Source: Solirubrobacter pauli (GTDB lineage Bacteria; Actinomycetota; Thermoleophilia; Solirubrobacterales; Solirubrobacteraceae). Taken from it: a DNA stretch of 64,000 nucleotides. Positions 1 to 64,000 of the stretch are shown here, one piece after another. Where the stretch lies: positions 2,046,001 to 2,110,000 of the forward strand of contig NZ_RBIL01000002.1 in the NCBI RefSeq assembly GCF_003633755.1, given 5' to 3'. Both the position numbers and the translations under genes were made by a program. Position 1 is the stretch's first letter. Every line of letters begins with the position of its first letter. Below the pieces are notes generated by a model that did not search any database, was not told where the DNA came from, and saw only the letters and a list, made by a program, of their open reading frames with translations.

Positions 1-1080
1 CGGCGCCATCTGCACCGCAACCCCGAGGTGAGCTTCGAGGAGCACGAGACGTCCGCGTTCGTGGCCTCCACGCTCGAGCAGCTCGGCGTGGAGGTCTCGC
101 GGCCGACCGGGACGAGCGTGCTCGGGCGCCTGCGCGGCGATGCGAGCGGTCCGGTGGTGGCGCTGCGCGCCGACATCGACGCGCTGCCGATCCACGAGGA
201 CAGCGGCGTCGAGTTCGCGTCCCAGCGACCGGGCGCGATGCACGCCTGCGGGCACGACGGGCACACGGCGATGCTGCTCGGCGCCGCCAAGACGCTCGCC
301 GCCGAAGGCGTGCCGCACGGCGAGGTGCGGTTCATCTTCCAGCACGGCGAGGAGCTCGCCCCGGGTGGTGCGCGAGAGATGATCGAGGCGGGCGTGATGG
401 AGGGCGTGGACTTCGTCTACGGCTGCCACCTGTGGACGCCGCTCGCGTACGGGAAGGTCACGGCCGTCGCGGGCGACTGGATGGCCGCGGCGGACTTCTT
501 CGAGATCACGATCACGGGGCGTGGCGGGCACGCCGGGCTCCCCCACACCGCGGTCGACACCGTCGCGTGCGCGGCCGAGCTCGTCGGCGCGCTGCAGCAC
601 ATCGTCGCCCGGCGCATCGACCCGCTGCAGCCGGCGGTGGTCACCATCGGCTCCTTCCATGCCGGTGACGCGCCCAACGTCATCCCCGGCGAGGCGCGGC
701 TGGCGGGCACGGCCCGCTCGTTCGACCCCGACGTGCGCGGGTTGATCCCGAAGCTGATGGAGGAGATCGGGCACGGCGTGTGCGCGGCGCACGGGGCGTC
801 CTTCGAGCTGCGCTACGTGTACGGCTACAAGCCGGTCGTCAACGACGCGGCCGCCACGGAGCTCGTGCGGTCGGTCGTGCGCGACGAGCTCGTCGACCTC
901 GACCCGATCATGGGCGGCGACGACTTCTCCGCCTACCAGGCCGAGGCGCCCGGGTGCTACGCGTTCGTCGGTGCCGGCGGCGAGTACCCGCATCACCACC
1001 CCCGGTTCGTGATCGACGAGCGGGCGCTGAAGATCGGCACGCGCCTGCACGTGGACGTGGCACGACGGGTGCTGGGATAG
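1..1080 (+). CDS. M20-family amidohydrolase/peptidase (5' end outside window)
   Basis: Zinc-dependent amidohydrolase of the M20D group (hippurate / IAA-amino-acid hydrolase type), which cleaves N-acyl amino acids in the cytoplasm. The frame is open to base 1, and the residues before the first GTG (base 28) already match the family N-terminus (RRHLHRNPEVSFEE), so the true start is upstream. Visible motifs are the metal-binding MHACGHDGHT, the catalytic HGEELAPGGA and the dimerisation-domain segment GRGGHAGLPH. It ends 9 bp before the epoxide hydrolase gene on the same strand and may be co-transcribed with it. The family is clear; the exact substrate is not. Confidence 0.9.
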   Translation, partial: RRHLHRNPEVSFEEHETSAFVASTLEQLGVEVSRPTGTSVLGRLRGDASGPVVALRADIDALPIHEDSGVEFASQRPGAMHACGHDGHTAMLLGAAKTLAAEGVPHGEVRFIFQHGEELAPGGAREMIEAGVMEGVDFVYGCHLWTPLAYGKVTAVAGDWMAAADFFEITITGRGGHAGLPHTAVDTVACAAELVGALQHIVARRIDPLQPAVVTIGSFHAGDAPNVIPGEARLAGTARSFDPDVRGLIPKLMEEIGHGVCAAHGASFELRYVYGYKPVVNDAAATELVRSVVRDELVDLDPIMGGDDFSAYQAEAPGCYAFVGAGGEYPHHHPRFVIDERALKIGTRLHVDVARRVLG

Positions 1081-1089
1081 GGTCCGGGC

Positions 1090-2130
1090 GTGGAGCGCTT
1101 CTCGATTCACGTCCCCGAGGACGTGCTGCTTGATCTGGGGCGTCGCCTCGACGCCACGCGCTGGCCCACCGACGGGCCCGGCGGAGTCGGCCTGACCGAC
1201 GCGATGGAGCTCGCCGCCTACTGGCGTGACGAGTACGACTGGCGCGTCGCGGAAGACGTGCTCAACGGGTTCGAGCAATACATCGTCGACGGGATGCACT
1301 GCATCGTCGAAGGCGACGGGCCGCCGCTGCTGCTGCTGCACGGCTGGCCGTCGACCGTGTGGGAGTTCAGCCGGGTGATCGCGCCGCTGCGCGAGCACTT
1401 CCGCGTCGTCGTGCCGTCGTTGCCGGGCTACGGATGGTCGGTCGGCATGGGCCGCGCCGGCACGGCCGAGATGGCCGACGCGATGCACGCGCTGATGGGC
1501 GCGCTGGGGCACCGCGAGTACCTCGTCGCGGGCGGAGACTGGGGCGCGCACATCGGCTGCCGGATGGGCTACGCGTTCCCCGACGCGGTGCGCGCGCTGC
1601 ACCTGAACATGCTGCCGATCCGCAGCCCGGAGTCCTTCTCGGACTCGGCGTCGGAGGCGCGGGAGGCGCTCGCAGAGTGGAACCGCGAGGAGGGCGGCTA
1701 CATCCAGATCATGGGCACCAAGCCGCAGACGCTCGCCTACGGCCTGTCCGACTCACCCGTCGGGCTGATGACCTGGATCGCCGAGAAGTTCGACACCTGG
1801 ACCGACGCGCTCGGCGTGCCGCGCGACGACGTGCTCACGACCACGATGATCTACTGGGCCACCGAGTCGATCGGCCCGTCGTTCTGGCCGTACTACGCGC
1901 GCCTGCACGGCGGCTTCACGCTCGACCAGGTGGTCCAGGCCGGCGAGAAGATCACGGTGCCGCTCACGTTCCTGGACTTCCCGAAGGAGATCGTCCACGT
2001 GCCGCGCGAGGTCGCCGCGCTGGCCTTCGAGGACATCGAGCGCTGGGAGACGCCGGACTACGGCGGGCACTTCCCGGCGTTGGAAGTGCCCGACGTGCTC
2101 GTGGAGAGCCTGCGGCGGTTCAGCCGATAG
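1090..2130 (+). CDS. Epoxide hydrolase, alpha/beta fold with EHN-type N-terminal domain
   Basis: Hydrolase of 346 aa with a GTG start. The N-terminal ~75 residues resemble the EHN region of epoxide hydrolases, followed by the alpha/beta core. HGWP (84-87) forms the oxyanion region, D150 in GGDWG is the expected nucleophile and H327 in GGHFP the expected catalytic histidine. The family hydrates epoxides to diols through a covalent ester intermediate. It probably forms a unit with the upstream amidohydrolase (9-bp gap). Its 3' end overlaps the 3' end of convergent greA by 11 bp. Substrate unknown. Confidence 0.9.
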   Translation: MERFSIHVPEDVLLDLGRRLDATRWPTDGPGGVGLTDAMELAAYWRDEYDWRVAEDVLNGFEQYIVDGMHCIVEGDGPPLLLLHGWPSTVWEFSRVIAPLREHFRVVVPSLPGYGWSVGMGRAGTAEMADAMHALMGALGHREYLVAGGDWGAHIGCRMGYAFPDAVRALHLNMLPIRSPESFSDSASEAREALAEWNREEGGYIQIMGTKPQTLAYGLSDSPVGLMTWIAEKFDTWTDALGVPRDDVLTTTMIYWATESIGPSFWPYYARLHGGFTLDQVVQAGEKITVPLTFLDFPKEIVHVPREVAALAFEDIERWETPDYGGHFPALEVPDVLVESLRRFSR

Positions 2131-2596
2131 CGACGATCTTGAGCTCTTTGACGCCGCGCGGCGTCTCGAGCTTGACCGTCTCGCCGACCTTCGCGCCGGA
2201 GAGCGCCTTGCCGACGGGCGAGTCCATCGAGAGCTTGCCCTCGGCCGGCGCGGCCTCCGAGGGCGACACCAGCGTGTAGCTCAGCGTCTTGCCGGACTTC
2301 GCGTCCTCGACCTCGACCTTGCTGCCGAACCCGACCACGTCCGTCGATGTCGTGACCTCACGCACGTCCGCATTGAGCAGCTGCTCGCGGATGCGGAGGA
2401 TCTTCGTCTCCAGATGCGCCTGGTCGTTCTTGGCGTCGTGGTACTCGGAGTTCTCCTTGAGGTCGCCCCACTCGCGCGCCGTCTTGATGCGCTCGGCGAT
2501 CTCCTTTCGAGCCACTGTCTCCAGCTGCTCGAGCTCGTCCTGAAGCGCCTTCTGGGCCTCAGCGGTCATGACAACACGGTCGCTCAAGCTCGCCAT
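2120..2596 (-). CDS. greA: Transcription elongation factor GreA
   Basis: GreA of 158 aa, the usual length. It rescues backtracked RNA polymerase by stimulating transcript cleavage. An N-terminal coiled coil carries GDLKENSEYHDAKNDQ, with the acidic tip residues that reach into the polymerase channel, followed by the FKBP-like C-terminal domain ending PRGVKELKIVAIG. The first nine residues could be dispensable because another ATG lies at codon 10. Only one base separates it from the upstream small gene, so co-transcription is likely, and it would then fall under the LexA-like boxes at 2853-2881. Confidence 0.95.
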   Translation of the reverse strand: MASLSDRVVMTAEAQKALQDELEQLETVARKEIAERIKTAREWGDLKENSEYHDAKNDQAHLETKILRIREQLLNADVREVTTSTDVVGFGSKVEVEDAKSGKTLSYTLVSPSEAAPAEGKLSMDSPVGKALSGAKVGETVKLETPRGVKELKIVAIG

Positions 2597-2597
2597 T

Positions 2598-2837
2598 CTA
2601 GTCCTCGGGCTGGAAACTGCGACGCCACTCTCCGTGGTCGCATACGGTCATCAGCGCGTCCGCCACCCGGGCCCGCAACATGAAGTCCCCGGTGTCGCAC
2701 ACGAACGTGATCGTGCTCGGCGTGCGGGTCATCGAGATGGGCGGGCTTCCGCCTTCGGCGATGACCGTCTCCAGGCGGTCCCACGTGGCGGAGGGTTGCT
2801 CGGCGAGGATGGTGATGCGGTGTACGGCGGGCTCCAT
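2598..2837 (-). CDS. Small hypothetical protein (79 aa) upstream of greA
   Basis: I do not recognise this protein. It is 79 aa, with no signal peptide or membrane segment, a mixed alpha/beta composition, and a CDTGDFMLRARVADALMTV core followed by a charged, tryptophan-containing tail. It is supported by its position: it begins 7 nt after a -10-like TAAGCT and runs to within one base of greA. Two LexA-type palindromes sit at its promoter, so it may be DNA-damage inducible. Function unknown. An overlapping frame at 2584-2784 looks like a shadow. Confidence 0.6.
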   Translation of the reverse strand: MEPAVHRITILAEQPSATWDRLETVIAEGGSPPISMTRTPSTITFVCDTGDFMLRARVADALMTVCDHGEWRRSFQPED

Positions 2838-2844
2838 GGCCGGC

Positions 2845-2881
2845 AGCTTACACGAACACGTGTTCGCAGAACACCCGTTCG
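2845..2881 (-). promoter_or_regulatory. Tandem LexA-type SOS boxes over a leaderless promoter
   Basis: CGAACACGTGTTCG at 2853-2866 is a perfect 14-bp palindrome and an exact match to the Gram-positive/actinobacterial LexA consensus CGAAC-N4-GTTCG. A second near-match (AGAAC-N4-GTTCG, one change) lies at 2868-2881. On the minus strand a -10-like TAAGCT (2850-2845) ends 7 nt before the ATG at 2837. The perfect box therefore lies in the promoter spacer and the second box over the -35 position, typical repressor placement. LexA binding itself is inferred. Confidence 0.62.
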
Positions 2882-2888
2882 CCGTGCG

Positions 2889-4331
2889 TCAGGCGACCAG
2901 TGCGGGAACGGCGGCCGCACCCGCGGCGCCGCCGCCCGAGACCACACCCTCCCAGGCCAGGGCGAGCCGCCGGACGACGTCGCGAAGGACGTCCTCCGGC
3001 AGCGAGTAGGGAAGCCGGATGTAGCGCTCGAACGCGCCATCCACGCCGAACCGCGGGCCCGCCCCGAGGCGCACCCCGTGGCGATCGGCCAACGCGGCCA
3101 AGGCGGTGGAGCGGGGCTCGTCCAGCTCGACCCAGAGGCAGAGGCCGCCGGCCGGCAGCGAGAACCGCCACGTCGGCAGCTCGGTCCGCAGCGCGTCGAC
3201 CAGCGCCGCCCGGCGGAGCAGCGCGGCCTCGCGCTGGCGGGCCAGGATCGAGTCGGCGCGGGACAGGAGCTCGACGGCCATCAGCTGCTCGAGGACGGGG
3301 CTGCCGATGTCGAGGGCGGCGCGGGCCGTGGCGAGGCGCTGGATCAGGGAGGGGTTCGCGCGAACCCAGCCGATCCGCAGGCCGGCCCAGAAGGTCTTGC
3401 TCATCGAGCCGATCGTGATCACGGTCTCGCCCGGCTCGTCGAGTGCCGCGACGGAGCGCTCGGGCGGGTGGTCGAGGTGCAAGCCGACGATCGCCTCGTC
3501 GACGACGAGCGGCGTCCGGGTCGCGCGCGCGAGGGAGACCAGCCGCTCGCGGTCGGCCTGGGGCATCGACGCGCCGGTCGGGTTCTGGTGGTCGGCGATC
3601 ACGTACGCGAGGCCGGGCGCGGCCTGGCGGATCGTCGCGGCGAACATCTCCAGGTCCCAGCCGCCGTCGAGCATCGGGACGGGGACCGGGCGGGCGCCCG
3701 ACGCGCGGACGGCGTCCAGCGCGGCGGCGTAGGTCGGATGCTCGACGAGCACGCGGTCACCGGGGCCGGACAGCACGCGGAGCAGCAACGTCAGCGCGTG
3801 CAGCGCGCCGGCGGTGACGAGCACCTGGTCGGGCGTGGTCGGCTCGCCGAGCCGGGTGAGATGCGCCGCGATCGCCTCGCGCAGGACGGGCAGGCCGGCC
3901 GGGTCGTACCCGGGCCCGGGCAGATGCCGCGGCAGCTCCGCGGTCGCCGCCGCCAGCGCGCGGTGCAGATCGCCCTCGGGCGCGGCGGTGGCGGCGCAGC
4001 TCAGGTCGATCACGTCGTCACCGACGGGCGCCGGCGTCGCGGCCAGCCCCGGGTCCGCGGGCAGCCTCGTCCACGACCCCGAGCCGCGCCGGCTGGCGAG
4101 GAAGCCCTCGTCGCGCAAGGCCGAGTAGGCGGCGGTCGCGGTCGTGCGGCTCACGCCGAGCGCTTCCGCGAGCTCGCGCTCGCCGGGTAGCCGCGTACGC
4201 AGCGGCAGCCGGCCGTCGAGGACGAGCAGCCGGATCGCGCGCGCGAGCGCCGCGTACGCCGCGCCGCCCGAGCGCCACTCCCCCAGCAGACGGGCTAGAT
4301 GCGGGCCGGAGAGACCGCGGTCGGAGGTCAT
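2889..4331 (-). CDS. MocR-type GntR regulator with aminotransferase-like domain
   Basis: Protein of 480 aa. Residues ~1-90 form a GntR winged helix (LPGERELAEALGVSRTTATA); ~110-470 form a fold-type I aminotransferase domain. SMSKTFWAGLRIGW carries the PLP lysine and HQNPTG the conserved asparagine. MocR proteins use PLP or an amino-acid/vitamin ligand to control a neighbouring gene. I chose the ATG at 4331 because the alternative ATG at 4373 would lie past the palindrome at 4346-4378 and overlap the divergent gene. It is divergent from a YczE-type membrane gene, the same pairing as YczR/YczE in bacilli. Confidence 0.92.
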   Translation of the reverse strand: MTSDRGLSGPHLARLLGEWRSGGAAYAALARAIRLLVLDGRLPLRTRLPGERELAEALGVSRTTATAAYSALRDEGFLASRRGSGSWTRLPADPGLAATPAPVGDDVIDLSCAATAAPEGDLHRALAAATAELPRHLPGPGYDPAGLPVLREAIAAHLTRLGEPTTPDQVLVTAGALHALTLLLRVLSGPGDRVLVEHPTYAAALDAVRASGARPVPVPMLDGGWDLEMFAATIRQAAPGLAYVIADHQNPTGASMPQADRERLVSLARATRTPLVVDEAIVGLHLDHPPERSVAALDEPGETVITIGSMSKTFWAGLRIGWVRANPSLIQRLATARAALDIGSPVLEQLMAVELLSRADSILARQREAALLRRAALVDALRTELPTWRFSLPAGGLCLWVELDEPRSTALAALADRHGVRLGAGPRFGVDGAFERYIRLPYSLPEDVLRDVVRRLALAWEGVVSGGGAAGAAAVPALVA

Positions 4332-4345
4332 GCGGGCCACTTTCT

Positions 4346-4378
4346 CACGATTGGCTATGGAATTCAATGCCACTCGTG
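4346..4378. promoter_or_regulatory. 33-bp imperfect palindrome between mocR-type gene and yczE-type gene
   Basis: The left arm CACGATTGGCTATG (4346-4359) and right arm CAATGCCACTCGTG (4365-4378) flank a 5-bp centre and pair at 11 of 14 positions. It is the only dyad in the short divergent region, so it is the natural operator for the MocR regulator on both promoters. That it is the binding site is inference. Confidence 0.6.
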
Positions 4379-4393
4379 ACGATCATGCTGCCC

Positions 4394-4984
4394 ATGACCC
4401 GCCGCCTGCTGCAGCTCTACGCCGGACTCGTCCTGTACGGACTCAGCATGGCGCTGCAGGTCCAGGCGATGCTCGGACTCGGCCCGTGGGACGTGTTCCA
4501 CGAGGGCGTCGCCAACCACACCGGGCTCAGCTTCGGCACCGTCGTGATCATCACCAGCGTCGCCGTCCTGCTGCTGTGGATCCCGCTGCGGCAGAAGCCG
4601 GGCCTCGGCACGATCAGCAACGTGTTCGTCGTCGGCCTCGCCGCCGACTTCGGCCTCTCGTTCATCCCCGAGTCCAGCGCCCTGCCGGTGCAGATCCTGA
4701 TGCTGGCCGCGGGCGTCGCGCTCAACGCGGTCGCCGGCGCGGCCTACCTGGGAGCCGCCTTCGGCCCCGGCGCCCGCGACGGCCTGATGACGGGCTTCGT
4801 GGCCAAGACCGGAGCGTCCGTCGGCAAGGTTCGCACCGGGATCGAGCTGACGATCATGGCCATCGGCTTCGCGCTCGGCGGGACCGTCGGCCTGGGCACC
4901 ATCGTCTACGCGCTGTCGATCGGCCCGCTGCTGCAGCTGATGATCCCCAGCTTCAGAACCACGCAGGTCGCGACCGCGACTTGA
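4394..4984 (+). CDS. YczE/YyaS/YitT-family membrane protein
   Basis: Integral membrane protein of 196 aa with about five hydrophobic segments. The N-terminus MTRRLLQLYAGLVLYG and the loop LGLGPWDVFHEGVA are typical of the YczE family, whose biochemical role is unknown. I chose the ATG at 4394 because it gives the family N-terminus; ATGs at 4367 and 4385 are in frame, but the first lies inside the palindrome. The stop codon overlaps the -35 box of the next gene. Regulation by the divergent MocR protein is likely from the shared operator. Confidence 0.88.
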   Translation: MTRRLLQLYAGLVLYGLSMALQVQAMLGLGPWDVFHEGVANHTGLSFGTVVIITSVAVLLLWIPLRQKPGLGTISNVFVVGLAADFGLSFIPESSALPVQILMLAAGVALNAVAGAAYLGAAFGPGARDGLMTGFVAKTGASVGKVRTGIELTIMAIGFALGGTVGLGTIVYALSIGPLLQLMIPSFRTTQVATAT

Positions 4985-5023
4985 CATCCAGCTCTGTACC
5001 GGTAAAGTCTTTACCGGTACAGA
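4981..5023 (+). promoter_or_regulatory. lacI-type gene promoter with perfect 31-bp operator palindrome
   Basis: A consensus -35 TTGACA (4981-4986) is followed after 16 bp by -10 TAAAGT (5003-5008). A perfect inverted repeat with arms CTGTACCGGTAAAG (4994-5007) and CTTTACCGGTACAG (5009-5022) about base 5008, extended one more pair to 4993-5023, covers the -10 region and reaches the ATG. Each arm contains TACCGGTA, the CG-centred core typical of LacI-family operators, so two sites are present. Autorepression by the downstream regulator is the natural reading. Confidence 0.8.
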
Positions 5024-6057
5024 TGTCAGCCCGCCCCACACTCGCCACGATCGCCGAAGCCGTCGGCGTGTCCCGCATGACGGTCTCGAACGCGTTCAAC
5101 CGTCCGGACCAGCTCTCCCCGGAGCTGCGCGAGCGCGTGCTCGCGACGGCGCGGCAGCTGGGCTACGCCGGACCGGACCCGGGCGCGCGAGCCCTCAGCA
5201 GGGGCAGGACCGGCACCGTCGGCGTGATCATCGACGCCCCGCTCACGCTCGCCTTCAGCGACCCGGCAGCGGTGCAGATGCTGCACGGCGTCGCGTCGGT
5301 GTGCGAGCTCGAGAAGCTCGGCATGTCGCTGGTGCCGCGGATCGCCGGCACGGACGCCGAGCTGGTCAAGACCGCGCTGGTCGACGGCTTCGTCGTCTAC
5401 TGCGTCGGCGACGACGACCCCCGGCTGGACGCGGTCCGCGCGCGGCACCTGCCGTACGCGATGATCGACTACGAGCCGGGCAAGGCCGAGCGCACGGTCA
5501 ACGTCGACGACCGCGAGGGCGCCCGCCGGACGGCACAACACCTCGTCGACCTCGGCCACCGGCGGTTCGGCATCGTGCTCGGTTGGGAGAACCCCGCGAC
5601 GTCCGTCGCGGACGCGCTCGCCAGCATGCAGTACCACGTGGACCGCGAGCGCCTGGCCGGCTGGTCGGAGGCCATGCAGGCCGCCGGCGTGCCGTTCGGC
5701 AGCGTCCCGCTCGCCTCCGCGCCGGGCTTCGACCGTGCGGCCGGCCGCGTCGCCGGCGGCAAGCTGCTCGACCGCGCCGACCGGCCGACGGCGATCGTCT
5801 GCATCTCCGACCTGATGGCCCTCGGCGTCCTCGAGGCCGCTGCGGAACGCGGCGTCGCGGTTCCCCAGCAGCTCTCCGTCGCCGGCTTCGACGACATCCC
5901 GGCGGCCGCCCGCGCCGGCCTGACGACCGTACGCCAGCCCCATCAGGAGAAGGGCGCCGCGGCGCTTCGCCTCCTGCTCGACACCACCACTCCCCAAGCC
6001 TCGGTCCTCCTCCCCACCGAGCTCGTTCCCCGCTCATCCACAGCCCCCTCCCCATAG
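5023..6057 (+). CDS. LacI-family transcriptional regulator
   Basis: Regulator of 344 aa. The N-terminal helix-turn-helix and hinge helix occupy residues 1-60 (TLATIAEAVGVSRMTVSNAF), followed by a periplasmic-binding-protein-like sensor domain ending with SVAGFDDIPAA. These proteins bind sugars or nucleosides and repress catabolic genes. No transporter or sugar enzyme lies next to it, so the target and ligand cannot be read from context. The only clear operator nearby is its own. The ATG at 5023 is the last base of the palindrome, giving a very short leader. Confidence 0.92.
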   Translation: MSARPTLATIAEAVGVSRMTVSNAFNRPDQLSPELRERVLATARQLGYAGPDPGARALSRGRTGTVGVIIDAPLTLAFSDPAAVQMLHGVASVCELEKLGMSLVPRIAGTDAELVKTALVDGFVVYCVGDDDPRLDAVRARHLPYAMIDYEPGKAERTVNVDDREGARRTAQHLVDLGHRRFGIVLGWENPATSVADALASMQYHVDRERLAGWSEAMQAAGVPFGSVPLASAPGFDRAAGRVAGGKLLDRADRPTAIVCISDLMALGVLEAAAERGVAVPQQLSVAGFDDIPAAARAGLTTVRQPHQEKGAAALRLLLDTTTPQASVLLPTELVPRSSTAPSP

Positions 6058-6059
6058 CG

Positions 6060-6494
6060 ATGTTCCCCACCGGCAACACCCACATGGACGCCCAGCGCGC
6101 CTTCGACAAGGCGTCCCGCGCGCAGCGGCGCTCCGCGATCGTCAACCGCCTCCGCCGCCAGTGCGCGGAGTGCCTGCGCCTGCAGGTCCACGACACGACC
6201 TTCCGCGCCGTCCGCCACGCGAGCGGCGTGAAGGAGATCCCGCTCGAGGAGATCTCGGCCACGGTCGAGCCGGCCCGCGCGCGCCAGTTCGACGCCGACT
6301 TCCGCCCGTCCGGCAAGCGCACCCGCGCCCGCTGGGAGCGGCTGTGGGTGGCCGAGCAGCGCGGCGAGGTGATCCCGCCGATCAGCGTCGTCCGCACCCA
6401 CGCGGGCTACGCCGTGATCGACGGCCACCACCGCGTCTCGGTGGCCAAGTCGCGCGGCGCGATCACGATCGACGCCGTCGTCAGCGCCGCATGA
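6060..6494 (+). CDS. Small ParB-like (ParBc/sulfiredoxin-fold) protein
   Basis: A basic protein of 144 aa starting 2 bp after the lacI-type stop. The C-terminal half reads PPISVVRTHAGYAVIDGHHRVSVA in segments, the pattern of ParB-like domains (I-x-V-x(n)-Y-x-VIDGHHRv-x-A). The N-terminus is rich in Arg/Lys and contains a lone CAEC pair. A second ATG at 6084 (MDAQRAF) may be the true start, since neither start has a clear ribosome site. There is no plasmid partition context, so a chromosome-segregation role should not be assumed. Its end overlaps the convergent gene by 14 bp. Confidence 0.58.
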   Translation: MFPTGNTHMDAQRAFDKASRAQRRSAIVNRLRRQCAECLRLQVHDTTFRAVRHASGVKEIPLEEISATVEPARARQFDADFRPSGKRTRARWERLWVAEQRGEVIPPISVVRTHAGYAVIDGHHRVSVAKSRGAITIDAVVSAA

Positions 6495-6921
6495 ACTGAT
6501 CGAGCCCGGCCCGGGCGGTGCGCCGGACCTTGGACCGCAGCAGCGGCGTCCACCCGAGCACCAGCCCGGCCGGCCCGAGCGCCTGCCGTGACCAGCGCCA
6601 GAAGCTGAACGAGTCCGCGTGCTCGACGATCAGCCCGTCGCGCACGACGAACGACGCGTGCACGTCGTTGACCACCCGCCGCCCGGTCTGGGTGAACGTG
6701 TAGCGGGCGATCCAGTGCGCCGACGAGGCGTCGTGCGCCACGAGGTCGACCTCCAGGTCCTCCGCGCGTGAGGTGAGCATCCGCCACATCTGGCCGGCCT
6801 CGACGCCGGTCAGCTCCCCGAAGGCGGGATCGCGGAAGCGCGCGTCGGGCGCGTACAGGGACGCCATCTCGTCCCCGTCGCGACGAGCGAACGCGTCGTA
6901 CAGCCGAGCCACGACATCCAT
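6481..6921 (-). CDS. SnoaL/NTF2-like protein
   Basis: Protein of 146 aa with the cone-shaped NTF2-like pattern. The N-terminal helix DVVARLYDAFARRDGDEMAS leads to ARFRDPAFGELTG and a final strand pair SFVVRDGLIVEHADSFSFWRW. The fold hosts polyketide cyclases, isomerases and many small-ligand binders, so activity cannot be assigned. A hydrophobic and basic tail (GPAGLVLGWTPLLRSKVRR) follows the fold and is slightly unusual. It is divergent from the response regulator with a 22-bp gap and convergent with the ParB-like gene. Confidence 0.8.
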   Translation of the reverse strand: MDVVARLYDAFARRDGDEMASLYAPDARFRDPAFGELTGVEAGQMWRMLTSRAEDLEVDLVAHDASSAHWIARYTFTQTGRRVVNDVHASFVVRDGLIVEHADSFSFWRWSRQALGPAGLVLGWTPLLRSKVRRTARAGLDQFMRR

Positions 6922-6943
6922 GGCCGGTTATCGTGACGGATCG

Positions 6944-7300
6944 ATGCCGCGCGTGCTGATCGCCGACGACGACCCCGTGATGCGGATGCTGCTCACCGCG
7001 GTCGTCGACAACGATCCTGCCCTCGAGCTCGTCGGCGCCGCCGAGGATGCCCCGCAGGCGGTGGAGCTCGCGCGGCAGCACGGCCCGGACGTCGTCCTGC
7101 TGGACGTCGAGATGCCGGGCGGCGGTGGCCCGCACGCCGCGCGCGAGATCAAGCGGCTGTCCCCCACCACGCGGGTGCTGGCGCTGAGCGCGCACGCGAC
7201 CGGCGAGCAGCGCGACGCGATGGAGACCGCGGGCGCCGACGGCTACGTCGTCAAGGGCACGCCGCCCGCCGAAGTCGCGAAGGCCCTACGCGGCCACTAA
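6944..7300 (+). CDS. Stand-alone receiver-domain response regulator
   Basis: CheY-like receiver of 118 aa with no output domain. The acidic pocket is DDD (8-10), the phospho-acceptor D54 lies in VVLLDVEMPGGGG and the conserved lysine is K104. It probably acts as a phosphoryl shuttle or protein-interaction switch for the kinase encoded at 9949-13032. Its sequence is strongly similar to the second receiver of the protein at 13107-14309 (both have the unusual MPGGGG loop), suggesting duplication across the island. A -10-like TATCGT ends 9 nt before the ATG. The 3' end overlaps the cyclase gene by 15 bp. Confidence 0.9.
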   Translation: MPRVLIADDDPVMRMLLTAVVDNDPALELVGAAEDAPQAVELARQHGPDVVLLDVEMPGGGGPHAAREIKRLSPTTRVLALSAHATGEQRDAMETAGADGYVVKGTPPAEVAKALRGH

Positions 7301-9948
7301 CGCCCGCGCACGCCCGGCGTGCTTGGCGTCGTAGAGCGCGGCGTCGGCGCGCGCGAGCAGCGCGTCCTCGTCCTCGAGGCCGTCCCAGACGGCGATGCCG
7401 GCCGACGCGGTCTGCGCGAACGGCACGACCGCCAGCAGGCGCTCGACCACGGCCTGCGCGCCGTCGGCGTCCGAGTGCGGGAGCAGCACGGCGAATTCCT
7501 CGCCGCCGTAGCGGGCGAGCGTGTCGGTGGCGCGCAGCTCGGGGCGCCACGCCTCGGCGGCGGCCGCGAGCAGGTCATCCCCGGCCTGGTGACCGTGCTG
7601 GTCGTTGTAGGCCTTGAAGCGGTCCAGGTCGAGCATCGCCAGGCACAGCGAGCCGCCATGGCGGCGGGCGCGTTCGAGCTCGCGGGCGACGTCCTCGTCC
7701 CACACGCGGCGGTTCGGCAGCCCGGTCAAGGGGTCGGTGCGCGCCGTCGACTGCAGCCGGGCCAGCAGATCGGTGCGGTGGATGGTGATCGCGGCCTCGG
7801 CGGCGAGCAGGCGCAGCAGCTCGGCGTCACGCGCCGACAGCTCCGCGCGCCGCGCCGTCCAGCCGACCGCCAGCACGCCGACCGCGTGCCCGTCCCGCAG
7901 CACCGGCACCCAGGCGGCGGAGGTCGAGCCCGCGACCGCCTGGCAGCTGACCGCCCGCGCGTCCTGGAACACGTCGGGCACGTGGACGAGCTCGCCGGTC
8001 AGGTACGCCTCGGACGTGATCGCACGCGCGTCGATCCCGACCGACATGCCGAGCACGGCCGCGCCGACCGCGGCCGACACGGTCAGGGCCTCGCCCCGCG
8101 CGGTCGGCTCGAGCAGCACGACCGAGGCCGCGCCGGTGACGTCCCGCGTCGCGCTGCACAGCGCGGTGCGGGCCGCGAACAGGTCGTTCTCGGCCGCGAG
8201 CTGGTGCGCGACCTCCGACAGCGTCCTGAGGTCCTCGGCCTGCGCCGCCACGCGCGACTCGGCCTCGCGCCGCTGCAGGAACGACGTGACCTGGCCGCCG
8301 ATCGCCTCGAGCAGGCGTACGAGCCCGCCCTCGGGCTCACGTGGGGCGCGCGAGAGCAGGATCACGACGCCGGTCGGCACGCCGTGTGAGCGCAGCGGCA
8401 GCGCGACCGCCGACTGGAGGCCGTCAGCCACGGCCTCGTCGCGCCGCAGGCTCGCCGGGTCGCCGCCCACATCGGCCTTCCACACGGGCACGCGCGACAT
8501 CCACGCCATGCCGGGGAAGCCGTCGCCGACCTCGTAGGACAGCCAGTCGCCGGCACCCAGGTAGCGCTCGAGGTCCACGCCGGAGGCGCTCCAGGAGGAG
8601 AAGCGGCGCAGGCGCTCGTCGTCGCCCATCCGCCACAGCTCCGCGCCGTCCCAGCCCAGCTCGTGGCCGAGCACCTCCAGGAGGGCCGGGCCGACGTCCT
8701 CGAGCGTCTCCATCGAGGTCAGGCGGCGCATCACGGCCTGCTCGGCGGCCACGTGCTGGCGCGCGCGGCGCTCGTCGGTGACGTCGCGCATGACCCCGAC
8801 GAAACCGGTCGGAAGGCCGTCCCAGCCACTGATGGCCCGCACCTGCACCTCGCCCCAGCGCTCCGCGCCCGCGACCGTCAGGTAGCGATGCGCGTGGCGC
8901 AGCCCGGCGCGCTCTCCGCTCAGCAGCGGGGCGAACGCCAGCGCGTGCTCGGCGCGGTCGTCCGGGTGCACGAACTCCCAGACGGGACGGCCGAGCGACG
9001 CCTCGACGGTGTAGCCGGTCGCGGTCGACCAGGCATCGGTGAGGTGCGTCCAGCGCCCCTGGGCGTCCGTCTCGAACACGCAGTCGCTGACGGTGTCGAT
9101 CACCCGGCGGTGGCGCTCCTCGCTGCGGCGCAGGCGCGTTTCGGCGTCACGGAAGTCCGTCAGGTCGGCGCTCACCATCACGGCACCGAGCTTCTCGCCC
9201 GACGGGCTGAGCACGGGCCCGCCGCTGGCCAGCACGGTGCGGCGCACGTCGCCCGCGTCGAGCATGACCTCCACGTTGCGCAGGCGCTCACCGCGCAGCG
9301 CCCGCAGCAGGGGCGTCTCGTGCGGGCCGAGCGGGCGGCCGTCGAGGTGGCACAGGCCGAAGTGCTCCGCCCACTCGAGCGGGTGCAGATCGTCGTCGAC
9401 GGTGGAGCCGTCGAAGGCGTGCAGGCGGCCGCCGGCGTCGGCCACGTGCACCCGGTCCCCGAGCTCGTTGAGCACGGCGCGCAGGAACAGCTCGCGCTCC
9501 TCGAGCGAGCGGCGCAGCGCGCGCTCGTCGGTGATGTCGCGCATCACGAGCGCCGCGTGGGTGATCTCGCGCGCCTCCGCGAACGGCAGCACGTCGACCC
9601 GGTACACGCGCCCGTTGCGCGAGCTGACGATCTCGACCGTGCCGGAGTGCCCCTTCAGCGCCTCCCCGAGCAGGACCAGCAGCGTCGCGTGGCGCTCGCC
9701 GTCGAGCACCTCCGGCAGCCGCCGGCCGAGGAACTCGTCACGCGCCCAGCCCGAGCGCTCCAGCGCCTCGCCCTCGAGCTCGACGACGCGCAGGTCACGG
9801 TCGACGAGCGAGAGCGAGATGCTGCTGTCGTGGACGGCGAGCCGGCGCATCCGCCGCTCGGCGAAGCGCGCGGCGTCACGGGCGCGCGCGGCACGCCAGG
9901 CCAAGCCGATCGCGGCGACCGCGATCAGCACGACCAGGGTGAGCGCGA

Positions 9949-9952
<4 letters not shown>
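7286..9952 (-). CDS. Multi-PAS, dual-GAF diguanylate cyclase
   Basis: A protein of 888 aa. An N-terminal membrane helix (1-20) is followed by three PAS segments (~35-400), two GAF domains (~405-560 and ~580-715) and a GGDEF domain (~720-888). The active-site signature is GGEEF (816-820), and a product-inhibition site RATD (807-810) lies five residues before it, so it should make c-di-GMP from GTP with feedback control. There is no EAL or HD-GYP partner in the window. Its ATG overlaps the stop of the hybrid kinase gene by 4 nt, so kinase and cyclase are co-translated and probably work in one pathway. Confidence 0.93.
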
Positions 9953-13032
<3,080 letters not shown>

Positions 13033-13067
13033 CGGCCGGAACGCCCGAAGGGTGTAGTCGGCGTGAG

Positions 13068-13086
13068 GGTCGCACGGTCAGCGACC
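13068..13086. promoter_or_regulatory. Short inverted repeat in the kinase/response-regulator divergent gap
   Basis: GGTCGC (13068-13073) and GCGACC (13081-13086) form a perfect 6-bp inverted repeat with a 7-nt spacer in the 74-bp region between the divergent hybrid kinase and the TTG-started response regulator. It could be an operator shared by both, but arms this short arise easily in GC-rich DNA. Confidence 0.25.
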
Positions 13087-13106
13087 AGACTTGGACCAGC
13101 AGTTCG

Positions 13107-14309
13107 TTGAAGATCCTCATCGTCGATGACGAGCCCGGAACGCGGCTGATGGTCGCGTCGATGGTCCGCCGCCTCGGGCACGCGGTGCTCGAGGCCGAGG
13201 ACGGCGGCGACGGCTGGCACCGCTTCCAGGCCGAGCGCCCCGACGTCGTCATCACCGACTGGGCGATGCCCGGCCTCGACGGCACCGAGCTCACCGCCCG
13301 CGTCCGCGGGATCGAGGGCGGCGGCTACACGTACATCATGGTCCTGAGCGCCCGTGTAGACGAGGAGGCTTCGCGTGACGCGGTGCGCGCCGGCGCCGAC
13401 GACGTGCTCGCCAAGCCGCCGGACCCCGCGGAGCTCGAGCGCGGGCTGATCGCCGCCGAGCGGCTCGTGACCATGCACCGGCGGATGACCAGCGACGCGC
13501 GGCGGGACCCGATGACCGGCGCCGGCTCGCGCCTGCGGCTCGACGAGGACCTGCTCGCGCTGTGCGCACGCGTCGTCCGCTATGGGCACGCCTACTGCGT
13601 GGCGATGATCGGCGTGCAACCCGGCGGGGACGACGCCGTCCGCCGCGCCGGTGCCGCGCTCGCGCACCAGATCCGTTCCGGGGACGTGCTCTACCGCTAC
13701 GGGCCCGCGCAGTTCGTCGTCCTGCTGCCCGAGCAGGGCCTGGACACGGCGAGCCTGGCCGCGAACCGCCTGCGGGAGGCGACCGAGCAGGCCGTGCCCG
13801 AGGGCACGAGCGTCAGCGTCGGGATCGTCACCACCGGCTCCGAGCCCGAGCCCGGCCCGCTGCTCGCCGCCGCGGAGGCGGCGCTGGCGCAGGCCGCGAC
13901 CAGCGCGGCCGGCGTGGTCGGCCAGGGTGGCGACCGGGGCAACGCGATCCGCCTGCTGCTGGCCGACGACGACCCGGTGTCCCGCCTGATGCTCGGCGCG
14001 ATCCTCAAGCGCGAGCCCGGCTTCGACCTCGTCGGCGAGGCCGAGGACGCCGCTCAGGCGATCGAGCTCGCGCTGCGGCGGCGCCCGGACGTGGTGCTGC
14101 TCGACGTCAACATGCCGGGCGGCGGCGGCGCGAGGGCCGCGGTGGAGATCCGCGAGGGCCTGCCGGACGTGAAGATCGTCGCGATCAGCGCCGACGACTC
14201 GCAGGGCTCCCAGTACGACATGATGCGCGCCGGGGCCGTCGGGTTCCTCGCGAAGGGCTCCCCGGACGAGGAGATCCTTCGCGTGATTCGCTCCTCAGCG
14301 CGCTGGTAG
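13107..14309 (+). CDS. Response regulator: receiver / degenerate GGDEF / receiver
   Basis: A protein of 400 aa with a TTG start that opens directly with the receiver strand MKILIVDDEP. Receiver 1 (1-120) has D51 and K103. A GGDEF-like domain (~130-275) begins RRDPMTGAGSRL, but its active-site loop reads YGPAQF (198-203) instead of GGDEF, so cyclase activity is unlikely; it may bind GTP or dimerise. Receiver 2 (281-400) has D333 and K383 and closely resembles the stand-alone receiver at 6944. It probably receives phosphate from the divergent hybrid kinase. Confidence 0.92.
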   Translation: MKILIVDDEPGTRLMVASMVRRLGHAVLEAEDGGDGWHRFQAERPDVVITDWAMPGLDGTELTARVRGIEGGGYTYIMVLSARVDEEASRDAVRAGADDVLAKPPDPAELERGLIAAERLVTMHRRMTSDARRDPMTGAGSRLRLDEDLLALCARVVRYGHAYCVAMIGVQPGGDDAVRRAGAALAHQIRSGDVLYRYGPAQFVVLLPEQGLDTASLAANRLREATEQAVPEGTSVSVGIVTTGSEPEPGPLLAAAEAALAQAATSAAGVVGQGGDRGNAIRLLLADDDPVSRLMLGAILKREPGFDLVGEAEDAAQAIELALRRRPDVVLLDVNMPGGGGARAAVEIREGLPDVKIVAISADDSQGSQYDMMRAGAVGFLAKGSPDEEILRVIRSSARW

Positions 14310-14310
14310 G

Positions 14311-14526
14311 TCAGTCAACCGCAGGAAACGGCGCGAAGTCGCCCGTGATGCGCGCGCGGCGACGATCACGGATCTCGCGCTGTCCACCGCCGGTTGATCC
14401 CGGGAGGCGGCGTTCCTTCTTGCGGCGGTCGACGATGACCGTCACGTTGGGATCGTCTTCGTAGTAGCCCGCGAGCTTCGGGTACAGCTCGTCGGCGAGG
14501 GGCTCGGGTACGACGCAGTAGATCAC
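14311..14526 (-). CDS. Small hypothetical protein (71 aa), basic C-terminus
   Basis: Not assigned to a family. I set the start at the GTG at 14526, giving VIYCVVPEPLADELYPKLAG as the N-terminus; the longer frame upstream adds non-conserved-looking residues and overlaps the next gene. The N-terminal part is acidic and tyrosine-rich (YYEDDPNVTVIVD), and the rest is dominated by Arg/Lys (RRKKERR, RDRRRAR), suggesting nucleic-acid or phosphoprotein binding. It ends 1 bp after the response regulator stop on the other strand. Confidence 0.58.
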   Translation of the reverse strand: MIYCVVPEPLADELYPKLAGYYEDDPNVTVIVDRRKKERRLPGSTGGGQREIRDRRRARITGDFAPFPAVD

Positions 14527-14566
14527 GGCGCCGATCCTAGTGGCTCGGACAGCGGAACGTGATCGG

Positions 14567-15295
14567 TCATGTGTTGATTTGGAGGTGCAGAGCGCCACGC
14601 TCATCCGCAGCGGCGTTCGGCACCTGCTCTTCGGGGATCAGCTCGGACAGCTCGTCGCCCTGCGCGTCACGCCGCACGCCGCCCGCCTCGTCGGACAGGT
14701 CGACCTCGAAGCGGTACCAGGACAGCTCCCACATCACGGTGATCGAGACCACCGCGGGACGGTCGGGCCGCGGCCGTACGCAGACCGCCGGCGCGCCCAG
14801 CGAGCGGGCCACGCCGCCGACCGTGCGCGTGTGGTCGGAGGCGTTGAAGACGTCCAGCGCGCGCTGCATCTTCAGCTCGGCGTTCGTCGGGACTGCCCGG
14901 ATGTGCCGGGACGGCGAGCGCGGCGCGGGCGCCGGAGCCGGCTCCGGCTCGGGATCGGGCCGGCGGCGGACGGGCGGCGGGGCCGGCACCGGCTCGTCGT
15001 AGCCGCCGTCCACGTCGAGCTCCTGGCGGGCGGCCGCACGGTCGCGCCGGCCGGCGCGGAAGCGGTCGATCAGCCCGCGACCCTCGCTGCGCGGGTGGCG
15101 CAGCTCGAGGTCGTCGGCGCCGGACTCGCGGATCCAACCCTCGTGCTGGGCGCGCGTGATGCACAGGTCGCAGACCGTGCGACGCTCGCCGCCCGCGAGG
15201 TAGTGCTCCGGGTGCTCACCGCGCAGCAGCGTCCGGCCGCAGATGTCGCACGCGACGTCGAGCTGGTTCGTGCGGATGTCGCGGGTACGGGCCAT
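14567..15295 (-). CDS. Hypothetical protein with CxxC zinc-ribbon-like N-terminus
   Basis: A protein of 242 aa from the ATG at 15295. Residues ~10-45 hold two CxxC pairs (CDICG and CDLCI) about 25 residues apart, which would bind one zinc ion. A proline-rich, charged linker (PAPPPVRRRP, DPEPEPAPAPAP) connects to a C-terminal alpha/beta domain with WELSWYRFEVDL. I do not recognise the C-terminal domain and the function is unknown. The -10-like TAACCT ends about 11 nt before the start. The next gene downstream is 40 bp away. Confidence 0.65.
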   Translation of the reverse strand: MARTRDIRTNQLDVACDICGRTLLRGEHPEHYLAGGERRTVCDLCITRAQHEGWIRESGADDLELRHPRSEGRGLIDRFRAGRRDRAAARQELDVDGGYDEPVPAPPPVRRRPDPEPEPAPAPAPRSPSRHIRAVPTNAELKMQRALDVFNASDHTRTVGGVARSLGAPAVCVRPRPDRPAVVSITVMWELSWYRFEVDLSDEAGGVRRDAQGDELSELIPEEQVPNAAADERGALHLQINT

Positions 15296-15354
15296 CGGAG
15301 AGGGCGAGGTTAGCAACGGGTCCTCACCCCCTCCGCAAGCCTTCTACCGCGATC

Positions 15355-17418
15355 TCACGCGACCGCTTCGTGCTCCTCGCGCGCCTTGTCGGCGACCTTC
15401 TGGGCGAGGTGCGCGGGGATCTCCTCGTAGCGCAGGAACTCGAGCGTGTACTCGCCCTGGCCACCGGTCACCGCGCGCAGGTCGGGCGCGTACGTGAGCA
15501 CCTCGCTCATCGGCACCTCGGCCTTGACCTCGGTCATGCCGCCCGCCGGCTCGGTGCCGAGCGGGCGCCCGCGGCGCGAGCTCAGATCGCCCATCACGTC
15601 ACCCACCGAGTCGTCCGGGACCGAGCAGGTGATCAGCATGATCGGCTCCAGCAGCACCGGCGTGCACTGGGACATCGCCTCCTTCATGGCGATGCTGCCG
15701 GCGAGCTTGAACGCCATCTCCGACGAGTCCACCGTGTGGTAGGAGCCGTCGAAGAGCGTGACCCGCACGCCCTTGACCGGGAAGCCGGCGACGGCGCCGC
15801 TCTGCATGGCCTCGAGCACGCCCTTCTCGACCGCCGGGATGAAGCCCTGCGGGATCACGCCGCCCTTGATGGCGTTGACGAACTCGAAGTCGCCGTCGGG
15901 CAGCGGCTCGACCGTGATGTGGCAGTCGCCGAACTGGCCGCGGCCGCCCGTCTGCTTCTTGTGACGGCCGTGGGCCTTCGCCTGGCCGCGGATCGTCTCC
16001 TGGTAGGGCACGCGCGGCGGCTTGAGCGTCACCTCGGCGCCGAACCGCGAGCGCATCCGGTCGACGATCACCTCGACGTGGATCTGCGACAGGCCGGCGA
16101 CGATCTGCTCGCCCGTCTGCTCGTCGCGGTGCAGGTCGATCGTCGGGTCCTCTTCCTGCAGGCGCCGCAGTGCGGTGTGGACCTTGTCCTCGTCGCCCTT
16201 GTTCTTGGGCTCCATCGCGAAGGCCATGACGGGCGCCGGGAGCTTGATCCGCGGCATGTGGATCGGCTGGTCGCGGGCCGCGAGCCAGTCGCCCGCATGC
16301 GTCTCCTTGAGCTTGGCGACGGCGCCGATGTCGCCCGGGCCGAACTCGTCGGCGTGGCTGACGTCCTTGCCGCGGGGCACGAGCAGCTGACCCACGCGCT
16401 CCTTGTGGTGCGTGCGGGTGTTCATCACCTGCGTGTCGTGCGTCATCGTGCCCTGGTAGACGCGGAACAGGTTGATGCGGCCCGCGAACGGGTCGGCGCG
16501 CGTCTTGAACACGTAGGCGAACATCTCGCCCGCGGGGTCGGGCTCGAGCTCGAAGCCCTCCTCGACCGTGATCCGCTCGTGCTGGGCGGGTGACGGGAGG
16601 TCGTCGATGATCGCGTCCAGCAGCCGGTTGGCGCCGAGGCGGGTCGTCGAGACGCCGCAGGTGACCGGGAAGATGTGGCCGGTGTCGGTGCCCTCCTCGA
16701 GCGCCTGGACGATCTCGTCGTGGGAGATCTCCTCGCCTTCGAGGTAGCGCTCCATCAGCGCCTCGTGGTTCTCCGCGACCTCGTCCATCAGCTTCTCGCG
16801 GTACTCGGTCGCCTGGGCCTGCAGGTCGTCCGGGATCGGGATCTCCGTGCAGTTGCCCTCGGCGTCGTACTGGTAGGCCTTCATGTCGACGAGGTCGATC
16901 AGGCCGGTCAGCTCATGCTCGGAGCCGATCGGGATCTCGGTCGCGACCACGTGGGGCCCGAAGGCGTCCTTGAGCGAGTCGAGCGTCCGGAAGAAGTCCG
17001 CGCGCTCGCGGTCGAGCATGTTCACGAAGACGAGACGGGCCACGTGCAGCTCCTGCGCGCGCTCCCAGAGGCGGCGCGTGGAGACCTCGACGCCCATCAC
17101 GCCGTTGACGACGAACACGGCCGACTCGCAGACGCGCAGGGCTCCGAGCGCGTCGGCGATGAAGCTGGGCTCGCCGGGGGTGTCGATCAGGTTGACCTTC
17201 GTGTCGCGCCACTCGAACGAGGCGAGCGACGCGGAGATCGACATGCCGCGGGACTTCTCGTCCTCGTCGGCGTCAGAGACCGTGGTGCCGTCAGCCACCG
17301 AGCCGAGCCTCGTCGTCGCCCCGGCCTCGAACAGCAAGGCCTCGTGCAACGACGTCTTCCCGCTCCCTCGGTGGCCCACTAGGGCCACGTTGCGAATCCT
17401 GTCTGCGGCGTACGACAT
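15355..17418 (-). CDS. Elongation factor G-like translational GTPase
   Basis: A protein of 687 aa with the five-domain EF-G layout. P-loop GHRGSGKT (15-22) and G3 DTPGE (79-83) are present, but G4 reads NMLD (133-136) rather than NKxD, and the switch region reads EKSRGMSI rather than the usual RGITI. These differences place it with the EF-G-like paralogues found alongside canonical EF-G in actinobacteria, not as the main translocase. It may act in ribosome recycling or stress. A strong ribosome site AGGAG lies 8 nt before the ATG. It sits downstream of the CxxC gene's promoter but is transcribed as its own unit. Confidence 0.93.
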   Translation of the reverse strand: MSYAADRIRNVALVGHRGSGKTSLHEALLFEAGATTRLGSVADGTTVSDADEDEKSRGMSISASLASFEWRDTKVNLIDTPGEPSFIADALGALRVCESAVFVVNGVMGVEVSTRRLWERAQELHVARLVFVNMLDRERADFFRTLDSLKDAFGPHVVATEIPIGSEHELTGLIDLVDMKAYQYDAEGNCTEIPIPDDLQAQATEYREKLMDEVAENHEALMERYLEGEEISHDEIVQALEEGTDTGHIFPVTCGVSTTRLGANRLLDAIIDDLPSPAQHERITVEEGFELEPDPAGEMFAYVFKTRADPFAGRINLFRVYQGTMTHDTQVMNTRTHHKERVGQLLVPRGKDVSHADEFGPGDIGAVAKLKETHAGDWLAARDQPIHMPRIKLPAPVMAFAMEPKNKGDEDKVHTALRRLQEEDPTIDLHRDEQTGEQIVAGLSQIHVEVIVDRMRSRFGAEVTLKPPRVPYQETIRGQAKAHGRHKKQTGGRGQFGDCHITVEPLPDGDFEFVNAIKGGVIPQGFIPAVEKGVLEAMQSGAVAGFPVKGVRVTLFDGSYHTVDSSEMAFKLAGSIAMKEAMSQCTPVLLEPIMLITCSVPDDSVGDVMGDLSSRRGRPLGTEPAGGMTEVKAEVPMSEVLTYAPDLRAVTGGQGEYTLEFLRYEEIPAHLAQKVADKAREEHEAVA

Positions 17419-17490
17419 GCCTGGCGCTCCTCTCTCCCAAGAAATGGCCTGGTTGAGAGGAACGCTACAGGGCTTTTTCGTCTTGTGACG

Positions 17491-18276
17491 TTAGTCGCGA
17501 AGGTTCTCGGCCTGGAGCCGAGACTTGAGCCGCAGGACGGCCTTCGTGTGCAGCTGGGAGATGCGCGACTCCGTCACGCCGAGGACCTCGCCGATCTCTC
17601 GGAGCGTCAGGTTCTCGTAGTAGTAGAGGGCGATCACGAGCTTCTCACGCTCGGGCAGCGCGGCGATCGCGTCGGCCAGGCGGTCCTTGAGCTCGGACTG
17701 GGCCAGCAGCGCCTCGGGGTCGGGCGCGTCCGGGTCCTGCAGCGTGTCCAGCAGCGACACCGAGTCGCCGCTCGAGTCGCTCACCGCCCACAGCTCGTCC
17801 AGCGCGACGACGGTCGACGTCGAGATCTTGACCAGCGCCTCCTGGAACTCCTCGAGCGACAGGTTCAGCTCGCGCGCCATCTCCTCGTCGGTCGGCGTGC
17901 GGTGGAGCTGGTGCTCGAGCTTGGCGTGCGCCTTCTCGATCTCGCGGGCCCGAGCACGGACGGACCGCGGCACCCAGTCCAGGGCGCGCAGCTCGTCGAT
18001 GATCGCGCCCTTGATGCGCGTGATCGCGTAGGTCTCGAACTTGATGTCGCGTGAGAGGTCGAACCGCTCGATCGCGTTGATCAGGCCGAGCAGGCCGTAC
18101 GAGATCAGGTCGGCCTCTTCGACGTGCGCCGGCAATCCGGACGACATGCGTCCGGCGACGTACTTGACAAGTGGTGAGTACGCGACGACGAGCTGTTCGC
18201 GTGCACGGTCGGAGCCGTCCGTCTTGTAGACGGTCCACAGCTCCTTCAGCTCGATCGCTTTGACGTTGGTCTCCAG
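17491..18276 (-). CDS. WhiG/FliA-type RNA polymerase sigma factor, CTG start
   Basis: Sigma-70 group 3 factor of 261 aa. Region 2 includes VVAYSPLVKYVAGRMSSGLP, region 3 follows, and region 4.2 contains LTLREIGEVLGVTESRIS. The first ATG (18147) falls in the middle of region 2 and would delete conserved residues. The frame stays open to a TAA at 18288-18286, and the only plausible initiator is CTG at 18276, preceded at 5 nt by AAGGGG. It follows xerC/D by 16 nt and is probably co-transcribed. WhiG controls sporulation in streptomycetes and FliA motility elsewhere; no flagellar gene is in the window, so the regulon is unknown. Confidence 0.92.
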   Translation of the reverse strand: METNVKAIELKELWTVYKTDGSDRAREQLVVAYSPLVKYVAGRMSSGLPAHVEEADLISYGLLGLINAIERFDLSRDIKFETYAITRIKGAIIDELRALDWVPRSVRARAREIEKAHAKLEHQLHRTPTDEEMARELNLSLEEFQEALVKISTSTVVALDELWAVSDSSGDSVSLLDTLQDPDAPDPEALLAQSELKDRLADAIAALPEREKLVIALYYYENLTLREIGEVLGVTESRISQLHTKAVLRLKSRLQAENLRD

Positions 18277-18292
18277 GACGGCCCCTTATTTC

Positions 18293-19234
18293 CTAAGCCC
18301 GCGGGTGACTCTTCGCATAGGCCGCCCGTAGCCGAGCGGACTCTACCCGAGTGTAGACCTGGGTCGTCGAGATGCTCGCGTGTCCGAGCATCGTCTGGAT
18401 CGCGCGCAGGTCCGCGCCCCCGTCCAACAGGTGAGTGGCAAAGGAGTGCCGGAGCGCGTGCGGATGCACGCCCGTCTGCGTGGCAGCGTGCTTCGCCCAC
18501 ACCCGCAGGCGGCGCCGGACGTCGCTCGTCGACAAGCGTTTGCCGCTCTTGGACAGGAACAGCGCGGGGTCCTGGTCGGCGGATTGCAAGGCCGGCCGGG
18601 CGCGTTCGAGATAGGCGGCGATCGTGCGCAGCGCGGGCTCCCCCACCGGCACGAAGCGCGTCTTGGAGCCCTTGCCCTCCACGCGGACCTGCTCATCGTC
18701 GAAGTGCACCGACCCGACGTCGAGGTCGACGAGCTCCTCCGCGCGCAGGCCGGAGCTGTACGCGAGCTCGAACAGCGCGCGGTCGCGCATCTCCAGCGGC
18801 GTGCTCGCCGGGATCTTCTCCAGCAGGCGCTCGATGTCGCCCGGCTTGAGCGTCTTCGGCAGGGACTGCGGGAGCTTGGGCGCCGGCAGCAGGTCCGCCG
18901 GGTTCGACGCGACCTCCCCGTGCTCGACCAGGCTGCGGAACAGGCTGCGGGTGGACGCGAGCTTGCGCGCCATCGTCCGCGGGGCCGCCCCCTTCTGGGA
19001 CAGGCGGGCCGCCCAGCGGCGCAGCGCCTTGTAGTCGACCTGGGCCGGCGTGAGCCCGTTGGCGGTCGCCCAGGCGGCCAGCTCGGCGCCGTCGGTGCCG
19101 TACGCCTTGCGGGTGCGGTCGGCGGCGCCGCGGCGCTGGAGGTCGGCGTCGAACGTGCGCAGCGCGGCGCGCCAGGGCTCCGACACGGCGGTCTCCGTAC
19201 CCTGGGAAGGAGTGAGCGCGTTCTTCATCGACAC
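18293..19234 (-). CDS. Tyrosine recombinase XerC/XerD
   Basis: A recombinase of 313 aa. A core-binding SAM-like domain (~20-110) precedes the catalytic domain with R164, K188, H259-x-x-R262, H285 and nucleophile Y294 (in TQVYTRV), so all catalytic residues are present. It resolves chromosome dimers at dif with or without a partner; only this one is in the window, so C versus D cannot be settled. GTG at 19234 or ATG at 19228 may be the start. No phage or integron genes adjoin it, supporting a housekeeping role. The sigma gene follows. Confidence 0.92.
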   Translation of the reverse strand: MSMKNALTPSQGTETAVSEPWRAALRTFDADLQRRGAADRTRKAYGTDGAELAAWATANGLTPAQVDYKALRRWAARLSQKGAAPRTMARKLASTRSLFRSLVEHGEVASNPADLLPAPKLPQSLPKTLKPGDIERLLEKIPASTPLEMRDRALFELAYSSGLRAEELVDLDVGSVHFDDEQVRVEGKGSKTRFVPVGEPALRTIAAYLERARPALQSADQDPALFLSKSGKRLSTSDVRRRLRVWAKHAATQTGVHPHALRHSFATHLLDGGADLRAIQTMLGHASISTTQVYTRVESARLRAAYAKSHPRA

Positions 19235-19268
19235 GTCATCCGGTCAGATCGCCACCCTGAACCGGCTT

Positions 19269-19520
19269 GTGGAAACCGGCGTGGCCAACGGCGACGACCC
19301 ACCGCCCAGGCCGTGGCATCCCGTCCGTGGGGACCGGGACGCGAGCACGCTGTGGTACGCGGTGATGCGCAAGCAGACGAAGGGCGTGTTCATCGGCACC
19401 CTTGCCATTCGCCATTCGGACCATCATGCCTCCCTGCTGGAAGGCGGATGGGAAGAAGTTCCACCTGAGGCGATCGACGGGGGCGACACGGGCGTCGCCC
19501 CCTCCCCCTGGGCTACTTAG
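19269..19520 (+). CDS. Possible small ORF in the xer / membrane-protein gap
   Basis: The 278-bp interval 19235-19512 has no convincing gene. The best candidate is this 83-codon plus-strand frame, whose middle (STLWYAVMRKQTKGVFIGTL) looks protein-like. Its third-position GC is visibly lower than in neighbours, there is no ribosome site, and a minus-strand frame (19236-19427) is equally open and would abut xerC/D. Treat as unproven. Confidence 0.2.
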   Translation: METGVANGDDPPPRPWHPVRGDRDASTLWYAVMRKQTKGVFIGTLAIRHSDHHASLLEGGWEEVPPEAIDGGDTGVAPSPWAT

Positions 19521-20385
19521 CCCTCTGGGCGGCGTCGATGTTCGGCGCGTCGAGCTTGGCGAGGTTCTCGGGCGTGGGCTCGAGCTGCTCGTAGCGGTCC
19601 ACGGTCGTCGTGACGATGATCGCCTGATCCGACCCGAGGGCCGTCATCGTGGACCGGCTGCCGAGCGGCAGCGCGGTGTCCGGGTCGACGTAGTAGACGA
19701 TCTCGGCCGCCGCGCCGGTGCGTCGCCCGTCGGGCGTGACGCCGTACGCGTGGGCCCGCCGGCCGTTGAACGTGGCCTCCCCCAGGTCCTTCGCGCCGCG
19801 GATCTGCTCGCGGAACGTGTCGACGAGGGTCGTGACGCCGACCTTGAAGCCTTCCTCGAGCTCCTCGGGATCCCAGCCCGGGTCGGTCTTCTTGGTCACC
19901 TGGACTTCCGAGCCGCCCTTGTCGTTGTGCATGAGCGTGCGGAACGTGCCGCCGTCCTGGTCGTGCTCATAGCGCCACTCACCGCGCCGCTGGCGCGTCT
20001 CCATGACGTTGTGCATCCGGTCGCGGTACTGCCACTGGCGCAGCTTGTCGTAGCTCTCGACGGTCGGCAGGCCGGTCTGGACGGTGGTCGTCTCGGTGTA
20101 GGTGATCAGGTCCTTGGGCGCGGTCGCGGCGAACGCGCGCTCGGCGAGGCTCGCCCGGATCGGCCCTGGAGCATCATCGGCGGTCGGCAGCGCGGCGAGC
20201 GCGACGACCGCGGCCGCGGCGAGCGCGGTGACGGCGAGCACGATCCGCGGGGCGCTCCGCGTCCGGCTCCGGTGCCGCTCGGGCGGCGTGGCGAGGATCG
20301 CGCGCAGGACGTCATCCGGCGGCACGGACGTGCGGGCGTGGGCGGCGGGGTCGGACTCGCGCAGCTCGAGGACGGGATCAGGCAT
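19513..20385 (-). CDS. Membrane-anchored protein paired with ECF sigma (putative anti-sigma/sensor)
   Basis: A protein of 290 aa from the ATG at 20385, which has GGAG 7 nt upstream. Residues ~1-40 are cytoplasmic and charged, one membrane helix (~48-68, IVLAVTALAAAAVVALAAL) follows, and the rest is an exported beta-rich domain with repeated Thr/Val strands. It lies 74 bp downstream of an ECF sigma gene on the same strand. By position it may be the anti-sigma factor or a RseB/LolA-like envelope sensor, but I see no zinc-binding anti-sigma motif, so the role is inferred from context only. Confidence 0.7.
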   Translation of the reverse strand: MPDPVLELRESDPAAHARTSVPPDDVLRAILATPPERHRSRTRSAPRIVLAVTALAAAAVVALAALPTADDAPGPIRASLAERAFAATAPKDLITYTETTTVQTGLPTVESYDKLRQWQYRDRMHNVMETRQRRGEWRYEHDQDGGTFRTLMHNDKGGSEVQVTKKTDPGWDPEELEEGFKVGVTTLVDTFREQIRGAKDLGEATFNGRRAHAYGVTPDGRRTGAAAEIVYYVDPDTALPLGSRSTMTALGSDQAIIVTTTVDRYEQLEPTPENLAKLDAPNIDAAQRAK

Positions 20386-20459
20386 GGGTGGGCTCCAGGG
20401 GAACGGCGTGGACGGGCGCGGCGGGCGCGGACGGCGCACGCCGATGGAGGGCGCGGCGG

Positions 20460-21098
20460 TCAGGCGACATCGGCGGCCTCCAGCGGGAAGTCGAGGTCGA
20501 CGGCGGCGCCCTGCTCGCGCAGGTGAGCCGCGAGGCGGCGGCGGGCGCGATGGACGCGCATCGCGAACGCGGGGCGCGACACGCCGGCCGCGCGGGCGGC
20601 GTCGGCGAGGCTCAGGCGCTCCCAGGCGACGAGGCGCAGCGCCTCGCGGTCGGGCTCGCTCAACGCGGCGAAGGCGCGCAGCGTGGCGTCGCGCTCGGCG
20701 AGGCGGTCGGCGGGATCGCGGGCGGCGCCGGCGATCGCGGCGGCGCGCACGGCGGGCCGATGCTGGTCGGCGGGGCCGCGATCCGGGTCGGCGCCGGCGA
20801 CGTCAGCCCGGCCGGGGCGCGCGGCGGTCGCACCGCTGTCGGCCGCCGCGGCCGCGACTCTTCGCGTGTGGCGGGCGGCTTCGCGGCGCCGGTTGGCCAG
20901 CACGTGGCCGGCGGCCGCGTAGAGCCACGGCAGCGGCTCGTCCGGCACCTTGTCGAGCCGACGCCACGCGACGAGGAACGTCTCGTTGACGACCTCCTCG
21001 GCCAACGGCGGCTCGGCGCGCCGCAGCGCGTAGCGGTGCACCGCCGCGTAGTGCTCGTGGAAGAGCGCTTCGAAGCGGGCTTGGCGGGTGGGGTTCAC
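20460..21098 (-). CDS. ECF-family sigma factor
   Basis: A protein of 212 aa with a GTG start. Region 2 (LFHEHYAAVHRYALRRAE, AEEVVNETFLVAWRRLDKVP) and region 4 (LSEPDREALRLVAWERLSLADAA in segments, then a helix-turn-helix) are clear. The linker between them (~90-140) is long and made mostly of Ala, Arg, Pro, Asp and Gly, an unusual low-complexity insertion. The downstream membrane protein probably regulates it. Target promoters are unknown; the envelope L,D-transpeptidase gene lies just upstream on the same strand. Confidence 0.9.
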   Translation of the reverse strand: MNPTRQARFEALFHEHYAAVHRYALRRAEPPLAEEVVNETFLVAWRRLDKVPDEPLPWLYAAAGHVLANRRREAARHTRRVAAAAADSGATAARPGRADVAGADPDRGPADQHRPAVRAAAIAGAARDPADRLAERDATLRAFAALSEPDREALRLVAWERLSLADAARAAGVSRPAFAMRVHRARRRLAAHLREQGAAVDLDFPLEAADVA

Positions 21099-21146
21099 AC
21101 CCCTATCTGTCCGGCCCGCCGCCGGAGTTCACAGGCCGTCGCCGAT

Positions 21147-22187
21147 CTAGGCGATGTAGATCGGAGCGCCGACCGGAACCTGGTCGTACAGCTCCTTGAC
21201 GTCGGGGACGTGCATGCGCAGGCAGCCGTGCGAGGCGGCCGAGCCGATCGACGCGTCGTCCGACGTGCCGTGGATGCCGACGCCGTCGTAGATCCCGAGC
21301 CAGCGGGCCTTGATCGGGTTCGTCGGGTCGTCGCCCGGGATGACCTTGCCGGCGAGGTCTCCCGCCCAGTCGGAGTTCGGGACGTGCCAGGCCGGGTTCT
21401 CGGCCTTGTTGGCGATGTTGTAGAGGCCGGCCGGCGTGTCCATGCCGACCTTGCCCACCGCGATCCCGTACGTCTTCTTGAGCTTGAGGTTCTTCCAGAG
21501 CTCGAGCTTGAACGTCTTGCGGTTGGCGATCAGGATCGCCGGATACTTCTCCGCGAGCTGCTTGGTGGAGACCTTGGGCTGGACGACGGTGGTCTTGACC
21601 TCGACCTCCTCGTTCGCGCCGGGCGTGAGCAGCGTCTTCTCGAGCTCCTTGGCCAGCGTGTTGTACTTCACGCGCAGGCCGGTGCGGGACGGCTCCGGGT
21701 TCACGTGCCCCTTGCTGAGGTCGACCTCGGCATCGCGCGGCGAGCGGTCGATCGACTTGCGCACGCGCTTGACCAGCTTGTCGATCGCGGGCTTGTTCCA
21801 GCTCACCTCGGCGGCGAGCTCGGTGTTGATCGACTCGTTGCGCACGTTGCGCCACGCGCGCGAGAACATGTCCCCCTGCTGCGAGCGCTTGAGCGCCTTG
21901 TCCACCGAGCCGCGGATGTCGATCCCGATCGACGCGGCCTTCTGGGTGAGCGTGAACGTGCGGTCCTTGTAGGAGACCTTCACGGGACGGTCCAGCGGCG
22001 CGAGCAGCGAGTCCGAGAGCTTCTTCTCCGCCTGCGCGCGGGACATCCCACCGATGGGGACGCCATTGACCTTCACGCCTTCAGCGACGAGGTCCTTCTT
22101 GGACTCGTCGTAGAAGTACGTGGCGCCGACGACGCCAAGGCCGAGGACGACGAGCAGGGAGGCAATGACGATCAGGCGAATACGCAT
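21147..22187 (-). CDS. L,D-transpeptidase (YkuD) with PG-binding-4 repeat region
   Basis: An exported enzyme of 346 aa from the ATG at 22187. The N-terminal hydrophobic anchor (~2-24) is followed by a peptidoglycan-binding-4-type region (~40-200) and the YkuD domain (~225-346). The active-site block HGT...ASHGCLRMH carries C322. It forms 3-3 or lipoprotein-type cross-links in peptidoglycan outside the membrane. It ends 48 bp before the ECF sigma gene. All catalytic residues are intact. Confidence 0.93.
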   Translation of the reverse strand: MRIRLIVIASLLVVLGLGVVGATYFYDESKKDLVAEGVKVNGVPIGGMSRAQAEKKLSDSLLAPLDRPVKVSYKDRTFTLTQKAASIGIDIRGSVDKALKRSQQGDMFSRAWRNVRNESINTELAAEVSWNKPAIDKLVKRVRKSIDRSPRDAEVDLSKGHVNPEPSRTGLRVKYNTLAKELEKTLLTPGANEEVEVKTTVVQPKVSTKQLAEKYPAILIANRKTFKLELWKNLKLKKTYGIAVGKVGMDTPAGLYNIANKAENPAWHVPNSDWAGDLAGKVIPGDDPTNPIKARWLGIYDGVGIHGTSDDASIGSAASHGCLRMHVPDVKELYDQVPVGAPIYIA

Positions 22188-22230
22188 GGGGCTCGGCAAT
22201 GGTAAGACCAAGCGCGGCGAATGCAGTACC

Positions 22231-22255
22231 CCTGCAAGGCCTCTGGCCTGTCAGG
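22231..22255 (-). terminator. Stem-loop between epimerase and L,D-transpeptidase genes
   Basis: AGGCC (22237-22241) and GGCCT (22245-22249) form a tight hairpin, with CCTG/CAGG (22231-22234 / 22252-22255) as an outer pair across a 2x2 internal loop. It lies a few bases after the stop of the epimerase gene on the minus strand. There is no U-tract, so intrinsic termination is uncertain. Confidence 0.35.
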
Positions 22256-22259
22256 CAGA

Positions 22260-23300
22260 TTACTCGTCGTGCCGGACGCTCGGCGACCAGCGCAGGAACT
22301 CCTCCACTTCGCGCTCGTACCGATATGGCGCCTCGCCGCTCTCCCGGAGCGGTTTCAGCCGCAAAGCGGCGGCAAATGCCTGCACGGTCTCGCGGGTGGT
22401 GAGCCCGAAGCGGAAGCCAGATGCCTTGAGCTTGCGGTGGTCGAGCCCGCGCCCGTAGCGCAGCTGCTGGCGGACCTCGTCCGGGATCCGGATGCCGACG
22501 AGGTTCGTCGCGGTCGTCGCCAGGCTCGTCCCCCACGGCGGGAGCAGCGGCGCGTACGGCTTGCCGAGCAGGCTCGCGACCTCGCTCAGCACGAGCACCC
22601 CGTCCGGCGCGGCGTTGTAGACGCCGGGCAGGTCCGTGGTGGCGGCGTAGTGCAGCGCGCCGACGATGTCGTCCTCGTGGATGAACTGGTAGCGCGGGTC
22701 GAAGCCGAGGATCCCGGGGACCGCGGGCAGCTCGAACAGGCGGCTGTGCGAGTTGTGCAGGTCCGGTCCGAGCCCGTTGCAGAACCGCAGCGTGGTCACG
22801 GTGACGTGCGGGTTGCGAGCCGCGAAGTCGCGCACCGCGTCGTCGGCCTCGACGATGTCGGACTCCAGCCGCGTGCGCGGCGGATGCGGCCGGCGCATCT
22901 CCTCGCCGAAGAAGCTCGGGTCGTCGCGCTCGCATCCGTAGTAGTGCGCGCTGGACTTGAAGACGACCTTCGTCACGGGCGAGTCCGGCCCGCCGCACGC
23001 GGCCAGGATGTTCATCGTCCCGATCACGTTCTGTTCGTGGGCGACCTTGGGCGGCGCGGTCACGGAGTCGACGATCAGGCGCGTGTCGATCACCGTGTCG
23101 ATCTCCGCGGCGTGCACGATCCGCCGCAGCAGCGCGTGATGGGTCCCGATCCGGACGAACTCCGTGCGCTCGAGCGGGAGGTTCGGGTCCTCCGTGGAGA
23201 CGCCGATGATCACGTCGATCTCGGGGTCCTTCTCCAGCTCCTGCGCGAGGCGGCCGCCCCAGTAGCTGGAGAGCCCGGTGATGAGGACGCGCCGGCTCAT
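22260..23300 (-). CDS. NAD-dependent epimerase/dehydratase-like protein (atypical SDR)
   Basis: A protein of 346 aa; the ATG at 23300 overlaps the upstream stop (ATGA). The Rossmann start MSRRVLITGLSSYWGG departs from the textbook GxxGxxG only in its middle. The usual catalytic YxxxK is not intact: the corresponding stretch reads FKSSAHYYGCERDD, with the tyrosine but no lysine four residues on. It therefore may bind NAD(P) without classical epimerase chemistry. It is translationally coupled to a PlsC-type acyltransferase, a pairing that suggests lipid or cell-envelope metabolism. Confidence 0.88.
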   Translation of the reverse strand: MSRRVLITGLSSYWGGRLAQELEKDPEIDVIIGVSTEDPNLPLERTEFVRIGTHHALLRRIVHAAEIDTVIDTRLIVDSVTAPPKVAHEQNVIGTMNILAACGGPDSPVTKVVFKSSAHYYGCERDDPSFFGEEMRRPHPPRTRLESDIVEADDAVRDFAARNPHVTVTTLRFCNGLGPDLHNSHSRLFELPAVPGILGFDPRYQFIHEDDIVGALHYAATTDLPGVYNAAPDGVLVLSEVASLLGKPYAPLLPPWGTSLATTATNLVGIRIPDEVRQQLRYGRGLDHRKLKASGFRFGLTTRETVQAFAAALRLKPLRESGEAPYRYEREVEEFLRWSPSVRHDE

Positions 23301-24115
23301 CCGAGCCACACCGACTTGCGCTCGGCGAGCATCTCGTACAGCTCCTCCTGGATCCGCGCGCGGACCTCCTCGGCGACGGTCTGCACGAGGCCCTTGTCGT
23401 TCCACGGCTCCTCGCCCCACTGGTCGGTGGGGATCGGCTCCAGGAAGCGGATCCGGAACTTGGCGGGCAGGTAGCCGGGCGCCGGGATCACCGGCACGTA
23501 GATCAGACCCGTGAGCTTCTTCAGCGGCCGGATGTGGGCGAAGATCGGCATCGCCTCCTCGGCCCCGATCAGCGCGACGGGGACGATCGGCGCCCGCGCC
23601 CGCATCGCGCTCTCCACGAACCCGCCGCGGCCGAAGCGCTGCAGGCGGTAGCGGTCCTTGTAGAGCTTCTCCGTGCCCTTCGCGCCCTCGGGGAAGACGA
23701 GCACGAGCTCCTCCTCGTCGTGCAGCAGCCGGTGCACGTTGGCCGGGTGCGCGGGCACGCCGCCGAGCTTGGCGACGAGCATCGACAAGCCGGGATAGCC
23801 CTTGAAGAAGTGCTCGACCGTCATGTGCAGGTTGCGCGGGCGGGCGTGCTCGGTCTTGATCGCCTTGGCGATCATCGAGGCGTCGGGCGGGAGCGCGCCG
23901 GAGTGGTTGGAGACGAGCAGCGCGCCGCCGGTCGACGGGACGTGCTCGATGCCCTCGACCTCGACCCGGAACCAGTAGTGGTAGAGGAACTCGTAGATCG
24001 TCTTGTCGAAGAAGCCCTCGACGCGCTCCGAGCGGCCCCAGTCCGTGACCTGGCGCTCCGGCTCGATGGCCGGGAGATGCGCGCGATGGTCGGGTGGTGC
24101 TTCGAGCTCTTTCAC
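23297..24115 (-). CDS. PlsC-family lysophospholipid acyltransferase
   Basis: A protein of 272 aa. The GTG at 24115 overlaps the stop of the HAD gene (GTGA). The acyltransferase signature is NHSGALPPD (NHx4D form), and FPEGAKGTEK provides the second conserved block. It transfers acyl groups to a lysolipid at the membrane face. The N-terminal region FFDKTIYEFLYHYWFRVEVEG is typical of the actinobacterial branch. It is coupled at both ends, so HAD, acyltransferase and epimerase form one operon. The acceptor lipid is unknown. Confidence 0.9.
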   Translation of the reverse strand: MKELEAPPDHRAHLPAIEPERQVTDWGRSERVEGFFDKTIYEFLYHYWFRVEVEGIEHVPSTGGALLVSNHSGALPPDASMIAKAIKTEHARPRNLHMTVEHFFKGYPGLSMLVAKLGGVPAHPANVHRLLHDEEELVLVFPEGAKGTEKLYKDRYRLQRFGRGGFVESAMRARAPIVPVALIGAEEAMPIFAHIRPLKKLTGLIYVPVIPAPGYLPAKFRIRFLEPIPTDQWGEEPWNDKGLVQTVAEEVRARIQEELYEMLAERKSVWLG

Positions 24116-24654
24116 TTCAGGTGGGGCTCCAGGCGGTGCGCGAGCGTCGGCCAGTCGGGGGCGGAGATGACGCCGGGCAGGTCGCGGTTCCACGGGTGCT
24201 CGAGCGTCGCGGCGGTGATACCCACTTGCGCCGCTCGGCGCAGGTTGTCCGGCGAGTCGTCGATGAGCACGTCGATCTGCAGCTCCACGCAACGCGAGAT
24301 CTTGTCGGACGAGCAGTACAGGTCGTCGTGCGGCAGGTTGATCCGCTCGAGCCACTCGGCGGTGTGCGGGTGCGCGTCCGTGGTCCGGTGGCTCGTGATG
24401 TGGATGAAGTGGCCCCGCTCGTGCCAGCGCGTGATCGCCTCGACCGCGCCGGGGTAGGGCTCGGCGGCCAGCACGTGGTCGGCCCGGTGCGTCTCCTCGA
24501 CGATCACCTTCAGCTGCTCGGGCGTGAGCCCGTCGATCGCCCACGTGGCCTGCTCGTCGTACGGCAGATCCACGCCGTAGCGGCGTTTGGCGATCTCCGC
24601 GAGCTGGTCCCAGTAGGGATGCAGCGTCGAGTCGATGTCGATCGCGAGGCGCAC
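24112..24654 (-). CDS. HAD-superfamily hydrolase
   Basis: A protein of 180 aa with a GTG start and a short HAD fold. Motif I is DIDSTL (nucleophile D6, acid D8), motif II lies in HITSHRT and motif IV near IDVLIDDSPDN. This resembles the 5'-nucleotidase / YqfW-type group, which dephosphorylate nucleotides or sugar phosphates in the cytoplasm. It begins the operon with the acyltransferase and is divergent, 21 bp away, from an alpha/beta hydrolase. The substrate cannot be told. Confidence 0.77.
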   Translation of the reverse strand: MRLAIDIDSTLHPYWDQLAEIAKRRYGVDLPYDEQATWAIDGLTPEQLKVIVEETHRADHVLAAEPYPGAVEAITRWHERGHFIHITSHRTTDAHPHTAEWLERINLPHDDLYCSSDKISRCVELQIDVLIDDSPDNLRRAAQVGITAATLEHPWNRDLPGVISAPDWPTLAHRLEPHLK

Positions 24655-24663
24655 GAGCGTTGG

Positions 24664-24670
24664 TACGGTA
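24664..24670. promoter_or_regulatory. Overlapping divergent -10 elements (TACGGTA)
   Basis: TACGGT (24664-24669) is 6 nt from the plus-strand GTG at 24676, the distance of a leaderless promoter. The same bases read on the minus strand give TACCGT, 10 nt from the GTG at 24654. One symmetric 7-mer may thus start both genes. No good -35 is visible. Confidence 0.38.
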
Positions 24671-24675
24671 GCGGC

Positions 24676-25614
24676 GTGTCGGGGTTCCTCGGGCAGGTTC
24701 GTGCGCTCCCCATGAACGCGTTCATCCGCTCGCGTCCCGACCCGAACTACGCGGACGGTGACGACTCCACCTGGATCTCGGTCGACTGGCCGTCCCTGAC
24801 GCGTGACGAGACGGTGCTCGGCAAGCGCCTGCGCGTGGTCGACACCGGCGGCGACGGCCCGCCGCTGCTGTTCCTGCACGGGCTCGGCGGGCTGTGGCAG
24901 AACTGGCTGCTGAACATCCCGGCGTTCATGGGCCGCTTCCGCGTGATCGCGCCCGACCTGCCCGGCTTCGGCGGGTCCGAGATGCCCGCCGGGCGGATCT
25001 CGATCCAGGGGTTCGCGCGCGTGATCGACGCGCTCTGCGACCAGCTGGACATCGAGGCGCCGATCATCGTCGGCAACTCGATGGGCGGGTTCATCGGCGC
25101 GGAGGTCGCCCTGGCCTTCCCGACACGCGTGCGCAAGCTCGTCCTGGTCTCGGCCGCGGGGATCTCGGTCGAGCACATGTGGAAGGAGCCGGTGATGGCG
25201 ATCGGGCGGCTGATGGCCGTCGGCGCGGCGCGGGCGGGCGTCAAGCAGCTGCCGGTGGCGTCGCGGCCACGGCTGCGGCGCGCGGCCCTGCAGCTCGTCG
25301 TCCGTTACCCGGAGAAGCTGTCGGTGCCGCTGGCCTCGGAGCTTGTCGTCGGCGCGGGCGCGCAGGGCTTCGTCGGCGGCCTGGACGCCGTGCTCGACTA
25401 CTCGTTCCGCGAGCGCCTCGCCGAGATCGAGATCCCGACCCTGATCGTGTGGGGACGCAACGACATCCTCATCCCCGTCGCGGACGCCTACGAGTTCGAG
25501 CGGCTGATCGGCGCGAACGCCCGCGTCGAGGTGTTCGACGACACGGGCCACCTGTCGATGCTCGAGCGCCCGTCGCGGTTCAACGGGCTGCTCGCCGAGT
25601 TCATCGCTGCGTGA
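24676..25614 (+). CDS. Alpha/beta hydrolase
   Basis: A protein of 312 aa. HGLGGLWQNW is the oxyanion block, VGNSMGG holds the nucleophilic serine, WGRNDILIP the acid and DDTGHLSMLE the histidine, so the triad is complete. It is a likely esterase, lipase or C-C hydrolase, with no substrate clue. The GTG at 24676 sits 6 nt after a -10-like box; the ATG at 24712 (MNAFIRSRPDP) is the alternative start. It overlaps the 3' end of convergent ilvD by 14 bp. Confidence 0.9.
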   Translation: MSGFLGQVRALPMNAFIRSRPDPNYADGDDSTWISVDWPSLTRDETVLGKRLRVVDTGGDGPPLLFLHGLGGLWQNWLLNIPAFMGRFRVIAPDLPGFGGSEMPAGRISIQGFARVIDALCDQLDIEAPIIVGNSMGGFIGAEVALAFPTRVRKLVLVSAAGISVEHMWKEPVMAIGRLMAVGAARAGVKQLPVASRPRLRRAALQLVVRYPEKLSVPLASELVVGAGAQGFVGGLDAVLDYSFRERLAEIEIPTLIVWGRNDILIPVADAYEFERLIGANARVEVFDDTGHLSMLERPSRFNGLLAEFIAA

Positions 25615-27268
25615 TCGCCCCCTCGCTCGCGCTCGCCACGAGCGCGGCGTACTTGCCCAGGACGCCACGGGTGACGGTCGGCGGCGGCGTGTAGTCGTCG
25701 AGTCGGCGCTGGATCTCCTCGTCCGGGACGTCCACGTCGATGCGGCGCCGGTCCACGTCGATCGTGATCGTGTCGCCCTCCCGGACGGCCGCGATCGGGC
25801 CCTTGTGGACCGCCTCGGGCGCGATGTGGCCGGCCATGAAGCCGCGCGTGGCCCCGGAGAAGCGGCCGTCGGTGAGCAGCGCGACGCTGTCGCCGAGCCC
25901 CTCCCCCACGATCGCGGCGGTCACGGCGAGCATCTCGCGCATGCCCGGGCCGCCCGCCGGCCCCTCGTTGCGGATCACGACCACGTCGCCCGGGTTGATC
26001 TCGCCCTGCGTCACCGCCCGCATGCACGCCTCCTCGCCCTCGAAGACGCGGGCCGGGCCGGTGTGGTGACGGCGCTCGTGGCCGCTGAGCTTGACGACGC
26101 TGCCCTCCGGCGCGAGGTTGCCGCGGAGGATCGCGATGCCGCCCGTCTTCTTGATCGGGTCGCTGAGCGGGCGGATGACCTCCTGGCCGGGCGCTTCGGT
26201 CGCCTCCTGGGCGTGCTGGCCGATCGTCTTGCCGGTCACGGTCGGGGCGTCCACGTGCAGCAGGCCCAGCTCGCTGAGGCGCTTGGCGAGGACGGCGGTG
26301 CCGCCCGCGGCGTGCAGGTCGGTGGCGACGAAGCGGCCGCCCGGCTTGAGGTCGCACAGGCTCGGCGTGGACTCGGCGATCCGGTCGAAGTCGTCGATGT
26401 CGAGTGGCACGCCGGCCTCTCTCGCCACCGCGAGCAGGTGCAGCACGGCGTTGGTCGAGCCGCCGGAGGCCGCGACCGCCAGGATCGCGTTCTCGAGGCT
26501 CTCCTTCGTGATCAGGTCGCTGGGTCGCTGCCCTCGCCGGAGGACGTCCATCACCAGCTCGCCGGCCGCGTACGCGTGGTCGGACTTGCTGGCGTCCTGG
26601 GCGGGCGCGAGCGACGGGCCGATCGGGCTGATGCCCATCATCTCGAACGCCATCGCCATCGTGTTGGCCGTGTACTGGCCGCCGCACGCGCCGGCGCCCG
26701 GGCTGGCGGCGGCCTCGATGTCGGCCAGGTCCTGATCGGTGATCTTGCCGGCCGCGTTCGCGCCGACCGCCTCGAAGACGTCCATGATCGTGATGTCCCG
26801 GCCCTTGTAGTGGCCGGGCGGGATCGACCCGCCGTAGAGCATCACGCCCGGCACGTCGAGGCGCGCCAGCGCCATCACCGTGCCGGGGATCGTCTTGTCG
26901 CACGCGCACAGGCAGATGACCGCGTCGAACAGGTGGCCGAGCGTGACGAGCTCGATGCTGTCGGCGACGACCTCCCTGGACACGAGGCTCGTCTTCATCC
27001 CCGACGTGCCCATCGTGATGCCGTCGGAGATCGCCACCGTGTTGAACTCCATCGGGGTCCCGCCGGCGGCCTTGATGCCGTCCTTGACGAACTTGGCGAG
27101 CGCGCGCAGGTGGAAGTTGCACGGCATCGTCTCGATCCACGTGTTCGCGACGCCGATGATCGGCTTGCTCAGGGCCTCGTCGTCGTAGCCGATGCCCTTC
27201 AGGTAGGCGCGGGCGGCCGCGCGGTCACGGCCCTCGGTCAGTGCCCGAGAGCGGTGCTTCAGGTCCAT
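25601..27268 (-). CDS. ilvD: Dihydroxy-acid dehydratase
   Basis: IlvD of 555 aa, full length. It dehydrates 2,3-dihydroxy acids in isoleucine and valine synthesis with an Fe-S cluster. Cluster-binding blocks CACDKTIPG and SPGAGACGGQYTANTMA are present, as is the C-terminal GRFSGATRGFMAGHIAPEA in segments. No other ilv gene is nearby, so the pathway is scattered. It ends in a 14-bp convergent overlap with the hydrolase gene. Confidence 0.97.
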   Translation of the reverse strand: MDLKHRSRALTEGRDRAAARAYLKGIGYDDEALSKPIIGVANTWIETMPCNFHLRALAKFVKDGIKAAGGTPMEFNTVAISDGITMGTSGMKTSLVSREVVADSIELVTLGHLFDAVICLCACDKTIPGTVMALARLDVPGVMLYGGSIPPGHYKGRDITIMDVFEAVGANAAGKITDQDLADIEAAASPGAGACGGQYTANTMAMAFEMMGISPIGPSLAPAQDASKSDHAYAAGELVMDVLRRGQRPSDLITKESLENAILAVAASGGSTNAVLHLLAVAREAGVPLDIDDFDRIAESTPSLCDLKPGGRFVATDLHAAGGTAVLAKRLSELGLLHVDAPTVTGKTIGQHAQEATEAPGQEVIRPLSDPIKKTGGIAILRGNLAPEGSVVKLSGHERRHHTGPARVFEGEEACMRAVTQGEINPGDVVVIRNEGPAGGPGMREMLAVTAAIVGEGLGDSVALLTDGRFSGATRGFMAGHIAPEAVHKGPIAAVREGDTITIDVDRRRIDVDVPDEEIQRRLDDYTPPPTVTRGVLGKYAALVASASEGAITQR

Positions 27269-27277
27269 CCGGCGATG

Positions 27278-27883
27278 TTACGCCGCGCCCGAGCTGGTGC
27301 GTCGCGTACGTTCCAGGCGCTCGCGTTCCCAGCGGCCGAGCCGCCAGATGTCGCGCTGGATCGTCTTCTGGTCGACCTGGCGGCCGGGCAGGTGCATGTT
27401 CGCGCTGTTGATCAGGCGGCGCTCGTCGCCCTTGAGCGCCATCCACTTGGCGAGGACGTCATCGGAGTCCGGGAGGCGGCTGCTGCCGTACGGCTTGGAC
27501 TCGTCCGGGAACTCGACGCAGTACTCGTTGAGCAGGCGGCCGGTCTGCGGCAGGTACGCGACGATCGGCTTGTGCGGGTAGATCAGGTACGCGTACGGGA
27601 CGCCGCGCAGCTCCTTGTCCAGGCTCTCGCCGCCCCAGACCCGGATCAGCCCCAGGTCCCGGTACATCTCCCACTCCTCCTCGTTCACGCACGAGCGGAG
27701 CAGCTCGCGGGCGCGCTGCTCGGCGCGGCGTTCGCGACCGGGGTCGAAGTTGCCGATGTGGCCGGCCTCGATCGCGGCCTTGCGCGCTCGCCTGGCCTCA
27801 CCGCGGCGTTCGAAGTACGGCATCGCCACTTCCCACAGGAGGGCGATGACGACGATCGCCGTGGCGCAGAGCGCGACGAGCAC
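27278..27883 (-). CDS. Hypothetical membrane-anchored protein (201 aa)
   Basis: I set the start at the GTG at 27883, which places a membrane helix (VLVALCATAIVVIALLWEVA) at the very N-terminus. The rest is cytoplasmic or surface-exposed, charged and tyrosine-rich, with ARRARKAAIEAGHIGNFDPG followed by a region ending in Arg-rich helices. No family is recognised. It lies 9 bp before ilvD's start (same strand) and 5 bp after the stop of the small gene at 27889, so the three may form one transcript. Confidence 0.62.
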   Translation of the reverse strand: MLVALCATAIVVIALLWEVAMPYFERRGEARRARKAAIEAGHIGNFDPGRERRAEQRARELLRSCVNEEEWEMYRDLGLIRVWGGESLDKELRGVPYAYLIYPHKPIVAYLPQTGRLLNEYCVEFPDESKPYGSSRLPDSDDVLAKWMALKGDERRLINSANMHLPGRQVDQKTIQRDIWRLGRWERERLERTRRTSSGAA

Positions 27884-27888
27884 GGGTG

Positions 27889-28136
27889 CTACGCAGCTCC
27901 GCCCGCGGCGCGCGGGAAGAAGATGACGCGGTCGGCGGCCTGCGGGATCTGGTCGAACCGATGGACCATCTCCGCCTCGCGGCGGCCGCTCTCGGACTCG
28001 ACCGGGATGGCGGCCCACATGCCCAGCTCCAGCTGCTTGCGGAACTCGGCGACCAGACGCTGCTGATCTTCAGCGACCTCAGGGTCACCTTCGGCGATCA
28101 GCTGCTCGCCGTATCCCGGACGCATCCGCAGGAACT

Positions 28137-28140
<4 letters not shown>
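27889..28140 (-). CDS. Small hypothetical protein (83 aa) coupled to thiD
   Basis: Function unknown. The protein is acidic in its N-terminal half (IAEGDPEVAEDQQRLVAEFR) and probably helical, ending in a basic Arg/Ala-rich tail. Its ATG overlaps the thiD stop (ATGA), which supports translation. No signal peptide, membrane segment or known motif is visible. Confidence 0.6.
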
Positions 28141-29030
<890 letters not shown>

Positions 29031-29062
29031 GCGGCTCAGGTTAGGCGGTCCAATCCCCCTGG

Positions 29063-29100
29063 CCCGCGTGTAAGGGGTACGCGGGTTGACGTTCTGTCAA
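29063..29100. promoter_or_regulatory. Two inverted repeats in the thiD / ATP-grasp divergent gap
   Basis: CCCGCGT (29063-29069) and ACGCGGG (29079-29085) form a perfect 7-bp inverted repeat with a 9-nt loop. Immediately after, TTGAC (29086-29090) and GTCAA (29096-29100) form another with a 5-nt centre; TTGACG could also serve as a -35 box for the plus-strand gene. Either could be an operator; no regulator is suggested. Confidence 0.32.
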
Positions 29101-29113
29101 GGTGGGGCGCCTG

Positions 29114-30538
29114 ATGCCCACCGACGAGCTTGCGGCCGACTACCCGGTGGCGGAGGGCTGCTTCGACGAGGCGTTCGACGCCGACGGCACCTTGCGCGCG
29201 CCCTCGCGCGCGGGTGTGGAAGCGGTGCTCCGCGCGGGCGCCGCGGACCTGCCGGGCAAGATCGGCCGGTCGCTGCGCCGCGCGGGCGTGCGCTTCTCCT
29301 CCGTCGAGGGCGACCTCGAGTTTTACGTGGACCCCGTGCCGCGCGTGATCACCGCCGCCGAGTGGGAGCCCGTCAAGCGCGGCCTGGCCCAGCGCGTCCG
29401 CGCGCTGAACGCGTTCGTCGCCGACGTCTACGGCGAGCAGCGGATCGTCGCCGAGGGCGTCGTCCCGTCGTCGGTCATCTCGAGCGCCGAGTACTTCGAG
29501 CCCGCCCTGCGCGGACTCCGGCCCCCGGGGAACGTGTGGATCGGCGTGGCCGGGCTGGACCTCGTGCGCGACGCCGACGGCGAGTGGCTCGTCCTGGAGG
29601 ACAACGTCCGCACGCCGTCGGGCTTCGCCTACCTGCACGCGACCCGCCACGCGCTGCTCGAGCACATCGACGTGCCGCCGAGCGCGACGCCGCGGTCGCT
29701 GGACGGAGAAGTCGACCTGCTCGCGGACACCCTGCGCGTCGTCGCCCCCGAGGGGGTGCGCGGTCGCCGTGCCCCGGGTGCCGCACTGCTCACCGACGGC
29801 CAGCACAACTCCGCCTACTGGGAGCACCAGTGGCTGGCCCGCCAGCTCGGCATCCCGCTGGTCGAGCCCCACGAGCTCGAGGTGCGCGCGGACGGCTACC
29901 TGTGGCTCAAGGCCCGCGGCCTACGCGAGCCCCGCCGGATCGACGTGCTCTACCGACGCACCAACGCCGACCGCGTGGACTCCGACATCGGGCGGTTGTT
30001 GATCGACCCCGTTCGCCGCGGCGTGCTCGGCCTCGTCAACCAGTACGGCACCGGCGTCGCCGACGACAAGCTCACCCACGCCTACGTCGAGGACATGATC
30101 CGCTTCTACGTCGGCGAGGAGCCGGTCCTCCGCTCCGTCCCGACCTACGACCTCTCCCAGCCCGACCAGCTCGAAGCGGCGCTGGACGTCTTCGACGAGC
30201 TCGTCCTCAAGCCCCGCGCCGGCCACGGCGGCGTCGGCGTCCTCATCTCCCCCCGCGCCTCCCGCGAGGAGATCGAAGCCACCCGCAAGGCCGTCCTCGC
30301 CCGCCCGGACGACTGGATCGCCCAGCGCATGGTCATGCTCTCCACGCATCCGACCGTCGTCGAAGGCGGCCGCCTCGCGCCCCGCCACATCGACCTCCGT
30401 CCGTTCGTCTTCCTCGGCGCCGACTGCGCACCCCGCGTCCTGCCCGGCGGCCTGACCCGCGTGGCGCGCAGCGAAGGCGCGCTGGTCGTCAACTCGTCCC
30501 AGAACGGCGGGGCGAAGGACACCTGGGTCCTGCCGTAG
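29114..30538 (+). CDS. Circularly permuted ATP-grasp protein
   Basis: A protein of 474 aa. It matches the circularly permuted ATP-grasp type 2 group, with EDNVRTPSGFAY, VDVLYRRTNADRVD-like and LKPRAGHGGVGVLI blocks holding Mg and ATP ligands. Such proteins usually sit next to an alpha-E helical protein and a transglutaminase-like gene in a peptide-synthesis locus; neither is here. The ATG at 29114 is preferred over the GTG at 29102 because AAGGTGG lies about 7 nt upstream of it. The 3' side is followed by repeat copy A. Confidence 0.86.
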   Translation: MPTDELAADYPVAEGCFDEAFDADGTLRAPSRAGVEAVLRAGAADLPGKIGRSLRRAGVRFSSVEGDLEFYVDPVPRVITAAEWEPVKRGLAQRVRALNAFVADVYGEQRIVAEGVVPSSVISSAEYFEPALRGLRPPGNVWIGVAGLDLVRDADGEWLVLEDNVRTPSGFAYLHATRHALLEHIDVPPSATPRSLDGEVDLLADTLRVVAPEGVRGRRAPGAALLTDGQHNSAYWEHQWLARQLGIPLVEPHELEVRADGYLWLKARGLREPRRIDVLYRRTNADRVDSDIGRLLIDPVRRGVLGLVNQYGTGVADDKLTHAYVEDMIRFYVGEEPVLRSVPTYDLSQPDQLEAALDVFDELVLKPRAGHGGVGVLISPRASREEIEATRKAVLARPDDWIAQRMVMLSTHPTVVEGGRLAPRHIDLRPFVFLGADCAPRVLPGGLTRVARSEGALVVNSSQNGGAKDTWVLP

Positions 30539-30562
30539 CGGCGCTCCCGTCATGCGCCTGGC

Positions 30563-30773
30563 GCGTGGCGTTCAGCTCGGGTGGCGCGCGCCGGGCTGCG
30601 TGCGCGTCGGGGAGCACACCGTCGGGCGCCGGGTGCGCCCAGGCGCGGGCCGCGCGCTCGTCAGCGGTGCGCGTGGTGGCTTTGCTGGGCTCTGCCCAGC
30701 AAAGTGACCAGCACCAAGCGAGTGGTCGGTTTCCGCCCCTCACGAGCCGGCGCGTCACGCGCTGAGCGCCACG
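30563..30773 (+). repeat. Intergenic repeat family, copy A
   Basis: A 211-bp element between convergent genes (ATP-grasp and dprA). It shares four blocks with copy B at 54924-55353 (reverse orientation): 30563-30584 matches 55332-55353 at 21 of 22 bases; 30610-30628 matches 55288-55306 at 19 of 19, with the same 25-nt spacing between these two blocks; 30634-30658 matches 55173-55197 at 24 of 25; 30741-30773 matches 54924-54956 at 30 of 33. Copy A lacks ~75 bp found in B between the second and third blocks. A perfect hairpin lies in the middle. No gene product is predicted with confidence. Confidence 0.78.
30680..30704. terminator. Perfect 11-bp hairpin in repeat copy A
   Basis: CTTTGCTGGGC (30680-30690) and GCCCAGCAAAG (30694-30704) pair fully around a 3-nt loop. 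It lies between the converging ends of the ATP-grasp and dprA genes and could stop transcription from both sides. There is no U-tract on either strand. Copy B has a different-sequence hairpin (55051-55078) in the equivalent place. Confidence 0.6.
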
Positions 30774-30794
30774 GCAGCGACGCGGCGAGGGCGT

Positions 30795-31880
30795 TCAAGC
30801 GGCCGCTCGCTCCCACCTCCCCGCGAACCCTCGCCGGACCAGGCCGAGGCGTTCGAGCTCGCCGAGGCCGGAGAGGGCGAAGCGCGCCTCGTCCGCGGTC
30901 TCGGCCAGCTCGGACAATGTGCCGTGGCCGTCCTCGACCGCCGCGAGGAGCAGCGCGAGGCGTGGTTCCAGATCCGGGACCGCCGGGCGCCCCGCGGCGC
31001 GTGCATCGAATGCGCGGCCCGTGGCGCCGGCGAGCAGCTCGAGCGCGTCGGCGGTGTGGCGGATCAGGGGTGCGCCCGTCTGGATCAGCAGGTGCGTGCC
31101 ACCGGACAGCCGGGTCGTGACCTGGCCCGGGACGGCCCCGACGGTGCGGCCGAGCTCGGTGGCGAAGTCGGCGGTCGTCAGCGAGCCCGAGCGCTCGGTC
31201 GCCTGGACGACGATCGTCACGGCGGACAGCGCGGCGATGATCCGGTTGCGGGCGACGAAGCACCAGCGGTGCGCGTTCGCGCCCGGCGGCATCTCGGAGA
31301 TCACGGCGCCGCGCTCGGACACCGCGGCGTGCAGGCGGAACCCGCGCGTCGGGTACGCCACGTGCGCGCTGCCCGCGAGCACGCCGACCGTCCGGCCGCG
31401 GCCCTCCAGCGCGCCCGCGTGCGCCGCGGAGTCGATGCCCAGCGCGAGGCCCGAGACGACCGTGACGTCGGCTGCCGACAGCCCGCGGCCGATGGTGCGG
31501 GCGACGTCCAGGCCGTACGCCGAGGCGCGGCGGGCGCCGACCACGCCCACGCCCTCGTCATCCGCGAGCACCTGCGGGTCACCCAGCACGTGCAGCACGG
31601 CCGGCGGGTCGGCGAGGTCGCGCAGGGAGTCCGGATACTCGTCGCGGCATCGGCACACCGTGGTGAGCCGCAGCGCGCTCGCCCGTGCCCGGGCGGCCGG
31701 CGCGTCGAAGTCCGCGTAGCGGCGGGTCACGTGGTCCGAGGCGCCGATCTCCAGCAGCTCGTCGTCGGGCAACGCCAGGACCCGGCCCGGTGCGGACCGC
31801 TGCTTGAACTCGATCTGGAGCCGGCCGGCGATGGCGGCGATCAGGTCGGTGCGGCGGAGGCAGTCGTCGCACGCGGTCAT
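30795..31880 (-). CDS. dprA: DNA-processing protein DprA
   Basis: DprA of 361 aa, which loads RecA onto incoming single-stranded DNA. The Rossmann-like core shows VGVVGARRASAYG, VSGLALGIDSAAH and RNRIIAALS, and a short winged-helix-like C-terminus ends LGELERLGLVRRGFAG. A small N-terminal domain has a lone CDDC pair. Its ATG overlaps the comM stop (ATGA). It ends 21 bp from the last block of repeat copy A. Confidence 0.93.
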   Translation of the reverse strand: MTACDDCLRRTDLIAAIAGRLQIEFKQRSAPGRVLALPDDELLEIGASDHVTRRYADFDAPAARARASALRLTTVCRCRDEYPDSLRDLADPPAVLHVLGDPQVLADDEGVGVVGARRASAYGLDVARTIGRGLSAADVTVVSGLALGIDSAAHAGALEGRGRTVGVLAGSAHVAYPTRGFRLHAAVSERGAVISEMPPGANAHRWCFVARNRIIAALSAVTIVVQATERSGSLTTADFATELGRTVGAVPGQVTTRLSGGTHLLIQTGAPLIRHTADALELLAGATGRAFDARAAGRPAVPDLEPRLALLLAAVEDGHGTLSELAETADEARFALSGLGELERLGLVRRGFAGRWERAAA

Positions 31881-33391
31881 GCCGCCTCCGCGAGTGGTGG
31901 TGAGTCGTCGAGGCGGAGGCTCGCGGCGATGCTGACGTGCTCCGGGCCGACGGGGTCGGAGGCGTCGAGATCCGCGACCGTGCGGGCCACCCGCAGGATG
32001 CGGGTGTGACCGCGCGCCGAGAGGCTGTGGCGGTCGTAGAGCTCCGACAGCAGGCGCAGCGCGCTCGGCGTGATCTCGCCGAGCTCGCGGATCTGCCGCG
32101 ACGTGAGCTGGGCGTTGCACGTCTCGGGCTCCCCGCTCAGCCGCTGCTCCTGGCGCTCGCGGGCGGCGACGACCCGTTCCCGAACCGTCGCCGACGACGG
32201 CGCCGCCTGGCGGCGCAACGCCTCCGCCGGTGGCCGCTCGACGCGCATCAGGATGTCTATGCGGTCCAGCAGCGGACCGGACAGCCGGCGACGATGCCGC
32301 GCGAGGTCCGCCTGCGTGCACGTGCAGCGCGAGCCGCCGAGGCCGCACGGGCACGGGTTGGACGCGGCGACGAGCATGAACCGCGTCGGGAAGGCCATGA
32401 CCTGCTGGCCACGCACGATCGTGACGTTGCCGTCCTCGAGCGGCTGGCGCAGCGCTTCGAGGCTCGGACGCGCGAACTCCGACAGCTCATCCAAGAAGAG
32501 CACGCCGCGGTGTGCCAGGGTCGCTTCACCCGGTTGCGGCGGGTTGGACCCGCCGACGAGGCCGGCCGCCGAGATCGTGTGGTGGGGCGCGCGGAAGGGA
32601 CGCTCACGGACCAGGCCGGCCGCGCCCCGCAGGCCGGCGATCGACTGGATGCGCGTGACCTCGATCGCCTCCTCCGGGCTGAGCGGCGGCAGGATCGACG
32701 GCAGGCGCCGCGCGATCATCGTCTTGCCCGTTCCCGGCGGCCCCTGCAAGAACAGGTTGTGCCCCCCGGCCGCAGCCACCTCGAGGCCGAGGATGAGCCC
32801 GTTGTGGCCGCGCACATCGGCAAGATCCGGGATCTCCTCTGCCACCTCGACCAGTTCGGCCGGAAGGCCGGCGGGCACTTCGTCGCCCCGCAGGGTCGCG
32901 ACCAGCTCGGTGAGCGACTCGACCCCGACGATCTCGACGTCCGGCACGAGCGCCGCCTCGCGCGCCCGCGCACGCGGCAGCACGAGTCGCTTGAGCTCGT
33001 GGCGCCGTGTGGCTTCCGCGACGGCGAGGGCGCCGCGCACCGGGCGCACCTCACCGGTCAGCGACAGCTCGCCCACGATCGCCGCCGACTCGACGGCGTC
33101 CGCCTCGAGCTGGCCGGAGGCGACGAGGACGGCGACAGCGAGCGGCAGGTCGAACGCCGGGCCGACCTTGCGCAGGTACGCCGGCGCGAGGTTGACCGTG
33201 ATCCGGCGTAGCGGGAACTCGTACCCGGAGTTGGTCAGCGCGGCCCGGACGCGCTCACGGGCTTCGCGCACGGCCTTGTCGGCCAGCCCGACGACGGTGA
33301 AGGCCGGCAGGCCCAGCCGGATGTCGGCCTCGACCCAGACGCGCCGTGCGTCCACGCCCTCGACGGCGAAGGTGATCACACGGGCGAGCAT
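31877..33391 (-). CDS. comM: YifB/ComM Mg-chelatase-like AAA+ ATPase
   Basis: A protein of 504 aa. It has an N-terminal Lon-protease-like domain (~1-170) and an AAA+ module with Walker A GPPGTGKT and Walker B VLFLDELSEF, followed by the Mg-chelatase C-terminal helical domain. The conserved cysteine pair in NPCPCG is present. ComM is a helicase promoting branch migration in transformation. It is coupled to yraN by a one-base stop/start overlap and to dprA by ATGA. Confidence 0.95.
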   Translation of the reverse strand: MLARVITFAVEGVDARRVWVEADIRLGLPAFTVVGLADKAVREARERVRAALTNSGYEFPLRRITVNLAPAYLRKVGPAFDLPLAVAVLVASGQLEADAVESAAIVGELSLTGEVRPVRGALAVAEATRRHELKRLVLPRARAREAALVPDVEIVGVESLTELVATLRGDEVPAGLPAELVEVAEEIPDLADVRGHNGLILGLEVAAAGGHNLFLQGPPGTGKTMIARRLPSILPPLSPEEAIEVTRIQSIAGLRGAAGLVRERPFRAPHHTISAAGLVGGSNPPQPGEATLAHRGVLFLDELSEFARPSLEALRQPLEDGNVTIVRGQQVMAFPTRFMLVAASNPCPCGLGGSRCTCTQADLARHRRRLSGPLLDRIDILMRVERPPAEALRRQAAPSSATVRERVVAARERQEQRLSGEPETCNAQLTSRQIRELGEITPSALRLLSELYDRHSLSARGHTRILRVARTVADLDASDPVGPEHVSIAASLRLDDSPPLAEAA

Positions 33392-33756
33392 CAGAACGCC
33401 GCCTCCAGATGGTCCAGGCGGATGAGGGCACCTCGTGTGTCGACGAGGACCGCGACGCCGTCGAAGCGCAGCGCGGCGCCGAACGGCCGCTCCGGAGCTT
33501 CGGTGAGCCAGGCGATCGCCATCCGGCGCACCTTCGACTGCTTGACGAAGTGGAGGTTCTCCCAGGGCTCGCGGCCGTCTGAGCGGCGGGTCTTGACCTC
33601 GGCGAACACCAGCGTCCGGCCGTCGTAGGCGACGAGGTCGAGCTCGCCGAAGCGTGTGCGGTGGTTGCGGGCGAGCACCTCGAAGCCGAGGTGCTCGAAG
33701 TGTGCGGCCGCGTGCTCCTCGCCCTGCTGGCCCGCGGTATGCCGGACGTCGGTCAT
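33391..33756 (-). CDS. yraN: YraN family nuclease-fold protein (UPF0102)
   Basis: A protein of 121 aa with the Holliday-resolvase-like fold. Conserved residues are visible in GELDLVAYDGRTLVFAEVKTR, which contains the D/E-x-K metal site. Function is uncertain, though the gene is regularly found with comM and dprA as here. Upstream is a lower-GC 74-bp gap with a possible -35 TTGGCA and an AGGCC-type hairpin, so it may start a new transcript. Confidence 0.93.
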   Translation of the reverse strand: MTDVRHTAGQQGEEHAAAHFEHLGFEVLARNHRTRFGELDLVAYDGRTLVFAEVKTRRSDGREPWENLHFVKQSKVRRMAIAWLTEAPERPFGAALRFDGVAVLVDTRGALIRLDHLEAAF

Positions 33757-33830
33757 GACCGGCGACGCTATGGCCGAAGGCCGTTACGGCTCTACGCGCA
33801 AATGTGACTTAAGTGCAGCGTCTTTGCCAA

Positions 33831-34514
33831 TTAAGTGGCGAGCAGTGCCGCCAGGTCCGTCGGATGCGTGAGCATCGCGTCATGCGGTCCATCGAAGTCG
33901 ACCACGTCCCAGCCCGCTGTATCGCGCAGCCGGCTGGCGAAGCCCGAGAAGCTGCCGGTCAGCGGGCCGGCCGTGCAACGCACGTACTGCCGCGCGAGCG
34001 GCGGGGCGTCCGGTGCCGACAACGGCTCAGTCAGCGTGGCCAGCGGCTGGGGCGAGAGCCGGTCGGAGACCCAGTCCGCGCGGTCCGATCCGATGCCGAG
34101 CACCTCGGGCGCCGGCGGAAGCACCACGCCGCCCGAGGTCGCCTCCTCGTACCACCTGCGCCGGGCCGGGACGAGCAGGTCGAACATCGACTGGCCGTCC
34201 TCGGCCATCATCCCGTCGACGTAGACCAGCCGCGCGATCCGCGCGTGCGCGCGAGCGGCCGCACCGGTGACGACCAACCCCCCGTAGGAATGCCCGACGA
34301 GCACCACCTCGCGCAGGTCCGCGAAGTACAGGAGCCCGGCGAGCTCGTCGACGTGTGCGGACAACGTCGCCGACGCCGCGAGCCCACGCCGCTCGGCCAG
34401 CCCGGACGACGTCGGCGTGAGCACGTCGTGCCCGGCGAAGGCGAGCTCGGTCGCGACGTCACGCCAGCACCAACCGCCGTGCCACGCGCCATGGACGAGA
34501 ACGAAGGTGGCCAT
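33831..34514 (-). CDS. Alpha/beta hydrolase (salicylate-esterase/MenH-like type)
   Basis: A protein of 227 aa, compact. FVLVHGAWHGGWCW is the oxyanion block, VGHSYGG carries the nucleophile and DFDGPHDAMLTHP the histidine. These match the plant-esterase-like hydrolases of actinobacteria. It interrupts the otherwise conserved rnhB-yraN order, so it was probably inserted, yet lies on the same strand. The substrate is unknown. Confidence 0.88.
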   Translation of the reverse strand: MATFVLVHGAWHGGWCWRDVATELAFAGHDVLTPTSSGLAERRGLAASATLSAHVDELAGLLYFADLREVVLVGHSYGGLVVTGAAARAHARIARLVYVDGMMAEDGQSMFDLLVPARRRWYEEATSGGVVLPPAPEVLGIGSDRADWVSDRLSPQPLATLTEPLSAPDAPPLARQYVRCTAGPLTGSFSGFASRLRDTAGWDVVDFDGPHDAMLTHPTDLAALLAT

Positions 34515-34580
34515 CGCCCGAGAGGAAACCAGGTCGCGCCGGACGACGGGCTGCAGAGGCCGCGCGGCGCGCGACGGTGG

Positions 34581-35165
34581 CTAGGACAGCGCGAGCTGCT
34601 GGTAGGCCATCGACTGGAACGACATGCGGTGCAGGGGCGAGACGCCGAGCTTCTCGATCGCCGCGCGGTGCTCGGGGGTGGAGTAGCCGACGTGGGCACC
34701 GAACTCCCAGCCCGGGTACTGCTGCTCCATGCGCTGCATGAAGCGGTCCCGGGTGACCTTGGCGATGACCGAGGCCGCGGCGATGGCGGCCGAGGTGGCG
34801 TCGCCGCCGACCACGTGGCGCTGCTCGAAGCCCGTCGGTGGGACGGGAAAGCCGTCGCTCAGGCAGATGCCACCGTCCACGCCGACGCGGCGGAGGCAAT
34901 CGGATAGGGCGGCGAGGTTGGTCTTGTGGAGGCCGCGCTCGTCGATGCCGCGGACGCAGCGGGAGGTGACCGAGACGCGTGCGGCCGCGCGCAGCACGCG
35001 CGGGTAGAGCAGCTCGCGCATCTCGAGGGAGTGCTGCTTGGAGTCGTTCAGCGCGCTCAGGGAGCGGCGGTCCGACAGCGAGAGGGACTCGTAGTCGAAG
35101 AGCACGGCCGCGGCGACCAGCGGGCCGGCCAGGCAGCCGCGGCCCGCCTCGTCGGCGCCCGCCAC
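34581..35165 (-). CDS. rnhB: Ribonuclease HII
   Basis: RNase HII, which removes ribonucleotides and R-loop RNA from DNA. Catalytic acids lie in AGADEAGRG, and NDSKQHS plus SDGFPVP-type blocks are present. The coordinates begin at the first canonical codon, GTG at 35165, which cuts close to the first active-site strand. A CTG at 35201 would add LFKFDRELGYRF and fit family length better; the nearest ATG (35327) would need a 107-nt overlap with lepB. The N-terminus is unresolved. Confidence 0.92.
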   Translation of the reverse strand: MAGADEAGRGCLAGPLVAAAVLFDYESLSLSDRRSLSALNDSKQHSLEMRELLYPRVLRAAARVSVTSRCVRGIDERGLHKTNLAALSDCLRRVGVDGGICLSDGFPVPPTGFEQRHVVGGDATSAAIAAASVIAKVTRDRFMQRMEQQYPGWEFGAHVGYSTPEHRAAIEKLGVSPLHRMSFQSMAYQQLALS

Positions 35166-35220
35166 GAACCGGTAGCCCAGCTCGCGGTCGAACTTGAACA
35201 GGCGCGAGCCCGAGGGCTTC

Positions 35221-35835
35221 TTAGAGGAGGCCGATGCGGCCCGGCGGCCAGTAGGTCGCGAAGGCTTGGCCGATGATCCACTTCTCGGGGACGGGTCCCC
35301 AGAAGCGGCTGTCGTCAGAGGAGCCACGGTTGTCGCCCATCATGAAGTAGTGGTCGGCTGGAATCTTGATCTCGGTCGGGAACTCGCACGCGTCCTCGGG
35401 CTGGCAGGGCCGAGCGAAGTCCTCGGTCTGACGCTTGCCGTTGAGGATCACGTGCCCGTCCTCGATCGAGATCCGGTCACCCGGGCCGGCGACGACGCGC
35501 TTGATGAAGTTCACGTCCGCGCGGTCCTTGGTGGGCGCGTCACAGGGCGACCCGGCGGGCGGGGCGCCGGAGCCACACGTGTTGGTGGTGGCGCCCGCGG
35601 GCGGGTGGAAGACCACGATGTCTCCCACCGACGGGTGAGTGAACCGCTCGCCGATCCGGTTGACGAGCACGCGCTGCCCGACGGTCAACGTCGGGACCAT
35701 GGACTCGCTGGGAATCCGGTAGGGCTTGACCAGGAAGGCCTGGATGCCCAGGGCCAAGCCCAGGGCAACCGCCACGATCAAGACCAGCTCGACGAGCGAC
35801 CCGGAGGTCGAGGACGACCCCTTCTTGGCCGCCAC
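35221..35835 (-). CDS. lepB: Signal peptidase I
   Basis: LepB of 204 aa with one N-terminal membrane helix (~14-35). The catalytic serine is S45 in SESMVPTL and the general-base lysine K112 in FIKRVV. The domain-E block MGDNRGSSDDSRFWG is intact. An insert with two cysteines (TCGSGAPPAGSPC) lies between the Ser and Lys blocks and may form a disulfide outside the cell. It cleaves signal peptides at the outer membrane face. It lies 11 bp after rplS in the conserved order. Confidence 0.95.
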   Translation of the reverse strand: MAAKKGSSSTSGSLVELVLIVAVALGLALGIQAFLVKPYRIPSESMVPTLTVGQRVLVNRIGERFTHPSVGDIVVFHPPAGATTNTCGSGAPPAGSPCDAPTKDRADVNFIKRVVAGPGDRISIEDGHVILNGKRQTEDFARPCQPEDACEFPTEIKIPADHYFMMGDNRGSSDDSRFWGPVPEKWIIGQAFATYWPPGRIGLL

Positions 35836-35846
35836 GTCTCGGGCTC

Positions 35847-36374
35847 CTAGCTCTGCGTCTCTTCGGTCGTCGCCGACTCAGCGTCGGCCGACGCCTGCGT
35901 CTCAGCGACCTCGGCCTCGGCGAGCGCCTGCTCGTCGACGGCCTCACCGGGGACTTCGGCGTCGACCGCCGCAGCGGTCTCCGCCGACGGGTCGTACAGC
36001 ACGCCGCGCTGGACGATCTCCTCCGGACCGGTGTACCGGCGCTCGCGGACGCGGGCACGCTTGCCCACACGGCCGCGGAGGTAGTACAGCTTCGCGCGCC
36101 GGACGTCGCCGCGAGCGGCAACCTCGATCTTCTCGATCTTCGGCGAGTGGATCGGGAACGTGCGCTCCACGCCGACGCCGAAGGACTGCTTGCGAACCGT
36201 GAAGGTCTCGCGCACCCCCTCGCCCTGGCGCTTGATCACAACGCCCTCGAAGACCTGCGTACGGCGACGCGAGCCCTCGATGACCTGGAAGTGGACCTTG
36301 ACGCGGTCACCCGGCGCGAAGCGGGGGACGCGGCGCAGCTGAGTGCGCTCGAGAGTGTCGATAACAGTGCTCAT
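35847..36374 (-). CDS. rplS: 50S ribosomal protein L19 with acidic C-terminal extension
   Basis: L19 of 175 aa from the ATG at 36374. Residues 1-115 are the normal protein ([49 protein letters not shown]). About 60 residues follow that ordinary L19 lacks; they are rich in Ala, Glu and Thr and probably disordered. The extension is acidic, unusual for a ribosomal protein end. A GAGGGA lies 10 nt before the start. Confidence 0.97.
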
Positions 36375-36417
36375 GGCTAAAAATTCCCTCGGGCGAACGG
36401 TGCTCTCGGGCGACGGG

Positions 36418-37101
36418 TCATGGTAGCGGACGCTCGGCGCGCGCTCTGGATTGCGCCCGTCGCCACTCCTCGACGCGAGCATGATGACCAGATAGCAGGA
36501 CGTCCGGAACCGCCCAGCCGCGCCAGTCCGCCGGGCGCGTGTAGTGCGGGTACTCGGGGGCGCCTTCGAGCGCCTCCGAGTAGGACTCCTCGACGGCCGA
36601 CAGGTCGTCGCCGAGGACGCCCGGAAGCTTGCGCAGCACGGTGTCGAGCACGACCATCGCGGCCAGCTCGCCGCCGGCCAGCACGTAGCGGCCGATCGAC
36701 ACCTGATCGCTGACGAAGTGCTCGAGGATGCGCTCGTCGAAGCCCTCGTAGCGGCCGCACAGCAGGGTGATCTCCTCCTCCCCCGCCAGCTCGGTCGCCA
36801 ACGCGTCGTCCAGCAGGCGCCCCGACGGGGTCAACGCGATCACGCGACGGTGTGACCGCAACTCGACCGGGTCCTCGTCGTAGCGCGCCCGCAGCGCGGC
36901 CTCCATCGTGTCGACGCGCAGGACCATGCCCGCGCCGCCGCCGAACGGCGTGTCGTCGACCTGGCCCCACTTGAGCGGCGTCGTCTCCCGGAAGTCGATC
37001 GCCTCGACCGAGTGCCCGAGCGCGTACGCGTTCTCCACGTGCCGCTGCGTCCGGAACCACTCGAACCACTGCGGGAACAGCGTGAAGACGTCAGCCCTCA
37101 C
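36418..37101 (-). CDS. trmD: tRNA (guanine-N1)-methyltransferase
   Basis: TrmD of 227 aa, a SPOUT-fold enzyme methylating G37 of tRNAs. The N-terminal [16 protein letters not shown], the [11 protein letters not shown] loop, and the knot region [17 protein letters not shown] and [15 protein letters not shown] are complete. The C-terminal domain ends [23 protein letters not shown] in segments. It overlaps rimM by 11 bp, consistent with the usual rpsP-rimM-trmD-rplS operon. Confidence 0.96.
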
Positions 37102-37564
37102 CGAGGAACTCCAGGTCGATGTCGATCCGGCGCGCCTCGAGGTCGATCGACCGCACGCAGTCGCGCACGAGCGGCACGAGCAGCTCGGAGCCGTCCACGC
37201 GGTCCACCTCGAGCACCTCGACCGACGGCAGCGCGGTCATCCGCCGCACGACCCCGACCTCGACCGCGCCGCTGACCACCGCGCAGCCCTCCAGGTCGGA
37301 CGCCCAGAACTCGCCCTCCTCGAGCATGGAGTCCTCACGCGGGATCGTCAGCTCCTGGCCGCGCAACGCTTCCGCGTCCTCGCGCGTGCTGGAGCCTTCG
37401 AGCCGCAGGATCGGCTTCTCAGAAGTTCCGGCGCGGCGCGTGATGCGCCGACCGGAGACGATGCCGCCTGACGCCGGAAGCTCCGGCGCCGGGTCGACCA
37501 CGTAGAAAGAACCGTCGAGTCCGTGCGGTCGGCCGACGCGGCCGACCGTCAACTGCTCACTCAA
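37091..37564 (-). CDS. rimM: 16S rRNA processing protein RimM
   Basis: RimM of 157 aa, needed for 30S head maturation and binding S19. The N-terminal VGRVGRPHGLDGSFYV and the PRC-barrel region EEGEFWASDLEG-VVS are recognisable, with the closing RDCVRSIDLEARRIDIDLEFL. The start (ATG at 37564) overlaps the KH gene end by 8 bp and the stop lies inside trmD. Confidence 0.94.
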   Translation of the reverse strand: MSEQLTVGRVGRPHGLDGSFYVVDPAPELPASGGIVSGRRITRRAGTSEKPILRLEGSSTREDAEALRGQELTIPREDSMLEEGEFWASDLEGCAVVSGAVEVGVVRRMTALPSVEVLEVDRVDGSELLVPLVRDCVRSIDLEARRIDIDLEFLGEG

Positions 37565-37790
37565 CGATGTCGATGAGGACGCGGCGGTTGTCCTTGACCG
37601 CGGCGGCCTTCACGACCGTCCGCAGCGCCTGGGCGGTACGCCCTCCGCGGCCGATGACCTGACCGTAGTCGTCATCGTCCACGGACAACTCGAGGACCAG
37701 CGTCCCGTCGTCCTCCTCGAACTCGTCGACCTGGACCTTCTCAGGGTGGTCGACCAGCAACCGCGCGAGGTACTCGAGCAGCTCGCGCAC
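37557..37790 (-). CDS. khpA: KH-domain RNA-binding protein (KhpA/YlqC type)
   Basis: A small protein of 77 aa consisting of one KH domain. The RNA-binding GxxG loop is present in QVIGRGGRTAQALRT. KhpA pairs with KhpB in other Gram-positives and affects cell size. The N-terminal acidic stretch (DEFEEDDG) is a mild oddity. It is placed between rpsP and rimM as in many actinobacteria and firmicutes. Confidence 0.93.
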   Translation of the reverse strand: MRELLEYLARLLVDHPEKVQVDEFEEDDGTLVLELSVDDDDYGQVIGRGGRTAQALRTVVKAAAVKDNRRVLIDIVE

Positions 37791-37799
37791 AGGCGTGAT

Positions 37800-38042
37800 C
37801 TAGGAGATGCCCTGGATCTTCATGAGCTTCTGAACCGGCTCAGAGGGCTGGGCGCCCTTGCTGATCCAGTACCGAACCCGCTCCTCGTCGAGCACGACCG
37901 TGGACGGCTCGGTCTGCGGGTTGTAGCGGCCGATGGTCTCGATGAACCGGCCGTCCCGCGGGGAACGGCGATCGGCGACGACCACCCGCCACTGGGGATC
38001 TTTTTTCCCGCCAACGCGGGTGAGTCGCATGCTGACTGCCAT
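37800..38042 (-). CDS. rpsP: 30S ribosomal protein S16
   Basis: S16 of 80 aa, normal length. Recognised by [22 protein letters not shown] in segments and the [10 protein letters not shown] motif. It begins the rpsP-khpA-rimM-trmD-rplS run. The short gap upstream (38043-38121), behind ffh, holds a weak GC-rich stem near 38105-38116 and no other feature. Confidence 0.97.
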
Positions 38043-38121
38043 ATCGGGCGAGCAGGATAGCGTGTCGGGCTCGGAAGTCAGGTCGGATGATCGGGTGGGG
38101 CGGAGGGGATGTCCCCCTGCT

Positions 38122-39453
38122 TCACCTTTGCCGCATGATCTGGCCGAGATCGGGCATCTTGCCCTGCTGGATCCCGCGCATCAGCTTGCGCATCTGGTCG
38201 AACTGCTTGACGAGCTGGTTGACCTGCTGGACCGTCGTTCCAGAGCCCTTGGCGATGCGCAGGCGGCGCGAGCCCTTGATCAGCTCGGGGTGCCGGCGCT
38301 CGTACGGCGTCATCGAGAGGATCATCGCCTCGACGCGGTCGAGCTCCTTCTCGTCGACGTTCATCTTCGACAGCTGATGGCCCGCCAGGCCCGGGATCAT
38401 GCCCAGGAGCGACGTGAGCGGCCCCATGCGCCGGATCTTCTTGAGCTGGTCCAGGAAGTCCTCGAGCGTGAACTGGTTCTTCCTGAGCTTGCGCTCGAGC
38501 TCCTTGGCCTCGTCCTGGTCGACCTGCTGCTCGGCGCGCTCGATGAACGACAGGACGTCGCCCATGCCGAGGATGCGCTGCGCCATCCGGTCGGGGTGGA
38601 ACTTCTCGAAGTCGCCCAGCTTCTCGCCGGTGGAAGCGAACAGGATCGGCTTGCCCGTGACGGCCTTGACGCTCAGAGCCGCGCCGCCGCGCGCATCGCC
38701 GTCCAGCTTGGACAGGATCACGCCGTCGAAGGCCGCCACCTCGCCGAACTGCTCGGCGACGTTGACCGCGTCCTGGCCGGTCATCGCGTCGACGACGAGC
38801 AGCACCGTGTGCGGCTTGACGCGCTTCTTGATGTTGGCCAGCTCTTCCATCAGCGCCTGGTCCACGTGCAGGCGGCCGCTGGTGTCCACGATCAGGACGT
38901 CCTTGCCGTCCCGCTTGGCCTGGTCCAGCGCCCAGCCGGCGATGTCCACCGGGTCCGCATCCGTGCCGCGCTCGTAGACCGTGGCGCCCGCCTGGGCGCC
39001 GACCTTGATCAGCTGGTCCACAGCCGCCGGGCGGTACACGTCGCAGGCCGCGACGGCCACGGACGAGTTGTTCTGCTCCTTGAGCATCTTCGCCAGCTTG
39101 GCCGTGGCGGTCGTCTTGCCCGAGCCCTGCAGGCCGGCCATGAGGATCACGGTCGGCGGCCGCGGCGAGAACGTCACGCCCGCGGACTGGCCGCCCATCA
39201 GGGCGGTCAACTCCTCGTTGACGATCTTGATCACCTGCTGCCCGGGGTTGAGCTGCTTGGTGATCTCGATCCCGAGCGCGCGTTCCTTGACCGCGCTCGT
39301 GAACTGCTTGACGACCTTGAAGTTGACGTCGGCCTCGAGGAGCGCGAGGCGGATCTCGCGCATCGCCTTGTTGATGTCGTCCTCGGTCAGCGACCCGCGC
39401 TGCCGGACGCCGGACAGCGTCCCTTGAAGCTTCTCCGAGAGCGAATCGAACAT
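38122..39453 (-). CDS. ffh: Signal recognition particle protein Ffh
   Basis: Ffh of 443 aa. The N domain (~1-90) and GTPase domain with P-loop [18 protein letters not shown] and KLDGDARGG are followed by the methionine-rich M domain, which binds signal peptides and 4.5S RNA; the [14 protein letters not shown]-binding helix is present. The partner FtsY is at 42434. On the minus strand TACAGT (39467-39462) ends 8 nt before the ATG, a likely near-leaderless -10. It is divergent from sthA by 20 bp. Confidence 0.97.
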
Positions 39454-39473
39454 GGTGTGAGACTGTACCCGCC

Positions 39474-40880
39474 GTGGAGCTCGATCTTCTCGTCATCGGC
39501 TCGGGTCCGGGCGGCCAGCGCGCCGCCATCCAAGCAGCCAAGCTCGGCAAGCGTGTCGCCGTCGCCGAGCGTCGCAACCGCCTCGGCGGTGTCTCGATCC
39601 ATACCGGGACCATCCCTTCCAAGACCTTGCGCCAGGCCACCCTGGAGCAGCTCGCCACGCGCGCGCTGGACGTGCTCGACCCGACGCGGGTCGAGGAGAC
39701 CGAGCAGGAGGCCCTGCAGCAGCTGCTCGACCGCGCCGCCGCCGTGGTGGCCGCCGAGACCGCGATCACCCGCGAGCAGTTCCGGCGCAACCGCGTCGGG
39801 CTGCTGCCGGGCGCCGCGTCGTTCCTGGACGCCAACACGGTGCGGATCGAAGGCAGCGACGAGCCCGTGCGGGCTCAGAACATCGTCATCGCGGTCGGCA
39901 CGCGGCCGGCCCGGCCGAGCACGGTCGCGTTCGACGACCGCACGATCATCGACTCCGACGGCCTGCTCAAGCTCGCCCAGCGCGTGCCGCGCACGATGAC
40001 CGTCGTCGGCGCGGGCGTGATCGGCGTCGAGTACGCGTCGATGTTCGGCGCGCTGGGCACCAAGGTCACGGTCGTCGACCAGCGCGACCGCGTGCTCACA
40101 TTCCTCGACGGCGAGATCGGCGAGGCGTTCCAGTACCTCCTGCGCCGCCGCAACGTCACCTTCCGGCTGCGCGAGAAGGTCGACGGCGTGGACGCGCTGC
40201 CCGGGCGCGGCGCGCGGCTCAGGCTCGCCTCCGGCAAGGAGATCGTCAGCGAGACCGTGCTCTACGCGACCGGCCGCCAGGGCGACACCGACGTGCTCGG
40301 CCTCGACAAGGCCGGCCTGGAGGCCGACAAGCGCGGACGGATCCAGGTCGACGAGAGCTACCGCACCGCGGTCCCGCACATCTACGCCGTCGGCGACTGC
40401 GCGGGCGGCGCCGGGCTCGCCGCCACCGCGATGGAGCAGGGCCGGATCGCCGCGCTGAACGCGTTCGGGCGCCCGGTCAACCAGCTCCCCCAGCTGATCC
40501 CGACCGGCGTCTACGCGGTCCCGGAGCTGGCCCAGGTCGGCAAGACCGAGGAGGAGCTCACGGACGCGTCCGTGCCCTACGTGTGCGGGATCGCGCGCTG
40601 GAGCGAGCTCGCCCGCGGCGTCATCTCCGGCGACCGCGAGGGGATGCTCAAGCTGCTCGTCTCGCCCGAGACCCGCGCCGTGCTCGGCGTGCACGTCCTC
40701 GGCAGCGGTGCCACCGACCTCGTCCATATCGGGCAGGCCGTGATGGCCTCCGGTGACGAGGGCCTGGACTTCCTCGTCACGGCAGTCTTCAACTACCCGA
40801 CGTTCGCCGAGTCCTACAAGGTCGCCGCCCTCGACGCGGACAACCGCATCAAGGGCATGGCGGCCTTCGACCGGGGCTAG
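39474..40880 (+). CDS. sthA: Soluble pyridine nucleotide transhydrogenase
   Basis: A flavoprotein of 468 aa with a GTG start, of the disulfide-oxidoreductase superfamily. GSGPGG (9-14) binds FAD and VVGAGVIGVEYA the NAD(P). The redox-active CxxxxC of dihydrolipoamide dehydrogenase is absent; the site reads HTGTIPSKTLR, as in SthA, so it should exchange hydride between NADPH and NAD rather than reduce disulfides. It ends with a 4-bp overlap of the convergent SPFH gene. Confidence 0.9.
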   Translation: MELDLLVIGSGPGGQRAAIQAAKLGKRVAVAERRNRLGGVSIHTGTIPSKTLRQATLEQLATRALDVLDPTRVEETEQEALQQLLDRAAAVVAAETAITREQFRRNRVGLLPGAASFLDANTVRIEGSDEPVRAQNIVIAVGTRPARPSTVAFDDRTIIDSDGLLKLAQRVPRTMTVVGAGVIGVEYASMFGALGTKVTVVDQRDRVLTFLDGEIGEAFQYLLRRRNVTFRLREKVDGVDALPGRGARLRLASGKEIVSETVLYATGRQGDTDVLGLDKAGLEADKRGRIQVDESYRTAVPHIYAVGDCAGGAGLAATAMEQGRIAALNAFGRPVNQLPQLIPTGVYAVPELAQVGKTEEELTDASVPYVCGIARWSELARGVISGDREGMLKLLVSPETRAVLGVHVLGSGATDLVHIGQAVMASGDEGLDFLVTAVFNYPTFAESYKVAALDADNRIKGMAAFDRG

Positions 40881-41935
40881 GCGGCCGGCGCCGGGGGCGG
40901 CGGCGGGATCTCGCGCGGCGCCGGCGGGGTCCCGACACCGGCGTTCGTCGCGCTCTCGGCCTCCTCCGTCGCCGCGGCGGCGGCGCGGGCGGCGTCCTCG
41001 GCGTCCTTGCGCGCGCGCTCGTCGATCTCGTCCATCGACGTCGCCCCGGCCGGCTTCTTCGGCTTGGTGGCGCCCGCGAACTGCTCCGTCAGGCTCGACA
41101 CGGCGGACGTGAACTCGGACGGGATGATCCAGATCTTGTTCGCGTCGCCCTGCGCGAGCTGCGGGAGGGTCTGCAGGTACTGGTACTGCAGCAGCGCCTG
41201 GTCCGGCGCGCCCTCGTGGATCGCGTTGAAGACGGTCTCGATCGCCTTCGCCTCGCCCTCGGCCTTGAGGATCGCGGCGGTACGGGCGCCCTCGGCGCGG
41301 AGCACGGCGGACTGCTTCTCGCCTTCGGCGGTGAGGATCTGGGACTGCTTGACGCCCTCGGCGGTGAGGATCGTCGCGCGGCGGTCACGCTCGGCGCGCA
41401 TCTGCTTCTCCATCGCCTCCTGCACCGTCCGCGGCGGCTCGACCGACTTGAGCTCGACGCGCCCGACGCGGATGCCCCAGCGGCCCGTCGCCTCGTCGAG
41501 CACGGCGCGCAGCTGGCTGTTGACGCTGTCACGCGAGGTCAGCGTCTCCTCCAGCGTCATGCCGCCGATCACGTTGCGGAGCGTGGTGACGGTCAGCTGC
41601 TCGATCGCCTGCAGCGGGTTCGCGACCTCGTAGGTGGCCGCCCGCGCGTCGGTGACGGTGAAGTAGATGACCGTGTCGATGCCGACGACGAGGTTATCCT
41701 CGGTGATCACGGGCTGCGGCGGGAAGGACACCACCTGCTCGCGCAGGTCGATCAGCGGCTTCACGCGGTCGATGAACGGGACGATCAGCGTCAGCCCCGG
41801 GTCCAACGTGCGGCTGTAGCGGCCGAGCCGCTCGACGATCCCCGCGCGCGCCTGCGGCACGATCCGCACGCCCGACGCCGCGACGATGAACAAGAACACG
41901 ATCAGCACGATCAGGACGATCAGTCCTGCGGTCAT
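40877..41935 (-). CDS. SPFH/Band 7 protein (stomatin/QmcA-like)
   Basis: A membrane-anchored scaffold protein of 352 aa. One N-terminal helix (~3-22) precedes the SPFH domain (VPQARAGIVERLGRYSRTLDPG in segments), then a long coiled coil with repeated TAEGxKQS motifs (ILTAEGVKQSQILTAEGEKQ). The C-terminus is acidic then proline-rich. It assembles membrane microdomains. It follows an NfeD gene 15 bp upstream, the typical SPFH/NfeD pair. Confidence 0.92.
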   Translation of the reverse strand: MTAGLIVLIVLIVFLFIVAASGVRIVPQARAGIVERLGRYSRTLDPGLTLIVPFIDRVKPLIDLREQVVSFPPQPVITEDNLVVGIDTVIYFTVTDARAATYEVANPLQAIEQLTVTTLRNVIGGMTLEETLTSRDSVNSQLRAVLDEATGRWGIRVGRVELKSVEPPRTVQEAMEKQMRAERDRRATILTAEGVKQSQILTAEGEKQSAVLRAEGARTAAILKAEGEAKAIETVFNAIHEGAPDQALLQYQYLQTLPQLAQGDANKIWIIPSEFTSAVSSLTEQFAGATKPKKPAGATSMDEIDERARKDAEDAARAAAAATEEAESATNAGVGTPPAPREIPPPPPAPAA

Positions 41936-41950
41936 GCGGTGTACCCCCTC

Positions 41951-42379
41951 TTACTCGCTCACGAGCGCCGTTGCGCCCCGGATCTCGAGCACGTGCACCT
42001 TGGTGCCCGGCTCGATGATGGCGTCGTCGTCATAGGCGCGCGCCGTCCAGATCTCGCCGTCGAGCTTCACGCACCCGACGCCTTCATCGTTGGCGATGCG
42101 CTCCATGACGATCGCCGTCTGCCCCACCAGCGCCGCGGTCCCCATCTTCAGCGCCCGGCCCTTCTGGTGCGAGCGCGCCAGCGGCCGCAGCGCGGCCAGC
42201 AGGACGAGCGACACGACCAGGAAGGCGGCCGCTTCGATGGTGGTGCCCGCGTCGAACGCGGCCAGGATCGCGGCCACGGCCGCCCCGCCGGCGAACGGGG
42301 CCAGGAAGAAGCCCAGCGTGGCGATCTCGCCCACGGCGAGCACCACCGCGATGATCAGCCAGATCGCCCAGGAATCCAC
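41951..42379 (-). CDS. NfeD-like membrane protein
   Basis: A protein of 142 aa from the GTG at 42379, chosen because AGGA lies 8 nt upstream; an ATG at 42415 would add 12 residues. Three or so membrane segments (WAIWLIIAVVLAVGEIATLG and AAAFLVVSLVLLAAL) precede a soluble OB-fold domain ending KVHVLEIRGATALVSE. NfeD proteins act with SPFH partners, here immediately downstream. It lacks the ClpP-like protease domain, so it is the short form. Confidence 0.87.
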   Translation of the reverse strand: MDSWAIWLIIAVVLAVGEIATLGFFLAPFAGGAAVAAILAAFDAGTTIEAAAFLVVSLVLLAALRPLARSHQKGRALKMGTAALVGQTAIVMERIANDEGVGCVKLDGEIWTARAYDDDAIIEPGTKVHVLEIRGATALVSE

Positions 42380-42433
42380 TGGTTCGATCCTATCTCGCAA
42401 TCGGGAGGCGAGCATGGGGAGCCCGCCCCACGC

Positions 42434-43429
42434 TCATGCCGTCAGCAGCGCTCGCGCGAAGTCGTCGGGGTCGAACGGGCGCAGGTCCTCGAGCTGCTCG
42501 CCGATGCCGATCAGCTTCACGGGGATGTTGAGCTCGTTGGCGATCGCGAGCGCAATGCCACCCTTGGCCGTCCCGTCGAGCTTGGTGAGGATGATCCCGG
42601 TCACGTCGACCGCCTCGCCGAACAGCTTCGCCTGGCGCACGCCGTTCTGGCCCGTGGTGGCGTCGACGGTCATCAGCGTCTCGTGCGGCGCGTCCGGCAT
42701 CTGCTTGGTGATCACGCGCCGGACCTTGGCGAGCTCCTCCATCAGGTTCGTCTGCGTGTGCAGGCGGCCGGCGGTGTCGATGATGATCACGTCGGCGCCG
42801 CGCTCACGGCCGCGGGCGATCGCCTCGAAGGCGACGGAGCCGGGATCGGAGCCCTCCGGGCCCTTGACCACGTCCACCCCGGCGCGCTCGCCCCAGCGCT
42901 CGAGCTGCTCGACGGCGGCGGCGCGGAAGGTGTCCGCGGCGCCGACGACGACCGTGAGGCCGAGCGTGTTCTTCAGGTGCCAGGACAGCTTGCCGATCGT
43001 GGTCGTCTTGCCGGTGCCGTTGACGCCGACGACGAGGATCACCGTCGGGCTCGGCCGCAGGTCGATCTTGTCGTCGCCGGTGCGGGCGAGCTGGGCGAGC
43101 ATCTCGGCCAGGCGGTTGGACAGCGCCTCGCCGCCGACGAGGTTGCCCTCCTCGGCCTCGCGTTCGAGCTCCTCGACGACCTGGGCGGTCGTGCGCGCGC
43201 CGACGTCGGCGTAGATCAGCGCCTCCTCGAGGCGCTCCCACGTCTCCTCGTCGAGGTCGCCCTCGAACAGCGTCGCCTGCACCTCGGCGGCGAGGGCCTC
43301 GCGCGTCTTGCGCATGTTCTCGCGCAGCCGCTTGAAGAAGCCGCGACGCTTCTCCTCGCGCTCGGGCTCGGCGGGCACCTCGGCGGGCGCCTGGTCGAGG
43401 AGGAAGAGGTCGTACCAGTCTCTGGCCAT
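42434..43429 (-). CDS. ftsY: SRP receptor FtsY
   Basis: FtsY of 331 aa. A short acidic A region (APAEVPAEPEREEK) precedes the NG domain with GVNGTGKTTTIGK P-loop, DTAGRLHTQ and KLDGTAKGG. It docks the SRP-ribosome complex to the membrane. The start ATG is at 43429; -10-like TATCCT lies 10 nt upstream on the minus strand. Its conserved neighbour smc is separated here by a small plus-strand gene, a VOC gene and the hexad protein. Confidence 0.97.
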   Translation of the reverse strand: MARDWYDLFLLDQAPAEVPAEPEREEKRRGFFKRLRENMRKTREALAAEVQATLFEGDLDEETWERLEEALIYADVGARTTAQVVEELEREAEEGNLVGGEALSNRLAEMLAQLARTGDDKIDLRPSPTVILVVGVNGTGKTTTIGKLSWHLKNTLGLTVVVGAADTFRAAAVEQLERWGERAGVDVVKGPEGSDPGSVAFEAIARGRERGADVIIIDTAGRLHTQTNLMEELAKVRRVITKQMPDAPHETLMTVDATTGQNGVRQAKLFGEAVDVTGIILTKLDGTAKGGIALAIANELNIPVKLIGIGEQLEDLRPFDPDDFARALLTA

Positions 43430-43439
43430 GCGGATCGGC

Positions 43440-43481
43440 AGGATACGAGGCGGGCGCGCTCCGGTCTGCGCCAGGTATCCT
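43440..43481. promoter_or_regulatory. Paired divergent -10 elements (ftsY and small membrane gene)
   Basis: TATCCT reads on the minus strand at 43445-43440, 10 nt from the ftsY ATG, and on the plus strand at 43476-43481, 10 nt from the ATG at 43492. They also form the ends of an inverted repeat (GGATAC 43441-43446, GTATCC 43475-43480). No -35 is visible. The equal spacing supports two near-leaderless promoters. Confidence 0.38.
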
Positions 43482-43491
43482 CAACCAGGCA

Positions 43492-43824
43492 ATGCCCGCT
43501 CTTGTAGAAGCTCGTGAATCGCTGAGTTACTGGGAGAATCGGCTGCACACGCTGCCTCGGCGCTCGGTGCGCGCGCGGCGTGAGGCCCGCGAGATGGCAG
43601 AGCGCTGGCGGGCGCGCGTGATGGAGGCCGAGCGGGCCGAGTACGGCGCCGGCTTCCTCGGCGCGGTGTTCCAGCTGATGGCCGAGAAGCGCCTGCCGAC
43701 GCAGACGTCGCGTCAGATCGTGCGGGTCGGCAAGGGCGCGGCGCTCGTCGCCGCGACGACGGTCGCGCTCATGACGCTGATCGCCGTGCTGCTGTTCGTC
43801 GCGCTGCTGGTGCTGATCTTCTAG
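43492..43824 (+). CDS. Small C-terminally anchored membrane protein (110 aa)
   Basis: Not recognised. Residues 1-75 are charged and helical (LPRRSVRARREAREMAERWR), followed by a strong membrane segment (ALVAATTVALMTLIAVLLFVALLVLIF in parts) that forms the tail. It is thus a tail-anchored protein facing the cytoplasm. It is a lone plus-strand gene inserted between VOC and ftsY and ends in a bidirectional hairpin. Function unknown. Confidence 0.62.
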   Translation: MPALVEARESLSYWENRLHTLPRRSVRARREAREMAERWRARVMEAERAEYGAGFLGAVFQLMAEKRLPTQTSRQIVRVGKGAALVAATTVALMTLIAVLLFVALLVLIF

Positions 43825-43831
43825 TAGCCCG

Positions 43832-43863
43832 CTGAAGCATCGACGGCGCGCCGGAAGCTTCAG
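43832..43863. terminator. Bidirectional hairpin between converging genes
   Basis: CTGAAGC (43832-43838) and GCTTCAG (43857-43863) form a perfect 7-bp stem, with a CGGCG/CGCCG dyad in its loop. It lies 7 nt after the membrane gene stop and overlaps the stop of the convergent VOC gene, so it may terminate both. No U-tract is present. Confidence 0.5.
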
Positions 43864-44231
43864 TGGGCCTCGACGTGCTCGGCCACGTTGATGACGTGGC
43901 CGCCCGGTGCTCTGACGAAGAAGCGGCGGATGCCCCACGGCTCGTCCGTCAGCGGGTAGACGATCTCGAGGCCGTCGCGCTGCGCTCGCTCGTAGAGCGC
44001 CGTCGCGTCCTCGACCTCGACCGAGACGTGCGCGTCCTTGATGCCGCGGTCCTGGCCCTCGACCTTGAGGTCGGCGATCGTGATCTGCGCCGTCGGGTTG
44101 CTCGGTGAGCGGAACATCTTGAAGCCGGGCTCGTCCATCGCGGGCTCGAAGCCGAGGAAGTCGGCGAAGAAGGACTTCGCGGCCTCGGCGTCCTCGACGA
44201 CGAGGTTCGGGACGGCGCGGCGGATGGTCAC
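43860..44231 (-). CDS. VOC-family (glyoxalase-fold) protein
   Basis: A protein of 123 aa with a GTG start overlapping the upstream stop (GTGA). Two beta-alpha-beta-beta-beta units are visible, starting IRRAVPNLVVEDAEAAKSFF and ending GIRRFFVRAPGGHVINVAEH in segments. Metal ligands expected in this fold are partly present (H near the C-terminal NVAEH). It could act on small electrophiles or bind antibiotics of the bleomycin-resistance type. It is the last gene of the smc operon. Confidence 0.88.
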   Translation of the reverse strand: MTIRRAVPNLVVEDAEAAKSFFADFLGFEPAMDEPGFKMFRSPSNPTAQITIADLKVEGQDRGIKDAHVSVEVEDATALYERAQRDGLEIVYPLTDEPWGIRRFFVRAPGGHVINVAEHVEAH

Positions 44232-44671
44232 TTGTGCACGCCGACGAGGCCGACGCCACCCGTGATGCCGCTGCACCCGATGCAGCCGACGCAGCCCGTG
44301 CAGTTCACGCAGCCGACGCACGCGACGCAACCGCTGCAGCCGACGTTGCCAAGCCCGCCGACGATGCCCGCGGAGCCGATGATCCCCGCCGACAGCGCGA
44401 CGCCGGCGCTGCCGATGACCGCGGCCGAGCCGGTGACCCCCGCCGAGCCGGCGACGGCGGCGGAGCCCGTGACGGCGGCGCTGCCGACGACCGCGGCCGC
44501 ACCCACCACACCCGCGGAGCCGACCACGCCCGCCGCGCCGATCACGCCCGCCGATCCGACGACGCCGACCGACCCGTCCACGGCGACGGACTTGTAGACG
44601 TGGTGCGAGCCGACGAGGACCGTGGAGGCCTGCTCGGCGGTGCCGTCGCCGTTCTCGATCGTGTGGCTCAT
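44228..44671 (-). CDS. Glycine-hexad repeat protein with terminal CxxC ladder
   Basis: A protein of 147 aa. After a short head (1-33) residues ~34-110 are an almost perfect six-residue repeat of the type VGSAGV/IGAAGV, about 13 units, all small residues with Gly every third position in most. It then becomes cysteine-rich: eight cysteines (112, 115, 118, 121, 124, 127, 130, 133), one every third residue. A left-handed beta-helix or a polyglycine-II-like bundle would stack these into a ladder able to bind metal. ATGA overlap with the smc stop and GTGA overlap with the VOC gene support translation. I know no function. Confidence 0.75.
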   Translation of the reverse strand: MSHTIENGDGTAEQASTVLVGSHHVYKSVAVDGSVGVVGSAGVIGAAGVVGSAGVVGAAAVVGSAAVTGSAAVAGSAGVTGSAAVIGSAGVALSAGIIGSAGIVGGLGNVGCSGCVACVGCVNCTGCVGCIGCSGITGGVGLVGVHK

Positions 44672-47600
44672 GCCGCGGCTTCCTCCTCGACCGGCTTCGG
44701 GAGCTTGCGGGAGATGACCTTGGAGACGCCGTTGCCCGCCATCGACACACCGTACAGGGCGTCGGCGGCCTCCATCGTGCGCTTCTGGTGGGTGACGACG
44801 ATGAACTGCGCGCGGTCGCTGAAACCGCGCAGGACCTGCAGGAAGCGGTCGATGTTGAGGTCGTCGAGCGCGGCTTCGACCTCGTCGAGGATGTAGAACG
44901 GGCTCGGCTTCGCGAGGAACACGGCGAACAGGAACGCGAGCGACGTCATCGTCTTCTCGCCGCCGGAGAGCAGCGTCAGGCGCTTCGTCGACTTGCCCGC
45001 CGGCGTGATCTCGATCTCGACGCCGAGCTTGTCCTCCGGGGTCTCGCCGTCGGCGTCCTCGGGCTCGTCCACCTCGGCGGCGGGCTGCTCGGGGTCCACG
45101 CCGCCGAGGACGGGCCGCGGGCCGGCGTCCTCACGGACGAGCCGCAGCGCGCCGCGGCCGCCCGGGAACAGGTGGCCGACGACCTCCTCGAAGTTCTTCG
45201 CGGCCGCCGTGAAGGTCTCCTCGAAGGCCTCCTTGATCCGGCGGTCGGTGTCCTTGATCAGCTGCGCGAGCTCGCGCATCGCGGTCTCGAGGTCCTCGCG
45301 CTGCGTCTCGAGCTCCTCGACGTGCGCGAGCGCCTCCTTGTACTCCGCCTGCGCGAGCGGGTTGACCGGCCCGAGCTGCTCGCGCCGGCGCTGCAGGCGC
45401 TCGATCGTCTTGCTCAGGTGCGCGCGCTCGTCCTCGCCGAGCGCCTCCTCGGACGGCTCCGGCTCCAGCCCGAGCTTCTCGGCGAGGCGCACGAGCTCGG
45501 CCTCGACGTCCTCCGCGTGGTCGCGTGCTCGCTGCGCCTGGACCTCGCCGCGCGTGACCGTCTCGCCGCGCTCCCGGAGCCGCGCGTGCACGCGGGACTC
45601 CTCCGCGGCGCACTCACGCAGCTCCTTCGCGAGCTGCTCGCCCGCGGCCTTGTCGGCGTTGAGCTCGGCCTCGAGCGCCTCGACCCGGTTGGCGACCGCA
45701 CCCTGCACGGACTTCAGCGCGGCTGCGAAGCGCTCGGCGACCGGCTTGAGCTGCCGGTCGCGCTCCAGGCGGCGCTCCTCGTGCTCGAGCCGGCGGGCTC
45801 GCTCCGCGCGTTCGCGGTCGGCACGCTCCTTGAGCCGCCGCTCCGTGGCGATCTGCGACTCGACCTGCGCCTTGCGGTCGGCGCTCGGCCCCTCGTCGGG
45901 CGCGGACCGCCGCTGCTGGATGACCCAGCGCGCGTGGCGCTCGGCCTCGGCGGCCTCGTCGCGCTCGCGGGCGGCGGCGCGCGCCTCGCGATCGATGCCC
46001 TCGCGCGCGGCGTCGGCCGCAGCGACCGTCGTCTGCGCCTCCTCGACCGCGGCCAGCGCGGCCCGCTCGGCCCGCGCGGCCTCGTCGACCTGCCCGACGA
46101 GCGCGTCGCGCCGGTTGCGCTCCTTGAGCACGCGGTCGTGGCCGCCGGGCGAGACCTGCCGCAGCTCGCGCGTCCGCGGCGACCACACGCGCCCGTCCTT
46201 GGTGACCGCGATGCCGTCGAAGTCGGCGCGGACGGCCGCGACGTCGTCGACGACCCACACGTCCGCGAGGATGGCCGCCGCCAGCGCGCGGACGGGCTCG
46301 TCGCCGCCGGCCTGCACGTGCGCGGAGAGGGGCTCGGCACCGTCGGCGGGCGGCGAGGCCGCGGCGCCGGTGGCCGCGCCGAGCACGTCCGCGGGCGTGG
46401 CACCCTCGGGCACGATCAGCGCGGCCGCGCCGTCCTTGCCGCCCTTGGACAGGAGCTTCGCGCCCGACTCGAGGTCCAGCGCCACGCCGGCGCGCAGGCG
46501 CGGGCCGAGCGCGGCGGAGAGCGCGAGCTCGTACCCCGGGGCGGCCGTGAGCGTGTCGGCGAGCGCCTTCGCGCCGCCCGGGGCGCCGGCGTTCGCACGC
46601 AGGAACTGGTTGACCTTGGCGAGCTCGGCGCCGATCCGCGCCGACTCGCGGCGGGCCTTCTCGGCGGCGACGTCCAGCTCCCGGCGTGCGCGGCGGGCGG
46701 CTTCGGCCGCGGCTTCGCCCTCGGAGCGGCGGGCCGCCGCGGCCTGGGCGACCGCCGTCTTCTCGGCGAGCGCCGCCGTCGCCGCCTCGCGGCCGGTCTC
46801 GAGCTCGGCCAGCTCGCGCTCGAGGCGCACGCGGTGGTCCTCGGCCAGCGCCGTGAGCTCCGCCTGCAGCCCGGCGATGCGCTCCTCGGTGCCGTCGTCG
46901 CCGGTGTCGGCCTTGATCTCGGCGCGCAGCGCGGCGATGCCGCCTTCGCGGCGCTTGCTGCGCTCGTCGAGCTCGCCGATCAGCCGCTGCGCCGCGTCCA
47001 GCCGCATGCCGATCCGCTCACCGGACGACCGCGCCGAGTAGAACCGGGACGACAGCGTCTCGCGCTCGCTGCCGCGCGAGGACAGCGCCTCCTCGGCCTT
47101 CTGGCGGCGCGCGCCGACGGCCTTGTACTCCTCTTCGGCGGCCGCGGCGGCCGCGCGGGCCTCGCCCACGGCGGTCTCGGCCTCGACCAGCCCCGCCCGC
47201 GCGCCGCGCGCGTTGTCGCGGGCCAGCGTCCAGCGTGCCTCGTCGCTCTGGCGCTCGATCCGCTCGTGCAGCTCCGCGGCCTCGGCCTGGCGCTTCAACG
47301 GCTTCAGGCGTGACCGCGCCTCGCGCTCCACGTCCAGCGCCCGGTCCAGGTTGTCCTGGGTGCGCTCGAGCTTGAGCTGCGCCTTGCGGCGGCGCTTGCG
47401 GTGCTTGCCGAGGCCCGCCGCCTCCTCGATCAGCATCCGCCGGTCCTTGGGCTTGGACGTGACGATCTCCATCACGCGCCCCTGGGAGACGACGGAGTGC
47501 ATCTCCTTGCCCATGCCGGTGTCCGAGAGGATCTCGATCACGTCGGTGAGGCGGCACTTGGCGCCGTTGATGCGGTACTCGCCGTCGCCGGCCCGGTTCA

Positions 47601-47910
47601 GCCGGCGGGTGATCGAGATCTCGCCCGCGGGCAGGTCCACCCGGCCGGACGCGTTGTCCAGGACGACCTCGACCTCGGCCTCCGAGCGCGACTTCACGCC
47701 GTGCGCCCCGGCGAAGATCACGTCCTGCATCGACTGGCCGCGCACCGCGACCGGCGACTGCTCCCCGAGCGCCCACAGCACGGCGTCCGTGATGTTGGAC
47801 TTGCCGGACCCGTTCGGCCCGACGATCACCGACACCCCCGGGGCGAAGGTCAGCCGCGTCCGGTCCGGGAACGACTTGAAGCCCCGCAGGGTGATCGAGC
47901 TCAGGTGCAC
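44668..47910 (-). CDS. smc: Chromosome segregation protein SMC
   Basis: SMC ATPase of 1080 aa, somewhat shorter than many. Walker A GPNGSGKS (31-38), LLSGGEKTMTSLAF signature and FYILDEVEAALDD Walker B are intact, with long Ala/Glu/Arg coiled coils and a hinge around residues 440-560 (GAPGGAKALADTL onward). The GTG start overlaps the rnc stop by one base. The kleisin partners ScpA/ScpB are not in the window. It organises and separates chromosomes. Confidence 0.95.
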   Translation of the reverse strand: MHLSSITLRGFKSFPDRTRLTFAPGVSVIVGPNGSGKSNITDAVLWALGEQSPVAVRGQSMQDVIFAGAHGVKSRSEAEVEVVLDNASGRVDLPAGEISITRRLNRAGDGEYRINGAKCRLTDVIEILSDTGMGKEMHSVVSQGRVMEIVTSKPKDRRMLIEEAAGLGKHRKRRRKAQLKLERTQDNLDRALDVEREARSRLKPLKRQAEAAELHERIERQSDEARWTLARDNARGARAGLVEAETAVGEARAAAAAAEEEYKAVGARRQKAEEALSSRGSERETLSSRFYSARSSGERIGMRLDAAQRLIGELDERSKRREGGIAALRAEIKADTGDDGTEERIAGLQAELTALAEDHRVRLERELAELETGREAATAALAEKTAVAQAAAARRSEGEAAAEAARRARRELDVAAEKARRESARIGAELAKVNQFLRANAGAPGGAKALADTLTAAPGYELALSAALGPRLRAGVALDLESGAKLLSKGGKDGAAALIVPEGATPADVLGAATGAAASPPADGAEPLSAHVQAGGDEPVRALAAAILADVWVVDDVAAVRADFDGIAVTKDGRVWSPRTRELRQVSPGGHDRVLKERNRRDALVGQVDEAARAERAALAAVEEAQTTVAAADAAREGIDREARAAARERDEAAEAERHARWVIQQRRSAPDEGPSADRKAQVESQIATERRLKERADRERAERARRLEHEERRLERDRQLKPVAERFAAALKSVQGAVANRVEALEAELNADKAAGEQLAKELRECAAEESRVHARLRERGETVTRGEVQAQRARDHAEDVEAELVRLAEKLGLEPEPSEEALGEDERAHLSKTIERLQRRREQLGPVNPLAQAEYKEALAHVEELETQREDLETAMRELAQLIKDTDRRIKEAFEETFTAAAKNFEEVVGHLFPGGRGALRLVREDAGPRPVLGGVDPEQPAAEVDEPEDADGETPEDKLGVEIEITPAGKSTKRLTLLSGGEKTMTSLAFLFAVFLAKPSPFYILDEVEAALDDLNIDRFLQVLRGFSDRAQFIVVTHQKRTMEAADALYGVSMAGNGVSKVISRKLPKPVEEEAAA

Positions 47911-48611
47911 TAGACCCCGCCCATGGACTCCAACGCCGATTCGGCAGCGGCCTGCTCGGCGTCCTTCTTGGACCGCCCGCTGCCGCGCGCGAGCTCCGCA
48001 CCGTCCACCATCGCGGCCACCTCGAAGGTGCGCTCGTGTGGCGGCCCCTCCTCGGACGCGACCTCGTACACGACGACCGTGCCACGCCGCGCGAGCTGCT
48101 CCTGCAAGGCGCTCTTGAAGTCGGCCGGGTGGGCCAGCGCGCGCTCGATCTCCGGCTGGAACGCCTCCACCACCGCGTCGGCCACGTCGATGTAGCCGAA
48201 CTCGAGGTAGCACGCCCCGATCACGGCCTCGATCACCGACGCGAGCACGCGCTCCGTGCGGGCGAGCTGCTCGGTCGCGGGACCGGCGAACTCCGGCGGC
48301 GCCGCGTTCTTGAGCCGCTCCGGGATGCCCAGCCGCTCGGCCACGTCACGACACGAGCGGCCCGAGACCGCCTGCGCGCGGACCTTCGTGAGCCGGCCGG
48401 CGCCGAACGCGTCGGGCTCCAGCCGCGGGTACAGGTGCGTCGTCACGGCCAGCCCCAGGACGGAGTCGCCGAGGAACGCGAGCCGCTCGTAGGAGTCCGA
48501 GCGCTTCTCCGTCCACGACGAGTGCGTGACCGACTGCCGCGCCAGGTCGGGCGGCAGCGCCTCGAGCATGTCGTGCAGCTGTTGCAGCGGCTCAGGAAGG
48601 TCGGTGGGCAA
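47910..48611 (-). CDS. rnc: Ribonuclease III
   Basis: RNase III of 233 aa with a TTG start. The endonuclease signature is ERLAFLGDSVLGLAV, and the second acidic block SVIEAVIGACYLEFG holds the metal ligands. The C-terminal double-stranded-RNA-binding domain (~155-230) ends GSGRSKKDAEQAAAESAL. It processes rRNA and mRNA. The start lies within the acpP end (20-nt overlap) and it is coupled to smc. Confidence 0.95.
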   Translation of the reverse strand: MPTDLPEPLQQLHDMLEALPPDLARQSVTHSSWTEKRSDSYERLAFLGDSVLGLAVTTHLYPRLEPDAFGAGRLTKVRAQAVSGRSCRDVAERLGIPERLKNAAPPEFAGPATEQLARTERVLASVIEAVIGACYLEFGYIDVADAVVEAFQPEIERALAHPADFKSALQEQLARRGTVVVYEVASEEGPPHERTFEVAAMVDGAELARGSGRSKKDAEQAAAESALESMGGV

Positions 48612-48840
48612 GGACGAAGTCGATGGCCTGGCGCACGGTGTGGATGCGCGCGGCCTCCTCGTCGGACATCTTCACGCCGTACTGGTCCTCCAGCTCCTGC
48701 ACGAGCGTGTAGAGGTCCAGCGAGTCCGCCGACAGGTCCTCGCGGAAGTGCGTGTCTTCCGTGATGGACTCCGGGTCGTCGAGCTGCAGCTCGTCGGCCA
48801 GGTGCTCGCGGATCAGGGTGAGGACTTGCTCGCGGGTCAT
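48592..48840 (-). CDS. acpP: Acyl carrier protein
   Basis: An acidic protein of 82 aa. The 4'-phosphopantetheine attachment serine is S40 in DLSADSLDLYTLV, a small change from the usual DSL. It carries acyl chains in fatty acid synthesis. It follows plsX with an ATGA-type overlap and precedes rnc, the usual order. Confidence 0.94.
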   Translation of the reverse strand: MTREQVLTLIREHLADELQLDDPESITEDTHFREDLSADSLDLYTLVQELEDQYGVKMSDEEAARIHTVRQAIDFVLAHRPS

Positions 48841-49856
48841 GGCTGGTCCGGCAAGCTAGCGACCGCCTCGGACGCCGTCTTGCGCAAGGCCCCGGCTTCG
48901 GCCAGGCGGGCGTAGGTCCGGCCGGCGACATCTTCCCGCACGCTGCGGGCGGCGACCTCGATCGCGCGGGTGAACCCACGCGCCCCGAACGACCCGTGCG
49001 GGACCACCCCGACGTGCCGCAGGCCGAGCAGCACGGCACCGCCCTGCTCCTCGGGGTCGATCTCGCTCCGCAGCCCGCGCAACGCCGGGCGCAGCAGGAT
49101 CCCGCCGAGCTTGGAGCGCCACGAGGACATCGCGGCCGAGCGCACCGCGCCCAGCAGCGCGGCCGACGTCCCCTCCATCACCTTCAGCGCCACGTTGCCG
49201 GTGAAGCCGTCGGCGACGATCACGTCGGCGGCGCCGCTGCCGATCGCGAAGCCCTCGACGTTGCCGACGAAGTTCAGGCCGGTGCTCGTGGCCAGCGACT
49301 CGTGCGCCGCGACCACCGTGTCGGTGCCCTTGCTCGCCTCCGTCCCGTTCGCGAGCAGCGCGACGCGCGGCGCCGACACGCCGTGGACGGCCTCCATGAA
49401 CGCCGCGCCCATGTGCGCGAACTGGACGAGCATCTCGGGGCGGACCTCGACGTTCGCGCCCGCGTCGAGCAGCAGGAACGGCTTGCCCGGGACCGGGATC
49501 ATCAGCGCGAGCGCGGGCCGGTGCACACCGGCGACGCGCTTGAAGCCGAACAACGAGGCGGCGAGCGCCGCGCCGGTCGAGCCGCCGCTGACGAGCGCAT
49601 CGGCGTCGCCGGACGTGACCGCGGCGACGGCGCGCACGATCGACGAGTCGGGCGTGCCGCGCACGGCCCGGGCGGGGTCGGCCTCCTTGGCGATGGACAC
49701 GGGTGCGTCCACGACGGAGACGTGCGCCGGCAGGTTGCCGCCGATCGCGGCGGCCGGGCCGAACAGGATCACGCGCACGCCCTGGGCGAGCGCGGCACCG
49801 CGGGCGACTTCAGCGGGGCCGAGATCGGCCCCGTTGACATCAACCGCGACGGTGAC
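48837..49856 (-). CDS. plsX: Phosphate acyltransferase PlsX, start codon unclear
   Basis: PlsX converts acyl-ACP to acyl phosphate for phospholipid synthesis. Conserved blocks include VSGGSTGAALAASLF, LLDAGANVEVRPEMLVQFA and VADGFTGNVALK in segments. The family N-terminus (VTVAVDVNGADLGP) is encoded upstream of the first canonical codon (GTG at 49778). From there to the rpmF stop the frame has no ATG, GTG or TTG. I begin at GTC (49856), the first residue of the conserved strand, and regard the initiator as unresolved. Confidence 0.93.
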   Translation of the reverse strand, partial: VTVAVDVNGADLGPAEVARGAALAQGVRVILFGPAAAIGGNLPAHVSVVDAPVSIAKEADPARAVRGTPDSSIVRAVAAVTSGDADALVSGGSTGAALAASLFGFKRVAGVHRPALALMIPVPGKPFLLLDAGANVEVRPEMLVQFAHMGAAFMEAVHGVSAPRVALLANGTEASKGTDTVVAAHESLATSTGLNFVGNVEGFAIGSGAADVIVADGFTGNVALKVMEGTSAALLGAVRSAAMSSWRSKLGGILLRPALRGLRSEIDPEEQGGAVLLGLRHVGVVPHGSFGARGFTRAIEVAARSVREDVAGRTYARLAEAGALRKTASEAVASLPDQP

Positions 49857-49863
49857 TGAGCGG

Positions 49864-50067
49864 CTAGTGCTCGTGATCGTGATCGTGGGCGTCGTGCATG
49901 TGCACGACTTCGCGACCGCCGTAGAACCCGCAGTTCGGGCACACGCGGTGCGGGCGACGGGGCTGTCGGCACTGCGGGCAGTCGTTGACCGCGGGCGCCG
50001 TGATCTTGTGCTGCGCCCGACGCTGCGAGGTGCGCGCGTGCGACTGCTTTTGCTTAGGGACGGCCAT
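49864..50067 (-). CDS. rpmF: 50S ribosomal protein L32 with His-rich tail
   Basis: L32 of 67 aa from the ATG at 50067. The normal N-terminus (MAVPKQKQSHARTSQRRAQH) leads to a CPQC...CPNC zinc site. The C-terminus continues into HMHDAHDHDHEH, a histidine/aspartate run able to hold additional zinc that ordinary L32 lacks. It lies between yceD and plsX as usual. Confidence 0.95.
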   Translation of the reverse strand: MAVPKQKQSHARTSQRRAQHKITAPAVNDCPQCRQPRRPHRVCPNCGFYGGREVVHMHDAHDHDHEH

Positions 50068-50157
50068 GACGGCGGGGAAGGATAGCGACCTCGCGGAGCG
50101 AGTCGGGAGTTCCCGCCCGGGCGCGCACCCGCACACGACCCCGTGGAACTCCCCGAA

Positions 50158-50178
50158 GCATCGCCCCCTGGGCGATGC
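50158..50178 (-). terminator. Perfect 9-bp hairpin between yceD and rpmF
   Basis: GCATCGCCC (50158-50166) and GGGCGATGC (50170-50178) pair fully with a 3-nt loop, 3 nt after the yceD stop on the minus strand. There is no U-tract, so it may attenuate or protect mRNA rather than end transcription; rpmF follows 90 nt later. Confidence 0.5.
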
Positions 50179-50181
50179 GAC

Positions 50182-50697
50182 TTAGTCGAACTTCAGCTCG
50201 GACAGCTTCGCCCAGCGCGGGTCGGGCTCGGCCTCGTGCGCGTGGTCGGGGTCCTCGTTGAGGTTCGCGCCGCACTTGGGGCACAGGCCCGCGCAGTCCG
50301 GGCGGCACTTGATCTGGGCCGGCAGCGCCAGCGCGAGGGCGTCCCGCGCCCAGCCCGCCACGTCCAGCTCCTCACCCATGTAGGGCGACAGCAGGTCGGC
50401 GTCGCCCGCCCCCGGCTGGTGGACCTCATAGGAGTCGACGTCGAACGTGGGCGACGCCGGGTCCAGGCAGCGCATGCACGGCCCGTCGACCTGCGCCGCG
50501 AACCGCATCCGCAGCGCCCAGCCGTCACCCGTCGTGCGGGAGATGTCCAGGCGCAGCGGGACCAGCTCCGGCTGGACCCCGTAGGTCGACCCGCCGTATT
50601 CGAAAGGCTCGACGTGGACCTCGAGATCCACTCGACGGCCTTCGCCGGAGGTGAGCCCGAGGCGTCCGATGTCGTAGGAGTCCGTGCGCTGCGCCAT
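50182..50697 (-). CDS. yceD: YceD/DUF177 family protein
   Basis: A protein of 171 aa. Two CxxC pairs (CMRC and, later, CRPDCAGLCPKCG) match the DUF177 zinc-ribbon pattern, with the helical block LSPYMGEELDVAGWARDALAL in segments. YceD is linked to 23S rRNA processing and is nearly always upstream of rpmF, as here. The ATG at 50697 is 5 bp from the stop of the acyl-CoA synthetase. Confidence 0.93.
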   Translation of the reverse strand: MAQRTDSYDIGRLGLTSGEGRRVDLEVHVEPFEYGGSTYGVQPELVPLRLDISRTTGDGWALRMRFAAQVDGPCMRCLDPASPTFDVDSYEVHQPGAGDADLLSPYMGEELDVAGWARDALALALPAQIKCRPDCAGLCPKCGANLNEDPDHAHEAEPDPRWAKLSELKFD

Positions 50698-50702
50698 GCC
50701 TC

Positions 50703-52313
50703 TTACAGTAGTTCTCGCTTGAGGACCTTCCCGGTGGACGTCCGCGGCAGCTCGTCGACGAACTCCACGTCGCGCGGCTGCTTGTAGCCGGCCAGGTTCT
50801 CCTTGACGTACCGGCGGACCTCGTCCTCGGTGATCTCGCCGCGCTTGACGATCACGGCCTTCAGGCGCTGGCCGTACTGCTCGTCGTCGACGCCGAAGAC
50901 CGCGGCCTCGACGATCGCCTCGTGGCCGTGGAGCAGGTCCTCGACCTCCGCGGGGAAGACGTTCTCGCCGCCGCTGACGATCATGTCGTCGTCGCGGCCG
51001 TCGATGAACAGGCGGCCCTGCTCGTCGAAGTGGCCGACGTCGCCGGAGGACAGCAGGCCGTCGATCTCGTCCTTGTTGCCCCCGCCCGTGTAGCCCTCGA
51101 ACTGGACGTCGTTGCCGACGAAGATGCGGCCCGTCTCCCCCTGCGGGAGCGGCTGGCCGTCCTCGCCGTAGATCTTCACGACGGACCCGCGCGGCGGGCG
51201 GCCCGCGGTGCCCGGCGCCTCCCGCAGGTCCCGCGGCGTGGCGATCGTCGCCCACGCCACCTCGGTCGAGCCGTAGAGGTTGTAGAGGTTCTCGCCGAAG
51301 TGGTCCATCCACTTGCCGGAGACCGCGCCGGGGAGCGCGGAGCCGGAGACGGGCACCGCCCGGACCTTGCTCAGGTCGTAGCGGTTGAGGACCTCGTCGT
51401 CGAGCTCGAGGATCCGCTGGATCATCACCGGGACCACCACCAGCGCCTGGCAGCCGTGCTGGGCGGTCAGCGAGAGCGTCGACTCCTCGTCGAACTTGCG
51501 CTGGAGCACGACCGTGGTGGCGAGGCTGATGCTCAGGGCCCACTGCGCGAAGCCCCACGCGTGGAACAGCGGCGCGGCGATCATCGTCTTCTCGCGCGCC
51601 TTGAGCGGGATCACGGACAGCAGCGCGGCGATCGGGTCGATCGACTTCGGCATCGAGCGGGACGCGCCCTTCGGCGTGCCGGTGGTGCCGGAGGTCAGGA
51701 TGATCGCGCGCCCTTGCTCATCCGGCGCGCTCAGCGACGACGGGTCGCCGCGGTCGATCGCGTCCTCGAGCAGCGGGTCCTCGGTCTTGCCGTCGTGCCA
51801 GGCGACGTAGCGCTTGCGGCCCTTGGCGGCGTCGGCCAGGACCTCGGCGAACTCCTCGTCATAGACGATCGCCTTCGGCTGCTCGCGCTCGGCGACGTCG
51901 GTGAGCTGCGGGCCGCTGAACGCGGTGTTCATGAACAGGGCGTTCGCGCCGAGCTTCGAGCACGCGACCATCGCGTCGATCCAGCCGCGGTGGTTGCGGC
52001 ACATGATCGCGACCCCGTCGCCCTCGCCGATGCCGTCGGCGGCGAACGTGTGGGCGAGCGCGTTCGTGCGCTCGTCGACCTGCTTGAAGGTGAGCGTGCC
52101 GAGCTCGTCGATGATCGCCGGCTCGTTCGGGAACTTCTTGGCCGCGCCGATGTAGCCCGCCGCGGGCGTGGTGCCGAACCGGAGCAGCGCCGCGACCGTG
52201 TGCCAGAGGTGGTCTGGCCGCTCCGGGTGGACGATCCCCGCGCGGGTGAGCGTCACGAGCGTCTGGAGCTTGGTCTGGGCCTGCGTGGCGAGCTGGCTCG
52301 GCTTCGGGATCAA
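50703..52313 (-). CDS. Acyl-CoA synthetase (AMP-binding)
   Basis: An adenylating enzyme of 536 aa. The P-loop-like ILTSGTTGTPKGA, motif LYGSTEVAWATIATP and GDVGHFDEQGRLFIDGRDDDMI in segments are complete, and the C-terminal lysine lies in PRTSTGKVLKREL. It activates a fatty or aromatic acid to the CoA thioester. The chain-length specificity cannot be read. It is 9 bp downstream of the unknown gene at 52323. Confidence 0.93.
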   Translation of the reverse strand: MIPKPSQLATQAQTKLQTLVTLTRAGIVHPERPDHLWHTVAALLRFGTTPAAGYIGAAKKFPNEPAIIDELGTLTFKQVDERTNALAHTFAADGIGEGDGVAIMCRNHRGWIDAMVACSKLGANALFMNTAFSGPQLTDVAEREQPKAIVYDEEFAEVLADAAKGRKRYVAWHDGKTEDPLLEDAIDRGDPSSLSAPDEQGRAIILTSGTTGTPKGASRSMPKSIDPIAALLSVIPLKAREKTMIAAPLFHAWGFAQWALSISLATTVVLQRKFDEESTLSLTAQHGCQALVVVPVMIQRILELDDEVLNRYDLSKVRAVPVSGSALPGAVSGKWMDHFGENLYNLYGSTEVAWATIATPRDLREAPGTAGRPPRGSVVKIYGEDGQPLPQGETGRIFVGNDVQFEGYTGGGNKDEIDGLLSSGDVGHFDEQGRLFIDGRDDDMIVSGGENVFPAEVEDLLHGHEAIVEAAVFGVDDEQYGQRLKAVIVKRGEITEDEVRRYVKENLAGYKQPRDVEFVDELPRTSTGKVLKRELL

Positions 52314-52322
52314 GGCGGTCTC

Positions 52323-53246
52323 CTATTTGGACGGCAGCCTCATACCCGCTGGAAGCGCTCCCGTGTCGATCAGCTTGTGGATCTCGGCGGCGCGCTTCGG
52401 GTTGAGGTAGACGTGACGCTGCCCGACCGAGGGCTTCTCGGCGAGCAGGCCCGCTTCCAGCAGCGCCTCCCCCACCTCCTGGGCGAGCGCCCGGTCGTTG
52501 CCGGCGAAGCCTCGCGCAAGGTGAGCGAACTCTGTGTGATATCCGCCCCATTTGCCCATGCCGTCGAGGCGCTGGAGGATCCGCCGCGCCGCGCGCGTGG
52601 CGGGATCGGGGTCCTCGTGCGGGCGCGTCGCGTGGTCGCCCGGGCCGAGGATCGAGAGCACGGCGTCCTCGATCTCGTCGTGGTTGCCGGCCGGGTGGCC
52701 GCCGAGGCGGGCCACGGCCTCGGCGATCCGCAGCGGGTGCCGCGCGCCGATCGGCGGCTTGAGCTCGCCCGGCTCGATCACGCCCTTCGGCACCGCCAGC
52801 GCGGTCGCGCGCAACCGGTCGATCCCCGTCGCGTGGTCCTCGAACGCGAGCCCGACCAGCTCGTCGTCCCAGCCCTCGCCGGGATAGGACAGGACCAGGA
52901 AGCCGCCGGGGAGCTCGCCCGCCTGGATCCGGATGTCGTCCGGTCCGCGCGGCGGGCCGGGCTCGGCCAGCTCGACGAGCGTGCCGACCACGGCGGCGAC
53001 GAGCAGCCACTCGCGCTCGGTCACCGAGTCCTTGTCGGCCCGCAGGGTCGCGGGGGCGGGGACGGCCGCGAGGAAGCCCTTCGAGACGGCGACCTCGACC
53101 GGGTGGTCGAGGCCCGACCGGGGCTTGTGCAGCTCGGCGCGGCCCTTCTTGAGCGCCTCGCCCAGGACCTCTCTCAGGCGCGCGTTCGCCGACGGGGGCG
53201 CTTGGGCCCCGCCGCAGGCATCGAGCTCGCCCTCGAGGGCCGTCAT
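52323..53246 (-). CDS. Hypothetical protein (307 aa)
   Basis: Not recognised. It has no signal peptide or membrane helix. The N-terminal ~30 residues are small and acidic, then a mixed alpha/beta region, and a helical C-terminal part (GKWGGYHTEFAHLARGFAGN, EVGEALLEAGLLAEKP) that could be a winged helix. It probably shares a transcript with the acyl-CoA synthetase and starts 6 nt after a -10-like TACGGT. It is divergent from acyP. Confidence 0.66.
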   Translation of the reverse strand: MTALEGELDACGGAQAPPSANARLREVLGEALKKGRAELHKPRSGLDHPVEVAVSKGFLAAVPAPATLRADKDSVTEREWLLVAAVVGTLVELAEPGPPRGPDDIRIQAGELPGGFLVLSYPGEGWDDELVGLAFEDHATGIDRLRATALAVPKGVIEPGELKPPIGARHPLRIAEAVARLGGHPAGNHDEIEDAVLSILGPGDHATRPHEDPDPATRAARRILQRLDGMGKWGGYHTEFAHLARGFAGNDRALAQEVGEALLEAGLLAEKPSVGQRHVYLNPKRAAEIHKLIDTGALPAGMRLPSK

Positions 53247-53251
53247 TTGTC

Positions 53252-53258
53252 TACCGTA
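53252..53258. promoter_or_regulatory. Symmetric divergent -10 element (TACCGTA)
   Basis: TACCGT (53252-53257) is exactly 6 nt from the plus-strand ATG at 53264, and the same bases on the minus strand give TACGGT exactly 6 nt from the ATG at 53246. The whole divergent gap is 17 bp. This is the tightest of several such pairs in the window and suggests one bidirectional leaderless promoter. Confidence 0.45.
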
Positions 53259-53263
53259 TCGGC

Positions 53264-53533
53264 ATGACGCAGCGGCGCCGCGTGGTGGCGCACGGGAACG
53301 TGCAAGGAGTGTTCTTCCGGGACTCGACCCGGCGCGAGGCCGAGCGCCGCGGTGTGGCCGGGTGGGCCGAGAACCTGAGCGACGGCACCGTCGGCGCGGT
53401 GTTCGAGGGGCCGGAGGCGGACGTCGAGGCCATGGTCGAGTTCGTGCGCGGCGGCCCCGGGCACTCGACGGTCGACGGGCTCGACGTGGCGGTCGAGGAG
53501 CCCGAGGGGCTGTCGGGCTTCCTCACGCGCTGA
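53264..53533 (+). CDS. acyP: Acylphosphatase
   Basis: A small enzyme of 89 aa that hydrolyses carboxyl-phosphate bonds. The phosphate-binding loop GNVQGVFFRDSTRR contains the catalytic arginine, and N in WAENLSDGTV is the second catalytic residue; both are intact. It ends FLTR. It is followed after 36 bp by the coiled-coil gene. Confidence 0.94.
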   Translation: MTQRRRVVAHGNVQGVFFRDSTRREAERRGVAGWAENLSDGTVGAVFEGPEADVEAMVEFVRGGPGHSTVDGLDVAVEEPEGLSGFLTR

Positions 53534-53569
53534 TTCCGTCGGACGCGGCCCGTAGCGTGGAGGGTCGCC

Positions 53570-54859
53570 ATGGAAGCCGCCACCCCACTTCGCCACCCGC
53601 GCGTCCACGTCCTGATGGGGCGTGTGATCGTCGAGAACGTGGTCGTGGACGACCCCGCGACCGCCGCGTTCATCGACCGGCGGATCTCCGCGGGGGACGA
53701 CCCGGTGGACGTCGTCAACGACGCGATCGAGGTCGGCGCGCGGATCCTCGAGCGCGAGCAGGCGGCCGTCGACGCCGAGTTCGTCAAGAACGAGTTCGAG
53801 AAGGTCTCGCGCGAGGTGGAGACCGCGTTCACGGACAAGGCGCGCGTGGTCGCCGAGTTCTTCGGTACCAAGGTCGACGAGGTCTTCGGCGAGGAGAACG
53901 GCCACCTCGCGCGTGAGCTGCAGCGCCTGTTCGGCGAGGGCTCGACGGCGGCCGTGCAGCACCAGCTGCGCGAGGTGATGCGCGACCAGTCGGCCCGGAT
54001 GCGCGAGGACCTGCTGCGCCAGTTCTCGTCCGCCGACGGGTCCAACCCCCTGGCCGACTTCAAGGCCGCGCACCTGCGCACCGCGCGCGAGGCCGCGACG
54101 CGCCAGGAGGCCCAGCTGGACGCGATGCGCGAGCAGATGGTCGCGCTGAAGCTGGAGATCGCGGGGTTGCGCTCCGAGCGCGAGAAGGCCGCCGAGGTGG
54201 CGGCCGAGCACGCCCGCGGCACCGCCAAGGGCCGCCCCTACGAGGAGGCGCTGGCCGAGGCGCTGGAGTCGATCGCCCGCGGCCAGGGCGACGACTGCGA
54301 CGCGGTCGGCGACTTCCGCGGCGGCGGCGGCCGCAAGGGCGACGTGCTGATCGACATCGAGGGCTGCTCGGGTGCGCCACGCGGCCGGATCGTCTTCGAG
54401 GCCAAGAACTCCCGCCGCTCACGCAAGGAGGCGCTGTCGGACCTCGAGGAGGCGATGGCCCAGCGCGCCGCCGACTACGGCGTCTGGGTCGTGCCCTCCG
54501 CGGAGCAGCTCCCGGCGCGCGTGGAAGGGCTGCGCGAGGTCGGCGGCGACAAGATGTTCGTCGTCTACGACCCCGAGGACGGCTCGCGCCTGGCGCTCGA
54601 GGTGGCCTACTCCCTCGCCCGCGCCCGCGTGCTGATGGCCAAGGGCGGCGTGGACGGCCTGGACGCGCCGGCGCTGCGCGCAGAGGTCGAACGCGCCCTG
54701 GGCGCGATGGACGAGGTCCGTCGCATCAAGCTGCACCTGACCAACGCCGCGGGCGGCATCGAGCAGGCCCGCGCCGTGCTGGACAGCATGGCCGAGCGCG
54801 TCCGCGCGCACCTGGCGCAGATCTCGTCCCTCGTGGACGAGGCGGGCGAGACGGCGTAG
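53570..54859 (+). CDS. Coiled-coil protein with PD-(D/E)XK-like C-terminal region
   Basis: A protein of 429 aa whose ATG has a strong GGAGG 6 nt upstream. Residues ~60-215 form long Ala/Glu/Arg coiled coils. Then AKGRPYEEALAEALESIA, a GGGGRKGDVLIDIEG strand and RGRIVFEAKNSRRSRKEAL occur in the order expected for a nuclease-like core (E, then D, then ExK). This resembles the DUF2130 group, but I cannot confirm the match. A second coiled coil (~350-425) follows. It would be a scaffold-type nuclease or nucleic-acid processing factor. It ends in repeat copy B. Confidence 0.8.
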   Translation: MEAATPLRHPRVHVLMGRVIVENVVVDDPATAAFIDRRISAGDDPVDVVNDAIEVGARILEREQAAVDAEFVKNEFEKVSREVETAFTDKARVVAEFFGTKVDEVFGEENGHLARELQRLFGEGSTAAVQHQLREVMRDQSARMREDLLRQFSSADGSNPLADFKAAHLRTAREAATRQEAQLDAMREQMVALKLEIAGLRSEREKAAEVAAEHARGTAKGRPYEEALAEALESIARGQGDDCDAVGDFRGGGGRKGDVLIDIEGCSGAPRGRIVFEAKNSRRSRKEALSDLEEAMAQRAADYGVWVVPSAEQLPARVEGLREVGGDKMFVVYDPEDGSRLALEVAYSLARARVLMAKGGVDGLDAPALRAEVERALGAMDEVRRIKLHLTNAAGGIEQARAVLDSMAERVRAHLAQISSLVDEAGETA

Positions 54860-54860
54860 C

Positions 54861-54974
54861 GCCGTCGCGCTCAGCGGGCGACGCGCCGGGCTTCGTGGCC
54901 GCGCTCGGGGAGCGCGCCGGCGGCGTGGCGCTCAGCGCGCGACGCATCGGCTCGTGCTGCCGCGTCCGGGGAGC
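54861..54974. repeat. 61-bp tandem direct repeat at the end of copy B
   Basis: Units 54861-54913 and 54922-54974 align with few gaps, sharing GGCG/GCGCTCAGCG, CGACGC, TCGTG, and CCGCG...CGGGGAGC. Only the second unit's block (54924-54956) is found in copy A, so the duplication is specific to copy B. Confidence 0.6.
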
Positions 54975-55050
54975 TGATCAAGCCGGCTGGGGCCGGCGAG
55001 CCCCGGCGCGGGGCTAACCCGCGCTCGCGGGCTCAACCGCCCCGAGCGTG

Positions 55051-55078
55051 CACTTTCCCACCGCACAGGTGGAAAGTG
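55051..55078. terminator. Hairpin in repeat copy B
   Basis: CACTTTCC (55051-55058) and GGAAAGTG (55071-55078) pair fully, and ACC/GGT extends the stem past one bulged C. It occupies the same relative position as the hairpin of copy A with a different stem sequence. No U-tract. Confidence 0.52.
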
Positions 55079-55357
55079 AACACTCGAGCAGCACCTGCCA
55101 CGCGAGCGATGGGTTAGTCGTCCCAGGGCCGACCAATTGAACGCTCGCGCGGCAAACCCCGCACCCGGGACCAGCGCGCGGCCCGCGCCCGGGCGCAATC
55201 CGGCGCAGGCGCTCAGCCGCACAAGAGCGCGCCGGCCGCGGCGGGTCAAGCGGCTCGCCCGCGCAGCGACCGAGTTGCTCGACGCGACGCCCGACGGTGT
55301 GCTCCCGCATGACCCACCGCACCCAAGAGCTCCACCCGAGCTGAACACCACGCCCGG

Positions 55358-56155
55358 CTACGAGGCCGCGGCGGCCGTGAAGGCCTCGTGCTGCGCGTAG
55401 GCCAGCGACCACAGGCGCGGGTCGCGGCGCGTGATGCCGAACTCGGACGCCAGCACCGCGAAGAACTCGGCCTCGTCGGCCACGACGTGCTTCTCGCGGA
55501 CGTCGACGCCGACCACTGACAGCGTCCGCGCGCGCAGGGTCGTGATCCGGTCGACGCCCGGCTTCTGGACGACGAGCGTCTTGACGAACGAGGACTCGGG
55601 GTCGGTCGCCAGGCGCCGGTGGTGGGGCTCGAAGGCGGAGACGGGCGACGGGTCCTCGTCCATCCGGAAGCCCGAGAAGGTGACCAGGTCGTGCGTGCCG
55701 ATCCACCAGGTGCCGCACGGCTCGTGCTCGACGGTCCACGCGAACGGGCCGACCATGACCGTGCCGGGCTCGAGGGGGATCGGCTCGAGGAAGCCCTCGC
55801 CGAGGCCCGCGTCGGCGATCCACGGGGCGCCGTCGACGTCGACGATCAGGGCCATGTGGTTCGTCGGGCCTTCGCCGCCGACGACGGCCTGGTGGTGGCG
55901 CAGGGAGAACCCGAGCTCGGTGAGCAGCCAGCCAAGGACGGTGTTGAGCTCGAAGCAGTAGCCGCCGCGCCCTTCGCGCAGCAGGCGCGGGACCAGCGCC
56001 GCGGGGTCGAGCAGGCCGGTCTCCCCCAGCTGCACCGCGAGGTCCTCGTACGGGATCGAGCCGACGTAGGCGCGGTGGACGGTGAAGAGGGCGTCGAGGT
56101 CGGGCGCCAGGTCCGCGCGGTTCAGCCCGATCCGGTTGAGCAGCGCGTCGACCAC
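55358..56155 (-). CDS. nat: Arylamine N-acetyltransferase
   Basis: NAT of 265 aa with a GTG start. Catalytic triad C67 (GRGGYCFELN), H100 (TNHMAL) and D115 (IADAGLG) is intact, with family blocks SIPYEDLAVQLG and FEPHHRRLATDPESSFV. It moves acetyl or longer acyl groups from CoA to arylamines. It is convergent with the coiled-coil gene across repeat copy B and divergent from the secreted hydrolase. Confidence 0.93.
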   Translation of the reverse strand: MVDALLNRIGLNRADLAPDLDALFTVHRAYVGSIPYEDLAVQLGETGLLDPAALVPRLLREGRGGYCFELNTVLGWLLTELGFSLRHHQAVVGGEGPTNHMALIVDVDGAPWIADAGLGEGFLEPIPLEPGTVMVGPFAWTVEHEPCGTWWIGTHDLVTFSGFRMDEDPSPVSAFEPHHRRLATDPESSFVKTLVVQKPGVDRITTLRARTLSVVGVDVREKHVVADEAEFFAVLASEFGITRRDPRLWSLAYAQHEAFTAAAAS

Positions 56156-56239
56156 GCGGCGAAGGCTACCGGTATGGACCGGACGCACCAAGCGCGCCGA
56201 CCCGCCTTGGACCGACCACCCAAAATCGCGCGCAAGCGC

Positions 56240-56268
56240 TTGGAGTTGACCCCCTCGTCCGGTTATCA
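56240..56268 (+). promoter_or_regulatory. Possible promoter of the secreted hydrolase
   Basis: TTGGAG (56240-56245) and TTATCA (56263-56268) are 17 bp apart in the 147-bp gap before the TTG start at 56303. Neither hexamer is close to consensus, so this is tentative. Confidence 0.25.
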
Positions 56269-56302
56269 CGCCGGGCACAACCGAGAAGAGGGGTCGAGGA
56301 AC

Positions 56303-58693
56303 TTGAGAGGGAACACATCGCGGCGGCTGCGGCTGCTGGCGACCGCCGGTGCGGCGGCGCTGACGCTGGCCGCGTCGCCCGCGCTCGCCGCGGAAGAGCC
56401 GGACCCGCTGGCGACCGGTCCGTTCGCCACGAAGAAGATCGACTACGAGGCCGGGAAGCTCGTGGTCACGCTCGCCGACGGGGTGAGCACGACGCAGATC
56501 CCGTTGCGCGGCTCGATCACCTACGCGCCGGAGAACGACTTCAGCCGCGTGATCGCGTTCGTCCACGGGCGCCACGCCGCCTGCCTGGGGACGCCGTCGA
56601 CGGGCCAGCAGGTCTGCGACGACCTCACGGACGAGAACGGCACGCCGATCCAGACGGACGTCCGCTCCTACGGCGGTTACGACTACATGGCCAAGAACCT
56701 GGCCAGCCACGGGTACGCGGTGATGAGCCTGGAGGCCAACACCACGAACTTCGACAACGGCTACCGCGACGGTGGCGCCAACGCCCGCAGCCAGATCATC
56801 CAAGCCAACCTCGAGCTGCTCTGGCGCTGGAACAACGGCGCCGGCCCGTACGTCGCGGGTGAGCCCGACCACACGATCGGGACGAAGCTCGTCGGCAAGC
56901 TCAACTTCGCCGAGGGCATCGGCCTGATGGGCCACTCGCGCGGCGGCGACGCGGTCACCGACTTCATCGGCTACACGCGCAACATCGTGCCCCGCGCGGG
57001 CTTCCAGCGCTTCACGCTCGACGCCGTCCTGGCGCTCGCGCCCGTGAACTACACGGCGTTCAAGATGCCCTACGGCACCAACTACGGCGTGCTGCTGCCC
57101 GCCTGCGACGGCGACGTCTCCACGCTGCAGGGCGCGCGCTTCTTCGAGAACGCCAAGTACCCGAACCTGACCACGCCCACCGCGGCCGACACGTTCGCCA
57201 AGGTGCAGTGGTACGTCCAGGGCACCAACCACAACTTCTTCAACACGGTCTGGACGCAGGACGACGCCTCGACCACGACCGACCCGGCCTGCTCGCGCCA
57301 GCAGCCCGACACCACGGCGCGGCTGACGCCGTCCGACCAGCGCCGCGTCGGCGCGGCGCTGATGAACTCGTTCATGCGCCGCTACGTCGGCAAGGAGACG
57401 GCGTTCGACCCGATCATGACCGGCGAGATCACCCTGCCGCAGTCGGCCGCGCCACTCACGAGCGGCAAGGGCCTCAAGGAGGAGGTCAAGACGAGCTACG
57501 TCGCCCCCGCGGCCAAGCGCTTCGACGTCCTCCGCCCGACCCCGATCCCGGATCCGCAGCCCGACCCGGCGACGGGCGCGACGCCGACCCCGTTCGACGC
57601 GTCGCTCACCACGACCACCGCGAGCGGCGGGCCGATCACCGCGAGCGGCCTGAGCACGTTCGCCGTCTGCAACCCGAACGACATCGCCTGGCGCCAGGGC
57701 CCGACCTACCCGACCGCGTACCCGGTGTGCCCGGAGGGCGCGACCAACCGCTCCAAGGGCAACCAGTTCACGGTCGCCTGGGACGGGCCGGGCGCGTACC
57801 TGCGCGCCTACCTCGCGCGCGCCGGCGCCGCGGTCGACGTCTCCAAGTTCGGCGTGCTGGACCTGCGCGCCGCGCTGAACCGCGCCGATCCGCGCAACCC
57901 GGCGGGCGACGGCTACACGCCGAACCTCGTGACGCAGAACTTCGACGTCACGCTGATCGACGCCGCCGGCAAGCGTGCGAGCACGCGCGCCGCCAGCTGG
58001 TCGACCGCGCTGGAGCCGTCGATCGGCAACCAGTTCCGCCACATCGCGCTCAACGGCATCCGGATCCCGCTGACGGCGTTCGCCGGCGTGGACCTGACGA
58101 AGGTCACGGCGGTCGAGCTCGGGTTCGGCAGCCCGGCGCTCGGCTCGATCCAGCTCGCCGACGTGATGTTCCAGGAGACGGCGAAGACCGTCCCGGCCGC
58201 CGTGGCCGCCGACCCGGAGCCGGTCGTGCCCAAGCCCGACGGCCCGCCGTCGGCCGCCCCGGGTCCGATCGTCGACGCTCCGCCCGTCAAGGCGCCGGCG
58301 GCGGTCACCACGCTCGAGACCCCGAAGGTCACGTGCGTGGACACGGTCAAGCCGACCGTCACGCTGGCCCGCGCGACGGTCGCGCGCAAGGGCGTGCTCC
58401 TCTCGGGCACCGCCACCGACGCCGGTTGCGGCGCCGCGCTGCAGAGCACGGTCGTCGAGATCTACAAGGTCGCCGGCAAGGGCAAGGCCCGGTTCGTGAC
58501 CGCCAAGGGCACGCTCAGCAAGGCCCTGCCGCTCACCGGCGGGATCGCCATCACGGCCAAGGGCACGAGCCGCTGGACCGTCAGCGTCGCCCGGGCCAAG
58601 CTGGCGAAGGGGACCTACCGCGTCCGCGTGTCGGCCTTCGACAAGGCCGGCAACCTCTCGGCGGCACCCCTGAAGAGCCTCAGGATCAAGTAG
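56303..58693 (+). CDS. Secreted alpha/beta hydrolase with C-terminal accessory domains
   Basis: A protein of 796 aa. I chose the TTG at 56303 because AGAGGGG lies 9 nt upstream and it gives a clean signal peptide (residues ~1-30, LLATAGAAALTLAASPALAA, cleavage after ALAA). The hydrolase domain has VIAFVHGRHAACLG, S212 in GLMGHSRGGDAV and a late histidine. Residues ~420-650 form a beta-rich domain with four or five cysteines, then a Pro-rich linker (PDPEPVVPKPDGPPSAAPGP in segments) and an immunoglobulin-like end domain. The substrate is unknown. Confidence 0.87.
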   Translation: MRGNTSRRLRLLATAGAAALTLAASPALAAEEPDPLATGPFATKKIDYEAGKLVVTLADGVSTTQIPLRGSITYAPENDFSRVIAFVHGRHAACLGTPSTGQQVCDDLTDENGTPIQTDVRSYGGYDYMAKNLASHGYAVMSLEANTTNFDNGYRDGGANARSQIIQANLELLWRWNNGAGPYVAGEPDHTIGTKLVGKLNFAEGIGLMGHSRGGDAVTDFIGYTRNIVPRAGFQRFTLDAVLALAPVNYTAFKMPYGTNYGVLLPACDGDVSTLQGARFFENAKYPNLTTPTAADTFAKVQWYVQGTNHNFFNTVWTQDDASTTTDPACSRQQPDTTARLTPSDQRRVGAALMNSFMRRYVGKETAFDPIMTGEITLPQSAAPLTSGKGLKEEVKTSYVAPAAKRFDVLRPTPIPDPQPDPATGATPTPFDASLTTTTASGGPITASGLSTFAVCNPNDIAWRQGPTYPTAYPVCPEGATNRSKGNQFTVAWDGPGAYLRAYLARAGAAVDVSKFGVLDLRAALNRADPRNPAGDGYTPNLVTQNFDVTLIDAAGKRASTRAASWSTALEPSIGNQFRHIALNGIRIPLTAFAGVDLTKVTAVELGFGSPALGSIQLADVMFQETAKTVPAAVAADPEPVVPKPDGPPSAAPGPIVDAPPVKAPAAVTTLETPKVTCVDTVKPTVTLARATVARKGVLLSGTATDAGCGAALQSTVVEIYKVAGKGKARFVTAKGTLSKALPLTGGIAITAKGTSRWTVSVARAKLAKGTYRVRVSAFDKAGNLSAAPLKSLRIK

Positions 58694-58702
58694 GCCAACC
58701 CC

Positions 58703-58727
58703 GGGGCGCGGCGGTCGGCCGCGCCCC
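58703..58727. terminator. Strong 10-bp bidirectional hairpin
   Basis: GGGGCGCGGC (58703-58712) and GCCGCGCCCC (58718-58727) pair fully around a 5-nt loop. It lies 9 nt after the secreted hydrolase stop and before the stop of the convergent secreted protein, so it can end both transcripts. As elsewhere in the window there is no U-tract. Confidence 0.65.
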
Positions 58728-58789
58728 GCTCGGGGGCATCCAGCTGTGCGTGCAAGAAGGCGAGGAAGCCCATGGTCGGCGACTCCTGG

Positions 58790-59947
58790 TCAGAGCTCGG
58801 GGAAGGACAGGTCGAGGTTCAACAGCGGGGTGCCGGCGGGCAGCAGGTTGCCCAGCAGCGGGCCGAGGACGGTGTTCAAGCCGCTGCCGACCCGCACGTC
58901 GAGGTCCTTGATCGTCACCGTGCCGTCGGCGACGTCGAGGTCGAGCGTGTCGGTGTCGATGTCGCCGACCTTGACGCGGACGCCGTCGACGAGCGCGTAG
59001 AGGCCGGCGTCCGTGCCGAGCACGATCTCCGGGTTCACCAGCGCGACCTGCGTGCCGGCGCCCGGCAGGTCCAGCACGAGGCCGCCGCCGAGCTTGATCG
59101 TGCCGGTGGGCGAGCCGCCCGCGCCGGTGCCGAGGTCCACGTCGACGTCCTCGAGCGGCAGGACCGTCAGGTCGGGCTTGCCGTCGCCGTCGAGGTCGAC
59201 GCCGTTCTCGGGCAGCAGCGGGCCGAGGATGCTGCCACCGGGCAGCAGGTCGAGCAGCCCCGGGTTGAACGTCACGCTGCCGCCCGGGGTGTCGCCTTGG
59301 CCGGGCAGAGAGCCGCTGCCGCCGCCGGGGCTGCCGGGCGTCGTCGTCGTGCCGCCGCCGCTGCCGGGCTGCGTGCCCGCCGCGGGCTGGATCAGCCGCA
59401 CGTCCAGCGTGCCGAACTGGCTGAAGCGCTTGAGCACCTTCTTCTTGAGCGCGCGGTTGACGGAGCTCGCGCCCGCCTGGGTCAGCTTGAGCCGGTAGCC
59501 CGTGGTCTGCTGGACGTTCCCGGAGTCGGCCGCCTTCGCGGTCGTGCCGGAGACGGTGAAGAACTTGATCCGCTCGTTGGCGATCAGCATCGACACGTAG
59601 CCGCTCTTGGGCGTGTCGAGGACGAGCCGCGGGTGCACCGCGGTCGCGGTCCGCCGGCCGCGCTTGAGCCTGAAGCCGGTGTTCTTCGCGTAGTACGCGA
59701 CGTCGCCCTCACGCGTCCCGAAGTCCCAGCCGGAGAGCGAGTAGGGCAGCGTCAGCGTCGTGCCGGACGCCTTGGCCGCGCCCGACGCGGAGAACTTGAG
59801 CTTGTGCTGCTTGAACGTCTTGCCCTGGGCGGCGGAGACCTTCAGGGTGCTGGTCTCACCGGCGGGAGCCTTGACGATCTCGGCGGATGCGGTGCAGGGG
59901 AGGATCGCCCCCGCCACGAGGGCGGCGGGGATGAGCAGGCGGCGCAT
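58790..59947 (-). CDS. Secreted protein with Gly-rich linker and calcium-loop-like motif
   Basis: A protein of 385 aa. A signal peptide (~1-22, MRRLLIPAALVAGAILPCTASA) is followed by a beta-rich domain (~25-185), a low-complexity Gly/Pro/Thr/Ser stretch (~195-220) and a second domain with VDLDGDGKPDL, which resembles a calcium-binding DxDxDG loop. The function is unknown; the first domain has some likeness to HtaA-type surface proteins but I cannot confirm it. The upstream interval (59948-60185) is unusually rich in stem-loops. Confidence 0.76.
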   Translation of the reverse strand: MRRLLIPAALVAGAILPCTASAEIVKAPAGETSTLKVSAAQGKTFKQHKLKFSASGAAKASGTTLTLPYSLSGWDFGTREGDVAYYAKNTGFRLKRGRRTATAVHPRLVLDTPKSGYVSMLIANERIKFFTVSGTTAKAADSGNVQQTTGYRLKLTQAGASSVNRALKKKVLKRFSQFGTLDVRLIQPAAGTQPGSGGGTTTTPGSPGGGSGSLPGQGDTPGGSVTFNPGLLDLLPGGSILGPLLPENGVDLDGDGKPDLTVLPLEDVDVDLGTGAGGSPTGTIKLGGGLVLDLPGAGTQVALVNPEIVLGTDAGLYALVDGVRVKVGDIDTDTLDLDVADGTVTIKDLDVRVGSGLNTVLGPLLGNLLPAGTPLLNLDLSFPEL

Positions 59948-59973
59948 GAGGTTGAGGCCTCCGGTTCAGCGGG

Positions 59974-60158
59974 TTACGGCGTGGTGCGGGGCCGACTCGG
60001 CACCGCGTGCGGGGTTCGCGTCGAAGAGCAGCGAAGCCGCTGTGAGAAGCGCGCCGAAGGCGCGACCGCGCAGGACGCCAGCCCTTCCGGACTGGACGGC
60101 GTCCATGCCATTGGTCGATGCGTCCAGACTGTGCATGAGGGCAACAACGCCCTCATGC
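59974..60158 (-). other. Structured intergenic region upstream of secreted protein gene
   Basis: The 238-bp gap 59948-60185 holds a perfect stem GCATGAGGGC/GCCCTCATGC (60133-60142 / 60149-60158, 6-nt loop), a GGACGCC/GGCGTCC pair near 60079-60110, a CGCGCC-GAA-GGCGCG stem near 60045-60060 and an AGCG/CGCT stem. No known riboswitch signature is seen. The first hairpin lies 28 nt after the ABC permease stop and may terminate it; the others may be a leader RNA. Confidence 0.4.
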
Positions 60159-60185
60159 GAGAAAGCTTGCGGTTCGCGTGCTGAC

Positions 60186-61271
60186 TCAGCTGCGGGCGAG
60201 CCGCAGCGCTTCCGAGAGCTTGACCGCCGAGCCGGTGCGGAGCACGACGGCCGAGTAGATCCGGGCGGCGAGCGGGATCAGCAGCGCGGTCGAAGCGATC
60301 ATGACGGCCACGGAGGCCGCGATCTCCCACGCCGGCACGCCGCCGAGCATGATCCGCCCGGGCATCGTGATCGGCGCGGTGAACGGGATGAACGCGCACA
60401 CGTGCGCGAGGACGCCGTCCGGGTCCTCATTGACGGCGAACCCGGCGAAGAACGAGACGAGGATCGCCATCGTCAGCGGTGTCGTGGAGCTCTGCAGCTC
60501 CTCCTGGCGCGGGACCATCGCCCCCGCCACCGCGTACAGCGCGGCGTAGAAGGCGTAGCCGAGCACGAACCACACGAGCGCCAGCGCGACCGCGGACAGC
60601 AGCGTGCCGTCGATGTCCAACGCGCCGCTGACCCCCGCGGCGGCCACGCCCAGCACGGCGATCACCAGCAGCTGCCCGAGCCCGAGCACACCGAGCCCCA
60701 GCACCTTGCCGGCGAGCAGGTCCTTGGGGCGGATGGCCGCGAGGAGCACCTCGATCACACGCGAGGCCTTCTCCTCCACCACGCCCGAGGCGACGATGAA
60801 GCCGTACGCGATCAGCTGCCCGTAGAGCATCAGGATCGCGAAGAACGCGAGGCCCGCCTTGGCGTCACGGTCGGGATCGACGGGCTCCGCCGTCACGACG
60901 GTCAGCTCCGAGCGCGAGCTCGGCTCGAGCGCCTGGTTGGCCGTCTGCAGCAGGCCGACCAGCGTGTCGTCGGGCTCCTCCTGCGACTGGATCTCGCCGC
61001 CCGCCAGCGTCACGTCGGGATCGTCGCCTGAGATCACGACCTCGGCGTCGAAGTTCGGTGCGAGCGCGGCTGCGCGCTCGGCGATCGGCCGGCTCTCGGC
61101 GTCGGTCGCGATCGTGTACGTCGACGTCCCACCCAGGCCGAGGAGCGGCGGGATCACGACCACCAGGATGATGATCGCCAGCGTGATCCCGGTGGAGATC
61201 AGGAAGCTCTTCTCACCGATGCGCTCGGTGATCTCGCGCCGCGCGACCCGCCGGACGTTGGCGTTGATCAT
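60186..61271 (-). CDS. ABC-2 type transporter permease (NatB-like)
   Basis: A permease of 361 aa. One N-terminal helix (~22-45) is followed by an extracytoplasmic region (~50-150) and a group of five or more helices (~155-340). This is the pattern of ABC-2 exporters of sodium or lipophilic compounds. It is coupled to the ATPase by an ATGA overlap. The exported substrate is unknown. Confidence 0.93.
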   Translation of the reverse strand: MINANVRRVARREITERIGEKSFLISTGITLAIIILVVVIPPLLGLGGTSTYTIATDAESRPIAERAAALAPNFDAEVVISGDDPDVTLAGGEIQSQEEPDDTLVGLLQTANQALEPSSRSELTVVTAEPVDPDRDAKAGLAFFAILMLYGQLIAYGFIVASGVVEEKASRVIEVLLAAIRPKDLLAGKVLGLGVLGLGQLLVIAVLGVAAAGVSGALDIDGTLLSAVALALVWFVLGYAFYAALYAVAGAMVPRQEELQSSTTPLTMAILVSFFAGFAVNEDPDGVLAHVCAFIPFTAPITMPGRIMLGGVPAWEIAASVAVMIASTALLIPLAARIYSAVVLRTGSAVKLSEALRLARS

Positions 61272-61996
61272 TTCACCGCCTCCCGGAACAGGTCGGTGAG
61301 CGTCGGGCGCTCGACCACTTCCTTGACGACCTTCGTCCCCGGGCCGCGCAGCTCCTCGACCGTGCCCGAGGCGACCAGACGACCGTCCTTGATGATCGCC
61401 ACGGCCTCGCACAGGCGCTCGACCAGATCCAGCTGGTGGGAAGAGAACACGACCGGCACGCCGGTGCGCGCGTAGTCGAGCAGCACGCCGGACAGCACGT
61501 CGACGCCGACCGGGTCCAGGCCCGAGAACGGCTCGTCGAGCACGAGCAGCTCGGGCTCGTGCACGAGCGCGGCGGCGAGCTGGACGCGCTGCTGGTTGCC
61601 GAGCGAGAGCTGCTCGACGCGGTCCTCGGCGCGCTCGGCCAGCCCGAGGCGGTCGATCCAGCGGTCGGCCGCCGCATCCGGGTCGTCGACCCCGTGCACG
61701 GACGCGAGGTAGCTGAGCTGGCGCTTGACCCGCATCTTCGGGTACAGCCCACGCTCCTCCGGCATGTAGCCGAACCGCGACCGCACGCCGAAGCTCAGCG
61801 GCTCGCCGTTCCAGCGGACCTCGCCCCCGTCGGGCGCGAGCACGCCCATGATGATCCGCATGGTCGTCGTCTTGCCGGCCCCGTTGGGGCCGACGAAGCC
61901 GAACATCTGCCCGGGCGCGACGCCGAAGGACACGCCGTCGAGCGCGACCCGGTCGCCGTAGCGCCGGGTCAGCCCGTGCAGCTCTAAGCCGGTCAG
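61268..61996 (-). CDS. ABC transporter ATP-binding protein, CTG start
   Basis: An ATPase of 242 aa. Walker A GPNGAGKTTTM, the LSLGNQQRVQLAAALVHEP signature with LSLGN in place of LSGGQ, Walker B LLVLDEPFSGLDP and the H-loop in VVFSSHQLDL are present. The first canonical codon (GTG 61933) would remove the A-loop region LHGLTRRYGDRVALDG. CTG at 61996 restores it and overlaps the upstream stop as CTGA, just like the ATGA overlaps elsewhere. It energises the permease at 60186. Confidence 0.95.
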   Translation of the reverse strand: MTGLELHGLTRRYGDRVALDGVSFGVAPGQMFGFVGPNGAGKTTTMRIIMGVLAPDGGEVRWNGEPLSFGVRSRFGYMPEERGLYPKMRVKRQLSYLASVHGVDDPDAAADRWIDRLGLAERAEDRVEQLSLGNQQRVQLAAALVHEPELLVLDEPFSGLDPVGVDVLSGVLLDYARTGVPVVFSSHQLDLVERLCEAVAIIKDGRLVASGTVEELRGPGTKVVKEVVERPTLTDLFREAVK

Positions 61997-62457
61997 GAGA
62001 CTTCGGCGGGCTCGTCGCGGCCCTGGAGCCGCTCACGGCCGCGCTGCACAGCCGCGATGAACTTGGAGAGGTTGACTTCGAGCGTGTTGAGGATCTCGTC
62101 GGCGTAGTCCTCCGCGCCGAGCCGGATCTCGCGCTCCCGAGCGCGCGCGTCCTCGATGATGTCCTCCGCGGCGCGTTCCGCCTGGCGGGTGACTTCCTGC
62201 TGGGACACGAGCTGCTCCTGGCGCTCGCGCGCCTCCTTCACGATCCGCTCGGCCTCGCGCTTGGCCTCGGCGAGCATCTCCTGGCGCTCCTTGACGATCC
62301 AGCGCGCCTGCTTGATCTCCTCGGGGATCGTGGCGCGCATCTGGTCGAGGATGTCGTAGATCTCCTCTTTGTCCACGCGGACGGTGTCCGTCAGCGGGAC
62401 CGCCTTCGCGTTGTGGACGAGGTCGTCCAGCTTGTCGATCAGTACCAGGACGTCCAT
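61993..62457 (-). CDS. Coiled-coil protein (DivIVA/SepIVA-like or ATP-synthase-b-like)
   Basis: A protein of 154 aa that is nearly all helix: VDKEEIYDILDQMRATIPEE followed by a continuous Glu/Arg/Gln coiled coil (residues ~40-130) and a short tail. Similar proteins follow coaD in many actinobacteria and are linked with septation or cell-wall insertion. No membrane segment is present. It is coupled to the ABC ATPase by a CTGA overlap and follows coaD by 16 bp. Confidence 0.86.
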   Translation of the reverse strand: MDVLVLIDKLDDLVHNAKAVPLTDTVRVDKEEIYDILDQMRATIPEEIKQARWIVKERQEMLAEAKREAERIVKEARERQEQLVSQQEVTRQAERAAEDIIEDARAREREIRLGAEDYADEILNTLEVNLSKFIAAVQRGRERLQGRDEPAEVS

Positions 62458-62473
62458 TTGGCTCCCCGTTTCG

Positions 62474-62971
62474 CTACCGCCCCAGCGCTTCCTGCAAGCG
62501 GCTGGCGACCTCTTCCGGTACGAGTCCGGAAACGTCGCCTCCGAAAGTGGCGATCTCCTTGACTCCGCTAGATGACAGGAAACTGTACTGCGGTGAGGCC
62601 ATCAGGTAGATCGATTCCACGTCGGAGGCCAGCGAGCGGTTCAGCTGGTTCATCTCCAACTCGTACTCGAAGTCGCTGATCGCACGCAGACCTTTCACGA
62701 TCGCCTTGGCGCCCTGCTCGCGCGCGAAGTCGACCACGAGGCGGTCGAACGGCACGACCTCGACGTTGCCCAGATGCGCGGTGGCGCGCTCGATGAACCC
62801 GATCCGCTCCTCCGCGGTGAACACGGACTTGCTCTTGCGCACGGACGCGTTCACGACGGCGACGATCAACGTGTCGAACATCGCCGAGGCGCGCGAGATG
62901 ATGTCGAGGTGCCCGTTGGTGACCGGATCGTAGGAGCCGGGGCAGATCGCGATGCGCGGGTCAGGGGCCAT
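62474..62971 (-). CDS. coaD: Phosphopantetheine adenylyltransferase
   Basis: CoaD of 165 aa from the ATG at 62971. The nucleotidyltransferase motif PGSYDPVTNGHLDII (HxGH family, with TNGH) and SSSGVKEIATFGGDVSGLVP are complete. It makes dephospho-CoA in CoA synthesis. In many actinobacteria it lies beside rsmD and the yceD-rpmF cluster; here 12 kb separates them. Confidence 0.96.
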   Translation of the reverse strand: MAPDPRIAICPGSYDPVTNGHLDIISRASAMFDTLIVAVVNASVRKSKSVFTAEERIGFIERATAHLGNVEVVPFDRLVVDFAREQGAKAIVKGLRAISDFEYELEMNQLNRSLASDVESIYLMASPQYSFLSSSGVKEIATFGGDVSGLVPEEVASRLQEALGR

Positions 62972-63038
62972 AGATGCCGACTGATCGTATTGCGCGGCGC
63001 GGCGTGATGCCGCGCAGGGCACCAATACCCTCCTCGAC

Positions 63039-63683
63039 ATGGATGCCCTCGCCCGGTTGCCCGTCAGCACGCTCTGCGACGTCGACAAGTCCCTCCCGGT
63101 GGTCGATCCCGCGATTCGTCCGCTCACCCCGAGCGAGCGCGTGTGCGGTCCGGCCTACACCGTCGTGGCGGCGGGCGAGTTCCTGTCCGTGCTGTGGGCG
63201 ATCGGCGAGGCCCAGCCCGGCGACGTGCTCGTCGTGCAGGCCGGCGGTGCCCCGCTCGCGGCGCTCGGCGAGCTGCTGGCGACCGAGGCGCACCGCCGCC
63301 GGCTGGGCGGGATCGTGGTCGACGGCTACGTGCGCGACCGCGCCGGACTCCCACCTGAGCTGCCGCTGTGGGCGCGCGGCACCGTCCCGGTGGCCGGACG
63401 CAGCGACGTCCCGCCGCGCGTCGGCGGGCCGATCGCGTTCGGCGGCGTGCGCGTCAACCCGGGCGACATCGTCATCTCCGACGCCGACGGGATCGTGATC
63501 GCGCCGCGCGCGCAGCTCGAGGCGTGCGTGCCGCGCGCCCAGGAGATCGAGGCGCTCGAGGCCGAGGTGCTGGGCGCGACGCGCCGCGGCGACAGCCTGA
63601 TCGACATGACCAACCTGCGCGAGCACGTCGCGAAGCTGCAGGCCGGCGAGCAGAGCGCGTTGGCGATCAACCCGCCGAGCTGA
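63039..63683 (+). CDS. RraA-like protein (aldolase/RNase E inhibitor family)
   Basis: A protein of 214 aa. The GGIVVDGYVRDRAGL loop and GDIVISDADGIVI block fit the RraA/HMG aldolase family, with the metal-binding acid of the DGxxRD segment present. Members are either oxaloacetate decarboxylases/aldolases or RNase regulators; context does not decide. A -10-like TACCCT (63026-63031) lies 7 nt before the ATG, suggesting a leaderless transcript. Confidence 0.9.
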   Translation: MDALARLPVSTLCDVDKSLPVVDPAIRPLTPSERVCGPAYTVVAAGEFLSVLWAIGEAQPGDVLVVQAGGAPLAALGELLATEAHRRRLGGIVVDGYVRDRAGLPPELPLWARGTVPVAGRSDVPPRVGGPIAFGGVRVNPGDIVISDADGIVIAPRAQLEACVPRAQEIEALEAEVLGATRRGDSLIDMTNLREHVAKLQAGEQSALAINPPS

Positions 63684-64000
63684 ACGTCAGCTCGACGTCG
63701 CCGAGCCGGAACGACGTCCCTGCGCCGGCGAGGATGATCCGCCGGACGCCCGGCGGCCCCTCCGGGTCCAGCTCCAGCGGACTGCCGGGTGCGAGCGGCA
63801 GCGTCGACCAGTCCTTGCCGCCGGTGCCGACGACCACGCGCAGCACCTCCGGACCGTCGCCGACCGAGGCGCGCCAGGCCCGCGCGTCGAACCGGTACTC
63901 GGTCAGGACCACCATCGAGCCGCCGGCGCGGCGCTTCAGCCGCTTGGCCAACGGCGGGAACCGGACCAGACCGGCCGTGATCAGCTCGGTGACGCGCTGC
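63667..64000 (-). CDS. Hypothetical protein, 5' end outside window
   Basis: The frame is open to the last bases of the window and reads QRVTELITAGLVRFPP before the first TTG (63951), so it is a C-terminal fragment of at least 110 aa. It is beta-rich (MVVLTEYRFDARAWRASVG, GGKDWSTLPLAPGSPLELD) with no known motif. It overlaps the 3' end of the RraA-like gene by 17 bp. Function unknown. Confidence 0.62.
   Translation of the reverse strand, partial: QRVTELITAGLVRFPPLAKRLKRRAGGSMVVLTEYRFDARAWRASVGDGPEVLRVVVGTGGKDWSTLPLAPGSPLELDPEGPPGVRRIILAGAGTSFRLGDVELTFSSAG

What the first reader, a model, noticed from the sequence alone, without database searches (positions are those of the whole stretch)
44228..44671. 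Hexad-repeat protein with an eight-rung CxxC ladder in the smc operon
About 13 Gly/Ala/Ser/Val hexads pass into eight cysteines at exact three-residue steps. Such regularity predicts a solenoid with a stacked cysteine line, possibly a metal or Fe-S wire or cross-linked fibre. Start and stop overlaps tie it to smc and a VOC gene. This is the best candidate here for an undescribed protein system.
Basis: seen in the sequence. Interest (0 to 1): 0.76.

Follow-up and report, generated by a model that had tools for sequence, protein, structure and literature searches.

The report
Cysteine-lined repeat-rod protein family
A small bacterial protein built from twelve-residue repeats ends in a run of regularly spaced cysteines; relatives occur in many soil actinobacteria and mycobacteria, and sequence evidence suggests a thin coiled rod with cysteines inside its tip, but its function is untested.

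Summary
A 147-residue gene on the minus strand (44671-44228) overlaps smc and a VOC gene by 4 bases each and carries eight cysteines at exact three-residue steps. It is under purifying selection; at least 117 relatives are encoded in public genomes (Solirubrobacterales, mycobacteria, Pseudonocardia and others). The interpretation needs three corrections. (1) The repeat is a dodecad, not a hexad. (2) Sequence statistics and two AlphaFold2 models fit a 12-residue-per-turn beta-solenoid; best aligned solved structure: beetle antifreeze protein 1ezg. Every third residue is nearly free of charge and probably faces inward, so the cysteines would form two turns of four, in four columns, not one eight-rung line. 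(3) In the loci examined, smc is a neighbour only in this genus; elsewhere partners are an SDR and ABC transporter, SdhAB, or E2 and LipB/LipA. Best explanation: a cytosolic rod with a thiol-filled tip binding metal or an Fe-S cluster, or storing thiols (inferred, untested). Against: AlphaFold2 over-predicts solenoids, the 1ezg scores lie in the range its tool calls doubtful for repeats, and a disulfide cap is not excluded. Collagen, hexapeptide helix and thiazole-peptide membership each failed a tested feature. Six paper searches listed no description.

The parts
44228..44671 (-). whole gene of the repeat-plus-ladder protein, 147 aa, ATG start
   Evidence: relatives; dN below dS
44576..44671 (-). 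residues 1-32: polar, variable N-terminal tail
   Evidence: pLDDT under 50 at residues 1-3 and 12-22
44342..44575 (-). residues 33-110: about 13 hexads (6.5 dodecads), predicted 12-residue-turn beta-solenoid
44273..44338 (-). residues 112-133: cysteine ladder, eight Cys every third residue
44231..44272 (-). residues 134-147: Gly-rich C-terminal tail (family consensus GLRGAVG)
44668..47913 (-). smc, upstream; its stop overlaps the ladder gene's ATG. The listed ORF runs to 48213; a start near 47913 is my estimate from relatives
   Evidence: same order in 6 of 7 genus genomes
43860..44231 (-). VOC (glyoxalase-fold) gene, GTG start overlaps the ladder gene's stop
   Evidence: Pfam Glyoxalase on the L032 relative

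Best explanation
It belongs to an apparently undescribed family of small, probably cytosolic proteins that fold as a thin beta-solenoid rod with 12 residues per turn. In the repeat part every third residue (Ser, Thr/Val, Ser, Val) faces inward; in the last two or more turns all four inward positions become Cys, making a thiol-lined core at the C-terminal end. The most likely role is a thiolate cage: binding a metal ion cluster or Fe-S cluster, or acting as a protein thiol store, held on a rigid, nearly uncharged rod. Shown: the gene, its conservation, the 12-residue periodicity, the shared register of Ser and Cys columns, the near-absence of charge in that column. Inferred: the fold, the inward direction of the Cys, the cytosolic location. 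Untested: metal, Fe-S or redox function.
For: 12-residue unit: self-identity in the repeats 0.557 at lag 12 versus 0.377 (lag 6), 0.362 (lag 18) and about 0.15 (lags 3, 9, 15), 74 proteins; lag 12 exceeds lag 6 in 67 of 68. Opposite charges in the ladder sit exactly 12 apart more often than column shuffles give: 60 versus 39.8 (sd 2.7) in 76 distinct ladders; after redundancy cuts 45 versus 28.9 (n=61), 24 versus 15.1 (n=37), 8 versus 5.1 (n=17; 48 of 1000 shuffles reach it), 5 versus 2.9 (n=10; 86 of 1000). Continuous register: the last repeat Ser is in the same phase mod 3 as the first ladder Cys in 76 of 77. Inward column: charged residues 3 of 1798 in the Ser/Thr/Val column against 53 and 108 of 1798 in the other two; 0 of 894 in the Cys column against 68 and 181 of 817. 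AlphaFold2: beta-solenoid for the window protein (mean pLDDT 74.8, pTM 0.62) and for a Pseudonocardia relative (82.1, 0.62); the top VIA-align row of both is 1ezg, Tenebrio antifreeze protein: Z 11.2, rmsd 2.5, 82 aligned; Z 8.6, rmsd 2.5, 81 aligned. In its repeat Cys, Ser, Cys, Ala also fall every third residue. Against obligate disulfide pairing: the number of ladder Cys is even in 43 and odd in 34 of 77 proteins. Eight of the ten invariant columns of A2 (61 sequences) lie in or just after the ladder.
Against: [quoted passage not shown] Foldseek finds no PDB match with E <= 0.001 for either model. The aligned ranges, taken as ungapped, put the beetle protein's Cys column on this protein's Gly column, one residue off the register that composition suggests, so the direction of the Cys is not settled; I had no coordinates. 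In one search other separations exceed shuffles too (4, 9, 11, 13, 24, 25). The -22/-10 charge pair is not significant from n=37 down and the -20/-8 pair at no cut; shuffles ignore phylogeny. In the window protein itself lag 12 (0.65) hardly exceeds lag 6 (0.63). I saw no metal gene among the 30 largest neighbour clusters printed (read by eye) or the 20 partners scanned. There are no metal, redox or localisation data at all.
Confidence: 0.4

Rival explanations
1. The ladder is a disulfide-stapled end cap of a structural solenoid: pairs of inward Cys cross-link each turn as in beetle antifreeze protein (recalled) or fungal ice-nucleating proteins, and the rod itself is the functional part.
For: The best aligned fold is beetle antifreeze protein; disulfide caps stabilise beta-solenoids of fungal ice-nucleating proteins (PMC13288671, abstract read); in the relatives printed (cut frames aside) the ladder lies in the last 70 residues.
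Against: No signal peptide seen in the window protein (inspection only, no predictor run), so a reducing cytosol is likely; no parity preference in Cys number (43 even, 34 odd of 77); most invariant columns lie in or just after the ladder.
Confidence: 0.25
2. Silk-like or collagen-like Gly-rich fibre, or a polyglycine-II triplet bundle, with Cys as cross-links.
For: Pfam Collagen above its cut-off (32.4 versus 27.2 bits; 9 of 14 relatives match it at E up to 0.1); the best PDB sequence hits are collagen chains (E 6.4e-36); PHROG tail-fibre and collagen-like tail families match the window protein; residues 33-146 hold no D, E, K or R (sequence).
Against: Period is 12 with 6 as sub-period, not 3; Gly occupies the four corresponding every-third positions in only 24-84%; no proline in the window protein. 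The collagen scores look compositional.
Confidence: 0.13
3. Precursor of a ribosomally made, post-translationally modified peptide: the CxxC repeats become thiazoles or thioethers.
For: Heterocycloanthracin precursors have Cys-Xaa-Xaa repeats and may lie far from their enzymes (PMC2674419, part 1 of 2 of the text read); Campylobacter phage ladder genes lie three genes upstream of a radical SAM gene.
Against: No YcaO match in this genome (the control rang in 5 of 14 genomes; the genome is given as 96.5% complete); no heterocycloanthracin model among the NCBIfam hits (that the model is in that library is recalled); I saw no modification-enzyme cluster beside the gene in what searches printed. 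LipA nearby in some lineages is, by my reading, the ordinary lipoyl synthase.
Confidence: 0.08
4. Not a real gene: an open antisense frame in high-GC DNA.
For: Other long frames overlap it on both strands.
Against: dN below dS in all 10 pairs; conserved start and stop overlaps in the genus; relatives at quite different loci.
Confidence: 0.02

Closest known systems
Tenebrio molitor antifreeze protein (PDB 1ezg; Pfam PF02420 family, accession from the CPt10 notes)
   Same: 12-residue repeat; Cys, Ser, Cys, Ala every third position; top VIA-align row for both models.
   Different: No TCT motif, no insect antifreeze hit (one search lists only Collagen at E up to 1), four Cys per ladder turn instead of two, Ser/Thr/Val core in the rest; probably not secreted.
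Long CxxC-ladder proteins of phages (PHROG 15341, unknown function; Campylobacter phages such as CPt10)
   Same: Cys every third residue; 4 of 4 family proteins tested match PHROG 15341 in the ladder, weakly, as do 6 of 6 IMG/VR ladders tested of the 9 found; the CPt10 record carries tandem insect-antifreeze notes of mostly 33-36 bases; a protein of Campylobacter virus IBB35 and one of a mimivirus relative are among the top fold matches in the viral library.
   Different: 18-43 ladder triplets in the nine proteins measured and no dodecad rod seen before them; Asp/Asn-rich; homology is unproven, as low complexity alone can give such scores.
Heterocycloanthracin-type precursors (TIGR03601)
   Same: Cys-Xaa-Xaa repeats at the C-terminus, indels in triplets.
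   Different: No YcaO in the genome, no model hit, longer protein with a repeat rod.
Pentapeptide-repeat proteins (MfpA, QnrB1)
   Same: Appear as weak Foldseek matches, E 0.098 and 0.3.
   Different: Five residues per side, 20 per turn (recalled); here 12 per turn.
Metallothioneins (recalled)
   Same: Small and Cys-dense.
   Different: A repeat scaffold with exact three-residue Cys spacing; no such family among the hits.

Membership tests
Insect antifreeze protein (PF02420) | 12-residue turn | tested here: met
   on the family: lag-12 self-identity 0.557 against 0.377 and 0.362; opposite charges 12 apart. Periodicity, not a structure
Insect antifreeze protein (PF02420) | match to the family model | tested here: not met
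   only Collagen listed at E up to 1
Insect antifreeze protein (PF02420) | TCT ice-binding face | tested here: not met
   no TCT in the 147-aa sequence
Collagen-like (PF01391) | family model above cut-off | tested here: met
   32.4 versus 27.2 bits
Collagen-like (PF01391) | Gly strictly every third residue, Pro-rich | tested here: not met
   Gly 24-84% at the four positions over the family; no Pro in the window protein
Hexapeptide left-handed beta-helix | 18-residue turn of three hexads | tested here: not met
   lag 18 (0.362) is well below lag 12 (0.557) over the family; no hexapeptide family among the hits
Heterocycloanthracin / thiazole-oxazole peptides | YcaO partner in the genome | tested here: not met
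   0 matches to PF02624 in this genome
Heterocycloanthracin / thiazole-oxazole peptides | precursor family model | tested here: not met
   not among NCBIfam hits; presence of the model in that library is recalled
Metallothionein-like metal binder | binds metal through Cys thiolates | not testable with these tools
   needs purified protein
PHROG 15341 ladder proteins | match to the family profile | tested here: inconclusive
   E 0.0055 for the window protein, 5.8e-5, 5.9e-6 and 6.7e-5 for three relatives, over 26-42 residues of a Cys-rich profile; 14 other PHROGs score better for the window protein

The most novel reading that the evidence does not exclude
A new class of metalloprotein scaffold: a beta-solenoid whose last turns carry four inward cysteines each, so that metal ions or Fe-S units line up along the rod axis at about 4.8 angstrom steps (the usual beta-solenoid rise, recalled): a genetically encoded metal-thiolate string that several actinobacterial lineages have placed beside redox enzymes (SdhAB, PDH/lipoate, SDR).
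Probability: 0.2. Interest if true: 0.88.

Novelty: new variant of a known kind. Interest (0 to 1): 0.6.

Why it matters
A family of at least 117 members, many in soil actinobacteria and mycobacteria, combines two strong regularities: a 12-residue repeat rod and a cysteine at every third position of its end. If the core holds metal, it is a very small, rigid, extendable metal scaffold, useful for bioinorganic chemistry and design, and a new component of redox metabolism. If it holds disulfides or nothing, it still is a clean natural test of whether AlphaFold2 solenoids of repeat proteins are real, because sequence covariation here gives an independent prediction of the turn length.

Tried and rejected
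Collagen, left-handed hexapeptide helix and thiazole peptide: see membership tests. Weak hits (E 3.3e-7 and above) were left out: of those fetched only L023, a ladder fragment, passed the CxxC filter; several read are ordinary collagen-like GPQGPxG proteins; the rest I did not examine. Plasmids and phages by tblastn with family proteins: no match (the low-complexity filter is on). Rfam: nothing in the window. Foldseek PDB gave only low-scoring beta-helix matches.

Neighbours as a guide to function: strong but lineage-bound. In the mycobacterium-like genus sample 17 of the 30 loci given out (of 53 carrier genomes) have the same SDR (60% identity or more) and 13 the ABC transporter within the 1.5 kb flanks; none has the SdhB. 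The SDR lies upstream in some loci and downstream in others, at 77.7% mean identity between the two sets. An SdhB-like gene precedes the ladder gene in 6 and LipB follows it in 5 of the 79 loci examined. I looked for an iron-sulfur theme (SdhB, LipA, WhiB, an ABM-domain protein), but it was noticed after the fact and has no statistical support, so I do not rely on it. The neighbour listing was cut in the middle.

Papers: six searches of open-licence PMC papers listed no description of this family; only listings were seen, apart from the papers cited; a seventh concerned the Campylobacter phages. Rows dropped: 4 of the 80 loci (L033, L075, L079, L104) for broken or cut frames; A2, A3 and A4 hold chosen subsets (60, 41 and 50 loci plus the window). 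Start codons of several relatives are my choice, and wrong N-terminal extensions remain, where uncleaned repeats show a weaker contrast (5.1, 7.5, 9.5% charged); trims them.

Full report
OBSERVATION. The gene is real and lies on the minus strand, 44671 to 44228. It codes for 147 residues; its ATG overlaps the smc stop by four bases and its stop overlaps the GTG start of a VOC gene by four. After a polar tail of about 32 residues come about 13 hexads of Gly, Ala, Ser, Val, then cysteines at residues 112 to 133 in exact steps of three, then a Gly-rich tail. The own genome gives one match. Between the window gene and its nearest congener dN is 0.145 and dS 0.489; dN is below dS in all 10 pairs of five genes of the genus.

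FAMILY. A search of 61 related genomes found ladder-bearing relatives, by my reading of the ORFs, in the own genome, five of six congeners and nine genomes of other genera, plus one ladder fragment. Spread is patchy: 5 of 296 genomes sampled over the phylum, 6 of 149 of the class, 6 of 7 of the genus, 53 of 118 of a probably mycobacterial genus. The 77 proteins counted have 4 to 19 hexads (median 12) and a run of 7 to 14 strictly spaced cysteines; the alignments show a variable N-terminus and a C-terminal consensus near GLRGAVG.

THE REPEAT IS TWELVE RESIDUES. Self-identity of the repeats is 0.557 at lag 12, 0.377 at lag 6 and 0.362 at lag 18 in 74 proteins; lag 12 beats lag 6 in 67 of 68. This argues against a left-handed hexapeptide helix, whose turn is 18, and against collagen-like triplets, where lag 3 would do (it is 0.15). 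In the window protein itself the difference is small (0.65 against 0.63 and 0.59), so the point rests on the family.

THE CYSTEINES CONTINUE AN INWARD COLUMN. The repeat serines and the ladder cysteines share one register mod 3 in 76 of 77 proteins. That column (Ser, Thr or Val, Ser, Val, then Cys) is almost free of charge: 3 of 1798 against 53 and 108 of 1798 in the trimmed repeats, 0 of 894 against 68 and 181 of 817 in the ladder. In the ladder, opposite charges are found 12 apart beyond shuffles: 60 versus 39.8, sd 2.7; the excess survives redundancy cuts with falling strength. The clearest pair (offsets -19 and -7 from the last Cys) has Fisher p 3e-9 at n=61, 1.6e-4 at n=37, 0.028 at n=17 and 0.18 at n=10; the pair -22/-10 has 0.011 at n=61 and is not significant below; the pair -20/-8 never is. 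Separations 4, 9, 11, 13, 24 and 25 also exceed shuffles, by less in number. These tests ignore the tree. Together they suggest a 12-residue turn through the ladder too, hence four cysteines per turn in four columns: two full turns in the window protein, more in many relatives.

STRUCTURE PREDICTION. AlphaFold2 gives a beta-solenoid for the window protein (pLDDT 74.8) and for a Pseudonocardia relative (82.1), with a bridge every third residue in the ladder, at the residue after each Cys. The top VIA-align row of both is Tenebrio antifreeze protein 1ezg (Z 11.2 and 8.6, rmsd 2.5); its repeat carries Cys, Ser, Cys, Ala every third residue, and its internal serine ladder is noted in PMC3196904 (passages read). 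Cautions: AlphaFold2 over-predicts solenoids for repeats (PMC11795689, abstract and one section read); both Z values lie under the level (about 13) that the tool advises for repeats, and other rows reach 9.5 and 9.4; Foldseek finds nothing below E 0.001 in the PDB; the aligned ranges imply a register one residue away from mine; I had no coordinates.

CONTEXT. smc and VOC flank the gene in all six genomes of the genus that have it; the seventh lacks both the ladder gene and the VOC gene after smc. Elsewhere the gene follows SdhA- and SdhB-like genes (six loci), sits between a pyruvate dehydrogenase E2-like gene and LipB, with LipA next by my reading (five to six loci, Solirubrobacterales), or lies beside a short-chain dehydrogenase and an oligopeptide ABC transporter in mycobacteria. 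Redox and lipid enzymes are frequent partners, but such genes are abundant in these genomes and I tested no enrichment.

MECHANISM. I commit to a thiol-lined tip on a rigid rod, most likely holding metal or an Fe-S cluster or serving as a thiol store. The even/odd count of ladder cysteines (43 to 34) speaks mildly against obligatory disulfide pairs. No direct evidence of metal exists. The main rival is a disulfide end cap as described for fungal ice-nucleating proteins (PMC13288671, abstract).

RELATION TO KNOWN THINGS. Collagen models and chains score well, which I read as composition because Gly is not strict and the period is 12. Filing as collagen, hexapeptide helix, insect antifreeze protein or heterocycloanthracin fails at least one tested feature each; the genome has no YcaO match. 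Phage-type proteins of PHROG 15341 have much longer CxxC ladders (18 to 43 triplets in nine measured), and 4 of 4 family proteins tested match that profile weakly in the ladder; a depositor's notes on Campylobacter phage CPt10 mark tandem insect-antifreeze units in one of them. Whether these share ancestry with the actinobacterial family is open. Six literature searches listed no description of the family.

Noticed in passing
L155, L157-L162 (IMG/VR contigs) and L163, L164 (Campylobacter phages): Viral contigs encode proteins with 18-43 ladder triplets, nearly all Cys; function unknown; lag 12 is a weak local maximum of self-identity (0.265 against 0.204 at 9 and 15, but 0.268 at 3).
   Followed up: partly
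L163:8007-10262 and L164:6010-8389: In two Campylobacter phage records a radical SAM gene lies downstream of the ladder gene, with a metallophosphoesterase gene and a small ORF between; PMC2853527 (passages read) counts 11-12 radical SAM proteins in such phages. Possible modification of the ladder, untested.
   Followed up: partly
L117 (unnamed congener G002): After smc both the ladder gene and the VOC gene are missing, while a relative of the antiparallel small gene next to them remains: the two may come and go as a pair.
   Followed up: partly
L118-L147: In the mycobacterium-like sample the ladder gene sits on either side of the same SDR gene, often beside one ABC transporter locus, suggesting local movement of the small gene.
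   Followed up: partly
L035: A contig titled Bifidobacterium breve (metagenome bin) carries a Solirubrobacter-like ladder gene and has the same length as a contig of a genome placed in the window's own family (G016:C62, 10933 bases): the title is probably a mislabel.
   Followed up: no
window 38122-43429: Two SRP-type GTPase genes (ffh-like 38122-39453 and ftsY-like 42434-43429) lie 3 kb apart with a transhydrogenase-like gene, a slipin-like gene and an NfeD-like gene between them (names from reading the sequences).
   Followed up: no
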